This document shows positions 1 through 64,000 of a DNA stretch of 64,000 nt, one piece after another. The position numbers were made by a program, and so were the translations under genes. The DNA lies in assembly GCA_021568835.1 (NCBI GenBank), contig JAKGSH010000010.1:2976001-3040000 (forward strand), in the 5' to 3' direction. Source of the DNA: Streptomyces sp. Tue 6430 (lineage in GTDB: Bacteria; Actinomycetota; Actinomycetes; Streptomycetales; Streptomycetaceae). Numbering within the stretch: position 1 is the stretch's first letter; each line of letters begins with the position of its first letter. The notes under the pieces are model-generated. The model was given only the letters and a program-made list of their open reading frames with translations, was not told where the DNA came from and did no database searches.

Positions 1-2
1 GC

Positions 3-40
3 TTAGGGAGGAGCGTCAAACGTTTTGCGCTCCTCCCTAA
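3..40 (-). terminator. Intrinsic terminator hairpin after the AICE-1 integrase gene
   Basis: Perfect 13-bp arms (3-15 and 28-40) enclose a loop that can pair further through CAAA/TTTG. It lies just downstream of the stop codon of the minus-strand integrase gene. There is no clear T-run, as is common in Streptomyces. It may also insulate the element from the tRNA locus, which should lie just left of the window. Confidence 0.7.
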
Positions 41-78
41 CAGAAATCCGTAGCGCCCTATGTGCTAGGCCAGCAGTG

Positions 79-1314
79 TTAGGGCCGGTCGTTCCCGCCT
101 ACTGACCAGATGAGCCCGTCAACCTGTCGGGCGACCTCGCTTCGAACAGAGTCGACCATGTGCTGATACCGCGCCGCCATGGCCGTGGTGGACCAGCCCA
201 TCAGCCCCATGACGGCCCGCTCCGAGACTCCGAGGATCAGCAGGACGGTAGCGGCGGTGTGTCGGGCGTCGTGCAGCCGGCCGTCTCGGACTTTCGCGTC
301 ATCAAGCAATTGCTTCCAGTCGTCGTAGTCCGTCCGGGGTGATGTGCCTCGCCCGGTCGGCGTAGCGAAGAGCCATCCTTCGTCCGTCCAGTCGGCGCCG
401 GCCGCCGCGCGTTCGGCTTGTTGCTTGACCTGATGAGCGCGCAGCAGGTCTACGAGCTGTGAGGGCAGCCCCACGGCTCGCCGTCCGGCGCGAGACTTCG
501 TATCGGCCGTCTCCGGGTTGGTTCGCTGACGCTGCGGGCAGTACCCGGCCTTCCTGCCACAGGTGTCCCCGCAGCCGTGGGCGTAGCGCGGCCGGCGACG
601 GCTCCGCCGGACCATCAGGACACCCCGGTCAAGGTCGACGTCCGCCCACTTGAGGCCGAGCGCCTCGCCCTGTCGGAGTCCGAGGGCGAGCGCGACGGCC
701 CACCGAGCGGAGTTCCGGCGGTCGTCGGCCGCCCGCAGCAGCCGCTGTACCTCTTCCACGGTGTACGGCTCGATCTCCTCTTCGCTGAGGCGAGGTGCCT
801 TGGCGAGTTGGACGGGGTTTCGGGCGAGGTGACCGCGCCGTACGGCCTCGTTCAGCGCGGTACGGAAGGTGCGGTGAATCTGGTGAATCGTGCCCGCCTT
901 ACGGCCGTCGGCCACCATGCGCCCGTAGAAGTTCTCGATGTGCTCCGGCTTGAGCTTGTCCAGCCGGTGGGCACCGAGGGCGGGGATCAGGTGCTTTCGG
1001 ACGGCGACGCCATACCCGACCATCGTGTTCTCGTTGACGGCCAGCGGGGCGATGTTCTCGACCCAGTGGGTCAGCCACGTCTTGACCGTCCAGGGGCGGC
1101 CCGCCTTCCGAATGGTCTTCGCGTCGCGCTCCCGCTCCAACTCGCGGACGGCGGCGGTCACCTCGGCGCGGGTCTTCCGCTCGACGTGGCGGCGGTCCGG
1201 CTTGCCGTCGTCGCGGATGCCGACGGTGACGCGGCCGTGCCACTTGCCGTCGCTGCCCTGGTAGATGGAACTGCGGCCGTTGGGCTGTCGGGTGCGCTTC
1301 TCGTCTTCCGCCAC
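79..1314 (-). CDS. int: Tyrosine recombinase/integrase of AICE-1
   Basis: A 411-residue site-specific recombinase that should catalyse integration and excision at the tRNA-Ser site whose 3' fragment lies at 11997-12051. The N-terminal part (about 20-70) resembles an arm-binding domain, about 75-160 a SAM-like core-binding domain, and the rest the catalytic domain. Candidate catalytic residues are R214 (ALGLRQGEAL), H348 and R351 (LHDARH), W374 and nucleophile Y383 (AARYQH). A cysteine-containing insertion sits at about 247-260 (HGCGDTCGRKAGYC), seen in many actinobacterial AICE and phage integrases and possibly metal-binding. It is the last gene of the minus-strand rep-xis-int block, next to the missing left attachment site. 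It differs clearly from the integrase of AICE-2. Confidence 0.93.
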   Translation of the reverse strand: MAEDEKRTRQPNGRSSIYQGSDGKWHGRVTVGIRDDGKPDRRHVERKTRAEVTAAVRELERERDAKTIRKAGRPWTVKTWLTHWVENIAPLAVNENTMVGYGVAVRKHLIPALGAHRLDKLKPEHIENFYGRMVADGRKAGTIHQIHRTFRTALNEAVRRGHLARNPVQLAKAPRLSEEEIEPYTVEEVQRLLRAADDRRNSARWAVALALGLRQGEALGLKWADVDLDRGVLMVRRSRRRPRYAHGCGDTCGRKAGYCPQRQRTNPETADTKSRAGRRAVGLPSQLVDLLRAHQVKQQAERAAAGADWTDEGWLFATPTGRGTSPRTDYDDWKQLLDDAKVRDGRLHDARHTAATVLLILGVSERAVMGLMGWSTTAMAARYQHMVDSVRSEVARQVDGLIWSVGGNDRP

Positions 1315-1400
1315 AGGCGGACTCCTTGAGAGGTAGAGGCGGGGTGGAAACAGCCGGAGCGCTGCCCATAGCTAGGCAGCGCTCCGGCGAGTGGAACGGG

Positions 1401-1634
1401 TCAGGCCACCTGCTGCTCAGCGCGGCGGCGGGCGAGGTAGGCGGCCGGCGCGTCGGCGGGAACGCGCCGGAGTCCCCCGACCATCAGAGACTCCAGCTCA
1501 CCGGTACGGATGAGCGCGAAGCAGGTGGTCCGACCGATCCGGAGGCAATGGGCGGCCTCTTCGACGGTCAGGAGAATGGGGGCCGGTCCACTGGTCTTAG
1601 CGAGTCGGACGGAGTCCAAGCTGGCGATGCTCAT
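1401..1634 (-). CDS. xis: Excisionase/helix-turn-helix protein of AICE-1
   Basis: A 77-residue protein with a MerR-like (HTH_17) fold: LLTVEEAAHCLRIGRTTCF gives the two helices, and the GGLRRVPADAPAAYL segment forms the typical wing. Such proteins bind attP arms and direct the integrase to excision. It lies between the replication ATPase gene and int, as the Xis gene of AICE-2 does. The upstream gene in its uncorrected frame overlaps it by about 38 bases, and with the suspected frameshift repaired the overlap disappears. Confidence 0.85.
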   Translation of the reverse strand: MSIASLDSVRLAKTSGPAPILLTVEEAAHCLRIGRTTCFALIRTGELESLMVGGLRRVPADAPAAYLARRRAEQQVA

Positions 1635-2976
1635 GCGGGCTCTCCTGTAGGCCAGTCCTTCGGGGGTCCCTCTGAGGGCCGCTACTTCCGCTACTTCCGC
1701 TACCTCGCAGGTCAGGGGCCTGATCGAGGTAGCGGGAAGGGGTAGCGGTAGCGGATGGGTAGCGTTGGGGTAGCGGCTCGCGGTGGCATTTGCCGCTACC
1801 CCGTTGTTGCTGGTCAGACCGTGTTTTCGGTGCCAGGTAGCGGAGGTAGCGGACTTTCCGGGGGTGGGGGCAGTAGCGCTGCCAGGCGTCGTAGAGATCG
1901 CTGGCGTAATAGCCCTTGAGGACGCCCCCGCCGGTCTTGATGTTGCGGCTGGTGACCGGGTCGCCGTCGACGGTGACGTATTCGCTGAGCATCTTGGACA
2001 GCCGGCGGGAGTCGAGCGGCTTGCCGTTGAAGTCGGCCCACGGGGCGTCGTCGAGAGCGTTGAGCCGGTCGAGAACGGCGACGGTGGGGAGTCGGTCGAT
2101 GCCGATCATGACGTGGTCGCGCAGGTCGGTGAGCAGCCGGATACCAATGCTGCCTTTGTCGTTGGCTTGGGAGGCTTTGACCATCACGCTGCATGCCTCG
2201 CGGGCCCGTTCGGGCCAGTCGCCCCCGGCGGCGTCCGCGACGGCGAGCAGGGGTTCCCACACGTCCGCGGGCCGGTCGGCCACTCCGTCGGGCATCTCGG
2301 GAAAGGCGTCGGTGACCTGCTCCTGCACGCTTTCGGCCCACTTGGCGAGCCGGTCCCGGAGCTGATTGCCCTCCCGTACATGGATGCGGGTGCGGAACTG
2401 CTCGACCTTCTCGTTGCGGGCCCGGCGGCGCATGCGGACGATGACGGACCGGGTCATGATCGTGTCCGGGAGGGAGCCGAGTCCAGCGACGGCAACGGCG
2501 CAGTACGAGGGGAAGCCCTGTACCTGCTGGTTGGAGCCGTCTCCGACGCATCGGTACATCACCCGTCCGCGGGTGTGGCCGGCGTTGATGAACCCGCGGA
2601 GTTGCTCGTTGTCTCCGGCTTTCGGTCCGAAAATGGTGTCGATCTCGTCGAAGAGGATCGTCGGTCGGCCGCCGTCGATTCCGGAGACGGACCGGAACAG
2701 GGCGGAAGCGGAGGCGTCGACCGCAGCCATGGAGCGCGGTACGAGGGTTTCGACCACTTCCAGGGCCCGGGACTTCCCCGACCCCGGTTCGGGCGAGAGG
2801 AAGGCCAAGCGCGGGGTGGAGTCGAACGCGTCGAGCAGGTGGGCGTGCGCGTCCCACAGGGTGACGGCGACGAACGCGGCTTCGGTGGGGAAGACGTTGA
2901 AGCGGCGGTGAAAGTGCTCCACCTCGTCCAGCAGCGCGGCGCCGTCGATGGGCGCCGCGGGTGTGGTGTCGGTCAT
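1597..2976 (-). CDS. DUF3631-domain replication ATPase/helicase (3' end apparently frameshifted)
   Basis: A P-loop ATPase of the DUF3631 family, which accompanies primase-polymerases in AICEs and probably acts as the replicative helicase or initiator. Walker A is SPEPGSGKSRALE and Walker B is PTILFDEIDTIFG. The ATG at 2976 is chosen because it overlaps the upstream stop (ATGA). The protein matches its AICE-2 counterpart closely until YCP near base 1870. There AICE-1 has one C fewer in a C-run, which sends the frame into the iteron region and gives a low-complexity tail ending at 1597. Restoring one base would end it at 1814 with PLPPLPGTENTV, like AICE-2. This is most likely a sequencing error, but a real C-terminal change cannot be excluded. 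Confidence 0.85.
   Translation of the reverse strand: MTDTTPAAPIDGAALLDEVEHFHRRFNVFPTEAAFVAVTLWDAHAHLLDAFDSTPRLAFLSPEPGSGKSRALEVVETLVPRSMAAVDASASALFRSVSGIDGGRPTILFDEIDTIFGPKAGDNEQLRGFINAGHTRGRVMYRCVGDGSNQQVQGFPSYCAVAVAGLGSLPDTIMTRSVIVRMRRRARNEKVEQFRTRIHVREGNQLRDRLAKWAESVQEQVTDAFPEMPDGVADRPADVWEPLLAVADAAGGDWPERAREACSVMVKASQANDKGSIGIRLLTDLRDHVMIGIDRLPTVAVLDRLNALDDAPWADFNGKPLDSRRLSKMLSEYVTVDGDPVTSRNIKTGGGVLKGYYASDLYDAWQRYCPHPRKVRYLRYLAPKTRSDQQQRGSGKCHREPLPQRYPSATATPSRYLDQAPDLRGSGSSGSSGPQRDPRRTGLQESPHEHRQLGLRPTR
1679..1852. repeat. GTAGCGG iteron array with central dyad, candidate replication origin of AICE-1
   Basis: Ten exact GTAGCGG/CCGCTAC heptamers plus one GTAGCGT lie within 174 bp. Three are in direct array at 1679-1703, the rest are in both orientations, and an inverted repeat with 11-bp arms (GGGGTAGCGGC / GCCGCTACCCC) lies near 1774-1803. 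The array covers the 3' end of the replication ATPase gene and the gap before xis. AICE-2 has the same arrangement with ten copies at 60914-61076. Iterons beside a replication gene suggest initiator binding. A role in Xis binding or promoter control is possible. Confidence 0.65.
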
Positions 2977-3382
2977 GCTGCGTTCCTGCTTTCGGTGTCC
3001 GGGGCGGGCATCCCGTGCAGGCGTGTTTGTGGGCGGCGTAGGCGGTGACCAGGGCGGCCACGGCGTCCTGGCCGCGGGCGGTGCGGGTTTCGCCGCAGGG
3101 GCAGGCGTAGGCCGCGGTGGGGGTGGCGCCGGGGCGCTTGGACCAGCGGGCACCGTCGTTGGGGTGGCGGTAGACCGGCGGGGCGTAGATGCGGATGCCG
3201 GGCCGGTCCGGCGTCGGGTCGTCGGCCGGGCGCGGGTCAGGGCGAAGAGCAGTTACGACGCCCTTGCGGGCGGCGCCTTGCGGCTCGCCCACGGTCGGCC
3301 CGGGCGCGGCCGGTCGTGCGGCATGCGGACCGGTGGCGGGGGTGGGTTGGCCTTCCAAGCGGGGGCGGGTCAGGGTGCTCAT
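2973..3382 (-). CDS. Small conserved AICE protein between prim-pol and DUF3631 genes (apparent frameshift)
   Basis: Homologue of the 116-residue AICE-2 protein at 59460-59810. They share an N-terminal MS-TRPRL segment, a GEP-GAARKGV segment and a cysteine-containing stretch (YACPCGETRTARG), which suggests a small metal-binding domain. The start at 3382 overlaps the primase-polymerase stop (ATGA). As given, the frame runs past the expected stop. One extra C in the run near 2999-3006 would give an end of PPPDTESRNAA and a TGA overlapping the next ATG, exactly as in AICE-2. No function is known. The coupled position suggests an accessory replication role. Confidence 0.65.
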
Positions 3383-4281
3383 GCCGTCTCCCGGGGACGG
3401 GCTTTGCGGACGGAGCTGTCCAGGGCGCTGCGGATCGTGGCGCGGCACTCCGCCGCGGTGAGTCCCCGGGCCTCTCCTGCCGCTTGGAAGGCGTCCTCTG
3501 CCACATGCCGGGGGAGGTCGCCCCATGCGACGAACCGGCCCACCTTGAAGGCGCAGCGGTTCAGGGTGACGTTGCGCAACCCGTCCGGCGCGCCGACGAC
3601 CGCGGCGCATTCGGCCTCCAGCGCGGCCAGTGCCGCGCGGCTCCCGTCGACCGCGGGCAGCCTGAGCGGCACCGCGGGCGCAACGGGTGCTGGCCGCAGC
3701 AGCGCCAGCAGCCACCCCGGCAGCGACACTGCGGCGGTCCCGCCCTCAACCTCGTACCGGCCGCCGGGAACGATGCTGCCAGCGGCGACGACGTAGCCAC
3801 CGGCCGCACGGGTGTCCACGGAAGCGGCCACGGTGCCCGCTGTGTTGGACAGCCGGAAGCCGGCCGGTGCGGTGAAGTACAGGTGCGTTCCACCGCTCGC
3901 GGTCCGAGTGCGGAAGGTGTCGGGGACGGCGTGTCCGGCGCGCTCGCAGAGCGCTCCAAAGGTCGTCGCGCCGTCAGGCGCGTCCGCACTGCCTTTGTGC
4001 TCTGACGTGTCCAGGTCCACCACGATCAGCCCGGAGGGGCCGGTGGCAATCCCGACGTTGAACGGCGCACGCGACCAGGCGGCTTGGATGCGGTCCGGGT
4101 CGGTTGTGGCCCGCTGCTCCCACTTCACGTGCCCGCCGGCGCACGGCCCGGTGTGCGGGCACTTGGCCTCTCCGTGCAGGGCAGGGCGCTTGGTGCTGGG
4201 ACGGAGGGGGAAGACGTGCCAGCCGCGGGCGGCGGCGTCCAGCGCTGCGCGCAGCAGCGAGGATCGGGGGTCATGGGTCAT
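3379..4281 (-). CDS. Bifunctional DNA primase/polymerase (RepPP-type) of AICE-1
   Basis: A 300-residue archaeo-eukaryotic primase-type protein, the replication protein class called RepPP in AICEs. It should prime and copy the excised element. Visible signatures are the N-terminal AARGWHVFPLRPSTKRP block, the metal-binding VVDLDT motif, the SGGTHLYF histidine motif and RAAGGYVVAAGS. The second half holds a helical region (FVAWGDLPRHVAEDAF) conserved in AICE-2. It heads the coupled prim-pol / small protein / DUF3631 block and follows a hairpin shared with AICE-2. The ATG at 4281 has a GGAG about 11 bases upstream. Confidence 0.9.
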   Translation of the reverse strand: MTHDPRSSLLRAALDAAARGWHVFPLRPSTKRPALHGEAKCPHTGPCAGGHVKWEQRATTDPDRIQAAWSRAPFNVGIATGPSGLIVVDLDTSEHKGSADAPDGATTFGALCERAGHAVPDTFRTRTASGGTHLYFTAPAGFRLSNTAGTVAASVDTRAAGGYVVAAGSIVPGGRYEVEGGTAAVSLPGWLLALLRPAPVAPAVPLRLPAVDGSRAALAALEAECAAVVGAPDGLRNVTLNRCAFKVGRFVAWGDLPRHVAEDAFQAAGEARGLTAAECRATIRSALDSSVRKARPRETA

Positions 4282-4320
4282 GCTGGAGTTCTCCGGTTCC
4301 TTGATGGGTGACTGGTTGGC

Positions 4321-4362
4321 AAGGGCGGCCCCGGTTCATTGGCGTGAGAGGGGGCCGCCCTT
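4321..4362 (-). terminator. Conserved hairpin between the spd and rep blocks of AICE-1
   Basis: Perfect 12-bp arms (AAGGGCGGCCCC / GGGGCCGCCCTT) around an 18-nt loop. It begins just after the TAG of the SpdB-like gene and precedes the primase-polymerase gene. AICE-2 has identical arms and nearly identical flanks at 58475-58517. It probably terminates or attenuates transcription between the transfer and replication blocks. A DNA role such as a single-strand origin is a less likely alternative. Confidence 0.7.
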
Positions 4363-4369
4363 GGCGTAG

Positions 4370-4681
4370 CTAGGTGTGCTTGCCGCGGAAGAGTCGGAGG
4401 GTGATGCCGCCGACGCCGATGGGGCCGGTGGCACCGGCGATGACGGTGGCGGTGTGGACGGCGAAGTCGAGCAGCGCGAGGAACGCGGCGACGAGTCCGA
4501 AGACGCCGATGACGCCGGCGCCGGCGACAGCGAGCGGGAAGAGGTAGTGCCGCAGCGGGCGGCCGGTCGGGTCGGTGTGGTGGACGACGATGACGACCGA
4601 GGCGCCGGTGGCCTGTGCGTGGCGGTAGGTGTCGGCGGGGATGTGCGGGGCGATGGTCCCCGGCGGGTCGTGGTGGGTCAT
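4370..4681 (-). CDS. SpdB-like spread membrane protein of AICE-1
   Basis: A 103-residue protein with a polar N-terminus, a hydrophobic block (YLFPLAVAGAGVIGVFGLVAAF plus following residues) of one to two membrane spans, and a short basic C-terminal tail (LRLFRGKHT). Small membrane proteins downstream of traB in Streptomyces elements act in intramycelial spread, and this position fits. The ATG at 4681 has GGAG upstream. Sequence similarity to the AICE-2 protein at 57513 is weak, so the assignment rests on topology and position. Confidence 0.6.
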   Translation of the reverse strand: MTHHDPPGTIAPHIPADTYRHAQATGASVVIVVHHTDPTGRPLRHYLFPLAVAGAGVIGVFGLVAAFLALLDFAVHTATVIAGATGPIGVGGITLRLFRGKHT

Positions 4682-4744
4682 CAGGGCTCCCTGGAGTGAG
4701 CCGCGCGTCCGCCCCGCGAGAGCGGGCACGAGAGCGCGCGGGAA

Positions 4745-4842
4745 GGTGTCAGACGGGTGTCACGGGGTGGTGTCAGGAGTGCGTGACAGCGCGGGTGCCT
4801 AGGGGTTTGGGTGTCAGGCGGCCGTGACGGTGTCAGGTGTCA
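4745..4842. repeat. GGTGTCA repeat array at the 3' end of traB, candidate clt transfer site
   Basis: Six exact GGTGTCA heptamers (4745, 4756, 4769, 4810, 4829 and 4836), with inverse TGAC variants between them, fill the gap between the SpdB-like gene and the traB stop. TraB pumps are known to recognise short direct repeats (TRS) in a cis-acting clt locus next to traB, so this is the natural candidate. AICE-2 has a different heptamer in the equivalent place, in line with its different TraB. Confidence 0.55.
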
Positions 4843-6933
4843 GGCAGCCGTCAGGATGGGGACGATCCGCCACCGGCCGGTGGCGTTCGTCGGCTCCAGA
4901 CGGCCTTCCACGGCGGCTTCCTTGAGCCGCGCAGACACCCACGGGCGGGAGAGCTGGTGCCGCTCGCACCAGTCCATGAAGTCCTTCGGACCGACGATCA
5001 TCTGTCCGGCTTCCTCGAACTCCTCCAGCGCGCGGGCGAACAGCTCTCGGGCTTCCTCGGGGGAAGGCTTGCGGCCGGCTTCCTGCCCGAAGATCGGTTC
5101 GTCGTCGCCGTCCTGCGCGTCGGGAAGCTCGGCTTCGGGGTTGATGTCGGCGTCCTCGGGGTCGACGTGCCGGCCGGGGTGCTGCTGCATGTCGTCCCCT
5201 TCGTCGTGCACGACGGACAGCCGCGGCGCGGGAGCCGGGCCGACGGTGGCGGGTGCGGTGCGGCCGGTGTAGGCGTTGCCGGCGACGGCCGCCGCGGCGC
5301 CGGCGGTGATGGGGTCGGCGGTGGCGCCGTTGCGCTGGGCCCAGGTGGCGAGCAGCTCCATGACGGGCACGGCCCGGTGGGTGAAGCGGCGGGTGCGGCC
5401 CGGGGAGGGGTAGCGGTCCTCGGGGATGCCCGGGGAGACGACGTAGCAGTATCCGGGCCGCCGGTTGCCCCAGGCGCCCGGGTGGGCGCCCGCGGCCAGC
5501 ACGTCGTCCGGCAGTGAGAATCCCTCGTCGCGCCGGTCACAGCCGAGCGCGATCACGGACGGCAGCGACGCGCGGGTGGAGGTGGACATCTGGTCGAAGG
5601 ACGGGCGCTGAAGCGACACGATCAGCGAAACCCCCGCAGACCGGGCCTCCTGTGCGATGCCGGTGAAGGCGTCGTCCCCGAGCGCGCGCAGGGTGTTGGC
5701 GGCTTCCTCGAACCAGGTGACCAGGAACGGCATACCGGGGCAGCCGCACGGCTGGCCGCCCGGCCGGCAGGTGTGCTCCGGGCTGTTCTGCCGCTCCGCA
5801 GCGGCCGGTACCCACTGGCGGTAGCCGTGGGCGCCGAGCCAGCGGGTACGGGCGGGGATGACCTCCTGGACGGCGGCCACCATGACCTCCGTCTGTGTGC
5901 CGCCCTCCGCAGACCAGTCCAGACCGTCCCGCAGGGGCGCGAAGTCCTGAAAGGCCTTGGGGTCGGAGAACCACACGATCACGTCCCGCCGGGAAAGGAT
6001 CTCCGTCAGCAGGTTCAGGGCAGCGTCGCCCTTGCCCGACCCGGACATGCCAGCGGTCAGGACGTGGGTGGAGTTGCGGCCGGTCTCGGGGTCGCCGGGC
6101 AGCCACATGACCAGCGGGGCGCCGTCGTCGTAGCGGCCGATGACCAGCGGCTCCGCGATCGACCCGTCCAGGTTGGAGGGGCCGTCGTACTCCACCGTCT
6201 CGGCCAGCATGTCTTCGGGGACGATGACCAGGTCCCCGCGCCGGTTGGAGTCGGGATCGGGAAGGTAGCGCACGGCGGACGTCGGCAGGTCCAGGGCGGA
6301 GGCGAGGTTGCCCAGGGCTTTGGCCATGTCGTCGTTGGTCTGCTCGCCCGGTGCGAGCGCCACGGGGGCGGTGACCCGGTTGGGCTCCACCTTCGCCGCA
6401 CCGATCTGCGCCCGCGCCATTCCGATCTTCTCCAGCAGGCCCTTGTCGCCGCTCTCGCCGGACGGGTCGGTGTTGTGCCGCAGCACCATGCGCACGTTCC
6501 ACGACAGCGCCACGACCGGCCCGCCCATCAGGAACAGGTCATCGATCGGCCCGGCGGTCGGTCCGGCCAGGCAGGCGGCCGTGAGCCAACCGGAGCCGGC
6601 GGCCACGGTGATCGCGGAGTGCAGGCGGCGCTGAGCGCTGGTGGACTTGCCCGCCCACCAGGTGACGCCGGTCAGGGCGACGGAGGCGAGGGTGAGGCCG
6701 ACGCCGGCGGCGGCGCTGTCGCCCCACCGCCAGTTGCCGAGCGCGCCGGCCAGGCCGGTCGCGCCGACCGCGAGCCACGGCGGCAGGTGCGGCTTGGCGC
6801 GGTGCAGCAGGTAGCCGCGGACGCTGCCCCCGCCCCCTTCACCGGGCAGCCAGCCCGCGCCTGCGTAGGGGACGGCCATGCCGTCGTTGAGGTAGTCGGT
6901 GTGCCGCGCGCGGCGGCCGTTGTTGCGTGTCAT
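4840..6933 (-). CDS. traB: TraB/FtsK-like DNA translocase of AICE-1
   Basis: A 697-residue hexameric-pump type ATPase that moves double-stranded plasmid DNA between mycelial cells at the hyphal tip. The N-terminus has hydrophobic segments (about 50-145). Walker A is AGMSGSGKGDA (about 295) and Walker B is FLVTWFEEA, followed by an FtsK-like sensor region. A CRPGGQPCGCPG cysteine cluster lies between the motifs. After an acidic linker (about 575-625) a winged-helix-like C-terminus (MDWCERHQLSRPWVSARLKEAA) should bind the clt repeats. It is not closely similar to the AICE-2 TraB, although the neighbouring genes are, so the pump module has been exchanged. Confidence 0.9.
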   Translation of the reverse strand: MTRNNGRRARHTDYLNDGMAVPYAGAGWLPGEGGGGSVRGYLLHRAKPHLPPWLAVGATGLAGALGNWRWGDSAAAGVGLTLASVALTGVTWWAGKSTSAQRRLHSAITVAAGSGWLTAACLAGPTAGPIDDLFLMGGPVVALSWNVRMVLRHNTDPSGESGDKGLLEKIGMARAQIGAAKVEPNRVTAPVALAPGEQTNDDMAKALGNLASALDLPTSAVRYLPDPDSNRRGDLVIVPEDMLAETVEYDGPSNLDGSIAEPLVIGRYDDGAPLVMWLPGDPETGRNSTHVLTAGMSGSGKGDAALNLLTEILSRRDVIVWFSDPKAFQDFAPLRDGLDWSAEGGTQTEVMVAAVQEVIPARTRWLGAHGYRQWVPAAAERQNSPEHTCRPGGQPCGCPGMPFLVTWFEEAANTLRALGDDAFTGIAQEARSAGVSLIVSLQRPSFDQMSTSTRASLPSVIALGCDRRDEGFSLPDDVLAAGAHPGAWGNRRPGYCYVVSPGIPEDRYPSPGRTRRFTHRAVPVMELLATWAQRNGATADPITAGAAAAVAGNAYTGRTAPATVGPAPAPRLSVVHDEGDDMQQHPGRHVDPEDADINPEAELPDAQDGDDEPIFGQEAGRKPSPEEARELFARALEEFEEAGQMIVGPKDFMDWCERHQLSRPWVSARLKEAAVEGRLEPTNATGRWRIVPILTAA

Positions 6934-6946
6934 CGGGCAGCCTCCT

Positions 6947-7495
6947 CTACTGCTGGGTCCAGTTCATGACCGGCTGCTGCGGACGCCGGGCGCGGTGGCG
7001 GACCCGGTTGATCTCCTCCTCGAATTCCTGCTGGAACACCGAGTAGCAAGCGGCGGCGTTCTTTGCTGCGTCGCGCAGGTCGTCCGCGGCGCGCTGCATC
7101 TTGCGGGTGACCTTCTGCGCGCGGATGCGGGAGCCGAACGCCCGACCTTCCGGGTCCGGCACCGCGGCCAGCACGGCCTTGAGGATCTCCGCCCCCATCG
7201 CCACCTCGATCGAGAGCGTCACGGCCGCGGCCCGCAGGGTGTTGCAGTAGTTGCGCACCTGCGCCGGGGAACCGAACTCCGGTGCGGGCAGCAGCGATTC
7301 GGCGTGCGAGCCGCCGTTGCCGCCGCCGCGGGTGGTGGTCTTGGTGTTGTTCACGGTCACGTTGACCGGCGGGACGAACGAGCCGCCCAACGCGCCGACG
7401 AAGCCGCCCGCGGCGGCGCCGGCGTTGGCGAACTTGTTGCCCTTGCTGCTGTTGGCGGCGCCGTTCGTGCCGCCGGTACGGGTGGAAGCTGCCAT
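6947..7495 (-). CDS. Hypothetical AICE transfer-region protein
   Basis: A 182-residue protein upstream of traB in the same operon (13-bp gap). The N-terminus is rich in Gly, Ala and Asn with a weakly hydrophobic stretch (FANAGAAAGGFVGALGG). The middle and C-terminal parts are mainly helical and charged, with possible coiled coil (KMQRAADDLRDAAKNAA). No counterpart is seen in AICE-2. No family is recognised. Position suggests an accessory transfer function, perhaps membrane-associated. Confidence 0.6.
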   Translation of the reverse strand: MAASTRTGGTNGAANSSKGNKFANAGAAAGGFVGALGGSFVPPVNVTVNNTKTTTRGGGNGGSHAESLLPAPEFGSPAQVRNYCNTLRAAAVTLSIEVAMGAEILKAVLAAVPDPEGRAFGSRIRAQKVTRKMQRAADDLRDAAKNAAACYSVFQQEFEEEINRVRHRARRPQQPVMNWTQQ

Positions 7496-7514
7496 CTGAG
7501 GATCTCCCTTGAGG

Positions 7515-8015
7515 TCAGTGGGTGCGGCGGACGACGAGCCAGGCGGACTGAGCGGCGATCAGGGTGAGCAGCCACCACAGCTCCAGCGCGCCCGCGAGCG
7601 GACCGCAGCCGGCCGCGACGGCGAGCCAGGCCAGCGCGGAGGCCAGCAGCGCGGCCAGGCCGATACGCCAGGCGAGGACGGCGCCGGCGGCGGGGCGACG
7701 GCGCTGCATGACCAACAGCCAGGCCAGCGGGCCGGCGGCGGCGGGGGCGAGGATCAGCCCGGACCACCAGGCCATGACGTGCAGCAGCGCGGCGACGACC
7801 AGGGCCAGGACGGCCAGACCGGTGGGGGCGAGAGCGTGACGCGAGCGCCACAGCAGCCCACCCAGGAAGCCGAGCGCCTCGCGGGTGAGCGACGGCCGCT
7901 CGGGGACGACGACCACGAACGGGTCGGCGCCGCGGCGGCCCCGCTGGCGGGGGATGCGGACGGTGTGGACACCGGCGGCCGTCTTGGCGCCGCGAGCACG
8001 GATACGACTGGACAC
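7515..8015 (-). CDS. Multi-pass membrane protein of the AICE-1 transfer operon
   Basis: A 166-residue protein with a basic N-terminus of about 60 residues followed by hydrophobic segments consistent with four membrane spans (about 62-80, 84-105, 112-130 and 138-158). It starts at GTG 8015. It lies between the RRQRL-type gene and the upstream partner of traB. Small polytopic proteins in this position are usually spread (Spd) functions in Streptomyces elements. No direct homologue is seen in AICE-2. Confidence 0.6.
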   Translation of the reverse strand: MSSRIRARGAKTAAGVHTVRIPRQRGRRGADPFVVVVPERPSLTREALGFLGGLLWRSRHALAPTGLAVLALVVAALLHVMAWWSGLILAPAAAGPLAWLLVMQRRRPAAGAVLAWRIGLAALLASALAWLAVAAGCGPLAGALELWWLLTLIAAQSAWLVVRRTH

Positions 8016-8051
8016 AGGAACACTCCTGTTCAGGAAGGCGAAGAAGGGACG

Positions 8052-8393
8052 TCAGGCGGCGCGCTGTTCGTCTTCGGGGTAGGCGCAGGGCACGCACGTG
8101 CCCAGCTCCGCGGGGATGACGTAGCCGGCATCCCGGCGGCACTGCGGGCACCTGCGGCGGGCGGCGTTGGCCTTGGCCAGGGCCGCCCATCGGGCCGGGG
8201 TCATCGGCCGGACCGGCTTCGCGTCGTCAACGCGGTACAGGTAGGCGACCAGCGGGCCGCGCCGGCGACGGGGACGCTCGATCTGCGCCGCCACGTCCTG
8301 CCCGCCCGGCCGCAGGCCCATCGCACGCAGCTGACGGCGGGTGGCCAACCCCTGCGGTGCGAGCCGCCAGGGGTAGGTGGGGAGAGTGGCCAT
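8052..8393 (-). CDS. RRQRL-type small zinc-binding protein
   Basis: A 113-residue basic protein with an N-terminal TRRQLRAMGLRPGGQD segment, a basic RPRRRRGPLVAYLYR patch and two CxxC pairs near the C-terminus (CPQCRRDAGYV and CVPCAYP), so a zinc ribbon is likely. A near-identical protein is encoded in AICE-2 (54426-54773) at the same place after the DUF2637 gene. The ATG at 8393 overlaps the upstream TGA. Nucleic-acid binding in the transfer operon is plausible but unproven. Confidence 0.8.
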   Translation of the reverse strand: MATLPTYPWRLAPQGLATRRQLRAMGLRPGGQDVAAQIERPRRRRGPLVAYLYRVDDAKPVRPMTPARWAALAKANAARRRCPQCRRDAGYVIPAELGTCVPCAYPEDEQRAA

Positions 8394-9400
8394 CAGTTGC
8401 TCGCGATGGCCAGCTCAGCGCCGCCGGTGCCGGGGTCGCGGTGCTCGGCGTAGCGGGCGGAGACCCACCCCACCGACCAGCCGCACAACTCCGCCGCGGC
8501 GCGCACCGGCAACCCGGCCTCGAACGCGGCCCGCACCGTCTGGCGGGCCCGGTCCTCGGGGAACTTCTCGACGGCCGGGCCGGCGGCCAGCAGGGCGGCG
8601 CGTTCACGCTCGGCCCGCGCCTCGCGCTCGGCCCGTTCACGGCGTTCACGCTCCACGCGCTCCCGGCGCTCGCGCTCGCGCCGCTCGGCCGCTTCCCGCT
8701 CGGCGCGATCACGGTCGCGCTCGCGCTGTTCACGCTCGCGTTCACGGTGTTCACGCATCTCCTGCTCGGCCCGCTCGCGGGCCTCTTCACGCTCGCGCTC
8801 CTCACGGCGGGCCCGCTCTTCCCGCTCGGCCTGCTCGCGGATGAGTGCGGCTTCGTGTTCACGCTGTTCACGCGCCAACGCGGCGGCGTGCTCGCGCTCC
8901 TCGCGGGCCTGCCGGCGGGCGGCTTCGGCCCGCTCCCGCGCCGCCTGCTCGGCCCGCTCGCGGTCGGTCCGCTGCTGGGCTTCCCGCGCGGTGACGGCGG
9001 CGGTGATGGCGCGCCGGTAGGCCAGACCCGTTTCCGCGGTGACGATCAGCAGCAGCGGCGCGACCGCATGCACGGCCACGCCCACCAGGTCCCCGGCCAG
9101 CGCGGAATCGGCGACGTTCAGCGCCAGCGTCATACAGCCGGTCATCCACCGCAGCACCACCGGCCACCACCCACCGTGCCCGCCAAGGCGGGCCAGCACC
9201 GCATCGAGACGGACCACGATGACCACGGCCGCATCCACCACCAGGGGCAGGATCGGCGCCGTCCAGTCCCACTCATCCGGGGTGTGCGCCGCGGCGAGCG
9301 GGGTCACGGTCAGAATCGAGTACAGCATCGCGCCGGCCACGATCAGCCACGTGCCGACCGACAGCGCGCGTTCCGCCGAACGGATCGGATCGCCGTTCAC
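8393..9400 (-). CDS. DUF2637 membrane protein with a long charged helix and HTH-like C-terminus
   Basis: The N-terminal 120 residues hold about four hydrophobic segments (WLIVAGAMLYSILTV, LPLVVDAAVVIVV and others), typical of DUF2637 spread-type proteins. Next comes about 150 residues of almost pure Arg/Glu/Ala (REREREEARERAEQ pattern), which should form a single alpha-helix or coiled coil. The C-terminus (VRAAFEAGLPVRAAAELCGWS) looks like a small helix-turn-helix. The GTG at 9400 is preferred because it overlaps the upstream stop (GTGA), exactly as the AICE-2 homologue at 53572 does. The AICE-2 protein has a shorter charged region. Confidence 0.78.
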   Translation of the reverse strand: MNGDPIRSAERALSVGTWLIVAGAMLYSILTVTPLAAAHTPDEWDWTAPILPLVVDAAVVIVVRLDAVLARLGGHGGWWPVVLRWMTGCMTLALNVADSALAGDLVGVAVHAVAPLLLIVTAETGLAYRRAITAAVTAREAQQRTDRERAEQAARERAEAARRQAREEREHAAALAREQREHEAALIREQAEREERARREEREREEARERAEQEMREHREREREQRERDRDRAEREAAERRERERRERVERERRERAEREARAERERAALLAAGPAVEKFPEDRARQTVRAAFEAGLPVRAAAELCGWSVGWVSARYAEHRDPGTGGAELAIASN

Positions 9401-9687
9401 GCGCCCGCCCCCGTCCATGAACGCACCTGAACGGCGGCGATCAGCATCACCGCAGAGGCGGGATCGTCGGGGTCCTCGCTGTCCTCGGTCCACCGCCACT
9501 CAGCGCCCGGCACCGGCTCGAAGCCCAGCACGCTGAGCGCGTCCACGCGCTCCGTGAACGTCGGCACCGGAGCGACCCGGTCGAAGCTGTACTCCGGCCA
9601 CGGACAGGTGAGACCGTCCAACAGGACGATGTACAGGCGCCAGCGTCCCTTGTACACGGACATCTGCGCGGTGAACTCCCCCGCCAT
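9397..9687 (-). CDS. Small hypothetical AICE protein
   Basis: A 96-residue protein with an aromatic-rich N-terminus (SVYKGRWRLYIVLLDG) and an acidic C-terminal half (WRWTEDSEDPDD). It resembles small proteins found in Streptomyces AICEs, possibly DUF6303, but this is from memory and is not certain. It overlaps both neighbours by four bases, so it is translationally coupled. There is no counterpart in AICE-2, where the DUF6284 and DUF2637 genes are directly adjacent. Confidence 0.65.
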   Translation of the reverse strand: MAGEFTAQMSVYKGRWRLYIVLLDGLTCPWPEYSFDRVAPVPTFTERVDALSVLGFEPVPGAEWRWTEDSEDPDDPASAVMLIAAVQVRSWTGAGA

Positions 9688-9950
9688 CACGCCACCACCG
9701 GAGCGTCGGTACCGCCCTGGTTGGCCAGGTCCCGGCGGGCGGCCAGCGCCCGGCGGCGGGCCCGGCGGATACGGCGGGCGTCCACCTCGCTCGGCGTGCG
9801 GTCAAGGACCATGATCTGCGCGTCGATCAGGTCGACGTCCGCGAGGATCACGGGCATCTCTCGCTCGATCGCGTCCAGCTCCGCGGCCGTCGGCTCCATG
9901 AAGTCGGCGAACGCGGTAACAGCGTCCTGAACAGTCACGATGTGGTTCAT
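9687..9950 (-). CDS. DUF6284-like small protein, first gene of the AICE-1 transfer operon
   Basis: An 87-residue helical protein starting with MN-IVTVQDAVTAFADFM and containing a basic RRIRRARRRALAARRDL segment near the end. The AICE-2 protein at 53312-53575 is about 75% identical. It is the promoter-proximal gene of this minus-strand operon. It is preceded by a 34-nt leader identical to that of AICE-2 and by a 12/6/12 hairpin. The strongly conserved leader suggests regulated translation or processing. Function unknown. Confidence 0.75.
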   Translation of the reverse strand: MNHIVTVQDAVTAFADFMEPTAAELDAIEREMPVILADVDLIDAQIMVLDRTPSEVDARRIRRARRRALAARRDLANQGGTDAPVVA

Positions 9951-9987
9951 GGGTCGTGGTCTCCCTAGCAGGTGAAACGGCCCGAAT

Positions 9988-10017
9988 GCGGCTCCCGGGG
10001 TGCCACCCGGGAGCCGC
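9988..10017 (-). promoter_or_regulatory. 12-bp/6-nt/12-bp leader hairpin of AICE-1
   Basis: Perfect inverted repeat with arms 9988-9999 and 10006-10017 and a 6-nt loop, ending 37 nt before the DUF6284-like start. The nucleotides between hairpin and start are identical to AICE-2 over at least 34 nt, including GGGCCGTTTCACCTGCTAGG. The AICE-2 hairpin (53243-53272) has the same 12/6/12 geometry but an unrelated stem sequence. That points to selection for structure. Confidence 0.65.
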
Positions 10018-10034
10018 TCGCCGTTGAAGTCGGA

Positions 10035-10092
10035 GCATCCGGCTCCCCTCAGCGCTGCTCGTACGAGACGAGCAGCGGAGGCAACCGGCCGC
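10035..10092 (-). promoter_or_regulatory. Conserved structured leader element of AICE-1 (with covariation)
   Basis: 58 bp almost identical to 52315-52372 of AICE-2. The core is a hairpin with 9-bp arms and a 5-nt CTCGT loop. In AICE-1 the arms read GCTGCTCGT/ACGAGCAGC, in AICE-2 GCTGCACGT/ACGTGCAGC. The single arm difference is compensated on the other arm, so pairing is kept. It is followed in both by GCTGAGGGGAGCCGGAT. It lies in the 5' region of the transfer operon, between the regulator operators and the first genes. Confidence 0.65.
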
Positions 10093-10325
10093 CGCAGGAA
10101 GCGGCGGTGCGGTGAGGTCTAGCTGTCTCCTTCGGGAACACGGGCTCCCGTTTCAGGCGTATGGAGACGTGACCTTTCGGTCTAAGCCCTCCCGAATGAC
10201 CAGGGTCGGGGGCGCCCTCGGCCCGCTCTGTCCCGGGCCCCTTGACCTCGAACAGCCCCTGAAAAAGGGCGCATTGAGGTCCACACCCTCCGATCCGTCG
10301 TTCCGACCGGCGGGCACATCCCTAA

Positions 10326-10378
10326 GGTTCCCTAGGGTTCCCTGCGGTGTCAAGCGGTAAGCTAGGGAACCCCAGGGA
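10326..10378. promoter_or_regulatory. Operator/promoter region of the AICE-1 GntR regulator
   Basis: A repeated GGTTCCCTAGGGTTCCCTG block (10326-10344) faces an inverted copy GCTAGGGAACCCCAGGGA (10361-10378), just upstream of the regulator ATG. TAAGCT at 10358-10363 could be a -10 hexamer. Repeated inverted half-sites ahead of a korA-type gene fit autoregulation and repression of the divergent transfer genes. Otherwise 10093-10315 shows no gene or clear motif. Confidence 0.5.
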
Positions 10379-10401
10379 AGTGACGACAAGGAGTGGGCGA
10401 C

Positions 10402-11160
10402 ATGGCAGGCCAGACCGACAATCGGGCGCCGTACGCGAGGATTGCCGCCCACTACGCAGAGCTGATTTCGTCTGGTCAGCTACAGCCAGGAACCCTCTTG
10501 CCGAGCATCAAGAACCTCTCGGAAGAGTGGAAGGTGAGCACAGCCACCGCCGAAAAGGCCCTGCGCAAGCTGCGCAACGAGGGGCTTGTCCGTGGCATCC
10601 ACGGCATCGGTACGGAAGTGCTGGACCAGCCGGCCCCGATGTCTTCCGGCGCCCAGCGGCAGGACCGGGGAGTCCGCACCGGATCAAGCTGGGGTACGGG
10701 TGAGCGATCCGACTCGCACCAGGCGGCCGTGGTGCCCGCGCCCGACGAAGTGGCGCAGGCGTTGGACATTCGGCCCGGCTCCGATGTGGTGCGCCGTAGT
10801 CGTGTGTACCGGGACCGGCACGGCATCGTCGCCCACAGCACGTCATGGATTCCCGCTCGGTACGGGAAGTTGATCCCCCAACTGGCGGAGAGCGAGCGAC
10901 TGACGGGGGGAACGTCACTCCAGCTCATCGCCCAGGCCACAGGTCACCCGATCAGCCACCGCATCGATACCGCCTCAGCCCGTCTACTGACGGCGGAGGA
11001 CGCGCGACTGTTGGAGCTGGACCCCGACAACCCGCCGACGGATCCAGTAGTCGTGATGACAGCCAAGTTTGTGGACAGCGAGGGCAACATCGTGGAGTAC
11101 GGCGTGGACCTCGGCGGCCCGGGCCGGACATGGCGCACAGAATCGGAGGTGTCCCCGTGA
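10402..11160 (+). CDS. korA: GntR-family (KorA/KorSA-type) regulator of AICE-1
   Basis: A 252-residue repressor. The N-terminal winged helix-turn-helix (about 12-75: YARIAAHYAELISSGQLQPG, LSEEWKVSTATAEKALRKL) is of the GntR type, and the C-terminal UTRA-like ligand domain begins near residue 110. In pSAM2-like elements this regulator silences replication and transfer functions. The ATG at 10402 is preferred over GTG 10393 because AAGGAG lies 8 bases upstream. It is transcribed away from the transfer operon, with operator repeats just upstream. It overlaps the kinase gene by GTGA. Confidence 0.85.
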   Translation: MAGQTDNRAPYARIAAHYAELISSGQLQPGTLLPSIKNLSEEWKVSTATAEKALRKLRNEGLVRGIHGIGTEVLDQPAPMSSGAQRQDRGVRTGSSWGTGERSDSHQAAVVPAPDEVAQALDIRPGSDVVRRSRVYRDRHGIVAHSTSWIPARYGKLIPQLAESERLTGGTSLQLIAQATGHPISHRIDTASARLLTAEDARLLELDPDNPPTDPVVVMTAKFVDSEGNIVEYGVDLGGPGRTWRTESEVSP

Positions 11161-11840
11161 CGGTCGTGGACGACACGCTCGTGAGCGTGCTCGAAAACCG
11201 CCTAGACGCACTGCTCGCGGCCCGCAGGGCTGGCACAATCACGCCCGAAGCCGAAGCGGAGGTGGCCGTCATCTCCCGAACCATGACGAGACCGATGCCC
11301 CCACACCCGCCGTTCTGTGTCCTGATGGCCGGGCTCCCAGGATCCGGCAAGACGACTCTTTCCCGCGCCCTCACCGCCCGCGGGTTCATACGGCTGTGCC
11401 CGGACGAAGAGATGTTCCGCCGGCACGGCGTCTACGGCGTCGATTTCCCCCGCGGCGTCTTCCCCACCCTTGAGCGGCCCGTCCTCGAAGACGTGGCGCT
11501 CGACCTGCGGGAGCAACTCAAGGCCGGGCATGATGTCGTCGTTGACCACGGCTTCTGGACCCCGGAGGACCGGGCGAAGTGGCGAGCGATCGCCACCGAC
11601 GTCGGCGCGATCCCTGTACTCGTCTACCTCGCAGCCAGCCATGACGAACTGTGGGCGAGGATCAGCAAGCGGAACGAGTTCCACGCGGACGATCCCAACT
11701 CGATCTACTTCTCCGAGAGCGACCTCCAGCGGTACCGCACGCGGTTTATCCCGCCTGAGGCAGACGAACCGCACCTGTTGTACGACGGTGACCCGGCAAC
11801 CGTGGTCGCAGCGCTCGAAGCTTCCCGCCCCTGGGATTAA
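11157..11840 (+). CDS. P-loop kinase/ATPase cargo gene of AICE-1
   Basis: A 227-residue protein with Walker A in LMAGLPGSGKTTLSRAL and a later VVVDHGFWTPEDRAKWR segment, as in small-molecule or zeta-toxin-like kinases (AAA_33 type). The substrate cannot be inferred. It overlaps the upstream regulator gene by four bases and is the last gene before the right attachment site. AICE-2 has an acetyltransferase gene in the corresponding coupled position. A selfish stabilisation or host-modification role is possible. Confidence 0.75.
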   Translation: MTVVDDTLVSVLENRLDALLAARRAGTITPEAEAEVAVISRTMTRPMPPHPPFCVLMAGLPGSGKTTLSRALTARGFIRLCPDEEMFRRHGVYGVDFPRGVFPTLERPVLEDVALDLREQLKAGHDVVVDHGFWTPEDRAKWRAIATDVGAIPVLVYLAASHDELWARISKRNEFHADDPNSIYFSESDLQRYRTRFIPPEADEPHLLYDGDPATVVAALEASRPWD

Positions 11841-11865
11841 GGGACAGGCCGCAGGTCAGCCGACG

Positions 11866-11985
11866 GTCTTCCGTCTCAGTTTCCGTCTCATTCAACCCCG
11901 TCCGGAGCCGTCCACAGCGGTTCACGCTCCGGACGGGCGGACGGGAATGAACGAGGTTGGACGGGTGCGGGTCAAGCCGTGACCA
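11866..11985. repeat. Candidate integrase arm sites at the right end of AICE-1
   Basis: Short repeats lie just inside the right attachment site: two copies of TTCCGTCTCA with ATTCAACC, and an inverted copy in GGACGGGAATGAACGAGGTTGG, plus CCGTCCGGA/TCCGGACGG. Such repeats beside att cores usually bind integrase or Xis. The opposite arm is outside the window, so this cannot be cross-checked. Nothing else is seen between 11841 and 11996. Confidence 0.35.
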
Positions 11986-11996
11986 GCACGAACAGA

Positions 11997-12051
11997 CCTC
12001 GAAAGCGAGTGTGGCGCAAGTCACCGAGGGTTCAAATCCCTCCGCTACCGC
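11997..12051 (+). other. Right attachment site of AICE-1: 3' fragment of a tRNA-Ser gene
   Basis: The sequence from CCTCGAAAG through the variable arm, the T-arm (CCGAGGGTTCAAATCCCTC) and the acceptor 3' strand CGCTACCGC is the 3' part of a tRNA-Ser, with anticodon loop reading CGA. No matching 5' half precedes it: the bases upstream cannot pair with the anticodon or acceptor strands. This is the duplicated tRNA 3' end left by integration. The intact tRNA-Ser should lie left of base 1, next to the integrase. Confidence 0.8.
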
Positions 12052-12056
12052 TGATG

Positions 12057-12093
12057 ACACCCCTGGACCGTGGCGACACGGACCAGGGGGTGT
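12057..12093 (+). terminator. Terminator of the tRNA-Ser locus
   Basis: Imperfect inverted repeat (ACACCCCTGGACCGTG with CACGGACCAGGGGGTGT) six bases after the tRNA 3' fragment. It is the original chromosomal terminator of the tRNA gene, now separated from the tRNA 5' half by the element. It marks the return to the core chromosome. Confidence 0.7.
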
Positions 12094-12227
12094 TCTGCTG
12101 TGCGGCGAGTCCGGCGTTCCCGCACAACACCCTGCCCGCCATGGCGTTGGTCGGAAGAAACGACGTGAGGGTTACACTCGCGGCCGGCAGCAGGGGCCCC
12201 AGGGGCAGCACTCAGAGGGAGGCCGCG

Positions 12228-12404
12228 GTGGCGGTGAACGCCAAGAGGATCGCCGTCTACGTGATCGTGGTCTTCGTGCTCTACGTGATCATCACGGACC
12301 CGGAGAAGGCGGCGGACTACGTCCAGATAGCCTTCGAGGGCATATCGGACGCGGCCGGCGCCATCGGCGACTTCTTCACCTGGCTCGCCGACGGAGCGAA
12401 GTGA
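12228..12404 (+). CDS. Small single-span membrane protein
   Basis: 58 residues with a hydrophobic N-terminal segment (VYVIVVFVLYVIITDP) and an amphipathic acidic C-terminus (GISDAAGAIGDFFTWL). The GTG at 12228 is chosen for the GAGGGA ribosome-binding site about 8 bases upstream. The codon pattern is typical of Streptomyces. No domain family is recognised. It may be co-transcribed with the Dabb-domain gene 31 bases downstream. Confidence 0.7.
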   Translation: MAVNAKRIAVYVIVVFVLYVIITDPEKAADYVQIAFEGISDAAGAIGDFFTWLADGAK

Positions 12405-12435
12405 CAGCCGGCAGCCGTACCCACCGGGAGTGCCC

Positions 12436-12729
12436 TTGATCCGCCATCTGGTCCTCTTCAAGCTCAACGAGGGCGTCACCCGCGACGATCCCCGGGTGGT
12501 GGAGGGCGAAGCGGCCTTCCGTGCCCTGGGCGGACAGATCGAGGAGCTGCGCTTCTGGGAACTGGGCTGGAACGTCAGCGACCGACCCATCGCCTACGAC
12601 TTCGCGATCAACTCGGCGGTCGAGGACGCGGAAGCCCTGAAGCGGTACCTCGAGCACCCGGCGCACCAGGCGGGCGTGGCCCTCTGGCGCGAGTTCGCCA
12701 CCTGGATGGTCGCCGACTACCCGTTCTGA
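12436..12729 (+). CDS. Dabb-domain (stress-responsive A/B barrel) protein
   Basis: A 97-residue dimeric alpha/beta barrel protein. The N-terminus MIRHLVLFKLNEGV and the RPIAYDFAINSAVEDAEALK segment are characteristic of the Dabb family. TTG at 12436 is chosen because homologues begin with MIRH and a GGGAG lies five bases upstream. GTG 12430 is an alternative. The biochemical role is not established. It precedes the sigma-factor gene but is separated from it by a promoter-like gap. Confidence 0.85.
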   Translation: MIRHLVLFKLNEGVTRDDPRVVEGEAAFRALGGQIEELRFWELGWNVSDRPIAYDFAINSAVEDAEALKRYLEHPAHQAGVALWREFATWMVADYPF

Positions 12730-12845
12730 CGCCGCGGCCCGGTCCACGCCGCACTGAGCCCTCCGCCGGAACGGCGGGGGGCTTGCGCGCGTCCTGCGCC
12801 CAACTTCTCCCTCAACACGGTGTTATGGGGTACTTGCACACACTG

Positions 12846-12853
12846 CACATGTG
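12846..12853. promoter_or_regulatory. CACATGTG palindrome upstream of the first sigma-factor gene
   Basis: CACATGTG lies within GCACATGTGTTGTG, about 65 bases before the sigma-factor start. The second sigma-factor gene downstream has a longer palindrome built on the same ACATGT core (14078-14091). Shared regulation of the pair is suggested but not shown. Confidence 0.35.
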
Positions 12854-12917
12854 TTGTGATGCTATGACCGCTTTTGACGCATGAGTTGACCGATGGTGAT
12901 CTGACGAAGAGGTGGCG

Positions 12918-13745
12918 TTGACCGTGTCGGCCAGTACTGCGCCGCCTCAGGAGGAGGCACCCGTCCCGACGCCCGAGCGGCGCCGCGGCGCGGACACCCG
13001 GGCACTGACCCAGGTGCTCTTCACCCAGCTGAAGAACCTGCGACCGGGCACGCCGGAGCACGACCGCGTACGTGGGGCGCTCATCGAGGCCAACCTCCCG
13101 CTCGTACGCTACGCCGCCGGCCGCTTCCGCTCCCGCAACGAGCCGATGGAGGACGTCGTCCAGGTCGGCACCATCGGCCTGATCAACGCCATCGACCGCT
13201 TCGACCCCGACCGGGGCGTGCAGTTCCCGACCTTCGCGATGCCGACGGTCGTGGGCGAGATCAAGCGGTACTTCCGCGACAACGTGCGCACCGTCCACGT
13301 TCCGCGCCGGCTGCACGAGTTGTGGGTGCAGGTCAACAGCGCCACCGAGGACCTGACGACCGCCTTCGGCCGGACGCCGACCACCGCCGAGATCGCCGAG
13401 CGGCTGCGCATCGCCGAGCACGAGGTGCTGTCCTGCATCGAGGCCGGCCGCTCGTACCACGCGACCTCCCTGGAGGCCGCGCAGGAGGGCGACGGGCTGC
13501 CCGGCCTGCTGGACCGGCTCGGTTACGAGGATCCGGCGCTGGACGGGGTGGAGCACCGCGACCTGGTCCGCCACCTCCTGGTCCAGCTCCCCGAACGCGA
13601 GCAGCGGATCCTGCTGCTGCGCTACTACAGCAATCTGACCCAGTCCCAGATCAGCGCGGAACTCGGGGTCTCCCAGATGCACGTCTCGCGCCTCCTGGCG
13701 CGCAGCTTCCAGCGACTGCGGTCGGCGAACCGCATCGACGCCTGA
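12918..13745 (+). CDS. SigF/SigB-family RNA polymerase sigma factor
   Basis: A 275-residue group 3 sigma factor of the stress/sporulation SigF-SigB type. Region 2 is clear ([40 protein letters not shown]), followed by region 3 and region 4 ([20 protein letters not shown]). TTG 12918 is preferred because GAAGAGG lies five bases upstream. GTG 12912 or 12924 are possible. The next gene is a paralogue. A tandem pair like this corresponds to the sigF/sigN pair in S. coelicolor, but which member is which cannot be settled here. No anti-sigma gene is adjacent. Confidence 0.9.
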
Positions 13746-13806
13746 CAGCCCTCGCCGGGCCCTCCGCGGGCGGCGACAGCGCCCCGGCGGAGGGCGACGG
13801 CTCCCC

Positions 13807-13934
13807 GGTGACGACTCCCGGGCGGGCGGCAGCGGTTCCTGGGCGGGCCGTGACTCCCTGGCGGGCGGCAGCGGATCCCGGACGGACCGCGACCCCCGGG
13901 CAGGCGGCGACGGCTCCCGGGCGGGCGGCGGCGC
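13807..13934. repeat. GC-rich interspersed tandem repeat between the sigma genes
   Basis: Degenerate units containing GGGCGGGCGGCAGCGG and alternating GTTCCTGGGCGGGCC-like segments repeat about three times with a period near 39 bp. No coding frame is convincing. The rest of 13746-14230 holds only the promoter region of the following sigma gene. Confidence 0.5.
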
Positions 13935-14077
13935 GTGGTCCGTCGGGGTGAAGATTCGCAAGCGAACGTGGAAGCGATCCATCACCTGCACGGGCGAATC
14001 GTTCAACAGGGCGCTTCCCGACAGAACCATGCTGAAAGTCCGTCACAACCCCTTTTTCCAGGGCCTATTCGTGACTC

Positions 14078-14091
14078 ACATGTCGACATGT
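14078..14091. promoter_or_regulatory. 14-bp palindrome ACATGTCGACATGT, candidate operator
   Basis: A perfect palindrome 140 bases upstream of the second sigma gene, with a further half-site GACATGTGACAT at about 14109-14120. It shares ACATGT with the palindrome upstream of the first sigma gene. It probably binds a dimeric regulator. The regulator is not identified. Confidence 0.45.
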
Positions 14092-14230
14092 CACTACAGC
14101 GTGTTGCCGACATGTGACATTCTGCCGGAAGCGCGTTTGCCGGGGCTTCGGCTCCGGTATTCAGGTGAAGGCTGGCGTTCCTCGATCCGGAGCGTTCGCC
14201 ACGACCGTCCCGCGACCCAAAGGGGGTGGC

Positions 14231-15141
14231 ATGTCCGCAGACCAGGGCAGCTCGAAGGTGCTCATGCTCACGAAGAGCGAGTCCGCGCCCACCGAGCCCG
14301 TCACGCCCGTCGAGCCCGACGTGCTCGACGACGTCACGGCCCTCGAGGCCGCTCCCGTCCCGGCGCTCCCGGCCACGGGAGCCATCGACACCCGCACCCT
14401 GTCCCGCTCCCTGTTCCTGCGGCTGGCCGCGCTCGACGAGGAGAGCCCGAGCGCGCGTACGTCCGGGACACGCTCATCGAGCTGAACCTCCCGCTCGTGC
14501 GGTACGCGGCGGCACGCTTCCGCTCGCGCAACGAGCCGATGGAGGACATCGTCCAGGTCGGCACCATCGGCCTGATCAAGGCGATCGACCGCTTCGACTG
14601 CGAACGGGGCGTCGAGTTCCCGACCTTCGCGATGCCGACGGTCGTGGGCGAGATCAAGCGCTTCTTCCGCGACACCTCGTGGTCGGTGCGCGTCCCGCGC
14701 CGCCTCCAGGAGCTGCGACTGGCCCTCACCAAGGCCAGCGACGAACTCTCCCAGAAGCTGGACCGCTCGCCGACGGTGGCCGAACTGGCCCTGGTCCTCG
14801 GCGTCTCCGAGGAGGACGTGGTCGACGGGCTGGCCGTCGGCAACGCGTACACCGCCTCCTCCCTCGACTCACCGGCCCCCGAGGACGACGGCGGCGAGGG
14901 CTCCCTCGCCGACCGCCTCGGCTACGAGGACACGGCGCTGGAGGGCGTGGAGTACCGCGAGTCGCTGAAGCCCCTGCTGGCCAAGCTGCCGCCGCGTGAG
15001 CGGCAGATCATCATGCTGCGCTTCTTCGCCAACATGACGCAGTCGCAGATCGGCGAGGAGGTCGGCATCTCCCAGATGCACGTCTCGCGGCTCCTCACGC
15101 GCACCTTGTCCCAGCTCCGCGAGGGTCTGATCTCGGACTGA
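14231..15141 (+). pseudogene. SigF-family sigma factor gene with a one-base frameshift
   Basis: The product begins [18 protein letters not shown], and its first 72 codons read in one frame up to LDEESP. The remaining sigma domains ([22 protein letters not shown] onward, ending [10 protein letters not shown]) are in the next frame. One missing G between 14449 and 14450 (CCCGAG for expected CCCGGAG) accounts for this. Repaired, the protein has about 303 residues and all of regions 2 to 4, including [20 protein letters not shown]. It is a close paralogue of the preceding sigma factor. The start has an AGGGGGTGG ribosome-binding site. Because similar single-base losses recur in this window, a sequencing error is likely. 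If real, the strain lacks this regulator. Confidence 0.85.
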
Positions 15142-15900
15142 GCCGCGGTGCGGGCCCGTCGCCGGGTCCGCACCACCGTGCGCGGTTCGCGGGCTTCTTC
15201 TCCGACGGGCCGCCGACGGCACTGGCGCGACGCGCCCGACCGACGTGGACACAGGCCGCCGCCGCGCCGCACTCGGGCGCGTCGGCGGCCGTCGTCGTCG
15301 TGGGTGCGGGGTCGTAGGTGCGGGAGTCCTGCCGGTCATCGGGGACGGCGGTCCGGCCGTCCTGAGCGCGGCGAGCCCGGACGCGCCGGCGCGGACCATC
15401 GGTAGCGCGAGCGCGCGGACCACCGGTAGCGCGGGCCGGTGACGCGCACGTTCCGCAACTCGGCGGTTGCACCGGCCGGTTCGGGCCCGGCCGCACCGGG
15501 ACGCACATCACCGGCGCCCCGGGCGTCGGCCGGGCGGCGATCGATTCGACGGAGCGCCCCCGGCACCGCCCGCCCCGAAAGCCCGCGAGCGCGGCACCTG
15601 GCGGGCCTGCGCGGACGCCCGGCGGATCCTCCGGGCACGCCTGGGGGACACGGGTGTGAGGGTGCGAGGGGGATCGGCTGCACCGGCCGGCCGGCCGGAA
15701 GGCGGGTGCGAGGACCGGCCGGCCGGAGGGCAGGTCCCGGGACCGGCCGCGGGCGCGCGGCGCGCGGCGCGCCCGGTCCCGGCAGGCCGCCCGGTCCGAG
15801 CAGGCCGTCCGGTGTGGTCAGGCGCGGCCGCTCCGGGCGGTCGCGCCCCGAGCGGACGTCGCCGGAGGGGCCGTACCGCCGGGGCGTGCCGGCCCGGCGG
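15142..15900. other. Intergenic stretch without a supportable gene
   Basis: About 760 bases of extremely GC-rich sequence with many short ACCGG/GCCGGCC repeats (for example 15685-15740). Open frames occur on both strands but have no family motifs, ribosome-binding sites or normal amino-acid composition. No RNA gene is recognised. Confidence 0.6.
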
Positions 15901-16103
15901 TTACTTCAGTGCCAGCCAGGCGACCGCCGCCACGATCGCCACCGCCGCGACGACGCCCAGGATCAGGCCGAGACGGGGGCCGGCCGGGCCGGGGCCGGGG
16001 TCCGGCGGGATGCCTGGGGAGTGCCCTCGTCGACGAACGCCCGGAACATCTGGGTGCTGCCGGCGGGGTCGTGATTGCCCTGGGGGCCCTGCGTGTTAGC
16101 CAT
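15901..16103 (-). pseudogene. Small tail-anchored membrane protein gene with a one-base frameshift
   Basis: The product starts MANTQGPQGNHDPAGSTQM and continues to about codon 35. The frame then shifts near 16000-16008, where one C/G appears to be missing. After repair the end reads PDPGPGPAGPRLGLILGVVA, then a hydrophobic anchor ending WLALK and a stop at 15901. The repaired protein would have 67 residues: a polar head and a C-terminal membrane anchor. No function is known. Confidence 0.6.
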
Positions 16104-16301
16104 GCCCCGAGACACTAGCGAAAGCGGCCGGGTGACCCAAGCGGGGGCGTCCTCCGGCCCGGCCGGTCCGGCGCGCCCGGCCGGTCCGGCGCGCCCGGCC
16201 GGATCTCCCACCTGGGCGTTTACTTCCGCAATACTTGCCTTTGTCAACTTTTTGCGGCGCCCACCCCCTATTTGTTTGCCTGTAGCAACCAAGCGCTCCT
16301 A

Positions 16302-16316
16302 TGGTTGCCCTAAGCA
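16302..16316. promoter_or_regulatory. Candidate MarR operator GTTGCCCTAAGCAAC
   Basis: An inverted repeat with 5-bp arms (GTTGC and GCAAC) and a 5-bp spacer lies 19 bases before the MarR start, with a related GTAGCAAC half-site at about 16282. This placement over the promoter is typical of MarR autoregulation. Confidence 0.5.
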
Positions 16317-16334
16317 ACAAAAGCGGGAGGTGTG

Positions 16335-16868
16335 ATGGCAGGGCAGGCACAGTTCGAGGAGCTGGTGCGTCAGCTCAGCGCCGTCGGAGCCGTGAAGCGG
16401 GACCTCGGACGGATCCTGCCGGCCGACTGCTCGCCCGGCTCGGCGGGAGTGCTGACGCTGCTCGACCGGCACGGCGACCTCCGCATGAGCGCCCTGTCCG
16501 AACTGCTCTCCGTCGACATGTCGGTGACCAGCCGGCACGCCGCGCACCTCGCCGAACGGGGCTGGATCGAGCGGTCCCCGGACCCCACGGACAAGCGCTC
16601 GCGGATCCTGCGCCTCACCCCGGAGGGCCACGCGGTGCTCGCCGAGCTGACCCGGCGCAGCACCGACCTGCTGGCGGAGCGGCTGAGCGACTGGACCGAC
16701 GACGAGGTCGGCCAGCTCATCGGACTGATGACCCGGCTGCGCGCCAGTTTCGGCGACTGCCGGTCCACCTCGCACCGGCCCCACCGGCCCCCTCCCGTTC
16801 CCGGGAGCGAAGACCCCCGTGGACCGTCACGTGACCGGACCACCCGTACACCCGCACAAGCGACGTAA
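16335..16868 (+). CDS. MarR-family transcriptional regulator
   Basis: A 177-residue winged-helix regulator. Core MarR features are LTLLDRHGDLRMSALSELLS, the recognition helix MSVTSRHAAHLAERGWIERS and the wing DPTDKRSRILRLTPEG. The ATG at 16335 follows GGAGGT at a good distance. The C-terminal tail beyond about residue 145 is Pro/Arg-rich and may be disordered. It ends 13 bases before the MFS transporter gene, so it probably controls the efflux operon and itself through the upstream inverted repeat. Confidence 0.88.
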   Translation: MAGQAQFEELVRQLSAVGAVKRDLGRILPADCSPGSAGVLTLLDRHGDLRMSALSELLSVDMSVTSRHAAHLAERGWIERSPDPTDKRSRILRLTPEGHAVLAELTRRSTDLLAERLSDWTDDEVGQLIGLMTRLRASFGDCRSTSHRPHRPPPVPGSEDPRGPSRDRTTRTPAQAT

Positions 16869-16881
16869 GAGAAGGAAGTCC

Positions 16882-19416
16882 ATGGCAACGACCACACCAG
16901 CCGGTGTGCGGGCTCACGCGAAGCACGGCGGAGGGTCCGCCGGCGACGCTCCGATGACCCACCGGCAGATCATGGAGGCCCTCTCCGGACTGCTCCTCGG
17001 CATGTTCGTGGCGATCCTGTCGTCCACGATCGTCTCGAACGCCCTCCCGGAGATCATCGGCGACCTCGGCGGCGGCCAGTCCGCCTACACCTGGGTGGTC
17101 ACCGCCACCCTGCTGGCGATGACCGCGACCACCCCCCTGTGGGGCAAGCTCGCCGACCTGTACGACAAGAAGGCGCTCGTCCAGATAGCCCTCGTCGTCT
17201 ACGTGCTCGGATCGGCCGCCGCCGGTCTGTCGCAGAACCCCGGCATGCTGATCGCCTGCCGCGTGGTGCAGGGCGTCGGCGTGGGCGGCCTCTCCGCCCT
17301 CGCCCAGATCGTCATGGCGGCGATGATCTCCCCGCGGGAGCGCGGACGGTACTCCGGCTACCTCGGCGCGACCTTCGCCGTCGCCACCGTCGGCGGTCCG
17401 CTGCTCGGCGGTGTCATCACCGACACGAGCTGGCTGGGCTGGCGCTGGTGCTTCTACGTCGGCGTGCCCTTCGCCGTGATCGCGCTGATCGTGCTCCAGA
17501 AGACCCTGCACCTGCCCGTCGTGAAGCGGGACGTCAAGGTCGACTGGGCCGGCGCGTTCTTCATCTCGGCCGCGGTCTCGCTGCTGCTGGTCTGGGTCAC
17601 CTTCGCCGGTGACAAGTACGACTGGCTGTCCTGGCAGACGTACACGATGGTGGCGGGCTCGATCGTGCTCGGGCTGGCCTTCGTGCTCGTCGAGTCGCGG
17701 GCCGCCGAACCGATCATCCCGCTGCGCCTCTTCCGCAACCGCACCATCACGCTGTCCTCCGCCGCCTCGCTGTTCGTCGGCGTCGCGATGTTCTCCGGCA
17801 CGGTCTTCTTCGCCCAGTACTTCCAGCTGGCCCGCGACGAGTCGCCGACCATGTCCGGTGTCCTGACGATCCCGATGATCGGCGGGCTCTTCGTCTCCTC
17901 CACCGTGTCGGGACAGCTCATCACCCGCACCGGCAAGTGGAAGGCCTGGCTGGTCGGCGGCGGCGTGCTCGTCACGGCGGGCCTCGGTCTGCTGGGCACC
18001 ATCCGCTACGACACCCCGTACTGGAAGACCGCCGTCTTCATGGCCCTGCTCGGCCTCGGCATCGGCATGATGATGCAGAACCTGGTGCTGTCCACGCAGA
18101 ACCAGGTCGCCCCGGGCGACCTCGGCGCGGCCAGCTCCACGGTCACCTTCTTCCGCTCCCTCGGCGGTGCGATCGGCGTCTCGGCGCTGGGCGCCGTCAT
18201 GGCCCACCGCATCGGCGACTACGCCCGGGACGGCATCGCGGGCCTCGGCCCCGACTACGCCTCCCTCGCCGGTTCCGGCTCCGGGGGCGCCATCCCCGAC
18301 ATGGACAAGCTGCCGCTGCCGCTGCGCACGGTCATGGAGAGCGCGTACGGCCACGGCATCGCGGACGTCTTCCTGATCGCCGCCGCGCTGGCCCTGGTGG
18401 CCTTCCTCATCACCCTGTTCATCAAGGAGGTCCCGCTGCGGACCATGGGCGCGCAGGCGCAGACGGACTCCGAGGACGCTCCTGCGGAGGCCCCGGCTCC
18501 GGCGTCCGCGGAGGCTCCGGCGTCCGCCGGGGCGCGGCCCCTCGCCGGTGCCGCCGCCGGTGCCGCTCCCGAGGCCACGCAGCGGCTCGCCGCCACGGCC
18601 GTCACCGCCGCCACCGCCGCCACCGCCGCCGACGACGTCCCCGCGGCCTCCTCCGGCGGCATCCCGGTCCGCGGTCTGGTCCGCGGCGCCGAGAGCGCGC
18701 CCGTGCCGCAGGCCGCCGTCACGCTGATCTCCCTCACGGGCCGTCAGCTGGGCCGTTCGGTCACGCAGGCCGACGGCTCCTACGGGCTGGACGCGCCGGG
18801 CGCGGGCTCGTACGTCCTGATCGCCTCCGCCGACGGGTTCCAGCCGCAGGCGTCCACGATCGTCGTCGACGGCGAGCCGGTCGCGTACGACATCCTGCTC
18901 AGCGGGACCAGCGGGCTCGGCGGTGTCGTACGGGCCGCCGGGACGGGTGAGCCCGTCGGGCACGCCATGGTCGTCGTCACCGACGTGCGGGGAGATCTGC
19001 TGGCCACCGGGACCACCGGTGAGCAGGGCGAGTTCTCCTTCGCCGAGCTGGTGCCGGGTGCCGTGACCGTCGCGGTCAACGCCGCCGGGTTCCGGCCGCG
19101 CGCCCTGCCCGTCGAGGTCGGCGCGACCGGGGTGACCCGCGTGGAGCTGGTCCTCGACGCGGGGGCGCAGGTCCAGGGCGTCGTCCGGGCGCCGCACGGT
19201 CCGCTGGCCGACGCGCGCGTGACGCTCGTCGACGCGGCGGGCAACGTGGTCGGCACCGCCACCACCGGCGTGGACGGGGCGTACGCCTTCACCGACCTCG
19301 ACGGCGGCGACTACACGGTCATCGCGACCGGCTACCCGCCGGTGGCCACCGCCCTGACCGTCGCCGGCACCGGGGTGGACGGCCACGACATCGAACTCGC
19401 CCACCCCGGCGAGTAG
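16882..19416 (+). CDS. DHA2-family MFS efflux transporter with a C-terminal carboxypeptidase-regulatory-like repeat tail
   Basis: An 844-residue protein. Residues about 30-520 form a 14-span drug:proton antiporter of the EmrB/QacA type (motifs LADLYDKKALVQ, GGPLLGGVITD). After an Ala/Pro-rich linker (about 535-595), three beta-sandwich repeats of about 80 residues follow, each with a G-Y/F-F...PG-Y-V/T pattern (ADGSYGLDAPGAGSYVLIAS; GEQGEFSFAELVPGAVTV; VDGAYAFTDLDGGDYTVIAT). Such tails on an MFS pump are unusual. The ATG at 16882 follows an AGAAGGAAG site. It is in operon with the upstream MarR gene, and the next gene repeats the same accessory domain. Confidence 0.9.
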   Translation: MATTTPAGVRAHAKHGGGSAGDAPMTHRQIMEALSGLLLGMFVAILSSTIVSNALPEIIGDLGGGQSAYTWVVTATLLAMTATTPLWGKLADLYDKKALVQIALVVYVLGSAAAGLSQNPGMLIACRVVQGVGVGGLSALAQIVMAAMISPRERGRYSGYLGATFAVATVGGPLLGGVITDTSWLGWRWCFYVGVPFAVIALIVLQKTLHLPVVKRDVKVDWAGAFFISAAVSLLLVWVTFAGDKYDWLSWQTYTMVAGSIVLGLAFVLVESRAAEPIIPLRLFRNRTITLSSAASLFVGVAMFSGTVFFAQYFQLARDESPTMSGVLTIPMIGGLFVSSTVSGQLITRTGKWKAWLVGGGVLVTAGLGLLGTIRYDTPYWKTAVFMALLGLGIGMMMQNLVLSTQNQVAPGDLGAASSTVTFFRSLGGAIGVSALGAVMAHRIGDYARDGIAGLGPDYASLAGSGSGGAIPDMDKLPLPLRTVMESAYGHGIADVFLIAAALALVAFLITLFIKEVPLRTMGAQAQTDSEDAPAEAPAPASAEAPASAGARPLAGAAAGAAPEATQRLAATAVTAATAATAADDVPAASSGGIPVRGLVRGAESAPVPQAAVTLISLTGRQLGRSVTQADGSYGLDAPGAGSYVLIASADGFQPQASTIVVDGEPVAYDILLSGTSGLGGVVRAAGTGEPVGHAMVVVTDVRGDLLATGTTGEQGEFSFAELVPGAVTVAVNAAGFRPRALPVEVGATGVTRVELVLDAGAQVQGVVRAPHGPLADARVTLVDAAGNVVGTATTGVDGAYAFTDLDGGDYTVIATGYPPVATALTVAGTGVDGHDIELAHPGE

Positions 19417-19486
19417 CAGGACACGGCACCGGCCCGTGGCGGGGAGCGTCCCGCCACGGGCCGGTCTCTTCGAGGAGTTGCGTGAG

Positions 19487-20308
19487 ATGGGACTGACCGC
19501 GAGGATCCGCACCCGGGACGGATGGGCCATGTCGCACGCGGTCGTCACGGTGACGGACGCGACGGGCACGCAGGTGCTGCGCGCCGAGGCCGACCCGGAG
19601 GGCGGCGTACGCGACACGACCGCGCTGGCGCCGGGGGCGTACACCGTGATCGTCACCGCCGTCGGCTACGCGCCGGCCGCCGCGAGCGCGCTGGTCACCG
19701 CGAGCGGCCGGGCCGAGATCGGCACGGTCACGCTGGCCCGGCAGGGCGGCACCGAACTGCCGCCGCCCGGCCCGTGGACCGTCGACCCGGCGCACTCCAC
19801 GGTCGGCGCGGTCGCCCAGCACCTCGGCATCTCCAGCGTGCGCGGCCGGTTCACCGACTTCACCGCGTCCGTCGAGATCGCCCCCGACGCCGTCGGGAAG
19901 TCGCGGGTGGAGGCGGTGATCCGCGCCGCCTCCATCGACACCGGCAACACCGTGCGCGACACCCACCTGCGTTCGGCGGACTTCCTGGACGTCGACGCCC
20001 ACCCGGAGATCACCTACCGCTCGACCGGCCTGACGGCCGCGGGTCCCGACCGCTGGACGGTCCACGGCGACCTGTCCCTGCGCGGCGTCGTCCGCCCCGT
20101 CGACCTCGACCTCGCCTACCTCGGCACCGGCGCCGACCCCTGGGGCGGCACCCGGGCGGCCTTCCGCGCGACGGCCGACCTGCACCGCGAGGACTTCGCC
20201 CTCACCTACAACCAGGTCGTCCAGGCGGGCATCGCCGCCATCGGCACGACGCTCAAGGTCGAACTGGACGTCCAGGCCGTGCAGGGGGAGTCGCTGCCGC
20301 AGGCGTGA
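19487..20308 (+). CDS. YceI-family protein with an N-terminal carboxypeptidase-regulatory-like domain
   Basis: A 273-residue protein. Residues about 1-90 form a beta-sandwich domain like the repeats on the preceding transporter (SHAVVTVTDATG, PGAYTVIVTAVGYAPAAA). Residues about 97-270 are a YceI lipocalin-like fold (WTVDPAHSTVGAVAQHLGIS, GRFTDFTASVEI, DFLDVDAHPEITY), which binds isoprenoid or other amphiphilic ligands in characterised members. There is no signal peptide. The ATG at 19487 has GAGGAG upstream. It lies 70 bases after the transporter and is probably co-transcribed. Confidence 0.88.
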   Translation: MGLTARIRTRDGWAMSHAVVTVTDATGTQVLRAEADPEGGVRDTTALAPGAYTVIVTAVGYAPAAASALVTASGRAEIGTVTLARQGGTELPPPGPWTVDPAHSTVGAVAQHLGISSVRGRFTDFTASVEIAPDAVGKSRVEAVIRAASIDTGNTVRDTHLRSADFLDVDAHPEITYRSTGLTAAGPDRWTVHGDLSLRGVVRPVDLDLAYLGTGADPWGGTRAAFRATADLHREDFALTYNQVVQAGIAAIGTTLKVELDVQAVQGESLPQA

Positions 20309-20411
20309 ACGCGGGCGGGGCGCGGGGGCAGGGGCGTGCGGGTGGGCGTAGGTACGGCAGGGTCACCCTCGGCGCCCGCCTCCGCGCCGCCCCGGCGCCT
20401 ACGCTGGCCCC

Positions 20412-20882
20412 ATGGCACCGAACATCGCGACCAACACGTCCGTCTCCCTCGACGAGCTGCTGGACTTCGTACGCCCCCGGCACCGCGCGATCCTCCTCAC
20501 CCGGCGCGCCGACGGCAGCCCCCAGGCCTCCCCGCTGACCTGCGGGGTCGACGACTCGGGCCGGATCGTCGTGTCCACCTACCCGGAGCGGGCCAAGACG
20601 CGCAACGCCAAGCGGGACCAGCGGGTCAGCGTGCTCGTGCTGAGCGACGACTGGAACGGGCCCTGGGTCCAGGTCGACGGCACCGCCGAGGTCATCGACT
20701 CGCCCGACTCCGTCGAGGCGCTGGTCGAGTACTACCGCAACATCGCCGGTGAGCACCCCGACTGGGACGAATACCGGGAGGCGATGGTGAAGCAGGGCAA
20801 GTCGATCATCCGGGTCACGCCCGAACGCTGGGGCCCCGTCGCCACCGGCGGCTTCCCCGCACGACTCGCACCCCAGGACTGA
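20412..20882 (+). CDS. PPOX-class F420-dependent oxidoreductase
   Basis: A 156-residue split-barrel flavin/deazaflavin-binding protein of the pyridoxamine-phosphate-oxidase superfamily. Typical features are the RHRAILLTRRADGSPQASPL strand pair, STYPERAKTRNAKRD and a C-terminal SIIRVTPERWGPVATGGFPA segment. A TACGCT -10-like hexamer lies only a few bases before the ATG and there is no Shine-Dalgarno, so the transcript may be leaderless. Substrate unknown. Confidence 0.85.
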   Translation: MAPNIATNTSVSLDELLDFVRPRHRAILLTRRADGSPQASPLTCGVDDSGRIVVSTYPERAKTRNAKRDQRVSVLVLSDDWNGPWVQVDGTAEVIDSPDSVEALVEYYRNIAGEHPDWDEYREAMVKQGKSIIRVTPERWGPVATGGFPARLAPQD

Positions 20883-20919
20883 CCACCACCCCGGCCGACG
20901 GACGGAGTCCGGCGCGGCC

Positions 20920-21678
20920 TCAGCCGCGTTCCACCATCGCCTCGATGCCCGCGACCAGCAGGTCCAGGGCGAAGGCGAAGTCGCGGTCCAGCATCTCCGC
21001 GACCGTGTCCCCGCCGCGGGCCGCCATGAGGTTCCTGGACTCCTCGACGACCTCGGCGGTCCGCGGCGCCTCGGTCACCTCGCTCATGGAGTGCTGGAAG
21101 TACTCGTCCGGGGTCATGCCCGCGTCCGCGACCCGGCCGAAGAAGTGGCCCTCGATCGTGCCGTAGCCGTACACGAACTGGAAGACCGCCGCGATCGCGC
21201 TCGTGATGCGGTGGTCGGGCAGGCCCGTGCGACGGACCACCCGCTGGACCGTGCGGGAGAAGACCAGGGAGTTCGGCCCGATGTTGAGGTACCGCCCGGT
21301 CAGCGGCGACAGCCACGGGTGCCGCACCAGCAGCGTCCGGTAGGCCGACGCCAGCGCCCGCAGCTGCCCGCGCCAGTCCTCGTCCGCCGCCTCCGGGTCG
21401 GGCAGTCCCAGTTCGCCGTAGGCCGCGTCCAGGGCGAGTTCCAGCAGGTCGTCCTTGGTGTCGACGTACCAGTAGAGGGACATCGCCGTCACGTTCAGCT
21501 CGGCCGCCAGGCGGCGCATGGAGAACCTGTCCAGGCCCTCCGCGTCCAGCAGCCGTACGGTGACCCCGGTGATCCGGTCCCGGTCGAGCCCCGACGGCTG
21601 GCTCCCGCCCCGCCCCCGGCGCGCCTTGCCCTCCAGCCACACACTGGTCCGCCCGGCCTGCTCGGCAGCCTTTGCCAT
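20920..21678 (-). CDS. TetR/AcrR-family regulator
   Basis: A 252-residue repressor. The N-terminal helix-turn-helix (DRITGVTVRLLDAEGLDRFS, MRRLAAELNVTAMSLYWYV) and a TetR_C-type ligand domain are clear. About 20 basic residues (ARRGRGGSQPSGLDR) precede the DNA-binding domain. The neighbouring oxidoreductase gene is convergent. The following 200 bases to the glycosyltransferase stop hold no gene. The target is unknown. Confidence 0.87.
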   Translation of the reverse strand: MAKAAEQAGRTSVWLEGKARRGRGGSQPSGLDRDRITGVTVRLLDAEGLDRFSMRRLAAELNVTAMSLYWYVDTKDDLLELALDAAYGELGLPDPEAADEDWRGQLRALASAYRTLLVRHPWLSPLTGRYLNIGPNSLVFSRTVQRVVRRTGLPDHRITSAIAAVFQFVYGYGTIEGHFFGRVADAGMTPDEYFQHSMSEVTEAPRTAEVVEESRNLMAARGGDTVAEMLDRDFAFALDLLVAGIEAMVERG

Positions 21679-21882
21679 GGCGCACCTTCCTGGGGGTTCT
21701 CCGGGTCACTCCTGATGACGATGCTAGGTGGCGGCCGGGCCTTCAAGGCCGCGGGCCCGCGGCGTGGCAGTACGGCGCGGCACCGCCGCCACCGGTCCGC
21801 CCGGCGGCACGGCCCCGGCGCGCCACGCGGAAAGGGGCGGTGACCGCGGTCACCGCCCCTCCCCCGTGCCACCTGGCGGACC

Positions 21883-24083
21883 TCAGCCGGTCGCCTCCTG
21901 CGTCAGGTCGTAGAACGTGGCCGAACCGACCGTGACCTGCTGGAAGTTGGCCTCGACCCATTCGGTGATCCGTGCGGACGTGCCGTCGGCGCTGCCGCCC
22001 ATGCCGCCGCCGGATCCGCTGCTGATGAAGTAGTGGATCCTGCCGTCGGCGACGTACTGCTTGAACTGCGCCGGCGTCGGGGACGGGTCGGTGCCGTTGA
22101 AGCCGCCGATGGCCATCACCGGGTCGCCGGTGGCCAGCTGGTAGCTCGCGGCGTTCTGGGAGCCGATGGCCGCGGCGGCCCAGGTGTACGTGTCGGAGTC
22201 GGTGTCCAGCAGCTTCTTGGCCTCGTCGGTGACGGTGGCGCCGTTGATGAGGCCGCCCATGCCGCCTCCTCCGCCGCCGCCCGTCGGGCCGACTTCGCCG
22301 CCGGCCTGTCCGCCGGGAGCGGTCTGGCCCTGACCCGGTGTGCCGCCGTTGCCGTTCTGCCGGCCGGGCATGCCCCCGCCGGGGAAGCCGCCGTTCTGCC
22401 GGCCCTGGCCCTGCCCCTGGGCCTGCCGGCCGGGCATGCCGCCGCCGAAGCCGCCACCGCCGCCGGGACCGCCCCGGCCGCCGCCCATCATGGACGCGCC
22501 GGCCGGGCCCGCCGTCGGGATGGATCCGGTGTGCGCGGAGTTCACGGTGCTCAGCGTGTACGCCGTCGGTCCGGCCAGCGCCGCGACGATGCTCACGGCC
22601 GCCGCCGCGAGGGCGATCCGCCGGGTCAGCCGGCCGGCGAAGACCAGGCCGAGCGCGCCCGTCAGGCCGCCGACCAGCACCAGCCACTTCAGCCAGGGCA
22701 GATGATCCGGAGTGCGGTTGAGCAGGACGTATCCCCAGGCCGCGGCGGCCACCGAGGCGGCGGCGAGGGTGAGCGACGCCCGGACCTCGGTCCGCCTCTC
22801 CCACAGGAGGCCGGCGCCCATGCCGATCACGGCGGCCAGGTAGGGGGCCAGCGCGATCGTGTAGTACTGGTGGAAGATGCCCGCCATGTAGCTGAAGACC
22901 ACCGTGGTGATCAGCAGCGAACCGCCCCAGACCAGGAACGCGCCCCGGGTGACGGAGGTCCGCTTGCGCCGACGCGTGGCCACCAGGCCCGCGACCAGCA
23001 GGATCAGCGCGGCGGGCAGCAGCCAGGAGATCTGGGCGCCGATCTCGGAGTTGAACATCCGGTCCCAGCCGGTCTCGCCCCACTGCCCGGTGCCGCCACC
23101 GCCGCCTCCGCCACCGACGCTGCCGGTCTCGTCGCCGCTGAGGCGGCCGAGCCCGTTGTAGCCGAAGGTCAGCTCCAGGAAGGAGTTGTTCTGCGAGCCG
23201 CCGATGTACGGGCGGGAGGAGGCGGGCCACAGCTCGACGACCGCGACCCACCAGCCGCCGGAGACGACCAGCGCGGCCGTCGCCAGGGCCAGCTGCGAGA
23301 AGCGCCTCCGCAGCGGAACCGGCGCGCAGACGGCGTACACGATCGCCAGCGGCGGCAGGATCAGGAAGGCCTGGAGGGTCTTGGCGAGGAACGCGAAGCC
23401 GATCGCGACACCGGCCCACACCAGCCACTTCGTGCGGCCGTCCTCCAGGGCGCGGACCCCGAGGTGGCAGGCCGCGGCCATCAGCAGGGCCAGCATGGCG
23501 TCCGGGTTGTTGAACCGGAACATCAGGGCGGCGACCGGGGTGAGCGCGAGCACGGCGCCCGCGATCAGGCCCGAGGCGGGGCTGAAGCGGCGGCGCACGG
23601 AGGCGTGCACGACGGCGACCGAGCCGACGCCCATCAGCACCTCGGGGACGAGGATCGCCCACGAGTTCAGGCCGAAGATCCGCACGGACAGCGCCATCGG
23701 CCACAGCGCGGCCGGCGGCTTGTCGACGGTGATGGCGTTGGCCGAGTCCAGCGAGCCGAAGAAGAACGCCTTCCAGCTCTGGCTGCCGGCCTGCACGGCC
23801 GCGGAGTAGAAGGAGTTCGCGTAGCCGGAGGCGCTCAGGTTGTACAGGTACAGGACGCAGGTGGCGAGCAGCAGGCCGAGGAGGGCCGGGCGCGCCCAGC
23901 GGGGGTCCTCGGGCCGGCCGCGCCACAGCCTGCGGGCGAGGGCTGCTTCGGCTCGCCCGCGCCGAGGGCGGGGGCGCCGGGTTCCCGCGGCGGCGCGGGA
24001 GGGGCGGTCTCGGGCGGGCCCCAGGTGACCGGCGCGGCCGGGCCGTCGGCCGGCCGCGCCGTGCCGTCGAGGTGGGTGGTCAT
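21883..24083 (-). CDS. GT39/ArnT-like membrane glycosyltransferase (apparent frameshift near N-terminus)
   Basis: A large polytopic lipid-linked-sugar transferase. Typical features are NLSASGYANSFYSAAVQAGS, TVDKPPAALWPMAL and many membrane spans. The extracytoplasmic C-terminal part is Gly/Gln-rich (GGGFGGGMPGRQAQGQ) and ends in a globular domain. The start MTTHLDGTARPADG at 24083 overlaps the upstream stop (ATGA), but its frame is lost at about 23932-23940 where one C/G appears to be missing. The remainder continues in the next frame to 21883. Repaired length is about 733 residues. It is the last gene of an operon with a two-component system and a GT2 enzyme, so a cell-envelope role is likely. 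Confidence 0.85.
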
Positions 24084-25624
24084 CGGGCGTCCCCCGGATC
24101 GGTGTCGTGGGGGCGCACCGGCTGCAGCCGCATGGTGGCGTCCCTCCCCCACTCTCGGCTTCGCTCGAGCGGGGGCACCCCCACGGTGCCGTCCGCGGCC
24201 TCGCCGGCGCGGAACCGGTGCGTACCGCCGTCGTGCGGCGGAGTGTGGGGACGCGACGGGGTGTGGGGGTGCGGCGCGTGGGGGTGCGGCCGCTGCGGCA
24301 GCGCACCGGGCGCGGGGTACGCCGGTGAGGCGGCGGCCTGCTCCGGGGACGGGGCCGGGGCGGGGGCCGAGGGCTCCTCGTCGCCCCGCCGGTCCGGGAA
24401 CACCCAGGCGCGGAAGAGGAGGAAGCGCAGCACGGTCGCCGCGAGGTTGGCGGCGACGAGGACGGCCAGTTCGGTGGCGTGCGCCGGGTCGGACGTCGCC
24501 GCGTCGAGCGCGACGAGCGAACCGCTGGTCAGCGCGAGGCCGATGCCGAAGACGACGAGTCCCTGCGCCTGGTGGCGGACGGCACCGGTCCGGCCGCGCA
24601 CCCCGAAGGTGAGCCGGCGGTTGGCGGCGGTGTTGGCGACCGCGGAGACGAGCAGCGCGAGCGCGTTGGCCGTCTGGGAGCCGGAGAACTGCCGGAAACC
24701 GCTGTAGAGCAGCAGGTAGAAGAGGGTGGACAGACCACCGACGACACAGAAGCCGACGAGCTGGCGGGCCAGGCCCTTGGGTACGTCCATGATCTCGCGG
24801 TCGCGGGGATCGTCGCCGAACGGCCTGGTCAGCCGGTCCAGGGGAAGCGAACCGGTGGCCAGCGCCCGGCCCACGCGCCATACCCCTTTCAGGTCGTCGG
24901 TCGCCGTCCTCACGATGTGCACCGTGGAGTCCGGGTCGTCGACCCAGTCGACCGGCACCTCGTGGATACGGAGACCGGCTCGTTCGGCGAGTACCAGCAT
25001 CTCAGTGTCGAAGAACCAGCCGGTGTCCTCCACCAGCGGGAGCAGGAGTTGCGCCACGTCGCGGCGGATCGCCTTGAAGCCGCACTGCGCGTCCGAGAAC
25101 CGGGCCTGGAGCGAGCCGCGCAGGATCAGGTTGTACGAGCGGGAGATGAACTCCCGCTTGGCCCCGCGCACCACCCGCGAGCTGCGGGCCAGCCGGGAGC
25201 CGATCGCCAGGTCGGAGTGGCCCGAGATCAGCGGCGCCACCAGCGGCAGCAGCGCGTTGAGGTCGGTGGACAGGTCGACGTCCATGTAGGCGAGGATCGG
25301 GGCGTCCGAGGCCGACCAGACGGTCCGCAGCGCCCGGCCGCGGCCCTTCTGCTCCAGGCGGACGGACCTCACCTCGGGGACCCGCGTCTCCAGCAGCCGC
25401 GCCACGTCGGGGGTGCTGTCCGTCGAGGCGTTGTCCGCGATGGTGATGCGGAACGGGTAGGGGAACGTCCGCGTCAGATGGTCGTGCAGTCTGCGCACGC
25501 AGGGCTGGAGGTCCCTCTCCTCGTTGTAGACGGGGATCACTACGTCCAGGACAGGCGTACCGGCTGTGGCGGCCGGGAGGTGCTCCCGCGCCGGCAGGGT
25601 GCCGGGAGAAGAGTCGGTTCGCAT
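24080..25624 (-). CDS. Polyprenol-phosphate glycosyltransferase (GT2) fused to a GtrA-like membrane domain
   Basis: A 514-residue protein. The N-terminal 270 residues are a DPM1-like GT2 domain (LDVVIPVYNEERDLQPCV, ITIADNASTDSTPDVARLLE, LAYMDVDLSTDLNAL). The C-terminal half contains a GtrA-type four-span domain (LVGFCVVGGLSTLFYLLLYS onward), then a Pro/His-rich tail (about 430-510). It should load a sugar on polyprenyl phosphate and help flip it. The downstream GT39 enzyme, coupled by ATGA, would use the lipid-linked sugar. It starts 14 bases after the histidine-kinase stop. Confidence 0.9.
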   Translation of the reverse strand: MRTDSSPGTLPAREHLPAATAGTPVLDVVIPVYNEERDLQPCVRRLHDHLTRTFPYPFRITIADNASTDSTPDVARLLETRVPEVRSVRLEQKGRGRALRTVWSASDAPILAYMDVDLSTDLNALLPLVAPLISGHSDLAIGSRLARSSRVVRGAKREFISRSYNLILRGSLQARFSDAQCGFKAIRRDVAQLLLPLVEDTGWFFDTEMLVLAERAGLRIHEVPVDWVDDPDSTVHIVRTATDDLKGVWRVGRALATGSLPLDRLTRPFGDDPRDREIMDVPKGLARQLVGFCVVGGLSTLFYLLLYSGFRQFSGSQTANALALLVSAVANTAANRRLTFGVRGRTGAVRHQAQGLVVFGIGLALTSGSLVALDAATSDPAHATELAVLVAANLAATVLRFLLFRAWVFPDRRGDEEPSAPAPAPSPEQAAASPAYPAPGALPQRPHPHAPHPHTPSRPHTPPHDGGTHRFRAGEAADGTVGVPPLERSREWGRDATMRLQPVRPHDTDPGDAR

Positions 25625-25638
25625 GTCGACGACTCTCG

Positions 25639-27282
25639 TCAGGAGCCCTGTCGCACCCATGTGCCGGCCCTGTGCTGGCCCTGTGAGTCGCGTTGCCAGT
25701 CGGTTTCGGGCGCGGGCCGGGGCACGGCGGGGGCGAGGGCGGGCAGGTGCACGGTGAAGGCGGTGTGTCCGGGCACGCTGTCGACGGTCACGGCGCCGCC
25801 GTGCGCGCCGGCGACGGCCTGCACGATGGCGAGGCCCAGGCCGGTGGAGCCGGTGGCGCGGGAGCGGGCGGAGTCGCCGCGGGCGAACCGTTCGAAGACG
25901 CGGGGGAGCAGGTCCGGCGGGATGCCCTGGCCGTTGTCCTGGACGTCCACGCACAGCCAGGGGCCGCGCCGCTGCACACGCGCGGTGACGGTCGTGCCCG
26001 GCGGTGTGTGGGTGCGGGCGTTGGCGAGCAGGTTGACGAGGACCTGTTGCAGACGGGCCGGGTCGGCGGAGACCAGGGCGGGTTCCTCGGGGAGTTCGAG
26101 GCGCCACACGTGGTCGGGTCCGGCGGCGCGGGCGTCGCTGACGGTGTCGATGACGAGGGGGACGAGGTCGGTCTGCTCGAACCGGAGCGGGCGGCCCGCG
26201 TCAAGGCGGGCGAGCAGCAGCAGGTCCTCCACGAGGAAGGTCATCCGGCCGGCCTCGGACTCGATCCGGCCCAGCGCGTGCCGGGTGTCGGGCCCGACCT
26301 GCTCGCGTCCGCGGCGGGTCAGTTCGGCGTACCCCCTGATGGAGGCCAGGGGGGTCCTGAGTTCGTGGCTGGCGTCCGCGACGAACTGGCGGACCCGCAT
26401 CTCGCTCTCCTGGCGGGCGTGCAGGGCGCCGTGGACGTGGTTCAGCATCCGGTTGAGCGCGGCGCCGACCTGGCCGACCTCGGTGTGCGGGTCGGTCTCG
26501 GACTCGGGGACCCGCTCGGAGAGGTTGACCTCACCGGTGTGCAGGGGGAGTTCGGAGACCCGGGTGGCGGTGGCGGCGACCTTGCGCAGGGGGCGGGTGG
26601 CCAGCCCGACGAGCACGTAGCCGGCGATGACGGCGGCACCGAGACCGGCGGCGGTGACGCTCAGTTCGACGATGATCAGGGTGTTGACGGTGCTGTTGGC
26701 GTCGTCGGTGGGCAGGGCGACGTAGTACGTGTCGCTGCCGTCCAGGCTGGTGACGTACGCGACGCGGTACTCACCGACACCCGGGACATCCACGGAGTGG
26801 GCCTTGCCGTCCTTCGCCACGGAGGCGAGAGCCGCCTTCTGCGCCGCGTCGAGGCTGCCGGCGGTCATGTTCTTGAAGACGCCGTTGCTGTCCTTCTCCT
26901 GTTCGGCGACGGCGGCACTGACGATCTTGCCGTTCTCCACGTACGCGGCGATGGTCCTGGGCTGCGTCGGGCCCTGCGTGACGAGCTTCGCGGCCCTGGC
27001 GCTCGCCGGCGTGTCGTCGTTCGCGCCGACCGGCGGGGTCCCGTCGGGCGGCTGCTTGCCGTCCATGCGGCCGCCCACCGCGCGCATGGCGGTCTCCCGC
27101 ACCTTGCCGTCCAGCTGCTCGTACAGGTGCGAGCGCAGGGCCAGGGTCGTCACCGTGCCGATCACCGCGCAGACCACCGCGATCAGCACCACCGACGCCA
27201 CGACGAGCCGGGTCCGCAGGGTGCGGGGCTTGCGGGGCTTCCCGGCCCGCCTCTGCGCGCGCGGCCGTCGGCGCCCGCTCAT
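25639..27282 (-). CDS. Two-component sensor histidine kinase
   Basis: A 547-residue membrane sensor. The N-terminal span (RLVVASVVLIAVVCAVIGTV) is followed by an extracytoplasmic region (about 50-190), a second span and a HAMP domain (about 210-265). The phosphoacceptor box SHELRTPLASIRGY is near residue 304, then comes an HATPase domain with N, G1 and G2 boxes (LVNLLANARTHTPPG, VQDNGQGIPPDLL, GSTGLGLAIVQAV). The ATG at 27282 overlaps the response-regulator stop. The operon suggests that envelope signals control the two glycosyltransferases. Confidence 0.93.
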   Translation of the reverse strand: MSGRRRPRAQRRAGKPRKPRTLRTRLVVASVVLIAVVCAVIGTVTTLALRSHLYEQLDGKVRETAMRAVGGRMDGKQPPDGTPPVGANDDTPASARAAKLVTQGPTQPRTIAAYVENGKIVSAAVAEQEKDSNGVFKNMTAGSLDAAQKAALASVAKDGKAHSVDVPGVGEYRVAYVTSLDGSDTYYVALPTDDANSTVNTLIIVELSVTAAGLGAAVIAGYVLVGLATRPLRKVAATATRVSELPLHTGEVNLSERVPESETDPHTEVGQVGAALNRMLNHVHGALHARQESEMRVRQFVADASHELRTPLASIRGYAELTRRGREQVGPDTRHALGRIESEAGRMTFLVEDLLLLARLDAGRPLRFEQTDLVPLVIDTVSDARAAGPDHVWRLELPEEPALVSADPARLQQVLVNLLANARTHTPPGTTVTARVQRRGPWLCVDVQDNGQGIPPDLLPRVFERFARGDSARSRATGSTGLGLAIVQAVAGAHGGAVTVDSVPGHTAFTVHLPALAPAVPRPAPETDWQRDSQGQHRAGTWVRQGS

Positions 27283-28031
27283 GACGCGGCGGGCTTGATC
27301 AGGTAACCGGCGCCGCGCCGCGTGTGGATCATCGGCTCGCGCCCCGCGTCGATCTTGCGCCGCAGGTACGAGATGTACAGCTCGACCACGTTGGCCTGGC
27401 CGCCGAAGTCGTACGACCAGACGCGGTCCAGTATCTGGGCCTTGCTGAGCACCCGCCGCGGGTTGCGCATCAGGAAGCGCAGCAGCTCGAACTCGGTGGC
27501 GGTGAGGTGGATGTTGTCGCCTCCCCGCGAGACCTCGTGGCTGTCCTCGTCCAGGGTGAGGTCGCCGACGACGAGCACCGACTCGGAGCGGCGGTCGGCG
27601 GCGCCGGAGCGGCGGATGAGCCCGCGCAGCCGGGCCACGACCTCCTCCAGGGAGAACGGCTTGGTGACGTAGTCGTCGCCGCCGGCGGTGAGGCCGGCGA
27701 TCCGGTCCTCCACGGCGTCCTTGGCGGTGAGGAACAGGACGGGGACGTCGGGCAGCTCCCGGCGCAGCCGGCCGAGGACGGTCAGCCCGTCCATGTCGGG
27801 CAGCATCATGTCCAGGACGACGGCGTCGGGCCGGAACTCGCGGGCGGTCTGGACGGCGCCCGTGCCGTCACCGGCGCTCCGGATCTGCCATCCCTCGTAG
27901 CGCAGGGCCATGGACAGCAGTTCGGTGATCGACAGCTCGTCGTCCACCACAAGCACTCGGACGGGGCTCCCGTCCGGCCTCAGCAGTTCGGTGCGCCCCT
28001 GGGGCGAGGTCGTGGTCATGCAGGACACCAT
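27279..28031 (-). CDS. OmpR/PhoB-type response regulator
   Basis: A 250-residue regulator with a receiver domain (VLVVDDELSITELL, phosphoacceptor D in AVVLDMMLPDMDG, switch lysine in LPFSLEEV-type TKPFSLEEVVARL) and a C-terminal winged helix (TEFELLRFLMRNPRRVLSKA, ELYISYLRRKID). The ATG at 28031 has AGAGGA about seven bases upstream. The inner ATG at 28019 (MTTTSPQ) is an alternative. It heads the operon RR-HK-GT2-GT39. Inverted and repeated TTCCCTGAG motifs upstream may be its own binding sites. Confidence 0.93.
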   Translation of the reverse strand: MVSCMTTTSPQGRTELLRPDGSPVRVLVVDDELSITELLSMALRYEGWQIRSAGDGTGAVQTAREFRPDAVVLDMMLPDMDGLTVLGRLRRELPDVPVLFLTAKDAVEDRIAGLTAGGDDYVTKPFSLEEVVARLRGLIRRSGAADRRSESVLVVGDLTLDEDSHEVSRGGDNIHLTATEFELLRFLMRNPRRVLSKAQILDRVWSYDFGGQANVVELYISYLRRKIDAGREPMIHTRRGAGYLIKPAAS

Positions 28032-28071
28032 GTCGGGGTCCTCTGAGAACACGCTTTCCCCCGTCTGTGAT

Positions 28072-28105
28072 TTCCCTGAGAAACACACAGGAACCTCTCA
28101 GGGAA
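28072..28105. promoter_or_regulatory. Inverted repeat TTCCCTGAGA/TCTCAGGGAA upstream of the response-regulator gene
   Basis: Perfect 10-bp arms separated by 14 bp, about 40 bases before the response-regulator start. A third TTCCCTGAG occurs at 28234-28242. This is a candidate autoregulatory binding site of the response regulator. Confidence 0.5.
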
Positions 28106-28210
28106 GCACGGTGGGCCGCGCGGGCCGGCGCCCCGTCCGTCCGCGTCCGCCCCGGTGGAGCGGCCGGGACGGTCCTGTGGAGCGCGCGGCTCCGTGCGGC
28201 GGACCCCTGC

Positions 28211-28249
28211 GGGTTTCCGGGAGTTCCTGGGAGTTCCCTGAGGAAACCC
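28211..28249. terminator. Hairpin GGGTTTCC...GGAAACCC after the hydrolase gene
   Basis: 8-bp perfect outer arms enclose two GGGAGTTCC(C)T direct repeats. It lies 40 bases beyond the stop of the minus-strand hydrolase gene and could be its terminator. It also contains a copy of the TTCCCTGAG motif, so a regulatory role for the next operon is possible. Confidence 0.5.
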
Positions 28250-28288
28250 GCCGGGTACGGAGCCGCCCGGTCCGGAGCCGCCCGGGGC

Positions 28289-29272
28289 TCAGTGCGGGAG
28301 GACGGCGAGCCACTCGACGAGGAGGCGGTTGAGGTCCTCGGGCCGCTCCTGCTGGATCCAGTGGCCGCAGCCGTCGAGCAGGTGGGAGGAGACCAGGCCG
28401 GGCAGGGTGGTGGCGTGGGCGTCGATCGCGTCGGCGAGCCAGGTGGTGGAGGCGTCCAGGCGGCCGGCGACGAACAGGGAGGGCTGGGTGACGGGGGCGC
28501 CGTCGTGGTCGGCGAGGTCCTCCCAGTCCCGGTCCATGTTCCGGTAGCGGGCCAGCGCCCCGCTCAGCCCGGTCCGCTCGAACTCCGCCGCGTGGAAGTC
28601 GAGTTCCTCCTCGCCGAGCCAGCCGGGCAGCCGGCCGACGGGGAAGCGGTCGCGCATCCGGCCGCCGCGGGGCACGAAGTACGGGCTCGGCGCGTCGGGG
28701 GCGGGCATGGTGTCGGCGGACAGGGCCGCGTAGAAGCCGGCGAGCCAGCCGCGTACGTCGGGCTCGATCTCGGCCTCGGCCCGGCCGGGCTCCTGGAAGT
28801 AGGAGACGTAGAACTCCTCCTGGGCGCCCGCCATCCGCGCGAAGACCTCGCTGGGCCGCGGTCCGCCGCGGGGCGCGTAGGGGACGCCGAGCAGTCCGAC
28901 CGCGCGGAAGACGTCCGGGCGCAGCAGCGCGGAGTGGGCGGCGACGGACGAGCCCCAGTCGTGGCCGACGACCACCGCGCGCTCCTCGCCGAGGGCGCGC
29001 ACCACGGCGGCGTTGTCCTCGACCAGTTCCCGCATGCGGTACGCCTCCGGGGCGGCGGGCCGGGAGGAGCGGCCGTACCCCCTGACGTCGAGGGCGGCCG
29101 CGCGGTACCCGGCGGCCGCGAGGGCGGGCAGCTGGTGGCGCCAGGAGTACCAGGACTCGGGGAATCCGTGCACGAGGAGCACCAGCGGGCCGGTGCCCTG
29201 CTCCACGAGATGGATCCGGCCCGCGGGGGAGGGAACGGTCCGGTGGACGACGTCCAAGGTCTGCTGCGGCAT
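28289..29272 (-). CDS. Alpha/beta hydrolase, epoxide-hydrolase type
   Basis: A 327-residue enzyme. The oxyanion-hole motif HGFPESWYSW, the nucleophile elbow VVGHDWGSSVAAH (Asp nucleophile) and a cap domain with YRNMDRDWEDL fit soluble epoxide hydrolases or haloalkane-dehalogenase-like enzymes. The C-terminal LDGCGHWIQQERPEDLNRLL carries the catalytic His. The ATG at 29272 has a GGAG six bases upstream. No functional link to neighbours is apparent. Confidence 0.9.
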   Translation of the reverse strand: MPQQTLDVVHRTVPSPAGRIHLVEQGTGPLVLLVHGFPESWYSWRHQLPALAAAGYRAAALDVRGYGRSSRPAAPEAYRMRELVEDNAAVVRALGEERAVVVGHDWGSSVAAHSALLRPDVFRAVGLLGVPYAPRGGPRPSEVFARMAGAQEEFYVSYFQEPGRAEAEIEPDVRGWLAGFYAALSADTMPAPDAPSPYFVPRGGRMRDRFPVGRLPGWLGEEELDFHAAEFERTGLSGALARYRNMDRDWEDLADHDGAPVTQPSLFVAGRLDASTTWLADAIDAHATTLPGLVSSHLLDGCGHWIQQERPEDLNRLLVEWLAVLPH

Positions 29273-29509
29273 GAGAGCTCCAGAAGTCCGGGCCCGGAAG
29301 GTGCCGGGCCGTCCGACGGCGGGGCCGTCCCCGTCCGGCCGCGGGGCCCGCCCCCGCCGGTGGAGTCCGTCCGGGCGGGGCCCCGTCACCGGCATCCTGC
29401 GGGGGCGCTCCGCAACGGTGCGAGGGGACTTGCCGGTTCGGCAAAACCGGGGTGGGGGCGAAGACCGGTTCGCGGGGCTGTCACCGGGTCGCCGCGGCCG
29501 GCCCGGTCC

Positions 29510-30388
29510 TCAGAACAGCTCGTTCTGGAGGGATGCCGTCGGCTTTCCGAACTCCCGCACCGGCATGCTCGTCCCGGCCGTCTCCCCGGCCGGGACGAGT
29601 TCCCAGCCCCGCAGCAGCCGGGTGTCCAGCACGACGACCCCCGCCGCCGTCGCCAGATGCAGATCCGGGCCGGCGGCGGCGACCAGTTCCCCGCTCACCG
29701 AGCCCCCGGCGACCAGCTCGCTCACCGCGCCGACGGCCGCCGGCGCCCCCGCGAGGCCGAAGACCCCCACGTGGTCGACGGCCCGGAAGGGCTCCCGTGC
29801 CAACGACTCTGGCCAGCCGTCCAGTCCGGCCGCCCTGGCGTGCAACTCACTTATCTCCAGCGCCCGTTCCCCCTCCTCGCGGGGCAACTCGGCCCGGACG
29901 GCCCGCTTCTCGGCATACGGGACCCGGTCCGGGACGCGCAGCGCGGCCCGCAGCAGTTCCTCCGTGCGCCGGGCGGCCATGAGAGGGCCGGTGCCGAGCC
30001 AGCTGAAGGAGACGGCACCCTGCTCCAGCAGCCGTGCCGGCCCCCGCCCGGCCGCGGTGATCCCGACCTTGACCAGGCCGGGCCCGAACCAGGCCAGGTA
30101 CACGCGGTAGGGCCGCGGGTCGTCGGCGACGCCGTCCGCGGCGACGGAGTGCGCCCGGTCCAGCCGCCCGCACTCCTCGCAGCGCGCCCCCGTGCCGCGC
30201 GCCGGCACCACCGCCCGCACCGGGCACGGGTGTCCCCGGGCACCCGCGCACGTCCGCACACCCCCCTCCGCGACCCCGAAGGCCACCCGCTTCCCCCACG
30301 ACAGCGGGCTGCGACGCCCCCCGTCCCACAGCAGCTCGGGCCCCGCCCCCGACCAGCGCAGCCCCGCGCACTTCCATGCCTGTGCCAT
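29510..30388 (-). CDS. DUF2797-family protein
   Basis: A 292-residue protein. It has a cysteine region (RTCAGARGHPCPV, GARCEECGRLDRAH) likely to bind zinc, followed by a conserved YRVYLAWFGPGLVKVGIT block and RLLEQGAVSFSWLGTG. The YLAWF...KVGIT pattern resembles the start of a GIY-YIG fold. The family's function is not established. Start at ATG 30388. The gap between it and the hydrolase start (29273-29509) has no gene. Confidence 0.8.
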   Translation of the reverse strand: MAQAWKCAGLRWSGAGPELLWDGGRRSPLSWGKRVAFGVAEGGVRTCAGARGHPCPVRAVVPARGTGARCEECGRLDRAHSVAADGVADDPRPYRVYLAWFGPGLVKVGITAAGRGPARLLEQGAVSFSWLGTGPLMAARRTEELLRAALRVPDRVPYAEKRAVRAELPREEGERALEISELHARAAGLDGWPESLAREPFRAVDHVGVFGLAGAPAAVGAVSELVAGGSVSGELVAAAGPDLHLATAAGVVVLDTRLLRGWELVPAGETAGTSMPVREFGKPTASLQNELF

Positions 30389-30545
30389 CACCCACCACGG
30401 TAGGCGCCACCACTGACAACGCCCCCGCGGTCACCCGCCGGGAGGACGGACCGGCCGACAGCCCGGGGACGACCACGGCGGAGCCGGTTCCGCCGGCCCG
30501 GCCGACGGGACCGACCCGGCCGACGGGGCCCGGGGGCGGGCGGGA

Positions 30546-31091
30546 TCAGGACCGCCGTCCCCCGAACTCCCACTCGTGGACCTCGATGCCGGCGTACCGG
30601 TCCGCGGTCAGCACGGCGCGCGCCGCGTCCGGGTCCGGGGCGCGGAGCAGCACCGCCGTACCGAGCCAGGCGCCGCCGTCGTCGGACAGCAGCGGCCCGT
30701 ACGCGATCAGCTCGTCGCGGTCGTCCGGTACGTCGAGGTCGGCGGCCTCTCCCGCACCGAGCCCGAGGACCAGGTACCGCTCGCCCCCGTCCCGGCCACC
30801 GGGGAAGTCCCACATCGTTCGCCCCAGCAGGTTGCGCCACCGCCGCAGCAGCACGTCCCGGTAGGCGCCGGCCTGGTAGCCCGGCTCGTCGAACGCGAAC
30901 GCCCGCGCGGCGGCCGGGTCCGGCAGGTCGACGATGTGCACGCTGCCGCTGAGCACGCCCTCGTCGAAGGTCGGCCCCCGGGCGATCAGCTCCGCCTCGT
31001 ACCGGTCCATGTAGGACCAGTGCTCCTCCACCAACTCGGTGCGCAGTGCGAGGGAGCCGGGCCGGTCGCGGTGATGACAGAAGAACTCCAT
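30546..31091 (-). CDS. YCII-related domain protein
   Basis: A 181-residue protein with a YciI-like ferredoxin fold in the first 95 residues (MEFFCHHRDRPGSLALR, GSVHIVDLPDPAAARAFAF). A second, related half (about 100-181: RYLVLGLGAGEAADLDVPDD, GTAVLLRAPDPDAARAVL) follows, so it may be an internal duplication. YCII proteins are small enzymes or ligand binders of mostly unknown function. Confidence 0.8.
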   Translation of the reverse strand: MEFFCHHRDRPGSLALRTELVEEHWSYMDRYEAELIARGPTFDEGVLSGSVHIVDLPDPAAARAFAFDEPGYQAGAYRDVLLRRWRNLLGRTMWDFPGGRDGGERYLVLGLGAGEAADLDVPDDRDELIAYGPLLSDDGGAWLGTAVLLRAPDPDAARAVLTADRYAGIEVHEWEFGGRRS

Positions 31092-31187
31092 GCGCCCAGT
31101 CTCGGCGACTGCCCCGCGGGCCGGGGCCGAACGGCCGAGTCGCCGTCCGCCGTCCGCCGTCGCGCGAACCGGTCCGGGCGGAGGACG

Positions 31188-31838
31188 TCAGGCGGCGACG
31201 CGGGCGGCGAGCCGCCTGGCCTTCTCGGCGGCGTCGGCCAGCGCGCGCTCACGGGACGCCTCCGCGAGGGGGACCAGGTCCGCCATCGCCGGGTTGACGG
31301 CGGCCAGGGTCAGCTCGGGCACGATGAAGTCGACCTCGGCGCCGACCATCTCGACCAGGACGGCCTCGAGGTAGTTCTGCACGTACTCGAAGCCCTCGCG
31401 CGGGGTGCCCGGCGCGTAGGAGCCGCCCCGGCTGGCGACGACGGTGATCGGGAGGCCCTTGAGGGTCGAGTCGGGCCCGGCCGTGCGGCCCATCAGGAGG
31501 ACCTGGTCGAGCCAGGCCTTGAGGGTCGAGGGGATGGTGAAGTTGTACATCGGGGCGCCGATCAGCACGGCGTCCGCCTCCTCCAGCTCCTCCACCAGCT
31601 TCAGCCGCTCGGCGAACGCCGCGGCCTGCTCCGGGGTGTGGGTGGCCGGGTCGGCGAAGCCGGCCGAGGCGGCGAGGGCGTCCAGGTGCGGGACGGGTTC
31701 CGCGGAGAGGTCGCGGTAGTTCACGGTGCCCTGCGGGTGCTGCTCCTCCCACGACTTGCGGAAGGCCTCCGTCACCGCGCGGGACGCGGAGGCGGAGGCG
31801 GGGAGCAGCGACGAGTCCAGGTGCAGCAGCGTGGCCAT
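31188..31838 (-). CDS. azoR: FMN-dependent NADH-azoreductase/quinone reductase
   Basis: A 216-residue flavodoxin-like reductase. Features are the N-terminal LLHLDSSLLPASASASRAVT phosphate-binding region, MYNFTIPSTLKAWLDQVL and the RGGSYAPGTPREGFEYVQNY segment, as in AzoR. It reduces quinones, azo dyes and related electrophiles with NAD(P)H. The ATG at 31838 has TTGGAG seven bases upstream. It is divergent from an HxlR regulator, a common pairing in electrophile stress response. Confidence 0.9.
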   Translation of the reverse strand: MATLLHLDSSLLPASASASRAVTEAFRKSWEEQHPQGTVNYRDLSAEPVPHLDALAASAGFADPATHTPEQAAAFAERLKLVEELEEADAVLIGAPMYNFTIPSTLKAWLDQVLLMGRTAGPDSTLKGLPITVVASRGGSYAPGTPREGFEYVQNYLEAVLVEMVGAEVDFIVPELTLAAVNPAMADLVPLAEASRERALADAAEKARRLAARVAA

Positions 31839-31956
31839 GGGGCACTCCAAGGTGAGAATACGTTTCCGTAGGCAGCTATCAATAACTACGTGACAACTAA
31901 TAGCACAGCTACTTACTTTTTTTCACCCCCAAACGGCAGAGCGGTACCCTGAGGGC

Positions 31957-32316
31957 ATGGCGGAAACGAGGACGGATCACGAGCCGGGGGCGTGCAGCCG
32001 GGTCGGCGACGGCATCACCAGCGTCTTCGGGCTGCTCGGGAAGCGCTGGACGGGCATGATCGTGGCCGCGCTGATGCAGGGCCCGGTCCACTTCGCCGTG
32101 CTGCGCCGCGGCATCCCCGGCATCAGCGAACGCATGCTGTCCGACCGCCTGACCGAACTGGGCGCCGCCGGTCTCGTGGTGCGCGAGGTCGACGAGGGCC
32201 CCCCGCTCCGCGTCTCGTACCGCCTGACCGACGCCGGGACCGCCTTGGGCCCCGCCCTCCAGGAACTGGGCCGCTGGGCGGAGAAACACCTGCTCAAGAC
32301 GGACGGCGCCTGCTGA
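31957..32316 (+). CDS. HxlR-family regulator
   Basis: A 119-residue winged-helix regulator. Signatures are the LLGKRWTGMIVAALMQGPVH block, the recognition helix GISERMLSDRLTELGAAGLV and the wing RVSYRLTDAG. The single Cys near the N-terminus (PGACSRVGDGI) is where redox-sensing HxlR members carry their reactive cysteine. The AT-rich intergenic region (31839-31956) with GTAG/CTAC dyads is the probable shared operator with azoR. Confidence 0.9.
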   Translation: MAETRTDHEPGACSRVGDGITSVFGLLGKRWTGMIVAALMQGPVHFAVLRRGIPGISERMLSDRLTELGAAGLVVREVDEGPPLRVSYRLTDAGTALGPALQELGRWAEKHLLKTDGAC

Positions 32317-32827
32317 GGCAGCTTCCGGAACCGGGCGTGCCGGTGCGTACGGGTGCGGCGCCCCGGGGACACCGGATCCGCACCGGGGGACGCGGTCGGC
32401 GGGAGGGCGGCCGGATCGGACTCAGGCCCGTCGGCCCGCCGGAGTGATCACGGCGCGGCCGGCAGTCGGCGCGGAGAGGGGTTTGCGGTGCCGCGGTCCG
32501 GGGCGTTCGCGCGGACCCGCACGCTGCGGGCTTCCGACCGGCTGACCGGGCCGAAGTCGTGCGGGGGCACCGGCGGGGCGGTGGGCCCGCGTCCCGACCG
32601 GCCGCGCACGTCACGGCCACGCACGTCACGGCCGGGCGAGTCCCACCCGCCCGGCTCAGGCGCCGCCGACGAGCAGCACCGCGGCCCCGGCCGCCCTCGT
32701 CGAAGACCCGCGTGGCTCGTGGGACCGGGCCGGGGCGGGGCAGGGACCGGGTCGGGGGCCGGGCCGGAACCGGGGGCCGGGGCGGAGGCCGGGGCAGGAC
32801 CGCGGGCCGGACAGCCCCGGGTGGGAC
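32317..32827. other. Intergenic stretch without a supportable gene
   Basis: About 510 bases of GC-rich sequence. Open frames have skewed composition and no motifs. A GGGGCCGG-type repeat lies at about 32755-32790. No RNA gene or hairpin of note was recognised. Confidence 0.5.
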
Positions 32828-33042
32828 CTAGGCGGACCTGCGCCGAGCCGGACGCCGGTCGGGGACGAACTCCGGTACGTCTTCGAGCGGGAAGTGGTCG
32901 TTCTCCGCGAACTCCGCGAAGTCTCCGAAGTCCGGTGCCTGGAAGGGGTTCGCCGCCGGGGGCGGCGAGGTCGCGAGGGAACTGCGCGGCGCTCCTTCCG
33001 GAGCGGAGAACAGCGAGGTCGAGTCGATGAGAGGACTCCCAT
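32828..33042 (-). pseudogene. Small acidic conserved-looking ORF with an apparent frameshift at its start
   Basis: One frame encodes a plausible protein, with LIDSTSLFSAPEGAPRSS near the start, FQAPDFGDFAEFAENDHF in the middle, VPEFVPDRRPARRRSA at the end and a TAG at 32828. It has no start codon in frame. An ATG at 33042 (MGV...) is one base out of frame and would join as MGVPLIDSTS if one C were restored at about 33030-33036. Repaired length would be 71 residues. No function is recognised. Confidence 0.45.
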
Positions 33043-33094
33043 TCGTTACAGGTCCGTGAGGAAGCCGGAGTGCCGTGGGCGGGCACCGCGGGTT

Positions 33095-33316
33095 CTACAG
33101 CTTGGTCAGCTTGGGGTACGGGGTGAGGATCCGGTGTTGCGCCGAGCCGAAATCGACGAGGACCGCGATTCCTTCCTCGATACCGATCACCCGGCCGAGG
33201 CCGTGCACGTCGTGCGTGACCTGGTCACCCACGGCGAAGTGCTTGGGCGGCGGCGCGACCGGAGCCTTGAAGGGGCTGGTGGGCAGATGGCGCTTCGATG
33301 CAGCAGGCTTTGTCAT
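33095..33316 (-). CDS. Small CarD-like/Tudor-type conserved protein
   Basis: 73 residues beginning MTKPAASKRHLPTSPFK. The core HFAVGDQVTHDVHGLGRVIG and AVLVDFGSAQHRIL resemble the beta-barrel of CarD/Tudor-like domains, which bind RNA polymerase or nucleic acid in other proteins. The same frame stays open upstream (to 33463) with a hydrophobic stretch, FAGFALMTAVYAVKGVHLL, so a longer product cannot be excluded. The shorter start is preferred for its normal composition. Confidence 0.7.
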   Translation of the reverse strand: MTKPAASKRHLPTSPFKAPVAPPPKHFAVGDQVTHDVHGLGRVIGIEEGIAVLVDFGSAQHRILTPYPKLTKL

Positions 33317-33522
33317 TGCCCCCAGTATGCGCCTGCCCGCGGCCGCCCGGCAGCGCTCGAACGCCTCTTCCGTCTCCCGGCGGGGCTTCCGCCGGTCAGG
33401 CCGTGGGGCGCGGCGGCGGGCGCGGAGCAGGTGGACGCCCTTCACGGCGTAGACGGCGGTCATGAGCGCGAAGCCGGCGAACGGGAGGAGCGCCCTGGGC
33501 GTCGATGCACCGGTCGACGTCG

Positions 33523-33555
33523 AAGGCCCCGCCGGACGAACCGGCGGGGCCTTCG
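33523..33555 (-). terminator. Terminator after tRNA-Arg
   Basis: Inverted repeat GAAGGCCCCGCCGG/CCGGCGGGGCCTTC with a short loop, just downstream (minus strand) of the tRNA-Arg 3' end. Confidence 0.75.
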
Positions 33556-33562
33556 ATCTGTG

Positions 33563-33635
33563 TGCACTCGGCAGGATTCGAACCTGCAACCTTCTGATCC
33601 GTAGTCAGATGCTCTATCCGTTAAGCTACGAGTGC
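33563..33635 (-). tRNA. tRNA-Arg (anticodon ACG)
   Basis: A 73-nt cloverleaf on the minus strand. Acceptor GCACTCG pairs with CGAGTGC (discriminator A). The anticodon stem TCTGA/TCAGA carries loop CTACGGA, so the anticodon is ACG. The T-arm is GCAGG-TTCGAAT-CCTGC. CCA is not encoded. Confidence 0.95.
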
Positions 33636-33803
33636 TTGTTCTTCTTTTGTTTTCCGTCTCCGCTCCCGGCCCTTGCGGCCCGCTCCCGGCGACAGGAAGA
33701 ACATTACATGACTGCCGCCGCCATGTGAAATCCGATTCCCCTACCCCTTGTGACCTGCGAGAAAGCCCGATCCGGGGGGTGCGGAACAGGAGTCCGGGAA
33801 CGA

Positions 33804-33836
33804 CGAAGCCCCGGTCACGGAGGACCGGGGCTTCGA
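33804..33836 (-). terminator. Terminator after tRNA-Ser(GCU)
   Basis: Inverted repeat GAAGCCCCGGTC/GACCGGGGCTTC around a short loop, just beyond the 3' end of the minus-strand tRNA-Ser. Confidence 0.75.
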
Positions 33837-33843
33837 AGTGGAG

Positions 33844-33934
33844 CGGAGGCGGAGGGATTTGAACCCTCGATGGGATTGAAGTCCCAAACCGCATTAGCAG
33901 TGCGGCGCCATAGACCGGACTAGGCGACGCCTCC
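33844..33934 (-). tRNA. tRNA-Ser (anticodon GCT)
   Basis: A 91-nt class II tRNA with a long variable arm. Acceptor GGAGGCG/CGCCTCC, anticodon stem CCGCA/TGCGG with loop CTGCTAA, T-arm GAGGG-TTCAAAT-CCCTC. Its 3' end resembles, but is not identical to, the tRNA-Ser fragment at the AICE-1 attachment site. No element is inserted here. Confidence 0.95.
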
Positions 33935-34090
33935 ACACAGCCGCTCGCGTGTCTGCGAGTGGCGCGTGCAGATGATGACACAGTCGAGCGTCGTGTCACC
34001 AATCGGCGTCCACGGTACTAGGCGGGCGGCCCGCAGGGCAAAGGCATTCGCCGGGCGGAACGTCGCCGGGGGTGGGGCGTTAGGCAGGTC

Positions 34091-34627
34091 ATGGTCCAGG
34101 TCACACCGCTGCGGCGGCTCGCTCTCACCCTCTCCGCCGCCTCCGCCGTCGCCGGCTCCCTCGGCGCGGGTTCCGTCGCCGCCCACGCCGGGCCCGGTCC
34201 GGTCCGTCCGCCCCTCGCCCCGCCACACCTCGTACCGCCACACCTCGCGCCGCCGCCCGTCCGCGACGAGGACCGGCCCGCCTCCGGCGATCACCTCACC
34301 GTGACGGTCCGGGGCGCGGGCGGGGGCGCCGACGGGACCTTCACGGTGCGGTGCCGCCCGGACCGGGGGACACACCCGGACGTGCCGGGGGCCTGCGCGG
34401 CCGTGGACCGCAACACCCGGTGGGGCAGGGATCCCTTCGCGCCCGTGCCGGAGGGCAGCGTGTGCACCATGCGGTACGGCGGTCCGGCCACCGCTCACGT
34501 CACCGGCCGGTGGGCCGGGCGACCCGTCGACACCACGTTCGAGCGCGGCAACGGATGCCAGATCGAGCGCTGGGACCGGTTCGTGCCGTTGCTGCCCGGG
34601 GCGGGGCGGACGCCGGCCCGCCCCTGA
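34091..34627 (+). CDS. Secreted subtilisin-inhibitor-like (SSI family) protein
   Basis: A 178-residue protein with a signal peptide (RRLALTLSAASAVAGSLGAG...AHA) and a Pro-rich spacer. The inhibitor-like domain has the disulfide-forming cysteines (FTVRCRPDRGTHPDVPGAC and SVCTMRY...GNGCQIERWDRF). The reactive-loop region reads VCTMRYGGP where classical SSI has CPMVYDP, so P1 would be Met but the primed side differs. The SSI family controls extracellular subtilisin-like and trypsin-like proteases during development. The sequence is divergent and activity is uncertain. The gap 34628-34995 has no gene. Confidence 0.75.
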   Translation: MVQVTPLRRLALTLSAASAVAGSLGAGSVAAHAGPGPVRPPLAPPHLVPPHLAPPPVRDEDRPASGDHLTVTVRGAGGGADGTFTVRCRPDRGTHPDVPGACAAVDRNTRWGRDPFAPVPEGSVCTMRYGGPATAHVTGRWAGRPVDTTFERGNGCQIERWDRFVPLLPGAGRTPARP

Positions 34628-34995
34628 AGGGGGGCCGGGGCGGGCGACCGGGTTCCGTTCCACCGCCGCCCGGCGGGAAACCGCCCGGGGACACCCGCCG
34701 AAGACGCCCTCCGAAGCGGCGGGTCCGACACCTCCCGCCCCCGCCCCCGCACCCCGCGGGAGCCGCACAGGTTTCCCGTGACGGAAGCACCCGTCGCGTA
34801 AACGTCACGCGAAGGTCCCGCGAAGGCGGGGCGGGCGGTCGCACGTTCTGAGGCACTTCGTCGTGCGAGCTGCCTCTCATCCGGCGCCGCGAGCACGGCC
34901 CCAGCCCTTAGACTCGCTCGCGTGACACGCTGCGGGAGGGTTGGCAAGATGGCCCGGGCGGTCGGCAAGGTGCGGTAACAGGGAGGAAGCGACTC

Positions 34996-37900
34996 GTGAG
35001 CAGCAGGCCATCCCGAGGCGCTGCTCGCCTCGCAGCCATACTCGACGCACTGCCCGACGCGTTGGTCCTGGTCAACGCCAACGGGACCGTCGTCAACGCG
35101 AACACCATCGCGCTGGAGGCGTTCGAGACGCCGGGCACCGCCCTCGTGGGGCGGGGACTGCTCGACCTCCTGCCGGAGTTCGACTCCAAGCTCATCCCCG
35201 GCTCGATGCGGCGCCCGGACCACATGGACCCGCGCGGCCGGACCAAGCCCACGCGGATGACCGCCCGGCGCACCGACGGCACCGAGTTCCCCGTCGAGGT
35301 CACCAGCGCCAACCTCGAGAACGGCCAGCAGGCCTACGACAGCTACGGCTACGCCAACGACGAGCTGCTGATGCTCGTGGTGCGCGACCTGTCGGGCACC
35401 GTCGACACCGAGGCCGAGCTGGCCCGGTCGCAGCGGCAGACCGAGATGATCCTGCGGGCCGCGTCCGAGGGCGTCGTCGGTACCGACACCGACGGGCGGA
35501 TCGTGCTGGTCAACCCGGCCGCCGCCCAGACCCTCGGCTACCGGGCGAGCGACCTCGGCGGCAAGGAGCTGCACACGCTCGTGCTGCACTCCCGCGCCGA
35601 CGGCTCCCCCTTCCCCTACGACGAGTCGCCGCTCGCCGACACCCTGCGCTCCGGGCGCAAGCACCGGGTGCGCGGGCAGGTGCTGTGGGCCAAGAGCGGG
35701 GACAAGGTCTCGGTCGACCTGACGACCGCGCCCGTCCGCGACGGCGACCAGCTCGTCGGCGCCGTGATGACCTTCACCGACCGGCGGCCCTACGACTCCC
35801 TCGCCGAGGAGAAGGACGCCGTCGAGAAGCGGCACCGGGACGAGCTGGAGCAGCTCTCCGAGGAGCACGCCTCCGACCTCACCGCGCTGCGCCAGCGGCA
35901 CGTCACCGAGGTGGAGGAGCTGCAGGAGCGGCACCAGGAGGAGCTGGCCGCCGGTGAGGAGCGCTACGCCGCGCTCGGCGAGCGGGAGAAGGACCGGTAC
36001 GAGGCCCTCGCCGCCCGCTACGACCAGCTGCTGACCCTGCTCGGCCGGTCGCTGCGCGGCCCCCTGGACGAGCTGCGCCGCGAACTGTCGGCGCTCGCCG
36101 CCGACGACGCCGGGCAGCTGTGGCCCGAGGCCAACCAGGTCCTGCACCACCTGTCGGCCGGGTACGCCCGCATCACCACCCTCATCGACAACGTCCTCGG
36201 CTACCAGCGCCTGGACACCGGCGGCGAGGCCGTCACCCGTACGAAGGTGATGCTCGACGCCGTCGTCGCCGCCGGTGTCGACGGGGCCGTCGAACTGGTC
36301 GGGCCCGGCCGGGTCCAGTTCGCCGTGCACGCGCCGCCCATCGAGGCCGAGGTCGACGCGCGGCTCCTCGCGACCGCGCTCGCCCACCTCGTCGCCGACG
36401 TCGCGGGCGTCGACGCCACCGGCAACGCCCCCGTCTCGGCGGGCGGTTACATGGACAACACGGTCGTCGTGGCCGCCGCCCAGCGCGGCGAGGTGGTCCG
36501 CATCGAGGTGCGCGGCCCCTACGCGGGCGGCGACCCGGTGCACGAGCCGATCGTGCGCGGGATCGTGCGGGCGCACGGCGGCGTGCTCCAGACGCACGAG
36601 GTGCCGGGCATGAGCGGCAGCGCGTACGTCCTCGAGGTCCCGTTGGGCGGCGGGGCGGGCGCCGTCGCCGCTCCCGCCGTCGGGTCCGCCGTCGCGCTGC
36701 CGGCCGGTCCGCCGGACGGGGCCGCGGAGACGGCCGACGGTGCCGCCGCGGGTGACACGGCCGACGGGCAGAACGCCGGCGCGGGGCGACGGCGGGCCCG
36801 GCGGTCCTCCGTGGACGCCTTCCTGGAGAGCGAGGTCGCGGGCGCGGCGCCCGTCGCCGCCGAGGGCGAGTCCGCGGTACCGACCGGCCGGCGCCGCCGG
36901 CGCGGCCCGGTGGCCGGGGAGATGCCGGCCCCGGTCCCCGTCGAGGAGGCCGACGCCTCCGGCGGGACCGGTCGGCGGCACGCACGGTCCGGCGGGGACG
37001 CCGGGGTGAGCGAGGGCGCCGTGGTCACGGCCGCCGAGCACGCGGCGGGCACCGCCGCCTCGGGCACGGGACTCGGCGGCACCGTCCCGCCGCAGGGCGT
37101 ACCGGCGCCGGGCGGACGGCGGGCCCCGCACGACGGCGACGAACCGCAGGCGGCCCTGCCGCCCGCCCTGCCCGCGCTCGCGGGCGCCCCGGTGCCCGCG
37201 GAGGGCGCCGGACAGCCGACGGGCCGCCGCCGACGCGCCCTGGCCGCCGCGAACGAACGCGCCGCCGCGCAGGAGGCGGGGCCCCGCACGGTGTTCGCCC
37301 TGCCGCCCGCCGAGGCGGACCGCCCGGCCGAGGGGGCGGCCGGCACGGAGGCACGGGAAACGGGGCAGGGTCCGGGGCAGCAGGGACCGGCGCCGGTCGC
37401 TCCCGTCCCGGCGCAGGGCGCCGTACCGGTTCCCGGGCCCGTTCCGCTGCCCCTTCCCGGGCAGGCCCAGGTACCCGCCCAGGCCGCGTCCGACGACTCG
37501 CCGATCGATCACGGCCGGCACGACGCCGTCCCGCACGGCCAGGCCGACGACCACACCCCGCCGCAGCCCCACCCCACCACCGCGCCCACGGGCCGCCGGC
37601 GGCGGGCGGGCGGCCGGCCGGTGACGGAGGAGGGGACCGGGACCGAGGGCGTCGCGGCCGCCGCGGTTCCGGCACAGGGGCAGGCTCCGCAGCTTCAAGC
37701 TCCACAGCTTCAAGCTCCACAGCTTCAAGCTCCACAGGGGCAGGCTCCGCAGGTTCAAGCTCCGCAGGGGCAGACGTCTCAGGTGCAGGGCTCCGCGCCC
37801 ACACCGTCCACGCCCGTCCAGGTCGCCGCGGAACTGCCGCTTCCGGCCCAGCCGCTCCCCGGTCAGGCGGTGCCCGGTCAGGCGGTGCCGGTACCCGCGC

Positions 37901-39513
37901 AGCCGCTGCCCGGTGGGCCGGCCGCCGGACAGCCCGTCATCCCCGGTCAGGCCGGTCCGACCGGTCCGGCCGGTCAGCCCACTTCGGCCGCTCCGGCCGC
38001 TCCGGCCGCTCCGGGCAGTCCGGCCCCCCAGGCCGTACCGACCGTGCCGGGGCAGGCGGGCGCGCCCGCGCAGGTCCCGCCCGTCGGGCCGCTCCCCGCC
38101 GAAGCGGCCGTCCCGGCGACGCCGACCCCCGGTTCGGGCACCCCGCTGCCGCCCGAGGCCACCGCCGCGCAGCCGCGGGTGGCCCAGCCCCTGCCCGCCG
38201 AGGCCGCGCCGGTCCCGCCCGTCGACCCCAACTCCACCCAGGGCCGCGCGTTCAGCGTGCGGACACTGGGCCAGGGCGTGCCCTTCACCCGGCAGGCCGC
38301 GCAGGTGCAGCAGGCGCAGCAAGCACCGCAGGCCCAGCCGGTCCAGCGGTTGCAGCAGGCCGCGCAGCCCCCGCAGGCCGCCCAGCCCGCGGCCCCCCAC
38401 CCCGCCTCCGCCACCCCCGCACCGCACCACCCGAACGGCTCCGGGCGGCGCCGCAAGCTGGGCACGCGGCCCGACCCGGCGGCGGGGCAGGAGCAGACGG
38501 CCCGTCCGCACCCGGCGGCCGAGCAGGCCGCCGTACCGCAGGCACCGGCGGCTCCGGGCGCGCCCGTCGCGCATCCCTCGCTCGCGGGCCAGCCGCTTCC
38601 CGGGCAGCCCGTGGCCGGGCAGTCCCTGGCCGGTCAGGTGCGGCTCGCGCCCGGCACCGAGGGGGCCGGGCGGTCGTACGCCATAGGGGCGCCGGACAAG
38701 AACGCCGCCGAGGGGCCGGAGCCGCTGGACGGACCGGGCGGGGCCGTCGAGGTGGCCGATCCGCCGCGGCCGCAGCCGATGGACGACGAGCTGCCTCCGG
38801 AGCCGCTGGACAACCCGCGCCGGCTGCTGGTGTGGCCGGCCCCGGACGTCAGTACGCAGCAGGCACTCAGCGACCGCGGCTACCGGCCGGTCATCGTGCA
38901 CTCGCGCGAGGAGGTCGACGCCCAGATCGCCGCGTTCCCGGCGGCGCTGTTCGTCGACCCGCTGACCGGCCCGATCACCCGGACCGCGCTGCAGTCGCTG
39001 CGTCAGGCGGCGGTGGCCGCGGAGGTACCGGTGCTGGTCACGGCCGGACTCGGGCAGGCGACGCGCGAGGCGGCGTACGGCGCCGATCCCGCCGTGCTGC
39101 TGAAGGCGCTCGCGCCGCGGGACAGTGAGCAGCATCCGCCGCGGGTGCTGCTGATCGAGGAGCACGCGGAGATCGCTCTGGCGCTGACCGCGACGCTGGA
39201 GCGGCGCGGGATGCAGGTCGCGCGGGCGGCCGGCGACGCGGACGCGGTCACGCTCGCCGGGCAGCTGCGGCCGAACCTGGTCGTGATGGACCTGATGCAG
39301 GTGCACCGGGGGCAGGCCGGGATCGTCGACTGGCTGCGGGCGAACCGGCAGCTCAGCCGCACGCCGCTGGTCGTCTACACGGCCACCGTCGACCAGGCGG
39401 ACCTGCCCCGGCTGGCCTCCGGCGAGACCGTCCTCTTCCTCGCGGAACGCTCCACCAGCGAGGAGGTGCAGGTCCGGATCGTCGACCTGCTGGCGCGGAT
39501 CGGCACCAACTGA
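34996..39513 (+). CDS. Giant PAS-histidine kinase-receiver-like protein with degenerate catalytic sites
   Basis: 1505 residues. Two PAS domains (about 8-130, 143-265) precede a charged coiled coil (about 268-335) and a DHp-like helix pair. At the phosphoacceptor position this reads GRSLRGPLDEL, so R351 replaces His. A weak HATPase-like domain (about 425-555) follows. A low-complexity Ala/Pro/Gln/Gly linker of about 750 residues includes the 15-bp repeat region. It ends with a receiver-like domain (about 1384-1505) whose acidic pair is EE (LIEEHAEIAL). The phosphoacceptor-like D1432 is kept (VVMDLMQ), but the usual Lys is replaced (FLAERS). GTG at 34996 follows GGGAGGA. It is probably a scaffold or signal integrator without normal phosphotransfer. 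Confidence 0.85.
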   Translation: MSSRPSRGAARLAAILDALPDALVLVNANGTVVNANTIALEAFETPGTALVGRGLLDLLPEFDSKLIPGSMRRPDHMDPRGRTKPTRMTARRTDGTEFPVEVTSANLENGQQAYDSYGYANDELLMLVVRDLSGTVDTEAELARSQRQTEMILRAASEGVVGTDTDGRIVLVNPAAAQTLGYRASDLGGKELHTLVLHSRADGSPFPYDESPLADTLRSGRKHRVRGQVLWAKSGDKVSVDLTTAPVRDGDQLVGAVMTFTDRRPYDSLAEEKDAVEKRHRDELEQLSEEHASDLTALRQRHVTEVEELQERHQEELAAGEERYAALGEREKDRYEALAARYDQLLTLLGRSLRGPLDELRRELSALAADDAGQLWPEANQVLHHLSAGYARITTLIDNVLGYQRLDTGGEAVTRTKVMLDAVVAAGVDGAVELVGPGRVQFAVHAPPIEAEVDARLLATALAHLVADVAGVDATGNAPVSAGGYMDNTVVVAAAQRGEVVRIEVRGPYAGGDPVHEPIVRGIVRAHGGVLQTHEVPGMSGSAYVLEVPLGGGAGAVAAPAVGSAVALPAGPPDGAAETADGAAAGDTADGQNAGAGRRRARRSSVDAFLESEVAGAAPVAAEGESAVPTGRRRRRGPVAGEMPAPVPVEEADASGGTGRRHARSGGDAGVSEGAVVTAAEHAAGTAASGTGLGGTVPPQGVPAPGGRRAPHDGDEPQAALPPALPALAGAPVPAEGAGQPTGRRRRALAAANERAAAQEAGPRTVFALPPAEADRPAEGAAGTEARETGQGPGQQGPAPVAPVPAQGAVPVPGPVPLPLPGQAQVPAQAASDDSPIDHGRHDAVPHGQADDHTPPQPHPTTAPTGRRRRAGGRPVTEEGTGTEGVAAAAVPAQGQAPQLQAPQLQAPQLQAPQGQAPQVQAPQGQTSQVQGSAPTPSTPVQVAAELPLPAQPLPGQAVPGQAVPVPAQPLPGGPAAGQPVIPGQAGPTGPAGQPTSAAPAAPAAPGSPAPQAVPTVPGQAGAPAQVPPVGPLPAEAAVPATPTPGSGTPLPPEATAAQPRVAQPLPAEAAPVPPVDPNSTQGRAFSVRTLGQGVPFTRQAAQVQQAQQAPQAQPVQRLQQAAQPPQAAQPAAPHPASATPAPHHPNGSGRRRKLGTRPDPAAGQEQTARPHPAAEQAAVPQAPAAPGAPVAHPSLAGQPLPGQPVAGQSLAGQVRLAPGTEGAGRSYAIGAPDKNAAEGPEPLDGPGGAVEVADPPRPQPMDDELPPEPLDNPRRLLVWPAPDVSTQQALSDRGYRPVIVHSREEVDAQIAAFPAALFVDPLTGPITRTALQSLRQAAVAAEVPVLVTAGLGQATREAAYGADPAVLLKALAPRDSEQHPPRVLLIEEHAEIALALTATLERRGMQVARAAGDADAVTLAGQLRPNLVVMDLMQVHRGQAGIVDWLRANRQLSRTPLVVYTATVDQADLPRLASGETVLFLAERSTSEEVQVRIVDLLARIGTN
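37681..37770. repeat. 15-bp in-frame tandem repeat (6 units)
   Basis: Six 15-bp units such as CAAGCTCCACAGCTT, encoding QAPQL/QAPQG pentapeptides in the linker of the large PAS protein. The third and second units are identical, suggesting recent slippage. Copy number may vary between strains. Confidence 0.9.
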
Positions 39514-39525
39514 GGGACCAAACCC

Positions 39526-39711
39526 CCGTCACGGACGGGCCCTCCTCACGGACGGGCCCTCCGTCACGGACGGCCCTCCCTCATGGCAGGCCCTCCTCAC
39601 GAGCGGGTCCCGTCACGAGCAGGCCCCCCAACACGGCAGGCCCTCCTCACAAGCGGGTCCCCGTCACGGGCCAATCCTTCTCACGAGCGGGTCCCCGTCA
39701 CGGCCGGGCGA
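39526..39711. repeat. Degenerate tandem repeat between convergent genes
   Basis: About nine imperfect units built on CTCACGAGCGGGTCCCCGT / CGTCACGGACGGGCCCTC fill the spacer between the PAS-protein gene and the convergent TetR gene. Pairing of GGGCCC-type cores could give bidirectional termination. Confidence 0.55.
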
Positions 39712-40291
39712 CCAGTCTGCGGGCCGCTTCCTTCACGGAGGCGCGCAGGCGGTCTCGGTCGGAGTCGTCGCCGCCGACCAGGATGCGGCGCATCTGGGGG
39801 ACGACGGTGGCCCAGTTGGCGAGCGCGACCAGCAGGAACAGCAGGTCGGGGGCGGGGATCGCGTCGTCGACGACCCCGCGGTCCTGGCCGTCCCGGAGGG
39901 CGGCGACCTTGCGGGCGTAGTGCTCCTGCCGTTCGGCCTCGTCGGGGAGTTCGGCGGTGCCGTACTCGATGCCCTCCCAGTACAGGAGCCGCAGGAGTTC
40001 GGGGTGGGCGGCGTGGTAGTCCATGAGCCGGTCCATCCAGCCCTCGACGTCGTCGGGGTCGACGGGGACGGCGGCGGCGAGGTCGACCATGCGGCGGCCG
40101 AGGACCTGGGTGAACAGCTCCGCCTTGTTGCCGAAGTAGGCGTAGATCAGCTGCTTGTTGGCCTTGGCCTCGGCGGCGATGCGGTCGATGCGGGCGCCCG
40201 CGATGCCGTACCGGGCGAACTCGGCGACCGCCGCTTCGAAGATCCGCGCCCTGGTGGCCTCGGGGTCGCGGGGGGTCCTGGTCGTTGCCAT
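39698..40291 (-). CDS. TetR-family regulator of the adjacent MFS transporter
   Basis: A 197-residue repressor. The helix-turn-helix reads ARIFEAAVAEFARYGIAGAR and IAAEAKANKQLIYAYFGNKA, followed by a helical ligand-binding domain. The ATG at 40291 follows the operator region. It is divergent from the MFS gene, and two copies of a perfect 16-bp palindrome lie between them. That strongly suggests it represses both genes until a ligand, probably the exported compound, releases it. Confidence 0.92.
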   Translation of the reverse strand: MATTRTPRDPEATRARIFEAAVAEFARYGIAGARIDRIAAEAKANKQLIYAYFGNKAELFTQVLGRRMVDLAAAVPVDPDDVEGWMDRLMDYHAAHPELLRLLYWEGIEYGTAELPDEAERQEHYARKVAALRDGQDRGVVDDAIPAPDLLFLLVALANWATVVPQMRRILVGGDDSDRDRLRASVKEAARRLVARP

Positions 40292-40313
40292 GGGGTCAGG
40301 GTAGCGCGCGGGT

Positions 40314-40329
40314 AACCAACTGGTTGGTT
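40314..40329. promoter_or_regulatory. TetR operator copy 1, AACCAACTGGTTGGTT
   Basis: A perfect 16-bp palindrome 23 bases upstream of the TetR start. An identical copy lies 60 bp away. Confidence 0.85.
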
Positions 40330-40373
40330 GACAGGGAATGGACGCGCGGCCGAGACTGTTCCCCCATCGTTCC

Positions 40374-40389
40374 AACCAACTGGTTGGTT
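40374..40389. promoter_or_regulatory. TetR operator copy 2, AACCAACTGGTTGGTT
   Basis: Identical to copy 1, with centres exactly 60 bp apart. It lies 32 bases upstream of the MFS start, where it would cover the promoter. Exact spacing in helical turns allows cooperative or independent control of the two divergent promoters. Confidence 0.85.
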
Positions 40390-40420
40390 ATTGGAGTCGG
40401 CTCGAAGGAGCGCGTCCACC

Positions 40421-41632
40421 ATGCCGTCCGCAGCCACCGCCAGGCAGCAACAGCAGCACACCGGGCCTGCCGAGCGGGCCCGGCTCGCCCAGCGCCTGTT
40501 CCTCCCCCTCGTCGCCCTGTGCACCGCCGTCACCGCCGCCAACATCTACGTGGCCGCCCCGCTCCTCCCCCTGATCGCCCACGACTTCGGCTCCGCGCCC
40601 TCGGCCGTGGCCTGGATCGCGTCGGTCGCCCAGTTCGGCTACGCCGCCGGCCTCCTCTTCTTCGCCCCGCTCGGCGACCGCGTGAACCGCCGCCCGCTCG
40701 TCGCGGCCCTCTCGCTGGTCACCACGGCGGCGCTGGTCGCCGGCGCCGCGGCGGCCGGCACGGCCGCGCTCGCCGCCGCCGTGTTCGTCGCCTCGGCCGC
40801 CACCGTCGTGCCGCAGCTCCTGGTGCCGCTGGTCGCCGAACGCGCCCCCGCCCACCACCGGGCCCGGCACGTCGCCGCCGTCATCGCCGGTCTCTTCACC
40901 GGCATCGTCGCCGCCCGCGTCCTCGGCGGACTCGCCGGGCAGGCCTTCGGCTGGCGCCCGGTGTTCGTCGGCGCCGCCGGCCTCACCGCGGTCCTCGGCC
41001 TGCTCACCGCGGCCGCCCTGCCCTCCGAACACCGTCGCCCTCGTGAAGGCGGCCTCTTCGCCGGGCTGCGCGCCATGCCCGGCCTGGTGCGCCGGTCGCC
41101 CGACCTGTGGCGGGCGTGCGTGCGGCAGGCCGGCATGTACGGCGCCTGGAGCGCGCTGTGGACCTCACTGGCCCTGCTGCTGACGGGCGGGTCGTACGGC
41201 CTCTCCACCGCGACCGCCGGCCTGTTCGGCCTCTTCGGCCTCGCCGCCAGCGTCGTCGCCCCGCTGGCCGGCGGCCTGGTCGACCGCTTCGGCGCCGCGA
41301 AGGTGGTCCGCAACGCGTATCTGCTGGCCGCCGTGTCGGTGCCGCTGTTCTGGCTGGGCGGTCAGGTGATGGCCGCGCTGTTCGCCGCCGCGATCGTGAT
41401 CCACACGGCCCTCGTCGCCTCCCACGTCGCCAACCAGACCCTCGCCCTCACCACCACCGACGCCCCCGCCACCGCCAACAGCGCCTACGTCGTCGCGGGC
41501 TTCGCCGGCGGAGCCACCGCCTCGGCCCTGGCGGGCCTCGCCTTCGCCCACTTCGGCTGGACCGGCGTGGTCGCGATCGCGGGACTGTGGCTGACGGCCG
41601 GCTGGGGGACCACGGCGGTGAAGCGGGCGTAG
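40421..41632 (+). CDS. MFS efflux transporter
   Basis: A 403-residue transporter of the 12-span drug-efflux type. Features are LVALCTAVTAANIYVAAPLL in span 1, FFAPLGDRVNRRPLVAAL (motif A) and repeated Ala/Leu-rich spans. The ATG at 40421 has AAGGAG about 11 bases upstream. Upstream in-frame starts would overlap the operator and are unlikely. It is regulated by the divergent TetR gene. Confidence 0.9.
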   Translation: MPSAATARQQQQHTGPAERARLAQRLFLPLVALCTAVTAANIYVAAPLLPLIAHDFGSAPSAVAWIASVAQFGYAAGLLFFAPLGDRVNRRPLVAALSLVTTAALVAGAAAAGTAALAAAVFVASAATVVPQLLVPLVAERAPAHHRARHVAAVIAGLFTGIVAARVLGGLAGQAFGWRPVFVGAAGLTAVLGLLTAAALPSEHRRPREGGLFAGLRAMPGLVRRSPDLWRACVRQAGMYGAWSALWTSLALLLTGGSYGLSTATAGLFGLFGLAASVVAPLAGGLVDRFGAAKVVRNAYLLAAVSVPLFWLGGQVMAALFAAAIVIHTALVASHVANQTLALTTTDAPATANSAYVVAGFAGGATASALAGLAFAHFGWTGVVAIAGLWLTAGWGTTAVKRA

Positions 41633-41803
41633 GTCTCGGGCGCCGCGGCGACGGCATGGCGGTCCGTCAGGACGACGTCGCCGGACGGGGTCCCGCCGGC
41701 GGAGACGTCCCCCGGCCGGCATCAACCGGCACCGGCCGGCCCTCTGCGCACAGCCGTCCGCCCGGCAGGGGCCGCGAGGTGCCCTGCCGGGCGGACGGGG
41801 TGC

Positions 41804-41912
41804 GTCGGAGCCCGGTGACGTCCAGGCCGTGTCGGAGCCCGGTGACGTCCGAGCAGCGTCGAAGCCGGGTGACGTCCAGGCCGTATCGGAGCCCGGTGAC
41901 GTCCAGGCCGGG

Positions 41913-41938
<26 letters not shown>
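41804..41938. repeat. 27-bp tandem repeat (5 units) across the stop codon of the acyl-CoA synthetase gene
   Basis: Five 27-bp units (41804, 41831, 41858, 41885, 41912), each containing GGAGCCCGGTGACGTCC or a close variant. The unit is nine codons, and the last unit encodes the synthetase C-terminus DVTRL plus TGA. The other four carry CGA where the stop lies, so the frame would stay open through them. Confidence 0.88.
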
Positions 41939-43568
<1,630 letters not shown>

Positions 43569-43711
43569 GGCGTCCTCCCAGGTACGGCGACATTGCCTAC
43601 GCGGTGGTAACGGTTGCGCTGATTCTGCGCACATACCAAGCGGTATGTCACTAGGGGGCAAGGCTCGATCAGGTCACGTTGCCGCCCACGCCGTACCGCG
43701 ATGTCGGCGCG

Positions 43712-44254
43712 CTAGCGGACAACGACCAGCTCAGGGTCCTCCCGGAGCTTGCCGAGCGCCCGCGACACCGCCGATTTCACCGTGCCCACCGAGACGCCGA
43801 GCACCTCCGCCGTCTGCGCCTCACTGAGGTCCTCGTAGTACCTGAGGACGACCATCGCCCGCTGCCGGGCCGGCAGTTTCATGATCGCCCGCCACATCGC
43901 GTCGTGCAGCGCCTGCCGCTCGGCCGGGTCCTCGTCGCCGGGCGGCGGCTCCGGCAGTTCCTCGCAGGCGAACTCGTCGACCTTGCGCTTGCGCCACTGC
44001 GAGGTGCGCGTGTTCAGCAGGGCCCGGCGGACGTAGCCGTCGAGCGCCCGGTGGTCCTCGATCCGCTCCCACGCGACGTAGGTCTTGGCGAGCGCGGTCT
44101 GCAGCAGGTCCTCGGCGTCGCTCGGGTTCGCGGTCAGCGACCGCGCGGTGCGCAGCAGCACCGGCTGACGGGCGCTGACGTACGACGTGAAGGACGGGTA
44201 CGGGGAAGGCCGCGTCTTGCCGTTCGAAGCGCGGGTGCAGACGGGTGTGGTCAT
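43712..44254 (-). CDS. ECF sigma factor (SigE-type family of Streptomyces)
   Basis: A 180-residue sigma-70 factor with only regions 2 and 4 (LLRTARSLTANPSDAEDLLQ; RQRAMVVLRYYEDLSEAQTA; VLGVSVGTVKSAVSRALGKL). It matches the group of short Streptomyces ECF factors annotated as SigE family. No anti-sigma gene is adjacent. The acyl-CoA ligase gene follows in the same direction after a 143-base gap. ATG 44254 is chosen, GTG 44263 being an alternative. Confidence 0.9.
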   Translation of the reverse strand: MTTPVCTRASNGKTRPSPYPSFTSYVSARQPVLLRTARSLTANPSDAEDLLQTALAKTYVAWERIEDHRALDGYVRRALLNTRTSQWRKRKVDEFACEELPEPPPGDEDPAERQALHDAMWRAIMKLPARQRAMVVLRYYEDLSEAQTAEVLGVSVGTVKSAVSRALGKLREDPELVVVR

Positions 44255-44957
44255 GGGCTCCACGCTAGGTTCGCCCCCGCCTCCCGCGGATCGGCCGCAG
44301 GTGCCGAAGGCGAGTCCCCCTCAGGTTGTAGGGGTGGTGCCGGCTCCACCTCCTGAAGGTGGACGAGACGACGCCCGCTCCTGCGGGATCCCCCCTGGGG
44401 GCCGCACGCCGGCGACACCGGCGCACCTCGGCCCCGGGCCCGGCCCCGGCGCGCCCCGGCCGCCGGCACCGACCCCGAGACCGGCGCCCCCGCCCCGCCG
44501 CGGCCGGGGCACGGGCGGCTTCCGGCACCCCTTCACGGACGTGCCGCGCGGTTGCCGTACGGCCTCCGCGATGCCGTACGGCAACCGTGCGGGACCGCCG
44601 CCTCCGCCTCCGGCGGGCCCGCCGGACCGTCGCGGCGGAGGTCCGTCACCCGCCCAGGGGCCCGGCCGGCCCCCTGGGCGGGTCCGGGGACGGCACCGGA
44701 GCACCGCCGCACGGACGCGCTCCCGTCCGTCCCACGGCTCCGTCCCACGGCGTTCCGCCGGGCGGTCGGCGGACTGCCGCCGCCGTCGCGCCCGGCGCCG
44801 CTGCGGACGACACCCGCGAGACCTGTGACACCCGCGTCCGATCCGTGGTCCGCGACGGATCGAAGCGTTCCGGCGCCCTTTCGCCCCTCCCTCCGCGCTC
44901 GGCGCGGCGGCAGCCCACCCCCTTCCTTTTTTCGAACTCGCGTACGAAAATAGAGTC
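44255..44957. other. Intergenic stretch without a supportable gene
   Basis: About 700 bases of very GC-rich sequence containing GCCGTACGG/CCGTACGGC palindromic motifs (44555-44585), which could pair, but no gene or known RNA. A run ending in TACGAAAATAGAGTC just before 44958 could be the -10 region of the next gene. Confidence 0.5.
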
Positions 44958-45885
44958 ATGGCCATCACGGACCGGTACCCCGGCAGGCCGGCACCCTGGC
45001 CCTCGCCCACGCCCTGTCGGCCGCCGAACGCGGCCTGGCCGTCATCCCCCTGTCCCGGACCAAGCTCCCCGCGTTGCGTTCCCCCACCGCGACGACCCCA
45101 CAGCCCCGCCCTGCCACGGCGAGTGCGGCCGCCCCGGCCACGGCGTGTACGACGCCAGCACCGACCCCGCGCGCATCCGCGAACTGTTCGCCGCCGCCCC
45201 CTGGGCCACCGGCTACGGCATCGCCTGCGGGCTCCCCCCGCACCACCTGATCGGCGTCGACCTCGACACCAAGTCCGGCACCGACTCCACCGCCGCCCTG
45301 CGCGAACTCGCCCTGCGCCACCTCTTCACCATCCCGCCCACGGTCGTCGTCCTCACCCCCTCCGGCGGCCGCCACCTCTGGCTCACCGGCCCCGCGGACG
45401 TCGTCGTCCCCAACTCGGCCGGCCGCCTCGCCCCCGGCATCGACATCCGCGGCGCCGGCGGCTACCTCGTAGGCCCCGGTTCCCGCACCGACCGCGGTGT
45501 GTACGCCATCGCGCCCGGCACCGGGCACCTCGTCCCCGCCCCCTGCCCCCGCGCCCTCCTGCGCCTGCTCCTCCCCCCGCCCCGTCTCCCCCGCCGGACG
45601 CCCCCGGCGGCCGGCGGGGCACACGGCCACGGCCTCGTCCAGTTCGTCCTCGCGGCCCACCGGGGACAACGCAACACCCGCCTGTACTGGGCGGCTTGCC
45701 GCGCCTACGAGGACGGCATCGGCGAGGACCTCGGCGAAGCCCTCGTCGACGCGGCCGTCCGCGCCGGCCTCCCACTCCGGGAGGCCCGCTCGACCCTGGC
45801 CTCGGCGGCCCGCATGACCCGCCTCCGGACCCCACCGGACCCCGACACCCCTCACCGGGCCGCCGGCCCCCACGAGCCACTGTGA
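44958..45885 (+). pseudogene. Orphan bifunctional primase/polymerase-domain gene with two apparent frameshifts
   Basis: From 45100 on the frame reads an intact prim-pol domain: GECGRPGHGVYDASTDPARI, GIACGLPPHHLIGVDLDTKS, VVVLTPSGGRHLWLTGPADV and APGIDIRGAGGYLVGPGS. The N-terminus is broken up. MAITDR begins at ATG 44958, QAGTLALAHALSAAERGLAV is in the second frame, and the rest is in the third. Restoring one C near 44984 and one in the C-run near 45082-45086 joins all three into about 309 residues. It lies outside the two AICEs and lacks DUF3631, Xis and Int neighbours. It may be a domesticated or relic copy, conserved in its fold. The transcript may be leaderless. Confidence 0.75.
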
Positions 45886-45897
45886 CGGGGGAACACG

Positions 45898-45934
45898 GAA
45901 GGGGTGCCGCCTGGGAGGGCGGCACCCCTTCCGA
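45898..45934. terminator. Bidirectional terminator between convergent genes
   Basis: A perfect 15-bp inverted repeat (GGAAGGGGTGCCGCC/GGCGGCACCCCTTCC) with a 6-nt loop lies between the convergent prim-pol-like and MerR-methyltransferase genes. Confidence 0.85.
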
Positions 45935-45952
45935 TCGCGACCTCACGACGAT

Positions 45953-47080
45953 TCACGCCACGAGCAGGCGGAGACCGAGCTCCGCCGCGTCGAGGGCGAC
46001 GAGATCGGGGTTGCGTTCGGCCCACCGGCCCGAGGAAAGGTCGTCGCGGAGTTCGTTCACCGCCCGCCGCTCGGCCTCCGGCCCGACCCTGGTCCACACC
46101 GACACCGCGCGGCGCACACGTTCGTCCAGGTACGCGTCGGGCCGGCGCCAGTAGGCCTCCAGGAAGCCGTCGGCACAGTCCCACGGAACGAGCACCGGCT
46201 CCATCCGAGACCCGATCACCCGGGCCGTCCGGTCCACCGGGGGCCGGTCCGCGACCAGGCCGGCGACCTCGGGCAGGTAGTCACGGGTGAGCCAGAACCT
46301 CAGACGCCATCCGGCGTCACCGGCGTCGTGCGTGAACACCACCACGCGGCGGGCCACGCGCCGCATCTCGCGCAGCCCGGCGATCGGGTCCCGCCAGTGG
46401 TGGACGGTACTGAAGGCCGTCGCGGCGTCGAAGGACCGGTCCTCGAACGGGCGGCTCTCCGCGGCGGCGGCCACGCACGGCGCCGCACCGGCAGGGCGCT
46501 GCGCCCGCATGACCGCCGACGGCTCCACCGCCGTGACGTCACGGTCGGGGGGCTCGTAGGAGCCGGTGCCGGCCCCGACGTTCAGTACCGTCCGCGCGTC
46601 CCCGAGCGCCTCCCAGACCCTCGCGGCGATCCGCGGCTCGGTGCGCCGCGTCGCCGGGTGGGCGGACCCGATGGCGTCGTGCAACTGCGCCCCGAAAACT
46701 CTCAGTTGCTCTTCCGGCGTCGTCCTGATCCCCATCGCCCGCGCCTCCAGTTCCTTGTCGATGGCGGTCACCATGGCGGCGGCGCGGTCACGCTGTTCCA
46801 GCAGCAGGCCGCGCAGCCGGCGCAGGCACGCGACCGCGTCGGTGGCCGGGTCGTCCACCAGATCCGCGATCTCGCACGGTCCGAAACCCAGCCGCCGGTA
46901 GGCGAGCACCTCCCGCAGCCGCTCCACGTCACCGACCGAGTAGACCCGGTACCCGGCGGCCGTCCGCGCGGACGGCCGCACGAGGCCGATCTCGTCGTAG
47001 TGGTGCAGCGTGCGGACAGTCACGTCGGCCGGCTCGGCCATACGCCCCACGGTCAGGCGCTCTTCCACACCACCGACCAT
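45953..47080 (-). CDS. MerR-type regulator fused to a SAM-dependent methyltransferase
   Basis: 375 residues. The N-terminal 115 are a MerR DNA-binding domain (VGRMAEPADVTVRTLHHYDE, GYRVYSVGDVERLREVLAYR) with its dimerisation helix, continuing into MGIRTTPEEQLRVFG, which is like the start of TipA-type ligand domains. From about residue 155 a class I methyltransferase follows (TVLNVGAGTGSYEPPDRDVTAVEPS, FEDRSFDAATAFSTVHHWRD), with typical SAM-binding motif I and acidic motif II. There is no frameshift at the junction. The ligand domain appears to have been replaced by an enzyme. Possible roles are a sensor of SAM or substrate, or an autoregulated methyltransferase. Confidence 0.88.
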   Translation of the reverse strand: MVGGVEERLTVGRMAEPADVTVRTLHHYDEIGLVRPSARTAAGYRVYSVGDVERLREVLAYRRLGFGPCEIADLVDDPATDAVACLRRLRGLLLEQRDRAAAMVTAIDKELEARAMGIRTTPEEQLRVFGAQLHDAIGSAHPATRRTEPRIAARVWEALGDARTVLNVGAGTGSYEPPDRDVTAVEPSAVMRAQRPAGAAPCVAAAAESRPFEDRSFDAATAFSTVHHWRDPIAGLREMRRVARRVVVFTHDAGDAGWRLRFWLTRDYLPEVAGLVADRPPVDRTARVIGSRMEPVLVPWDCADGFLEAYWRRPDAYLDERVRRAVSVWTRVGPEAERRAVNELRDDLSSGRWAERNPDLVALDAAELGLRLLVA

Positions 47081-47488
47081 GCGGCATCACGCCACGTGAG
47101 GGTCAAGCGCTCCGCCTCCCCTGCCGTCCGTGACCGACCGTCAGCAGGTTCCGCACGGCGTCGGGTGACGGGGACACGGTGCAATACACACGTACGGAGG
47201 GCCGTCCACCGAAGCGTCATCACCCGTACGGTGGGCGTCGAGGCGGGGCGGCGGGGTACGGGATCACTGTTCCGTGCTCGCCCGAATGCCGGGGTCCGAT
47301 GCCGCCCGAGGGCCGAAAAAGCCCGCATCCAAGGGTGTTTCCAAAGGAATCGGTGTCGCGGAAAGCGTTTCCGACCGTCTTCGGTCAACAGTGTGCGCGT
47401 GTCTACACCGGGTTAAACGTCCAGATTGTTCAGAATGTCATCAACTGCCCCAGTTGAAACTATGAAGTTTCGTGCCGAGGAGCATGAC
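47081..47488. promoter_or_regulatory. Intergenic region with the palindrome GGAAAGCGTTTCC
   Basis: About 400 bases between divergent genes. A perfect 5-3-5 palindrome lies at 47360-47372, about 115 bases before the start of the next gene, and resembles LacI-type operators. No gene or RNA is recognised in the rest. Confidence 0.4.
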
Positions 47489-48841
47489 ATGCAGGCTCGC
47501 AGATGGCACCCAGACCAGCCCACCCGCATCGGTCGGCACGACTGGCCTGACGAGGGTGACAACGGAACGCACATGCGGCTGCGGGCCGGCTCCATCGTGG
47601 TACTGGACCGGCAGGCATGGCGGATCCTGGAGATCGACAGCTACACCGGCGACCGGTGGCCGGACATCTACGAGAAGGCGTGGCGCGACCACGTGGAATT
47701 GTGGTGGCACGCCAACGAGCTGCGCCGGGCCAACAACCAGGCGGGCAAACCCGCTCCCGAACGGGCCGAGTTCTACAAGCGCCCGGTGGTCCTCGTCCTG
47801 CGCAACGAGAACCTGCCCCGCTCCACGCCGAAGCACTGGTGCGCCCCCGCCAGCCACGACTGGGAGGTCCTCCCGGAGCACTACGCCGTCTGCCGCGCCT
47901 GCGGCGAACTGCCGCCCTGCCGTCACGGGGAGTACCGCTGGGAGGGCGGCCCCCGCTGGCCGGAGCAGAACGGCGGCATCCCGCTCATGGTGCCGGAGGG
48001 CTGCTGCATGGGGTGCGCCGAGCCGATCAGGCCGCGGGTGCGGACCGTGCGCTTCCCCGGGCCGAACCTCTGGTACCCGCCCCTGGGGGAGGACACCGCG
48101 GTCTTCCACGCCCGTGCCGCCTGCGCCGACCAGGTCGACTGCTACCGCATGCAGTGGCAGACCGAGTACAACCCGCGTCCCGCCGCGCACTCCACCACGC
48201 CGGCGTTCCCCGGCTTCGAGCAGTTCGTGCTGCCCCGGACCCGCAACGCACCGGACCTGGGCCCGCATGCCGAGCGGATCTCCCGCAGCACGCACCCCGG
48301 GCCGGTCGCACCGTCCCGGCCGGTGGAGGAGGAATGCGTCTCCGTGACCGGTGACTCCGGCGTCTTCCACGTCCCGTTCGACCGGTACCGGGGAGAAGCA
48401 CAGATCGGCGCGATGCCGGCCGCCCCGTCGGCACCGACCGCCCCCGAGCCGACGTCCGCCGCCCCCGGCGTACCCGCGGCCCCCGGTGCAACCCCGTTCC
48501 CCGGCGTACCCGCGCTCTCCGGTGCGCGCTCGGTCTCCGGTGCGCGCTCGGTCTCCAGCGCACACTCGGTCTCCGACGCCCCCGCGGCGGACCCGATCGC
48601 GCCGGGCCGGCCCGCCGCGCCGCAACAGCCCCCCGCGGCCGAAGCGGCCGTCCCCGCCCCCTCCTCTCCCGCCGAGGACGCCGGGCAGGCCCTCCAGGCG
48701 GCGGAGAAACTGGTGTCCCTGGCCGGGCGCCCGGCCTTCCACAACGCCGAGCAGGCGGCCAGGGTGATCGAGGAACTCACCGCCGCGGTCCGGAACATCG
48801 CGCTCTGCCTGCACGACCCGGCCGCCGGCGCCCGCACATGA
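47489..48841 (+). CDS. Hypothetical protein with cysteine-rich core and disordered Ala/Pro tail
   Basis: A 450-residue protein. Residues 1-100 are a soluble domain (GSIVVLDRQAWRILEIDS, RDHVELWWHANELRRANNQ). At about 120-190 cysteine pairs (HYAVCRACGELPPCRHGEY and GCCMGCAEPIRPR) suggest zinc binding. Residues about 290-400 are Ala/Pro/Ser-rich with short repeats (GARSVSGARSVSSAHSVS). A helical C-terminus (AGQALQAAEKLVSLAGRP) closes it. ATG 47489 is chosen for GAGGAG seven bases upstream. Two earlier in-frame starts exist. Function unknown. It is the last chromosomal gene before the att-repeat cluster. Confidence 0.7.
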   Translation: MQARRWHPDQPTRIGRHDWPDEGDNGTHMRLRAGSIVVLDRQAWRILEIDSYTGDRWPDIYEKAWRDHVELWWHANELRRANNQAGKPAPERAEFYKRPVVLVLRNENLPRSTPKHWCAPASHDWEVLPEHYAVCRACGELPPCRHGEYRWEGGPRWPEQNGGIPLMVPEGCCMGCAEPIRPRVRTVRFPGPNLWYPPLGEDTAVFHARAACADQVDCYRMQWQTEYNPRPAAHSTTPAFPGFEQFVLPRTRNAPDLGPHAERISRSTHPGPVAPSRPVEEECVSVTGDSGVFHVPFDRYRGEAQIGAMPAAPSAPTAPEPTSAAPGVPAAPGATPFPGVPALSGARSVSGARSVSSAHSVSDAPAADPIAPGRPAAPQQPPAAEAAVPAPSSPAEDAGQALQAAEKLVSLAGRPAFHNAEQAARVIEELTAAVRNIALCLHDPAAGART

Positions 48842-49010
48842 CCCGTCGGCGGCCCGCCCGCCTCCCCGCCACGGCCGTTCACGAGCGCCGGCCCGGCACG
48901 CCCTCGGAGCCCGGCGGACCACATGGCCGGCCCCCGGCACGACGGACGGCACGCGAGAAGGGCGCCCCTCACAGAGGGACACCCTTCCGGCCGGCCCGTC
49001 CGCGACCAGT

Positions 49011-49067
49011 GGAGACGGTGAGATCCGAACTCCCGGTGGCATCGCTGCCACGACGGTCTTCAAGGCC
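49011..49067 (-). repeat. Decayed copy of the tRNA-Ser(UGA) 3' end (fossil attachment site)
   Basis: 51 of 57 positions match the AICE-2 attachment core (50358-50414). The six substitutions are scattered and there are no gaps. A degenerate hairpin lies just left of it (about 48958-48990), where a tRNA terminator would be. It is not a functional tRNA because the 5' half is absent. It probably marks an earlier insertion at the same tRNA. Confidence 0.8.
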
Positions 49068-49548
49068 TTTTGGCGATCACAGCCACTTCTGACTCCGCCG
49101 CCGGTCGGGCGCGTGTGGGCACCTCCGCGAAGCCGTCCTCCCCGTCACCGTGCCCTCACGTGCCCCAGGGGTGTCGTCACACCCGCTGAACCACGCACGC
49201 GGGCCACTCAGATGGCGTGCCTGGGGCACCGCTCGCCGGATGCCGTCGCCCCGGGCAAAGCCGAACAGCCGCGACCCAGGGCACCCAGGTCGTTCGTACA
49301 GTGGCGTGCTCCACCCCGACGCCAGGAACCACGCCCGCTCCACGGTGTGCGGGTCGACGGCAGACGGGACGGGAGCCGGGGAGGGTGGTGGTCCGGGGCG
49401 GGTGGCGGTCCGGGGCGGGTGGCGGTCCGGGGAGAGGCGCCGACCGCAGGCAGCCGGCGTGGGGAGAAGCTGGGTGCGTTCCCGCCCCGAGGCCTCGTAG
49501 TCTCTGTCGGCCCGCACAGCCGTCGGGCAGTTCACGAAGAGGTTGATC
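49068..49548. other. Gene-free stretch inside the fossil insertion
   Basis: About 480 bases with no convincing coding frame on either strand. A 17-bp tandem repeat, GGTCCGGGGCGGGTGGC, occurs about 2.5 times at 49389-49432. The sequence may be the eroded remainder of an older element. Confidence 0.5.
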
Positions 49549-50202
49549 ATGCAGCAGCGAAGAGCAGTCGGCAGGTGGAGTGGTGCGGCCCGGGTGCTGG
49601 TACCACTCGGGTTGACCCTCCTGGTGGGGACCACCGTGTACACCCTCGCGAACTACGGGATGGCCAGAGTCATGGGCGACTCGATGAGACCCACGTACCG
49701 CCAGGGCGATCGGCTGTTCATCGAGCGGATCGACGCGGGCGAAATACGCCGGGGCGATGTGCTGCTCATCGAGGCGCCCGAACACACTCGGCCCGGACCA
49801 CTGCTGCTGCGGGTCATCGGGACGGGTGACGATCACGTGACGGGTGAGGGGAACCGGGTCTCGGTGAACGGGAAGCCGGTCGACGAGCCGTACGTGACGG
49901 ACAGCGAAGAGAACCTGACGGTCGGTCCGTACGACGTGACGGTGCCTGACGGGCGCTTGTTCTTGCTGGGCGACCATCGGGACAACGCCAACGACTCGCG
50001 TTTTCACCTCGGCGAGCAGTCGGGCAGTGTCGCTGCCTCTGGAGTACAGGGGCGAGTGCTGGAGGACTCCACCGTGCCGGCAGTGCTGGCGACACTGGAG
50101 GGCCTCGGGATCGTGCTGACCCTGGCCGGTGTCGGAAGCTACGTGGCCGGACGGCGTGCCCGACAGTCGCTCCCGACCGCGGCGCCCTGGTCTGCGGCCT
50201 GA
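49549..50202 (+). CDS. Signal-peptidase-I-like (S26) membrane protein lacking the usual catalytic lysine
   Basis: 217 residues with membrane segments at both ends (VLVPLGLTLLVGTTVYTLAN and LEGLGIVLTLAGVGSYVAG). Box B has the Ser nucleophile in VMGDSMRPTYRQGDRL. Box E is present as LFLLGDHRDNANDSR. Where S26 enzymes have K-R-V-I-G (catalytic Lys before Arg), this protein has LLLRVIGTGDD, so Leu replaces Lys. ATG 49549 has AAGAGG six bases upstream. Either the base is supplied by another residue or the protein no longer cleaves. It is the only gene between the decayed and intact attachment-site copies, so it probably arrived with an earlier element. Confidence 0.85.
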   Translation: MQQRRAVGRWSGAARVLVPLGLTLLVGTTVYTLANYGMARVMGDSMRPTYRQGDRLFIERIDAGEIRRGDVLLIEAPEHTRPGPLLLRVIGTGDDHVTGEGNRVSVNGKPVDEPYVTDSEENLTVGPYDVTVPDGRLFLLGDHRDNANDSRFHLGEQSGSVAASGVQGRVLEDSTVPAVLATLEGLGIVLTLAGVGSYVAGRRARQSLPTAAPWSAA

Positions 50203-50295
50203 GCCGAAGCCCTGGGCCCGCAGGACGCCTCGTCGTGCCCCGCCCGTGCCCGATCGAGCGGGAGACCATGGGGGCACCGGGCAGCCACAGGGGCG

Positions 50296-50338
50296 AGCAC
50301 GCAAACGACCCCTGACCGTTTCACCAGGTCAGAGGCCG
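50296..50338. terminator. Hairpin left of the AICE-2 attachment site
   Basis: Arms AACGACCCCTGACC and GGTCAGAGGCCGTT pair with two mismatches around a 15-nt loop. It lies between the signal-peptidase-like gene and the attachment repeat, in the position of a tRNA terminator. Confidence 0.55.
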
Positions 50339-50355
50339 TTTTCTCTGCTCTCGGA

Positions 50356-50414
50356 GCGGAGGCGGTGAGATTCGAACTCACGGTGACATCGCTGCCACGA
50401 CGGTTTTCAAGACC
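50356..50414 (-). repeat. Left attachment site of AICE-2 (59-bp direct repeat)
   Basis: Identical over 59 bp to 63351-63409, the 3' part of the intact tRNA-Ser(UGA) gene, from the anticodon loop through the T-arm to the acceptor end. The upstream bases are not tRNA, so this is the truncated copy created by integration. The two repeats are 12,995 bp apart, which gives the element length. Confidence 0.95.
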
Positions 50415-50484
50415 AGCCGGTTTCCCACGGCGAAACGGTCTTTGACCTGCGGCTACGACGGCGCGAGCCACGCGCACGACTGCA

Positions 50485-50504
50485 TCCTGGCCGCAGGATG
50501 GCCA
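50485..50504. other. Candidate integrase arm site (left)
   Basis: TCCTGGCCGCAGGATGGCCA lies 71 bases inside the left attachment site. A near copy (TCCTGGCCGCAGGTTGGCC) lies at 63218, 113 bases inside the right site, in the same orientation. In the excised circle both would flank the core, as expected for arm-type integrase sites. Confidence 0.5.
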
Positions 50505-50527
50505 CAGGGGTGCTGCGCGACGTCACC

Positions 50528-51097
50528 TCACGCGGCGAACGGCAGTCGTGCGGGAGCCGGCGTGCGATCGGTAAAACCGTGATCCGCCGGCCGCGCCGCC
50601 CGTTGCGCGAGCCATCCGGAGACTCGCGGTCCGCCGTTCACCGCAGCCCCTTCCCGGACCGTACGGACGTAGGTGAAGCCCTGCGCGAGGTAGTACCGCT
50701 GGAGTCCCTCGTTCGTCGTCCACGCGTCCAACCGCACCCACCGCGCACCCGCCCGGTGTGCACGGTCGCCGGCCCAGTCGAGCAACCGGCCGCCGAGGTT
50801 CTGTCCGGCGTACTCGCGGGCAATGGTCAGCTTGTTGACGAACATGGAGGGTTCGGCCAGTTCGCCATCGGTCCACAGCCCCTCTTCCGCATCCGGCGTG
50901 AGCGTGATGGTGCCCGCGGTCGCGTGTCCGTCGCGGAGCATGAAGACCGTGCCCGCTTCGATCGTGGCCAACAGTTTGTCTGCCGGGTACGGGCGGCTCC
51001 ACTGGTCGGAGCCGATGCCGCGCAGCCAAACTGCCGCTTCCTCACGGAAGGACAGCAGCTTGGCAACGTCGTGCGGTTCGGCGGGTGTGATGATCAC
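50528..51097 (-). CDS. GNAT-family acetyltransferase, cargo gene of AICE-2
   Basis: A 189-residue acetyl-CoA-dependent N-acyltransferase. The acetyl-CoA-binding motif A lies in KLTIAREYAGQNLGGRLLDW, with a RWVRLDAWTTNEGLQRYY strand-helix and a YYLAQGFTYVRT C-terminal motif. The substrate is unknown. Related small GNATs act on antibiotics, polyamines or proteins. GTG 51097 overlaps the GntR stop (GTGA). It is the outermost gene beside the left attachment site. AICE-1 has a P-loop kinase in the corresponding coupled position. Confidence 0.87.
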   Translation of the reverse strand: MIITPAEPHDVAKLLSFREEAAVWLRGIGSDQWSRPYPADKLLATIEAGTVFMLRDGHATAGTITLTPDAEEGLWTDGELAEPSMFVNKLTIAREYAGQNLGGRLLDWAGDRAHRAGARWVRLDAWTTNEGLQRYYLAQGFTYVRTVREGAAVNGGPRVSGWLAQRAARPADHGFTDRTPAPARLPFAA

Positions 51098-51861
51098 GTG
51101 TTCTCACTTCGGCCGGCAAGGTCGCCGATCTCGTAGTTCATCCGGTTCAGATCGCCCCGGAACGTCGTGATGGTGCATCGGATGGGACAGTCTGACGAGT
51201 AGCCGGTACGCGTCCAGAGCAGTACGGGCACGCCGGCGCTCATCTCCAAGAGGCGAGCCTCTTCCGGCGTCGGCATGCGTGTCGCGATCTCGTCGAAGTA
51301 GCCGATCTGCTCGATTCCTCGCGCGGCCAGGTACCTCGTGGTCCCCTCTTCGATGTCCCCGGGCTCAGCCAAGCGGGGAGACTCTTCGATCAGCCAAGCC
51401 GGGTAGTACGTCGCCTGCGTGGACCACGGCACGTCGTCCACGTACCGATGGCAGAACCGCAGCACCGCTTTGCTCCCCTTCTCGATCTTCAGTCGTTCCG
51501 CGACCTCTTCGGGAGCGGGCAGCATCTCCACGCGGAACGTCTGGTGGGGCCGACGGCCGGCGTTCGTGACGTCGGTGTTGTAGGCGTCCCCGTTGTGGGG
51601 GAAGTCCAGGTTCTCGAAGCGCGAGGCGTTGAGTTCGAACACCTCGTGTGAACGAACCTCGTACCCCAGTCCCTGACTGGACGTGATCAGCCCTTCGCCG
51701 ACCAGCAGGGCGAGACCGGACCGAACGGTGTTGCGGGAGGCGTCGAACCGGGCTGACAGCTCACTCTCTGAGGGCAACCGACGGTCGCGGTCGAACGCGC
51801 CATTCACGATCTCGCGACGTAGGGCGTCGGCCACCTGTCGGTACTTCGGTTGCTTGCTCAT
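51094..51861 (-). CDS. korA: GntR-family (KorA-type) regulator of AICE-2
   Basis: A 255-residue repressor with a GntR winged helix at the N-terminus (YRQVADALRREIVNGAFDRD, ESELSARFDASRNTVRSGLA) and a UTRA-type effector domain (about 85-245). ATG 51861 (MSKQPKYRQ) is preferred to upstream starts, which would cover the operator. An inverted pair of 17-bp sites lies directly upstream. It diverges from the transfer operon and should silence it. It is only distantly similar to the AICE-1 regulator. Confidence 0.87.
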   Translation of the reverse strand: MSKQPKYRQVADALRREIVNGAFDRDRRLPSESELSARFDASRNTVRSGLALLVGEGLITSSQGLGYEVRSHEVFELNASRFENLDFPHNGDAYNTDVTNAGRRPHQTFRVEMLPAPEEVAERLKIEKGSKAVLRFCHRYVDDVPWSTQATYYPAWLIEESPRLAEPGDIEEGTTRYLAARGIEQIGYFDEIATRMPTPEEARLLEMSAGVPVLLWTRTGYSSDCPIRCTITTFRGDLNRMNYEIGDLAGRSENT

Positions 51862-51881
51862 GCGCCCATCATGACGCACTC

Positions 51882-51976
51882 GCTCAACTTGTTGGTACAT
51901 GTGGGCCCCAATCTCTTGACGGCTCGCCGTCCGCGGGTGCAGCATCATCGCATCAGCTTGTACCAACAAGTTGAGC
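51882..51976. promoter_or_regulatory. Twin inverted 17-bp operators of the AICE-2 regulator
   Basis: GCTCAACTTGTTGGTAC (51882-51898) and its exact reverse complement GTACCAACAAGTTGAGC (51960-51976) lie 78 bp apart in the divergent intergenic region. Each contains an internal CTTGT/ACAAG-like dyad. The arrangement fits repression of both divergent transcripts by the GntR protein, possibly with looping. Confidence 0.75.
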
Positions 51977-51989
51977 AAGCGGAGCAATT

Positions 51990-52314
51990 CCCTTGAGTTG
52001 CTTCCGCCTGCGTAGATGCACAGGGCGGGGACGCTGCAATCCCGCTAAAGGCCAGGTGGAACAGGGTTTCGGCCCGTACTGGCGAGGTGGCCCGGTGACC
52101 GCGAGCAACGGCCGGCGTGTGGGGACGTGGTCCCCCTTGCAGTGCTGTTTCCGTGCCTCTTCGACCTGGGAGTTCCGATGCTTCGACGAACCCTGTGGGC
52201 GCCGCCGTGATGGACCGGCCGACGGCGCCCGTGCACCACCCCGACCCGTGAGTTGTGCATTCGCTCGCGGCCGATCCGGTCCGCTCTCTTCCTGCTCTCG
52301 CAGCGGCTAGCGCT
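51990..52314. other. Long 5' leader of the AICE-2 transfer operon
   Basis: About 325 bases with no normal gene. A 10-codon open frame (52178-52210) begins with ATG after TGGGAGTTCCG, the same motif that precedes the ATG of the next gene (52398), so it might be a translated leader peptide. No known riboswitch was recognised. Confidence 0.35.
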
Positions 52315-52372
52315 GCGGCCGGTTGCCTCCGCTGCACGTCTCGTACGTGCAGCGCTGAGGGGAGCCGGATCC
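52315..52372 (+). promoter_or_regulatory. Conserved structured leader element of AICE-2 (with covariation)
   Basis: Counterpart of 10035-10092. The hairpin GCTGCACGT-CTCGT-ACGTGCAGC differs from AICE-1 by one compensated base pair, and flanks are identical except at one position near the end. It ends 25 bases before the start codon of the first transfer-operon gene. No T-run follows, so simple termination is less likely than a regulatory or processing role. Confidence 0.65.
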
Positions 52373-52397
52373 ACCCCTTCGCCTCTTGGGAGTTCGC

Positions 52398-52781
52398 ATG
52401 GCTGCGACGGTCGAGATCGTCTCGTTCGGTTACCTGCACGACGCGCCCCCGCCGGCGCATCTCACGATCGATCTGCGTCACCACTTCCGTGACCCGCACA
52501 TCTCGCCGGAACTGCGCCACATGACCGCCGAGGACGCGCCGGTGCGGGCGGCGGTGATGGGCACGCCCGGTATCGCCGCGCTGGTGGAGGCGACCGCGAC
52601 GGCCGTCACCGCGTTCGCCGCGGGTCCCAGTGCCGGAACGGTCACGGTCGCCGACGGGTGCGCCGGCGGCCGCCACCGTGCCCCGACCTTCGCCCGTGCG
52701 CTCGCCGACCGGCTGACCGCCGCCGGCCACACGGTCACCGTCCACCACCGCGACCTGGGCAAGGGCGTCGTCCAGCGCTGA
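52398..52781 (+). CDS. RapZ C-terminal-domain-like small protein
   Basis: A 127-residue protein that matches the C-terminal half of RapZ (YvcJ): LTIDLRHHFRDPHISPELRH, a TVADGCAGGRHRAPTFARAL motif that mirrors the GCTGGRHRSV signature, and VTVHHRDLGKG. The RapZ N-terminal P-loop domain is absent. In enterobacteria this half binds small RNAs and amino-sugar ligands. Here it is encoded alone in a mobile element, first in the transfer operon. ATG 52398 has TTGGGAG upstream. No counterpart is seen in AICE-1. Confidence 0.8.
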   Translation: MAATVEIVSFGYLHDAPPPAHLTIDLRHHFRDPHISPELRHMTAEDAPVRAAVMGTPGIAALVEATATAVTAFAAGPSAGTVTVADGCAGGRHRAPTFARALADRLTAAGHTVTVHHRDLGKGVVQR

Positions 52782-52800
52782 CCCCCAACAGCCCCCAACA

Positions 52801-52863
52801 GCCCCGGACCCGCCGCTCTGCGGCGGGAGTCGTGACGGCGCCGGATCGGATCCGGCCCGGGGC
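52801..52863 (+). other. Folded intergenic element 1 (GCCCCGG...CCGGGGC)
   Basis: An outer 7-bp stem (52801-52807 with 52857-52863) encloses an inner hairpin CCCGCCG/CGGCGGG and a dyad GCCGGATC/GGATCCGGC. A second element with the same outer stem and an inner GCCGG-ATCGAAT-CCGGC arm occurs at 53130. Each precedes a small gene of the operon. They resemble a tRNA acceptor plus T-arm in outline but lack the other arms. Confidence 0.5.
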
Positions 52864-52917
52864 ACGGCCGCACCCTGCGGCACTTCGTTCGCTTCTTCCG
52901 ACAAGGGGACAACCGTC

Positions 52918-53115
52918 ATGGCTTGGTTCAAGAAGGCGTCGGACGCCGACCTGCAGCAGAGCATGGAGATGGCCAGTCACTGCGCGCAGGAAGCCCGCAG
53001 GGCGGGTGACCGCAAGCGTGAAGCCGCCTTCCACGCGGACCTGAACGAGCTGGTCACCGAAGCGGAGAACCGGGGCTGGTCGAACACCGGCGGCGGCTGG
53101 CTCCGACGCAAGTAA
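52918..53115 (+). CDS. Small hypothetical AICE protein
   Basis: 65 residues, mostly helical (ADLQQSMEMASHCAQEARRA, REAAFHADLNELVTEAEN) with a Gly/Trp-rich end (GWSNTGGGWLRRK). ATG 52918, upstream site AAGGGGACAACC. No family is recognised. The small size, the codon use and the flanking folded elements support it as a real gene of the transfer operon. Confidence 0.65.
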   Translation: MAWFKKASDADLQQSMEMASHCAQEARRAGDRKREAAFHADLNELVTEAENRGWSNTGGGWLRRK

Positions 53116-53129
53116 CCCCCGCCCCCACA

Positions 53130-53178
53130 GCCCCGGCATCCAGCCGTGACGGGCGCCGGATCGAATCCGGCCCGGGGC
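53130..53178 (+). other. Folded intergenic element 2 (GCCCCGG...CCGGGGC)
   Basis: Outer stem 53130-53136 with 53172-53178, identical to element 1, and an inner 5-bp arm GCCGG/CCGGC with a 7-nt ATCGAAT loop. Shares the GCCGGATCGRATCCGGCCCGG core with element 1 as a direct repeat. Function unknown. Confidence 0.5.
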
Positions 53179-53242
53179 ACCGGCCGCCACCGTGCGGCCC
53201 ACCGCACCCATCGGGTGCGGCTCTTCCCCTCTCAAACGGCGC

Positions 53243-53272
53243 GCACCCCCGGAGCGGCTACTCCGGGGGTGC
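53243..53272 (+). promoter_or_regulatory. 12-bp/6-nt/12-bp leader hairpin of AICE-2
   Basis: Perfect inverted repeat GCACCCCCGGAG/CTCCGGGGGTGC with loop CGGCTA, ending 39 bases before the DUF6284-like start. Same geometry as the AICE-1 hairpin at 9988-10017 with a different stem. It is followed by the same 34-nt leader sequence. Confidence 0.65.
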
Positions 53273-53311
53273 TGTTCGGGCCGTTTCACCTGCTAGGGAG
53301 ACCACGACCCA

Positions 53312-53575
53312 ATGAAGAACATCGTCACCGTTCAGGACGCTGTTACCGCGTTCGCCGACTTCATGGAGCCGACGGCCGCCGAATTGGACGCCATCGAGCA
53401 GGAGCTCCCGCTGATCGCGGCGGAGGTCGACCTCCTCGACGCGCAGATCATCACGTTGGACCGCACGCCGACCGAGGTGGACGCCCGCCGCATCCGCCGG
53501 GCCCGCCACCGGGTCCTCGCCGCCCGCCGGGACCTGGTCAACCGCACCGCCGGCGTGACGGGGGGTGCGGCGTGA
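53312..53575 (+). CDS. DUF6284-like small protein of AICE-2
   Basis: 87 residues, highly similar to the AICE-1 protein at 9687-9950 (shared IVTVQDAVTAFADFMEPTAA and DARRIRRAR). Helical with a basic C-terminal segment. The AGGGAG ribosome-binding site lies in a leader that is identical between the elements. It overlaps the DUF2637 gene by GTGA, so the two are coupled. Confidence 0.78.
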   Translation: MKNIVTVQDAVTAFADFMEPTAAELDAIEQELPLIAAEVDLLDAQIITLDRTPTEVDARRIRRARHRVLAARRDLVNRTAGVTGGAA

Positions 53576-54426
53576 ACGCCAAGACCGTGCTGCCCGCCGT
53601 CGCGATGACGGCCGTGTCCATGGTCCTCACCCTCGCTGTGGTCATGATGTGGCTGGGCACGGCGGTGCCGTGGCCCGTCGCCCTGGTCGTCGGTCTGGGC
53701 ATCGACGGGGGATGGCTGGCCACCCTCGCCTATGAACGCCGTCTGGCCGCGCAGGGCGACCACAGCAACGCGGTCACCGCCGTCGGCTGGTCCTTTGGCC
53801 TGATCGCCACCGCCGTGCTGGTCGCGCACGCGCTCACCGCCGAGCACTCCACCGGGGCGTGGCTGGCCGTCGCGTGGCTGCCGATCGCGGCCAAGGCCCT
53901 GTGGCTGGTGCACGGGCTGTGGGAGCGCACCGCGCTCACCCCCTCCGCACTCGGCGCCATCCGGGGCATTCAGCAGGAAGCACGCGATGAGGCGGCCGTG
54001 GCCCGTGCCCGCCTGCGCGCCGAAGCGGCCACCGAGGAGACGCGGTTGACGGCCGTGACGCAGGCCGGGGCCCGCGTCGCCCGCGTCCAAGCAAAGACCG
54101 CCGACACCCTCGCGGGGGCGTGGTCGACGCTGGAGCGGGCGCGTGCCGGGGAGGACACCGGCAGGGCGCTGACCAGCGTGACGGCCCGCGTCACACCCAA
54201 CGTCACATCCCGCTGGGACCTCCCCGTCTGGGGGCCGACGGACCCGGTGCCCGCCCTGGACGCCGGTCCCGCGCTCAGCGACGACGCCCTTGACGCGCTG
54301 GTCGACTCCATCCGGCACAGCCAGACCCCGGCCCTGTCGTATCGCGAGATGGCCGTTCGCTTCCGCGCGGCCGGCCACTCCGCCTCCGAGGTCCGCCTCC
54401 GCGCAGCGTGGAAGCGCGTCGCCTGA
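53572..54426 (+). CDS. DUF2637 membrane protein of AICE-2
   Basis: A 284-residue protein. About four hydrophobic segments occupy the first 125 residues (AVAMTAVSMVLTLAVVMMWL, LVVGLGIDGGWLATLAY, GWSFGLIATAVLVAHAL). A charged, coiled-coil-prone region (about 140-190: RAEAATEETRLTAVTQAGAR) and a C-terminal HTH-like segment (ALSYREMAVRFRAAGHSASE) follow. GTG 53572 overlaps the previous stop. Spread-type function in transfer is inferred from family and position. Confidence 0.8.
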   Translation: MNAKTVLPAVAMTAVSMVLTLAVVMMWLGTAVPWPVALVVGLGIDGGWLATLAYERRLAAQGDHSNAVTAVGWSFGLIATAVLVAHALTAEHSTGAWLAVAWLPIAAKALWLVHGLWERTALTPSALGAIRGIQQEARDEAAVARARLRAEAATEETRLTAVTQAGARVARVQAKTADTLAGAWSTLERARAGEDTGRALTSVTARVTPNVTSRWDLPVWGPTDPVPALDAGPALSDDALDALVDSIRHSQTPALSYREMAVRFRAAGHSASEVRLRAAWKRVA

Positions 54427-54773
54427 TGGCCACGCTCCCCGTCTACCGGTGGCGCCTCGCCCCGGACGGCTACGCCACCCGCCGCCAGCTGCGCGCCCGG
54501 AACCTGCGGCCCGGTGGGCAGGACGTGGCCGCACAGCTCGAACGCCCCCGCCGCCGGCGCGGCCCGCTGGTCGCCTACCTCTACCGGGTCGACCTCGCCA
54601 AGCCGGTCCGCCCCATGACCCCCGCCCGGTGGGCGGCACTGGCCGCCGCCAACGCCGCCCGCCGCACCTGCCCCGCCTGCCGGCGCGACGCCGGATACGT
54701 CATCCCCGCCGCGCTCGGCACCTGCGTGCCCTGCGCCTACCCCAACCCGCACGGCTCCGAAGGGAACACCTGA
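54426..54773 (+). CDS. RRQRL-type small zinc-binding protein of AICE-2
   Basis: 115 residues, near-identical to the AICE-1 protein at 8052-8393. It has TRRQLRARNLRPGGQDVAAQ, a basic patch RPRRRRGPLVAYLYR and CPACRRD...CVPCAYP as likely zinc ligands. ATG 54426 overlaps the DUF2637 stop and TGA overlaps the next ATG, so it sits in a tightly coupled cluster. Confidence 0.8.
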   Translation: MATLPVYRWRLAPDGYATRRQLRARNLRPGGQDVAAQLERPRRRRGPLVAYLYRVDLAKPVRPMTPARWAALAAANAARRTCPACRRDAGYVIPAALGTCVPCAYPNPHGSEGNT

Positions 54774-55090
54774 TGGGCAACTCCGACATCCGCCGCCTGG
54801 ACCGCGAGATCGAGAAGACCACCAAGAAGCTGGAGGCCGTGCGCCGCGGTGAGTGGTGGCCGCTGAACGGCAGTGAGCGCCGGGCCATGGCCCGTGCCCT
54901 GGCCGGTGGTGCCTACCAGATCACCCGCGGTCGCAGCGCGGGCCGTGCCGAGCAGCGCATGGACACCACCGGCACCGCCGCCGAGATGCGGCTCAACGCG
55001 GAGCTGACCGCCCTGCACGGCGAGCGTCAGCGGCTCATCACGGAGGCCGCCCGCACCAAGGCCAAGAGGAAGTCGTCCGGCTGGTTCTGA
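54773..55090 (+). CDS. Small coiled-coil AICE protein
   Basis: 105 residues with helical, charged N- and C-terminal parts (RRLDREIEKTTKKLEAVRRG; NAELTALHGERQRLITEAAR) flanking a Gly/Ala-rich middle. Likely an oligomeric helical protein. It overlaps the preceding gene by one base (TGATG) and precedes traB by 116 bases. No counterpart is seen in AICE-1 and no family is recognised. Confidence 0.65.
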   Translation: MGNSDIRRLDREIEKTTKKLEAVRRGEWWPLNGSERRAMARALAGGAYQITRGRSAGRAEQRMDTTGTAAEMRLNAELTALHGERQRLITEAARTKAKRKSSGWF

Positions 55091-55206
55091 CCAGCCCACC
55101 CCTCCCCGCGTGCCGGGGTGGCCGCTCTTTCCACGGACCCGGCCACCCCGGCACCTGCACTCCCTTACTCCCGCCCCCAGTGGGGGCAGTCAGGAGCAGT
55201 TCCAGC

Positions 55207-57320
55207 ATGTCTGAGAACGTCGTTCACCTCCACAAGCCCACCGACCCCCGACCCCCGAGACGGCGCCCACGGTGCTCACCGTGGTGCCCGATGCCCCGCC
55301 TGCCCGGCCCGTGCCGCTGTGGGTGCGCTCCGGGCGCGCGGTGAAGGCGGCCGTCACCCACGAGACCACCCGCGCGACCGTGCGGGCCGCGGCTCGGCAC
55401 GCGTCTTACACGTTCAACGGGGGGCGGATCGTGGCCCGCCGCACCTGGGACGGCCGCACCGGATCCCGGTACGAGCGGATGATCCGGGCGGCGGAGGCCG
55501 CGGGGAACCTGGAAGCGGCCGAGGAGTGGGAGGAGCGCCTTCAGCGCTTCCGCGCCGCCCGCCACCACCGCCGCATGGACCTCCTCCACTCCCCCGTGGA
55601 GGCCGCCAAGGGCGTCGCCGTCGGCGCCGGCATGAGCATCGGGGTCCTGGTCGCCCTCGGCGTCGTCATGGCGATCAACACCGGCCACGTCGGCGACGTC
55701 ATCACCCCACTGTCGGCGACCATCGACTTCATCGCCCTCCTGATCCGCATCGTGCAGATCGTGTGGGGACCGGCCCTCGCCATCGGCCCGTTCCTCGCCC
55801 TGCTCGCCCTGTGGTCGGTCGGCCGCAAGCAGCACGCCGCCCCCGCCTGGGCCCTGCCCGCCAACGTCCGCTCGGGTGAGGGGGAGCCGATCACGCCGTC
55901 CATCGTGGTCAAGGCCCTGCGCGACCTCGGCGTCCCCGCCCTGGCCCGCGCCATCAAGGAAATGGGCGACGCCGGCGCCTCCATGCTGGGGCCGATCCGG
56001 ATCGCCGGATGCGGCGTGGAAGTCGACGTCACCCTTCCCTCCGGGGTGTCCACGAACGAGGTGCAGAACAAGCGGCGCAAGCTCGCCGAGAACCTCACCC
56101 GGCACGAGCACGAGGTGTTCATCACCATCCCGCAGGCCGCGCGCACGGTGCGGCTGTGGATCGCCGACTCCGGGGCGCTAGACGAGCCGATCGGACCCTC
56201 TCCGCTGGTCACCGACGAGACGATGACCGCCGACTACGCCAAGGGCAAGGCGCCGTGGGGGCAGGACCTGCGCGGGGATGCCGCCGCCCTGTCCCTCTAC
56301 CAGCGCCACCTCCTGATTACCGGCCTGTCGAACCAGGGCAAGACCGTGGCCCTGCGCTCCCTGGCCCTGTGGCTGTCGCTGGACCGCTCCGTGCAGTTCC
56401 TCATGGGCGACCTCAAGGGCGTGGGCGACTGGGCCATGTTCGACGGCCTCGCCACCACCCTCATCCAGGGCCCGACCGACGAGCACGTGATCCAGGTGAC
56501 CGAGATGGTCGAAAGCGCCGTCGACGAGATGAACCGCCGCATCCAGGCCCCGCCCGGCACCGTGTTCCCGCCGCTGATCGTGCTGGTCGACGAGGCGCAG
56601 GTGGCGTTCATGTGCCCGGCCAAGGACGCCGACAAGCGCCCCTACGGCGGGGCCAAGGCCAACTCGCGGTACTTCATGGCCGTCCGCAAAATCCACAACC
56701 AGGGGCGGGCCGTGAACGTGCTGATGTGGCAGGGCACCCAGGACCCCACCAACGAAAATCTGCCCAAGCTGGTCCGCGAGGGCGCCCACACCCGCGCCTC
56801 GCTCGCCCTGGGCACCGAGTCGCAGGCCCGCATGGCCCTGGGAGATAAGGCCGTCGACGGCGGGGCCGCGCCGAACCTGCTGCGGCCCGGTCTGGACCGG
56901 GGAACCCTGGTCGTCGCCTCCGACGGCATCACCATCCCGGCCGGACAGTCGTCCATCACGGTGCGCACGCACTACATCGACGACGACGCCGCCACCGCGA
57001 TCACCGACCGGGCCAAGGCCCTGCGCGACGGCGTCACCACCCTGCACGCCATCGACCGCGGCGCGGACCACGACCCGCTCGCCGACATCGCCGCCGTCAT
57101 CGGCGACGCACCCCGCGTCCGCACCAAAGACGTCCTCGCCCGGCTCGCCGCACGCAACCCCGACGCCTACGGCAACTGGTCGTTCATCGACCTCAAGCGC
57201 GTCCTCGACGACGCCGGCGCCGAGCCCTACAAGTCCGACGGCGTCATGGTCGTCGCCCGCGACCGCGTCGCCCGCGCCCTCGCCAACCGCGACAGCAACG
57301 GTTCCGCTTCCGCCGACTGA
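55207..57320 (+). CDS. traB: TraB/FtsK-like DNA translocase of AICE-2 (apparent frameshift near the start)
   Basis: A pump ATPase of about 704 residues. Membrane segments lie at about 140-160 and 180-215 (GMSIGVLVALGVVMAI; ALAIGPFLALLALWSV). Walker A is ITGLSNQGKTVALRSL (about 375), Walker B is PLIVLVDEAQVAF, and a winged-helix-like end reads RLAARNPDAYGNWSFIDLKR. ATG 55207 (MSENVVHLHKPTD) has GGAG upstream, but its frame breaks at about 55250-55258, where a C appears to be missing. Without repair, translation would have to start at about GTG 55272. It is of a different TraB lineage from that of AICE-1. Confidence 0.88.
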
Positions 57321-57323
57321 CGG

Positions 57324-57488
57324 CAGGGAGCGCATCGCCGACGGGTCAGGGAGACAGGGAGAACTCCCTGACCCCTCCCTGGCCTTGACCTGCACTGATG
57401 ATCCATCAGGGAGGCAAGGAGGCCCGCAGGTCACACCCCCGAAAACCCCCGCACACGGCACCCCGCAGGGGGTGCCGCCGCCTCCCTG
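57324..57488. repeat. CAGGGAG/CTCCCTG repeat array, candidate clt transfer site of AICE-2
   Basis: Seven exact copies of CAGGGAG (both orientations: 57324, 57347, 57355, 57364, 57375, 57407, 57482) lie between the traB stop and the spd gene start. Three read TCAGGGAG or ACAGGGAG. The place matches the GGTGTCA array of AICE-1. These are probable TraB recognition repeats. The 57421-57480 part has no copies. Confidence 0.6.
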
Positions 57489-57512
57489 ACCCATGCCAGG
57501 AAGGGATTCCGC

Positions 57513-57977
57513 ATGTACCCCGAGCACATTCCCAACCCGCCCGCCGTGCGGGCCGTGGAAGTCCACCAGCCCACCCCGATCACCCCCGCCGCGCCGTACC
57601 CGGCACCCCTCGCCGCCGTCCAGCCGCACGTCGTACCGACGGTGGCGAGCGTGATCCTGCCCGACGGCCGCGTGGTCACCGGCTACGCCATCGAGCACGC
57701 GCAGCCCGCCCCGTTCGCCGCGAAGCCGGCTGTCTCCCGTGCGGCGGTGAACGTCGCCCTCGGTGGCGTCGGGTTCCTTGCCGTCTGCGGCGGACTGCTC
57801 ATGCTCACCACGTTCATCACGGCCCTGGCCGCGCTGGTCACCCAGCTCATCACCCTCGCCGCGGTCATCTTCGGCGGATGGATCGCCGTACAGATCCTCG
57901 GCAGCAACCGGCACGGCGGCGGGACCACGGTCCACATCCGCAAGGCCGTCATCAAGCGCAACCACTTCCACGGCTGA
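57513..57977 (+). CDS. SpdB-like spread membrane protein of AICE-2
   Basis: 154 residues. The N-terminal 75 are Pro/Ala-rich and soluble, then come two hydrophobic segments (VNVALGGVGFLAVCGGLLML; LVTQLITLAAVIFGGWIAV) and a short basic tail (HIRKAVIKRNHF). ATG 57513 has GGAAGG upstream. Its place after traB and before the rep block matches the AICE-1 SpdB-like gene. Spread function is inferred. Confidence 0.65.
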   Translation: MYPEHIPNPPAVRAVEVHQPTPITPAAPYPAPLAAVQPHVVPTVASVILPDGRVVTGYAIEHAQPAPFAAKPAVSRAAVNVALGGVGFLAVCGGLLMLTTFITALAALVTQLITLAAVIFGGWIAVQILGSNRHGGGTTVHIRKAVIKRNHFHG

Positions 57978-57990
57978 CAGGAGCCTCCTC

Positions 57991-58467
57991 GTGTTCGAGA
58001 TCCGCATCATCTGCGACCCCGCTGACACCGACCGCATCACCACCGCCCTCGCCGCCGCCTTCACCACCGGCAGCATCCGCCGGCACCCGACCCGCGACGG
58101 CGACCGCACCCGCCTCTACCTCACCGCCGACCACCGCCCCACCCCGGCCGACTGGCCCACCCCCGAGCAGGCCTACGCCGACGCCCCCACCATCACGCGC
58201 GAGATCGGGTGGGTGGCCCGCACGGCCCGCACGGTCGTCGCCAACCCGGCCGACAGCGAACTGGCGCGCACCTACCTGCTGCGCAAAGCCGCGTTGCTGG
58301 ACCGCATCGCGCTGCACGACGACCAGCACCACACGCCCACCGACACCACCGCGGTCGCCGAGGAAGCGGCCCTGCTCCTGCTCGACCTCGACCAGCCCGC
58401 CGTCATCTGCGACCCGCGCGCCTACGTCCGCCAGCAGTACGCCCACCGGACCGCCGACCATCACTAG
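57991..58467 (+). CDS. Hypothetical AICE-2 protein
   Basis: 158 residues. The N-terminal 50 look like a small ferredoxin-type or RRM-type alpha/beta fold (FEIRIICDPADTDRITTALA, TRLYLTADHRP). The rest is helical (ARTYLLRKAALLDRIALHDD). GTG 57991 follows AGGAG. It begins 13 bases after the SpdB-like stop. No counterpart is seen in AICE-1 and no family is recognised. Its TAG is followed at once by the conserved hairpin. Confidence 0.65.
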   Translation: MFEIRIICDPADTDRITTALAAAFTTGSIRRHPTRDGDRTRLYLTADHRPTPADWPTPEQAYADAPTITREIGWVARTARTVVANPADSELARTYLLRKAALLDRIALHDDQHHTPTDTTAVAEEAALLLLDLDQPAVICDPRAYVRQQYAHRTADHH

Positions 58468-58474
58468 CTACGCC

Positions 58475-58517
58475 AAGGGCGGCCCCCGCATCTCGCCAAA
58501 GAACCGGGGCCGCCCTT
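58475..58517 (+). terminator. Conserved hairpin between the spd and rep blocks of AICE-2
   Basis: Arms AAGGGCGGCCCC/GGGGCCGCCCTT are identical to AICE-1 (4321-4362), with a similar loop (CGCC-AA-GAACC in both) and a shared upstream CTAGCTACGCC that includes the stop codon of the preceding gene. The preceding genes themselves are unrelated, so the element is conserved as a module boundary. Confidence 0.7.
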
Positions 58518-58557
58518 GCCCAACCCGTCCTCATCAGACCTGTTGGAGGTATCCAGC

Positions 58558-59463
58558 ATGACCCATGACGCTCGTTCCGCGCTGCTGCGTGCAGCGCTGG
58601 ACGCCGCCGCCCGCGGCTGGCACGTCTTCCCCTTACGGCCCGGCACCAAGCGCCCCGCTCTCCACGGTGAGACCGCGTGCCCCCACACTGGCCCCTGCGC
58701 GAGCGGTCACGCGAAGTGGGAGGAGCGCGCCACCTGCGACCCGGACCGCATCCGGGCCACCTGGTCGCACGGCGCGTACAACGTCGGCATCGCCACCGGC
58801 CCCTCCCGCCTGCTGGTCGTCGACCTGGACGTGCCCAAGGACAAGGGCAGTGCGGACGCGCCTTGCGGCGCGGCAACCTTCCAAGCGCTCTGCGAGCGCG
58901 CCGGCCACGCCGTCCCCACCACCTACCGGGTGCGGACCGCGAGCGGCGGAGTCCACCTGTACTTCACCGCCCCCGACGGGGCCCGGCTGACCAACACCGC
59001 GGGCACCATCGCCCCGCTGGTCGACACCCGCGCCTGGGGCGGCTACGTCGTCGCCGCCGACTCGATCACCCCCGCCGGACGCTACGAAGCGCTGAGCGGC
59101 CCCGAGACGGCTCCCTTGCCCGGATGGCTGCACAGCATCCTGCAACCGTTCCCCAGGGCCGTACAGGCGCCCTCGGTGGCCGTCGCGGGTCAATCGCGCC
59201 GATACGCGGACGTGGCACTCGCCAACGAGGTGCGGAACGTGGCTGCGGCTCAACTCGGTTCGCGGGAAGGGACGTTGTTCCGCGCGGCACGCGCCCTGGG
59301 GCGGTTCGTCGCGTGGGGCGACCTCCCCCGGCACATGGTCGAGCAGGCTCTTCAGGAGGCGGGGGAGGCGGCCGGCCTCACCGTCGCCGAGTGCCGCTCC
59401 ACCCTGCGCAGCGCCCTCAACTGGTCCATCGCCCACAACTCGACACGCCGGGACACGGCATGA
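58558..59463 (+). CDS. Bifunctional DNA primase/polymerase (RepPP-type) of AICE-2
   Basis: 301 residues, highly similar to the AICE-1 protein. Motifs are AARGWHVFPLRPGTKRPAL, LLVVDLDVPKDKG (metal-binding), TASGGVHLYFTAP and TRAWGGYVVAADS, with a C-terminal RFVAWGDLPRHMVEQAL helical domain. ATG 58558 has TTGGAGGT upstream. First gene of the coupled replication block, following the conserved hairpin. Confidence 0.92.
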   Translation: MTHDARSALLRAALDAAARGWHVFPLRPGTKRPALHGETACPHTGPCASGHAKWEERATCDPDRIRATWSHGAYNVGIATGPSRLLVVDLDVPKDKGSADAPCGAATFQALCERAGHAVPTTYRVRTASGGVHLYFTAPDGARLTNTAGTIAPLVDTRAWGGYVVAADSITPAGRYEALSGPETAPLPGWLHSILQPFPRAVQAPSVAVAGQSRRYADVALANEVRNVAAAQLGSREGTLFRAARALGRFVAWGDLPRHMVEQALQEAGEAAGLTVAECRSTLRSALNWSIAHNSTRRDTA

Positions 59464-59810
59464 GCGCCCCGACCCGCCCCCGCCTGAAGAGCATCACCAC
59501 CACCCCGACCGGCCCGCCCGCCGCTCCACAGCCTGTGGACCCGGCGGCCGTGGGCGAGCCGAAAGGCGCCGCCCGCAAGGGCGTCCCCACAATCCCTGAC
59601 CCGCACCGGCCCGACGGCCGTCGCCCCGTGGCGTGGCTGCACATCACGGCGCCGCGCGACGCCACCCCCACCGCCACCTCACGGTGCCTGTGCGGGTGGG
59701 ACCGCAGCGCCGTCGGTCACGCCCGCGTCCTCGCCCTGATCGAGGCGCACGCCGCGCACCGAGACGTCTGCCTGCTCCGCAACCCGCAGGAAGGAAGGGC
59801 CGCCGCATGA
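59460..59810 (+). CDS. Small conserved AICE protein between prim-pol and DUF3631 genes
   Basis: 116 residues, intact counterpart of the frameshifted AICE-1 gene at 2973-3382. The N-terminus is Pro/Thr-rich. The middle holds GEPKGAARKGVPTIPDP and a SRCLCGWDRSAVGHARVLAL segment with cysteines. It overlaps both neighbours by four bases (ATGA twice). Function unknown, probably part of the replication complex. Confidence 0.75.
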   Translation: MSAPTRPRLKSITTTPTGPPAAPQPVDPAAVGEPKGAARKGVPTIPDPHRPDGRRPVAWLHITAPRDATPTATSRCLCGWDRSAVGHARVLALIEAHAAHRDVCLLRNPQEGRAAA

Positions 59811-60952
59811 CCCGCACCATCGACGGGGCAGCGCTGCTGGACGAGGTGGAAGCCTTCCACCGCCGCTTCAACGTCTTCCCCACCGACGCCGCGTTCGTCG
59901 CCGTCGCCCTGTGGGACGCGCACGCCCACCTGCTCGACTGCTTCGACTCCACCCCCCGCATCGCCTTCCTGTCCCCCGAACCGGGGTCGGGCAAGACGAG
60001 GGCGCTGGAGATCGTGGAAACCCTCGTGCCGCAGCCCATGACCGCCGTCAACGCCTCCGCCGCCGCCCTGTTCCGCTCCGTCTCCGGGCCCGACGGCAAA
60101 CCCACGATCCTGTTCGACGAGATCGATACCGTCTTCGGCCCCAAGGCCGGGGACAACGAGGAACTACGCGGCTTTCTGAACGCCGGGCACCGCCGCACCG
60201 GGGTCACCTACCGGTGCATCGGTGACGGCGGCAACCAGACCGTGCAGGCGTTCCCCTCGTACTGCGCGGTCGCGGTCGCCGGACTCGGCTCGCTGCCGGA
60301 CACGATCCTGACCCGCTCCGTCATCATCCGCATGCGCCGCCGGGCCCGCAACGAAAAGGTCGAACCCTTCCGGGCCCGCATCCACGAGGCGGAAGGCCAC
60401 AAGCTCCGTGACCGGCTCGCCGCATGGGCGGAACAGGTGCGCGACTCTGTCATGGGGGCGTGGCCGGACATGCCCGAGGGGGTCGCCGACCGGCCGGCGG
60501 ACGTGTGGGAACCCCTGCTCGCCGTCGCCGACGCCGCCGGCGGCGACTGGCCCGGCCGGGCCCGCGAAGCATGCCTGACCCTGGTCAAGGCCTCCCGCGC
60601 CAACGACAAAGGCAGCATCGGGGTGCGGCTGCTGACCGACCTGCGTGACCACGTCATGGTGGGCATCGACCGTCTGCCCACCGTCGCCATCCTCGACCGG
60701 CTCAACGCCATGGACGACGCCCCCTGGGCCGACCTGAACGGCAAGCCGCTCGACAACCGGCGCCTGTCCAAGATGCTCGCCGAGTACATGACGGCCGACA
60801 ACGAGCCGATCGCCTCCCGCAACATCAAGGCCGCCGGCAGCGTCCTGAAGGGCTATTACGCCGCCGATCTCTGGGACGCGTGGGCCCGCTACTGCCCCCC
60901 TCCTCCGGAAAGTCCGCTACCTCCGCTACCCGGCACCGAAAACGCCATCTGA
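59807..60952 (+). CDS. DUF3631-domain replication ATPase/helicase of AICE-2
   Basis: 381 residues. Walker A is SPEPGSGKTRALE, Walker B is PTILFDEIDTVFG, and a sensor region includes SLPDTILTRSVIIRMRRRAR. The C-terminus (LSKMLAEYMTADNEPIASRN, VLKGYYAADLWDAW) resembles the DNA-binding domain of DUF3631 proteins. It ends with PLPPLPGTENAI inside the first iterons. It is intact and serves as the reference for the frameshift in the AICE-1 copy. ATG 59807 overlaps the previous stop. Confidence 0.9.
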   Translation: MTRTIDGAALLDEVEAFHRRFNVFPTDAAFVAVALWDAHAHLLDCFDSTPRIAFLSPEPGSGKTRALEIVETLVPQPMTAVNASAAALFRSVSGPDGKPTILFDEIDTVFGPKAGDNEELRGFLNAGHRRTGVTYRCIGDGGNQTVQAFPSYCAVAVAGLGSLPDTILTRSVIIRMRRRARNEKVEPFRARIHEAEGHKLRDRLAAWAEQVRDSVMGAWPDMPEGVADRPADVWEPLLAVADAAGGDWPGRAREACLTLVKASRANDKGSIGVRLLTDLRDHVMVGIDRLPTVAILDRLNAMDDAPWADLNGKPLDNRRLSKMLAEYMTADNEPIASRNIKAAGSVLKGYYAADLWDAWARYCPPPPESPLPPLPGTENAI

Positions 60953-61076
60953 CCAGCGGTTATCGGGTAGCGGCAAGCGTCGAAGCTTGCCGCTACCCAT
61001 CCGCTACCGCTACCCCTTCCCGCTACCTCCAACAGGCCCCTGACCTGCGCGGTAGCGGCGGTAGCGGAAGTAGCGG
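60914..61076. repeat. GTAGCGG iteron array with 14-bp dyad, candidate replication origin of AICE-2
   Basis: Ten exact GTAGCGG/CCGCTAC heptamers. A perfect inverted repeat GGGTAGCGGCAAGC/GCTTGCCGCTACCC (60965-60998) with a 6-nt loop lies in the middle. Two iterons lie within the 3' end of the ATPase gene and the others before xis, as in AICE-1. The copy number (ten exact) is the same in both elements, although spacing differs. Confidence 0.65.
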
Positions 61077-61124
61077 CCCTCAGAGGTACCCCCGGACGCC
61101 CGACCCCGAGTAGGAGTCACCACC

Positions 61125-61310
61125 TTGGCGAACCCCAAGATGCTCAAGCTCCCCGAAGTCCTCGAAGAGATCGAGATGAGCCGCGCCGCCTTCTACCGGC
61201 TGCGCGCCCGCGGCAAGGCGCCGAAGCTCATCAAGCTGCCCAACGGGCAGATCCGTTGCCGCCGCAGCGACCTGGACGCGTGGTGGTCCATGCACGAGAT
61301 CGCAGCCTGA
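61125..61310 (+). CDS. xis: Excisionase/helix-turn-helix protein of AICE-2
   Basis: 61 residues with an HTH_17/MerR-like fold: LKLPEVLEEIEMSRAAFYRL (helices) and KLPNGQIRCRRSDLDAWWS (wing and last helix). It starts at TTG 61125 with AGGAG eight bases upstream. It lies between the iterons and int, and should control directionality of excision. Confidence 0.87.
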   Translation: MANPKMLKLPEVLEEIEMSRAAFYRLRARGKAPKLIKLPNGQIRCRRSDLDAWWSMHEIAA

Positions 61311-61371
61311 CCGTCGACCAACCGAAGGGACCCCGCCGCGCGGCGGGGTCCCTTCACCGTGAGGGAGCACA

Positions 61372-62733
61372 ATGCACAGCTACGACGTGCGCATTTGGAG
61401 CGTCCGGAAGCGGCCGAGCAAGGCCGCCCCGTTCCAACTCCGTTGGCAGGTGGACGGAACAGAGCACCAGGAAAAGTTCGCTACCAAGACACTCGCGGAC
61501 GCCCGCCGCGCGGAGCTGCTGACCACGACCCGCAAGGGCGAGCCGTTCGACACGGAGACTGGGCTCCCCGTCTCGGAAGTGCGGGAACGCAACCGAACAA
61601 GCTGGTACGCCCACGCTCGCGCGCACGCGGCCCGGAAGTGGCCGACTGCGGCAGCGAAGCACCGGGCGAGCATCGCGGAGAGCCTCACCATCGCCACTAT
61701 GGCCGTGTGCCCGACCGGCAAGGGGCGGCCGGCGGACGACATCTTGCGCCGCGCCCTCTACCAGTGGGCGTTCAACGCCGGACGCCATGGCCAGGACCCC
61801 CCGGAGGCGGAGGCCAAGGCGCTCGCGTGGGTAGAACGGAACGCGCCGGCCGTGGTCGACCTGGACAGCGCCAAGCGCATGCGCACGGTCCTGGAGCACA
61901 TGGCCCGTCGCCAGGACGGCAAGCCGGCCGCCGCGAACACGTTCCGGCGCCGTCGCGCCGTGCTGAGCAACTGCCTGCGCCTGGCGGTGGAACAGGAGCT
62001 GCTCCCCGGCAACCCCCTGCACCGGGTGCACTGGGAGACGCCCAAGGCGGTGGAGGAACTGGACGTGCGCAGCGTCGCCACGCCCGCACAAGCGCGGGCG
62101 CTGCTGGACGCGGTCCGCGCCCAGGGACCGCGCGGCGCTCACCTGGTCGCGTTCTTCGCATGCATCTACTACGCCGCCATGCGGCCGGAAGAAGTGTCCA
62201 TGCTGAGCGCCGACCAGTGCGACCTCCCCGAGGAGGGATGGGGGCGGCTTCTGCTCGCCGGCGCCCGGCCGCAGGTGGGTTCCGCCTGGACGGATGACGG
62301 GAAACCCTACGAGGAGCGGCAGTTGAAGCATCGCGCCCGCCGGGCGGTCCGGCCCGTGCCCATCCCTCCCGTCCTGGTCGCCATCCTGCGCACCCATCTC
62401 GACACGTTCGGCACGACGTCCGAAGGACGCTTGTTCAGCGCCGTACGCGGCGGCCCCATCCGGTCTCAGGAGTACGGCGCGGCGTGGAAGGAGGCTCGCA
62501 GGAAGGCGCTCACGGCCGCGCAGGTGGCTTCACCTCTGGCTGCCATCCCATACGACCTGCGGCATGCGTGCGTGTCTTTCTGGCTCCGCTCCGGGGTGAG
62601 CCTTGCCGAGACCGCCCGCCGCGCAGGACAGAGCGTCGCCGTTCTCCAGCGCTACTACGCCAAGGTGCTGGACGGCGAGGAAGCGAAGATGAACGCGCTG
62701 ATCGAGCAGGGGTTGGCGGAGCATGAGGGCTAA
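61372..62733 (+). CDS. int: Tyrosine recombinase/integrase of AICE-2
   Basis: 453 residues. The N-terminal AP2-like/arm-binding part (about 1-60) is followed by a core-binding domain (about 100-220). The catalytic domain has R271 (YYAAMRPEEV), R397-H398 in PYDLRHACVSF, and the nucleophile Tyr at 428 or 429 (QRYYAKV). Where many relatives have HDLRH, this has YDLRH, which is common in actinobacterial members. It acts on the tRNA-Ser(UGA) 3' end, 620 bases downstream. ATG 61372 has GAGGGAG upstream. Confidence 0.93.
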   Translation: MHSYDVRIWSVRKRPSKAAPFQLRWQVDGTEHQEKFATKTLADARRAELLTTTRKGEPFDTETGLPVSEVRERNRTSWYAHARAHAARKWPTAAAKHRASIAESLTIATMAVCPTGKGRPADDILRRALYQWAFNAGRHGQDPPEAEAKALAWVERNAPAVVDLDSAKRMRTVLEHMARRQDGKPAAANTFRRRRAVLSNCLRLAVEQELLPGNPLHRVHWETPKAVEELDVRSVATPAQARALLDAVRAQGPRGAHLVAFFACIYYAAMRPEEVSMLSADQCDLPEEGWGRLLLAGARPQVGSAWTDDGKPYEERQLKHRARRAVRPVPIPPVLVAILRTHLDTFGTTSEGRLFSAVRGGPIRSQEYGAAWKEARRKALTAAQVASPLAAIPYDLRHACVSFWLRSGVSLAETARRAGQSVAVLQRYYAKVLDGEEAKMNALIEQGLAEHEG

Positions 62734-62895
62734 GGGCCACGCCGCGCAAAGATCGAGAAGGCAGGCACCCGCTCGTTCCCTCTCCGATAGTCTCCCCGCG
62801 CCAAGATCACTGAGCCCGAAGCCAGATTCGGGCCGGCTGCGCGACGGGGTTACGGGACTTCTCGGCTTACGTCGCCTCACGGACTGGAGAACACC

Positions 62896-63216
62896 ATGCC
62901 CAGATGGGCCGTCATGCGAGCCCTCGGTCTGGCGGAACTTTCCAATTACACCGTCTACCGTGAGCTGGAGGGGACCGAAGCCGAAGCCCTGGCCGGGATG
63001 CTGCGCATCATCGACACCTTTGAGGACGCTGTCACCGCAGCGGGGCGTCGACGCCAGAGGAGACAGGTCTTCCGCGTCTCCGAACGCAGCTACTTCGTGC
63101 GCGTCGAAAACCGGATGTCTATCCATGAGGCTCACTTCATCCTCGCCGAGCTCATAGCTGACACCCACACCGACGGCCTCCCCAACGCCGCCGGTGGTTT
63201 GACGGAGACGCCGTGA
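62896..63216 (+). CDS. Hypothetical protein between int and the right attachment site
   Basis: 106 residues, helical and charged (LRIIDTFEDAVTAAGRRRQR, EAHFILAELIADTHTDG). ATG 62896 with GGAGA upstream. No recognised family. It is the last gene of the element. The adjacent arm repeat at 63218 begins just after its stop. It may be a control or cargo gene. Confidence 0.6.
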   Translation: MPRWAVMRALGLAELSNYTVYRELEGTEAEALAGMLRIIDTFEDAVTAAGRRRQRRQVFRVSERSYFVRVENRMSIHEAHFILAELIADTHTDGLPNAAGGLTETP

Positions 63217-63217
63217 T

Positions 63218-63238
63218 TCCTGGCCGCAGGTTGGCCGC
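63218..63238. other. Candidate integrase arm site (right)
   Basis: TCCTGGCCGCAGGTTGGCCGC, differing at one base in the first 19 from the left-end copy at 50485. Same orientation, so the two would be direct repeats around the core in the circular form. Confidence 0.5.
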
Positions 63239-63289
63239 ACGCGCTGGTCAGAGGTGGGATACCGGCGAGCCGGGGTGAGACAAGGTCAT

Positions 63290-63330
63290 GCGGAAGGGGT
63301 GCCGCTCCGGAGAGTGGCACCCCTTCTGAC
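63290..63330 (-). terminator. Terminator downstream of tRNA-Ser(UGA)
   Basis: Inverted repeat AAGGGGTGCC-C/G-TGGCACCCCTT around a short loop, 22 bases beyond the tRNA 3' end on the minus strand. In the integrated state it belongs to the element and gives the tRNA a terminator. Confidence 0.7.
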
Positions 63331-63350
63331 CTGCAACGTCTATGACCTGT

Positions 63351-63409
63351 GCGGAGGCGGTGAGATTCGAACTCACGGTGACATCGCTGCCACGACGGTT
63401 TTCAAGACC
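63351..63409 (-). repeat. Right attachment site of AICE-2 (59-bp direct repeat, inside the intact tRNA)
   Basis: Exact copy of 50356-50414. It covers the 3' half of the intact tRNA-Ser(UGA), so integration restores a complete tRNA at the integrase side. Confidence 0.95.
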
Positions 63410-63438
63410 GTTCCCTTAGGCCGCTCGGGCACGCCTCC
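63352..63438 (-). tRNA. tRNA-Ser (anticodon TGA)
   Basis: An 87-nt class II tRNA. Acceptor GGAGGCG/CGCCTCC (with a GTGAG-TTCGAAT-CTCAC T-arm), anticodon loop CTTGAAA giving TGA, and a long variable arm. CCA is not encoded. Target of AICE-2 and, judging by the decayed copy at 49011, of an earlier element. Confidence 0.95.
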
Positions 63439-63521
63439 CCGCGTCGGCCTTGGCCGGACGACGCGGGGACAAGAGTAACGGGTGGCCGTGGGCGTGTGGC
63501 GCCCCGTGGGGACGCCGGGGC

Positions 63522-64000
63522 TCAGCTGTCGCCCTTGCGGGAGCCGAGGGTGAGGTCGACGGTGCGGGTCTTGCCGTCGCGCTCGTAGGTGATCGTGACC
63601 TTGTCGCCCGGCTTGTGGGTCCAGATCTCGCCGATGAGGGTCGGGCCGCTGTCGATCACCCTGTCGTCGAGCTTGGTGATCACGTCGCCGGGCTTGAGGC
63701 CGGCCTTGGCCGCGGGACCGCCCGCCTCGACGGCGGCGGCGCCGCCCGCGCCCTGGTCGGTGATCTTCGCGCCGCCCGTGGACTCCTCCAGGGAGACGGA
63801 GGCGCCGATCTTGGCGTACACCGGCTGCCCGTCCTTGATGAGTTCCTGGGCGACGTACTTGGCCTGGTTGATCGGGATGGCGAAGCCGAGGCCGATCGAG
63901 CCGGACTGCGTGGTGCCGCCCAGGCCGCCGCTGCCGGTGGACTGGATCGCGGAGTTGATGCCGATCACGTTGCCCTGGGCGTCGAGCAGGGGGCCGCCGG
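63522..64000 (-). CDS. HtrA/DegP-like serine protease with PDZ domain (3' part only)
   Basis: The visible C-terminal 159 residues include the end of the trypsin-like domain: GGPLLDAQGNVIGINSA, just after the catalytic GNSGG position, and IGLGFAIPINQAKYVAQELI. A PDZ domain follows (GPAAKAGLKPGDVITKLDDR, YERDGKTRTVDLTLGS). The gene runs off the right edge, so start, signal or membrane segment and catalytic His/Asp are not visible. Envelope protein quality control is the usual role. Core chromosomal neighbour of tRNA-Ser(UGA). Confidence 0.9.
   Translation of the reverse strand, partial: GGPLLDAQGNVIGINSAIQSTGSGGLGGTTQSGSIGLGFAIPINQAKYVAQELIKDGQPVYAKIGASVSLEESTGGAKITDQGAGGAAAVEAGGPAAKAGLKPGDVITKLDDRVIDSGPTLIGEIWTHKPGDKVTITYERDGKTRTVDLTLGSRKGDS

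Follow-up and report, generated by a model that had tools for sequence, protein, structure and literature searches.

A small strand-biased hairpin site with covarying arms and inverted loops heads an operon of Streptomyces AICEs

A single small, strand-biased hairpin site heads the operon that begins with a DUF6284 gene in two AICEs of Streptomyces sp. Tue 6430, both lying in the 64,000-nucleotide stretch of DNA analyzed here (hereafter, the window), and a hairpin of this kind stands at the same place in related loci. This structural statement is the best-supported one; what the site does is something that we infer. The two arms of the hairpin change jointly and its loop occurs in either orientation, suggesting that it is the DNA that folds at this site.

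Results

Two hairpins of the same geometry precede the DUF6284 genes of the window

The sequence-only reading from which this work started had described, in each AICE, a perfect hairpin with 12-bp arms and a 6-nt loop, followed by 34 or more identical nucleotides up to the start of a DUF6284-like gene, with a distance to the start codon differing by two bases. All of these points were borne out (Table 1). Read on the minus strand, the AICE-1 hairpin is GCGGCTCCCGGG-TGGCAC-CCCGGGAGCCGC, and the AICE-2 hairpin, on the plus strand, is GCACCCCCGGAG-CGGCTA-CTCCGGGGGTGC, each with 12 perfect pairs. Directly 3′ of the hairpins, both elements share a leader of 36 nt (TTCGGG...GACCC), the distance to the ATG is 37 nt in AICE-1 and 39 nt in AICE-2, and both genes belong to PF19801. 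The further claim that the stems share no sequence did not hold, the 5′ arms agreeing at 7 of 12 positions and both stems belonging to a family with a CCCCGG/CCCGGG core. The earlier observation was therefore only partly confirmed. It had also overlooked an outer stem, AACGGC/GCCGTT, that encloses both AICE hairpins, as well as invariant T-ending codons, of a rare kind, at positions 6-11 of the gene. The fold predicted for the AICE-1 and AICE-2 leaders is strong. Since perfect 12-bp hairpins occur at 14 places in the window, the interest of these two lies in their position and conservation and not in the hairpin itself.

Table 1. Coordinates of the hairpin sites and associated genes in the window
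Feature	Position	Strand	Remarks
AICE-1 inner hairpin	9988..10017	-	arms 12 bp, loop 6 nt
AICE-2 inner hairpin	53243..53272	+	arms 12 bp, loop 6 nt
AICE-1 outer stem, 5′ arm AACGGC	10020..10025	-	sequence reading; outer-stem covariation
AICE-1 outer stem, 3′ arm GCCGTT	9976..9981	-	sequence reading; outer-stem covariation
AICE-2 outer stem, 5′ arm AACGGC	53235..53240	+	sequence reading; outer-stem covariation
AICE-2 outer stem, 3′ arm GCCGTT	53280..53285	+	sequence reading; outer-stem covariation
AICE-1 conserved leader and ribosome-binding site	9951..9986	-	36 nt identical to AICE-2, by alignment
AICE-2 conserved leader and ribosome-binding site	53275..53311	+	36 nt identical to AICE-1, plus one A
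DUF6284 gene, AICE-1, 87 aa	9687..9950	-	PF19801, E 1.1e-41; first gene of the operon
DUF6284 gene, AICE-2, 87 aa	53312..53575	+	PF19801, E 1e-42
AICE-1 DUF6284 codons 6-12, ACTGTTCAGGACGCTGTTACC	9915..9935	-	constrained as nucleotide sequence
AICE-2 DUF6284 codons 6-12	53327..53347	+	same constrained stretch; codon 6 is ACC, an exception
Prim-Pol gene (PF09250), AICE-1	3379..4281	-	proposed hairpin partner
DUF3631 (RepAM-type) gene, AICE-1	1597..3153	-	
GntR/UTRA regulator gene beside the AICE-1 element	10393..11160	+	divergent
DUF3631 (RepAM-type) gene, AICE-2	59633..60952	+	
Prim-Pol profile match, AICE-2	begins ~58579	+	

The hairpin accompanies the DUF6284 gene at a near-fixed distance

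PF19801 was detected by profile search in 185 of 392 Streptomyces genomes, about half of those searched, and across the class in 25 of 394 genomes, 22 of which scored above the family cut-off. Loci were taken from the better-scoring matches listed, together with the 80 highest-scoring of 325 matches in named GTDB contigs, which are from Streptomyces apart from one Kitasatospora, and the resulting set consequently leans to typical members of the family. Duplicates with identical 350 nt were removed and not counted, and a further 232 profile hits were discarded because they had no start codon at profile position 1-3, most of those inspected being the opposite strand of the same gene; this left 203 genes. 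Outside these sets, the DUF6284 protein was found in two plasmid records and one viral contig and in none of the phage records.

A hairpin was found ahead of all 203 kept genes. By automatic search, its arms measured 12 bp in 157 genes, 13 bp in 32, and 8-18 bp in the remaining 14, with a loop of 6 nt in 173 genes, 4 nt in 27, and 5 or 7 nt in 3. Once the closing pair of the 4-nt loops was opened, the stem ended 35-41 nt from the start codon in every case, so that the fixed geometry seen in two elements extends to 203 genes with 49 distinct stem sequences. Chance hairpins were rejected on the same grounds, that is, presence before 203 of 203 kept genes at a fixed distance. As an incidental control, 37 hits in other reading frames included no perfect stem of at least 11 bp and only four stems of 11-14 bp with one mismatch.

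A covariance model was built on 70 of the sequences, which fit it by construction. It gave one strong hit (at least 55 bits) in each of 79 loci that had been fetched for their DUF6284 gene, and no second strong hit within these 79 loci (1.56 Mb). The window contains two strong hits, and these are the only ones in the whole genome; they score 71.8 and 68.9 bits, and the best place apart from them reaches 34.4 bits. Weak second matches of 25-28 bits were seen in four loci (L202:9560-9611, L241:9843-9903, L194:3333-3370, and L211:4526-4578). At E 0.001, the model matched 80 of 150 Streptomyces genomes, some of the weak matches being due to chance. Two of the 150 genomes, G031 and G042, carry DUF6284 without such a match, and laxer filters revealed their hairpins at 25.6 and 37 bits. 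As a check on bias, all DUF6284 matches were collected from 12 genomes, including these two, that had been selected because hits in them were weak, in excess, or absent. The hairpin was present on the strand of the gene in 21 of 24 new loci (lowest score 25.6 bits, L279), or in 23 of 26 matches when two loci already in the set (L007 and L101) are included, and the three loci that lack it (L283, L294, and L295) are gene fragments, in which the first 37 or more profile positions are not covered by the match. At one further locus (L297, G020:C29), a 73.3-bit hairpin lies 37 nt before a DUF6284 match that covers profile positions 45-65 only; the first gene there is perhaps truncated or fused. A loose sequence-pattern search matched 392 of 392 genomes and enters no count.

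Rfam recognized three tRNAs and nothing else in the window, its matches to the leaders falling far below the gathering scores. In the open-access literature searched, DUF6284 was not found by name, and we found no mention of a hairpin at AICE clt or conjugative transfer loci of Streptomyces.

The arms of the hairpin covary

In the 70-sequence alignment, 94.5% of the cells were paired compared with 83.5% in shuffles, a measure favored by the derivation of the structure from the same 70 sequences. The covariation score reached 0.267 compared with 0.083 in shuffles, and none of 500 shuffles attained it. Double changes occurred in 11 of 18 pairs, with 9 of 12 in the inner stem and 2 of 6 in the outer stem, and the covariation signal disappeared when the partner columns were slid by 1-3 positions. 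Among the five measures, the count of further pair types was the one that showed no excess (18 versus 18.3 in shuffles). The outer stem is absent from a few loci (L157 and L158).

The sequence-only reading had proposed that shape is conserved over sequence and had suggested a covariation test on aligned leaders. The compensatory changes in the 70-sequence alignment, with a score above that of all 500 shuffles, uphold that proposal, and the outcomes it had named as contrary, either a missing hairpin or variable arms without covariation, did not occur. The hairpin is a covarying structured element, kept by selection or by repair.

Conserved nucleotides extend into the first codons

The conserved run continues into the gene. 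Codons 6, 7, 10, and 11 encode their usual residue in 79, 80, 76, and 99% of the 203 genes, respectively, and, given that residue, they are written as ACT in 93%, GTT in 99%, GCT in 93%, and GTT in 99% of cases. By comparison, codons ending in T or A make up 3-10% in the rest of the DUF6284 gene, and codon 4 strictly avoids a final T (199 ATC versus 1 ATT). The RRQRL gene of the same operons, used as a control in 66 loci, had no column constrained to T in this manner among 79 conserved columns, and the Prim-Pol gene (36 loci) had 3 of 194, none of them in the first 97; a third control gene was left out with two sequences only. Judged by these codon counts, the early codons are a fixed nucleotide sequence and not the product of a general codon preference. 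At the other end of the gene, GGT and GCA, ending in T and A, are over-represented near the stop codon (columns 92 and 94), perhaps from overlap with the start of the next gene.

AlphaFold models DUF6284 as two long helices (residues 22-47 and 55-80), with the least certainty in the first 20 and the last seven residues. Foldseek returned no match to this model in the PDB below E 0.001, and the idea that DUF6284 has a known RNA- or DNA-binding fold is not supported.

The hairpin and leader also precede another protein family of about 100 aa in seven loci (L244, L245, L246, L247, L249, L250, and L251). Its motif is MKxIVAGxEAVTA..ELFTG.., its early codons also end in T, and the three of its seven proteins that were scanned had no Pfam match at cut-off. 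A profile comparison aligned this alternative family with DUF6284 over columns 1-16 only (probability 25), and the last residues of the two families are also similar. Conversely, no hairpin of this kind was found in eight loci before distant DUF6284-like proteins of another family, in which the DUF6284 match begins past the N-terminal stretch. The hairpin thus tracks the gene start more than the DUF6284 domain. This association is limited by four loci (L253, L256, L282, and L289) in which the hairpin is kept despite a changed N-terminus.

Loops occur in both orientations

The 200 genes with a 6-nt loop contain 45 distinct loops, 26 of which have their reverse complement in the set, forming 13 pairs; column shuffles gave 3.8 such loops on average and at most 12 in 5000 trials. 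No plain reversal and no plain complement was present among the 45. In the closest pair of loci (L128 and L131), the stem is the same, the 35-nt leader is identical, and the loops read CTCTAA and TTAGAG, with 95% identity in the 60 nt upstream and 88% identity between the genes. For the remaining 12 loop pairs, the closest genes are 79-89% identical. An inverted loop with the stem retained, the mark of a template-switch hairpin, is thus found here.

In the same DNA, no inverted loop pair was detected in 49 other hairpin families (344 hairpins and 194 distinct loops), 39 of which have at least two loops, compared with 17 pairs for the main DUF6284 family when the same script also counted other loop lengths. 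Counted pairwise, 224 DUF6284 pairs were inverted and 12750 otherwise changed; the figures for other hairpins were 2 and 1610, and both of the 2 are diverged DUF6284 elements. The other hairpins had less time or freedom to change, as they are more often identical (2924 pairs). AICE-1-type leaders also contain a second hairpin upstream of the element, CGCTGCTCGT-loop-ACGAGCAGCG (10053-10077 in the window), whose family comprises 73 copies and 19 loops with no inverted pair.

A loop can be inverted on a retained stem only if the arms come together in DNA or if one of them serves as the template for the other. In the accessible sections of PMC8794818, compensatory changes and loop inversions in rRNA genes are attributed to template switching.

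Every long locus carries a Prim-Pol gene or a divergent relative

From the integrase (79-1314, minus strand), the genes of AICE-1 follow in the order DUF3631, Prim-Pol, TraB, TraA, RRQRL, DUF6303, and DUF6284. In AICE-2, which runs along the plus strand, DUF6284 is followed by a Prim-Pol match, DUF3631, and an integrase-like gene that falls slightly short of the Pfam cut-off; the upstream side differs from that of AICE-1. A third Prim-Pol profile match lies at ~45064 (plus strand), outside AICE-1 and apart from the AICE-2 operon.

All 62 loci of at least 18 kb encode either Prim-Pol, as defined by a profile grown from one plasmid copy (31 loci), or a divergent relative (31 loci). Of the Prim-Pol loci, 26 have DUF3631, and the same number of divergent-primase loci have a VapE-like partner, VapE itself being a weak match (E 0.2). 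The two primase types are related (hhalign probability 94). The divergent relative, for example L162:16105-16944 and its counterparts in 30 other loci, is missed by Pfam PF09250; six genomes of the divergent type do have Pfam Prim-Pol hits, but in the case of L162, which comes from a single-contig record, no such hit falls by coordinates in the range of the AICE. From these gene contents, the divergent primase, usually with a VapE-like gene, may be an alternative replication module of these AICEs. RepSA was not found downstream in any of the 62 loci by a search that was seeded with one protein (L271, from this genome) and that a remote RepSA could escape. Counts of TraB and TraA from iterated searches were unreliable (7 loci each) and were not used.

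The accessible sections of PMC3218068 describe AICEs with Prim-Pol and DUF3631 (RepAM) modules and state that AICEs carry an origin; these sections give no mapped replication origin for Prim-Pol AICEs, and the paper makes no use of the word hairpin. As for a Prim-Pol stem-loop origin, a primase-polymerase or its relative is encoded by the element in 62 of 62 loci. Stem type, however, does not follow the type of replication protein as such an origin would have it: there is no link between the two, and the same stems occur in 27 Prim-Pol and 24 divergent-type loci.

Identical hairpins were found in 3 of 39 pairs of elements residing in one genome and in 1.7% of 1914 pairs between genomes. A role as an incompatibility tag is unsupported, since co-resident elements may share identical hairpins.

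Mismatches are mostly of the kind that the bottom strand tolerates

Imperfect pairs in the 49 distinct stems are strongly asymmetric. Read on the sense strand, 21 are A.C or C.A and 3 are G.T or T.G; most of them thus still allow a G.T pair on the bottom strand. Removing by hand two misregistered stems with at least three bad pairs left 20 versus 2 (binomial p 0.0001, in a test that treats the 49 stems as independent although not all are independent events). The bias runs against the method, because the stem-finding score favored G.T. The loci of the 12-genome check, counted by hand, added four A.C or C.A pairs (L288, L289, L293, and L296) and one T.G pair (L278). For comparison, hairpins with a T-tail in the same 2.5 Mb, read on the strand of the tail, had 21 G.T and 14 A.C pairs, a ratio that differs from the 3:21 of the leader stems (Fisher p 0.0004), and hairpins without a T-tail had 170 G.T and 175 A.C. 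A general mutation bias does not explain the excess, because synonymous differences in the DUF6284 genes lean the opposite way (C to T 6.2%, G to A 2.8%). The antisense fold was the more stable one in 29 of 32 imperfect hairpins, as it was in the RNAalifold consensus of 100 of the 202 distinct leaders (-36.5 kcal/mol for antisense versus -25.2 kcal/mol for sense). The bias follows base type and not arm. Selection on bottom-strand pairing and strand-biased template-switch repair on the top strand are both possible sources of the asymmetry, and both are at odds with a constraint on pairing in a sense RNA.

An antisense RNA explains the same asymmetry as bottom-strand DNA and is the main rival of a reading in terms of DNA. 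Such a transcript would start within the first codons, cover the ribosome-binding site, end in the hairpin, and hold the transfer operon down. It would account for the wobble bias of the bottom strand, the better antisense consensus fold, the fixed distance to the start codon, and the nucleotide constraint on codons 6-11; moreover, both families of first genes mostly retain GTAAC and CGATG, with the same spacing, on the antisense strand. No recognizable promoter was established, however; the N-terminal codons that the two families share also dictate this spacing, and the antisense tail past the hairpin has no U-tract. Neither does the hairpin act as an incompatibility tag, and the inversion of loops here but not in 49 other families is left unaccounted for. 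We regard an antisense RNA as doubtful, although it deserves to be taken seriously.

A hairpin in the 5′ untranslated region of the sense transcript, acting as an attenuator, a U-poor terminator, or an element of stability or translation, would suit a position 35-41 nt from the start codon of all 203 genes, irrespective of the upstream DNA, as well as the strong predicted fold and a weak T-richness past the hairpin, which reaches up to five T in the alternative-gene group. It is contradicted by the mismatches, since an RNA folding on the sense strand would tolerate G.U and avoid A.C, and the ratio observed is the opposite of that in terminator-like hairpins; of these possibilities, an attenuator on the sense strand fits the mismatch data least well. 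The tail argues in the same direction. Its typical sequence, TGTTCGGG, has three T in eight positions, three being the count in 118 of 203 leaders and four in 9 of 203, and T-runs of 4-5 follow the hairpin in a few alternative-gene loci. A simple intrinsic terminator is ruled out by this poor U-tract and the opposite mismatch bias, and no Rfam family matches the leader. A sense-strand element of any of these kinds therefore seems rather unlikely. The sequence-only reading had offered either an RNA element or a DNA cruciform, and it stands in part: the sense RNA is disfavored by the A.C bias and the poor U-tract, and a DNA fold is favored by the inverted loops.

The upstream DNA varies

Upstream of the 203 genes, the DNA forms one cluster of 139 regions, many small ones, and 23 unique regions, and in 19 cases a gene that is probably co-directional ends no more than 250 nt from the hairpin. 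In 46 of the 62 loci of at least 18 kb, the opposite strand carries a GntR-type gene no farther than 3.5 kb upstream. This arrangement, also seen in AICE-1, would be in keeping with a double-stranded operator, in which a 30-bp palindrome is bound by a dimeric regulator and the half-sites shift with its specificity. Palindromes are common at the heads of regulated operons, and the loop, being a spacer, would be free in sequence. An operator nevertheless leaves unexplained a strand bias that follows base type and not arm, a shape that stays constant over many upstream contexts, and the inverted loops, and we hold it to be quite improbable. Less probable still is a mutational relic, in which template switching alone, of the type reported for rRNA genes in the accessible sections of PMC8794818, makes and maintains a functionless palindrome and flips its loop: a fixed distance in 203 of 203 genes, a near-fixed length, and conserved flanks before two different genes call for selection, and other hairpin families in the same DNA lack inversions.

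Upstream of the AICE-2 hairpin, we also observed a tRNA-like minihelix (53130-53179, plus strand), with a 7-bp acceptor-like stem GCCCCGG/CCGGGGC and a T-arm-like segment GCCGG ATCGAAT CCGGC. It has no D or anticodon arm and ends ~130 nt before the DUF6284 start. Similar sequences with paired changes in the T-arm occur in 8 of the 203 upstream regions, and neither ARAGORN nor Rfam calls the minihelix.

Discussion

We tentatively favor, at less than even confidence, a cis-acting DNA site on the bottom strand at which replication or transfer of Prim-Pol AICEs starts. This reading is drawn from the strand bias, from the freedom of stem and loop sequence within a fixed shape and fixed flanks, from the loop inversions, and from the presence of Prim-Pol or its relative in 62 of 62 long loci. 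A conserved site of about 110 nt, made of the outer stem, the inner 12-bp hairpin, and a conserved run to codon 12, would head the transfer and replication operon. Its hairpin would form in single-stranded bottom-strand (template) DNA and could serve as a structural start or priming site when the element, once excised, replicates or is made ready for transfer. Recognition would depend on shape and conserved flanks and not on stem sequence, and the recognizing factor would probably be the Prim-Pol machinery present in every long locus. By template switching at the folded hairpin, the arms would be repaired and the loop flipped.

Several observations weigh against the bottom-strand DNA site. The near-fixed distance to the start codon is what an mRNA leader would show, and there is no need for a replication site to adjoin a gene start. 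Stem type does not follow replication type, and the link with Prim-Pol may reflect operon history only. The wobble asymmetry could likewise come from strand-biased template switching and not from selection on the bottom strand. The more specific proposition is that Prim-Pol AICEs start or prime their replication at a single-stranded DNA hairpin of fixed shape and free sequence, which template switching repeatedly flips and re-copies, and that the fixed part of this site is written into the first codons of any small gene placed behind it. This is possible but distinctly less secure than the general one.

With DUF6284 in so many Streptomyces genomes, a short site that lends itself to deletion, flipping, or re-pairing would offer a handle on the replication start of AICEs or on the restraint of their transfer operon. 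The hairpin is also a clear natural case of loop inversion in place, which allows template switching to be measured in bacteria. It carries a warning as well, namely, that covariation and perfect stems alone are no proof of an RNA.

Comparison with known systems

A close counterpart is the stem-loop origin of pRN1, a plasmid with a primase-polymerase, in which, according to the accessible sections of PMC4234260, a stem-loop with an intact stem is needed in cis for replication. As in pRN1, the AICE hairpin belongs to a replicon with a primase-polymerase of its own, and it keeps its shape although its sequence is poorly conserved. The stem-loop described for pRN1 in those sections, in contrast, is ~100 nt long and follows the replication gene on its downstream side, whereas the inner hairpin of the AICEs measures 30 nt and stands at the operon head, several genes before Prim-Pol.

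With the template-switch hairpins of rRNA genes, the AICE hairpins share compensatory arm changes and inverted loops on retained stems. The rRNA case, as given in the accessible sections of PMC8794818, comprises 69 loop inversions over large trees, mostly of four nucleotides and mostly partly reverse-complementary, whereas the AICE hairpins provide 13 distinct pairs of six-nucleotide loops, all from a single small element of mobile DNA. The transfer locus clt of AICEs, bound by Tra or TraB (PMC3218068), offers a parallel in that the hairpin is likewise proposed to be a cis-acting DNA site of these elements. It differs in that the accessible sections of PMC3218068 tie clt to Tra or TraB binding and mention no hairpin.

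Like the intrinsic terminators of Streptomyces, the AICE hairpin has a GC-rich 12-bp stem and a short loop and lies between genes. Unlike them, it has a poor U-tract and the opposite mismatch bias, keeps a fixed place before a start codon, and is surrounded by a conserved outer stem and flanks. Plasmids controlled by antisense RNA carry hairpins with a strong stem and variable loops before their first replication or transfer gene, and the AICE hairpin resembles these in its strong stem-loop ahead of the first gene of an operon and in its variable loops. It differs from them in being identical in some co-resident copies, and its antisense transcript is hypothetical. Stem-loop origins of Prim-Pol replicons, template-switch hairpins, and antisense control hairpins are all already known, and the AICE hairpin would be a variation on one of them.
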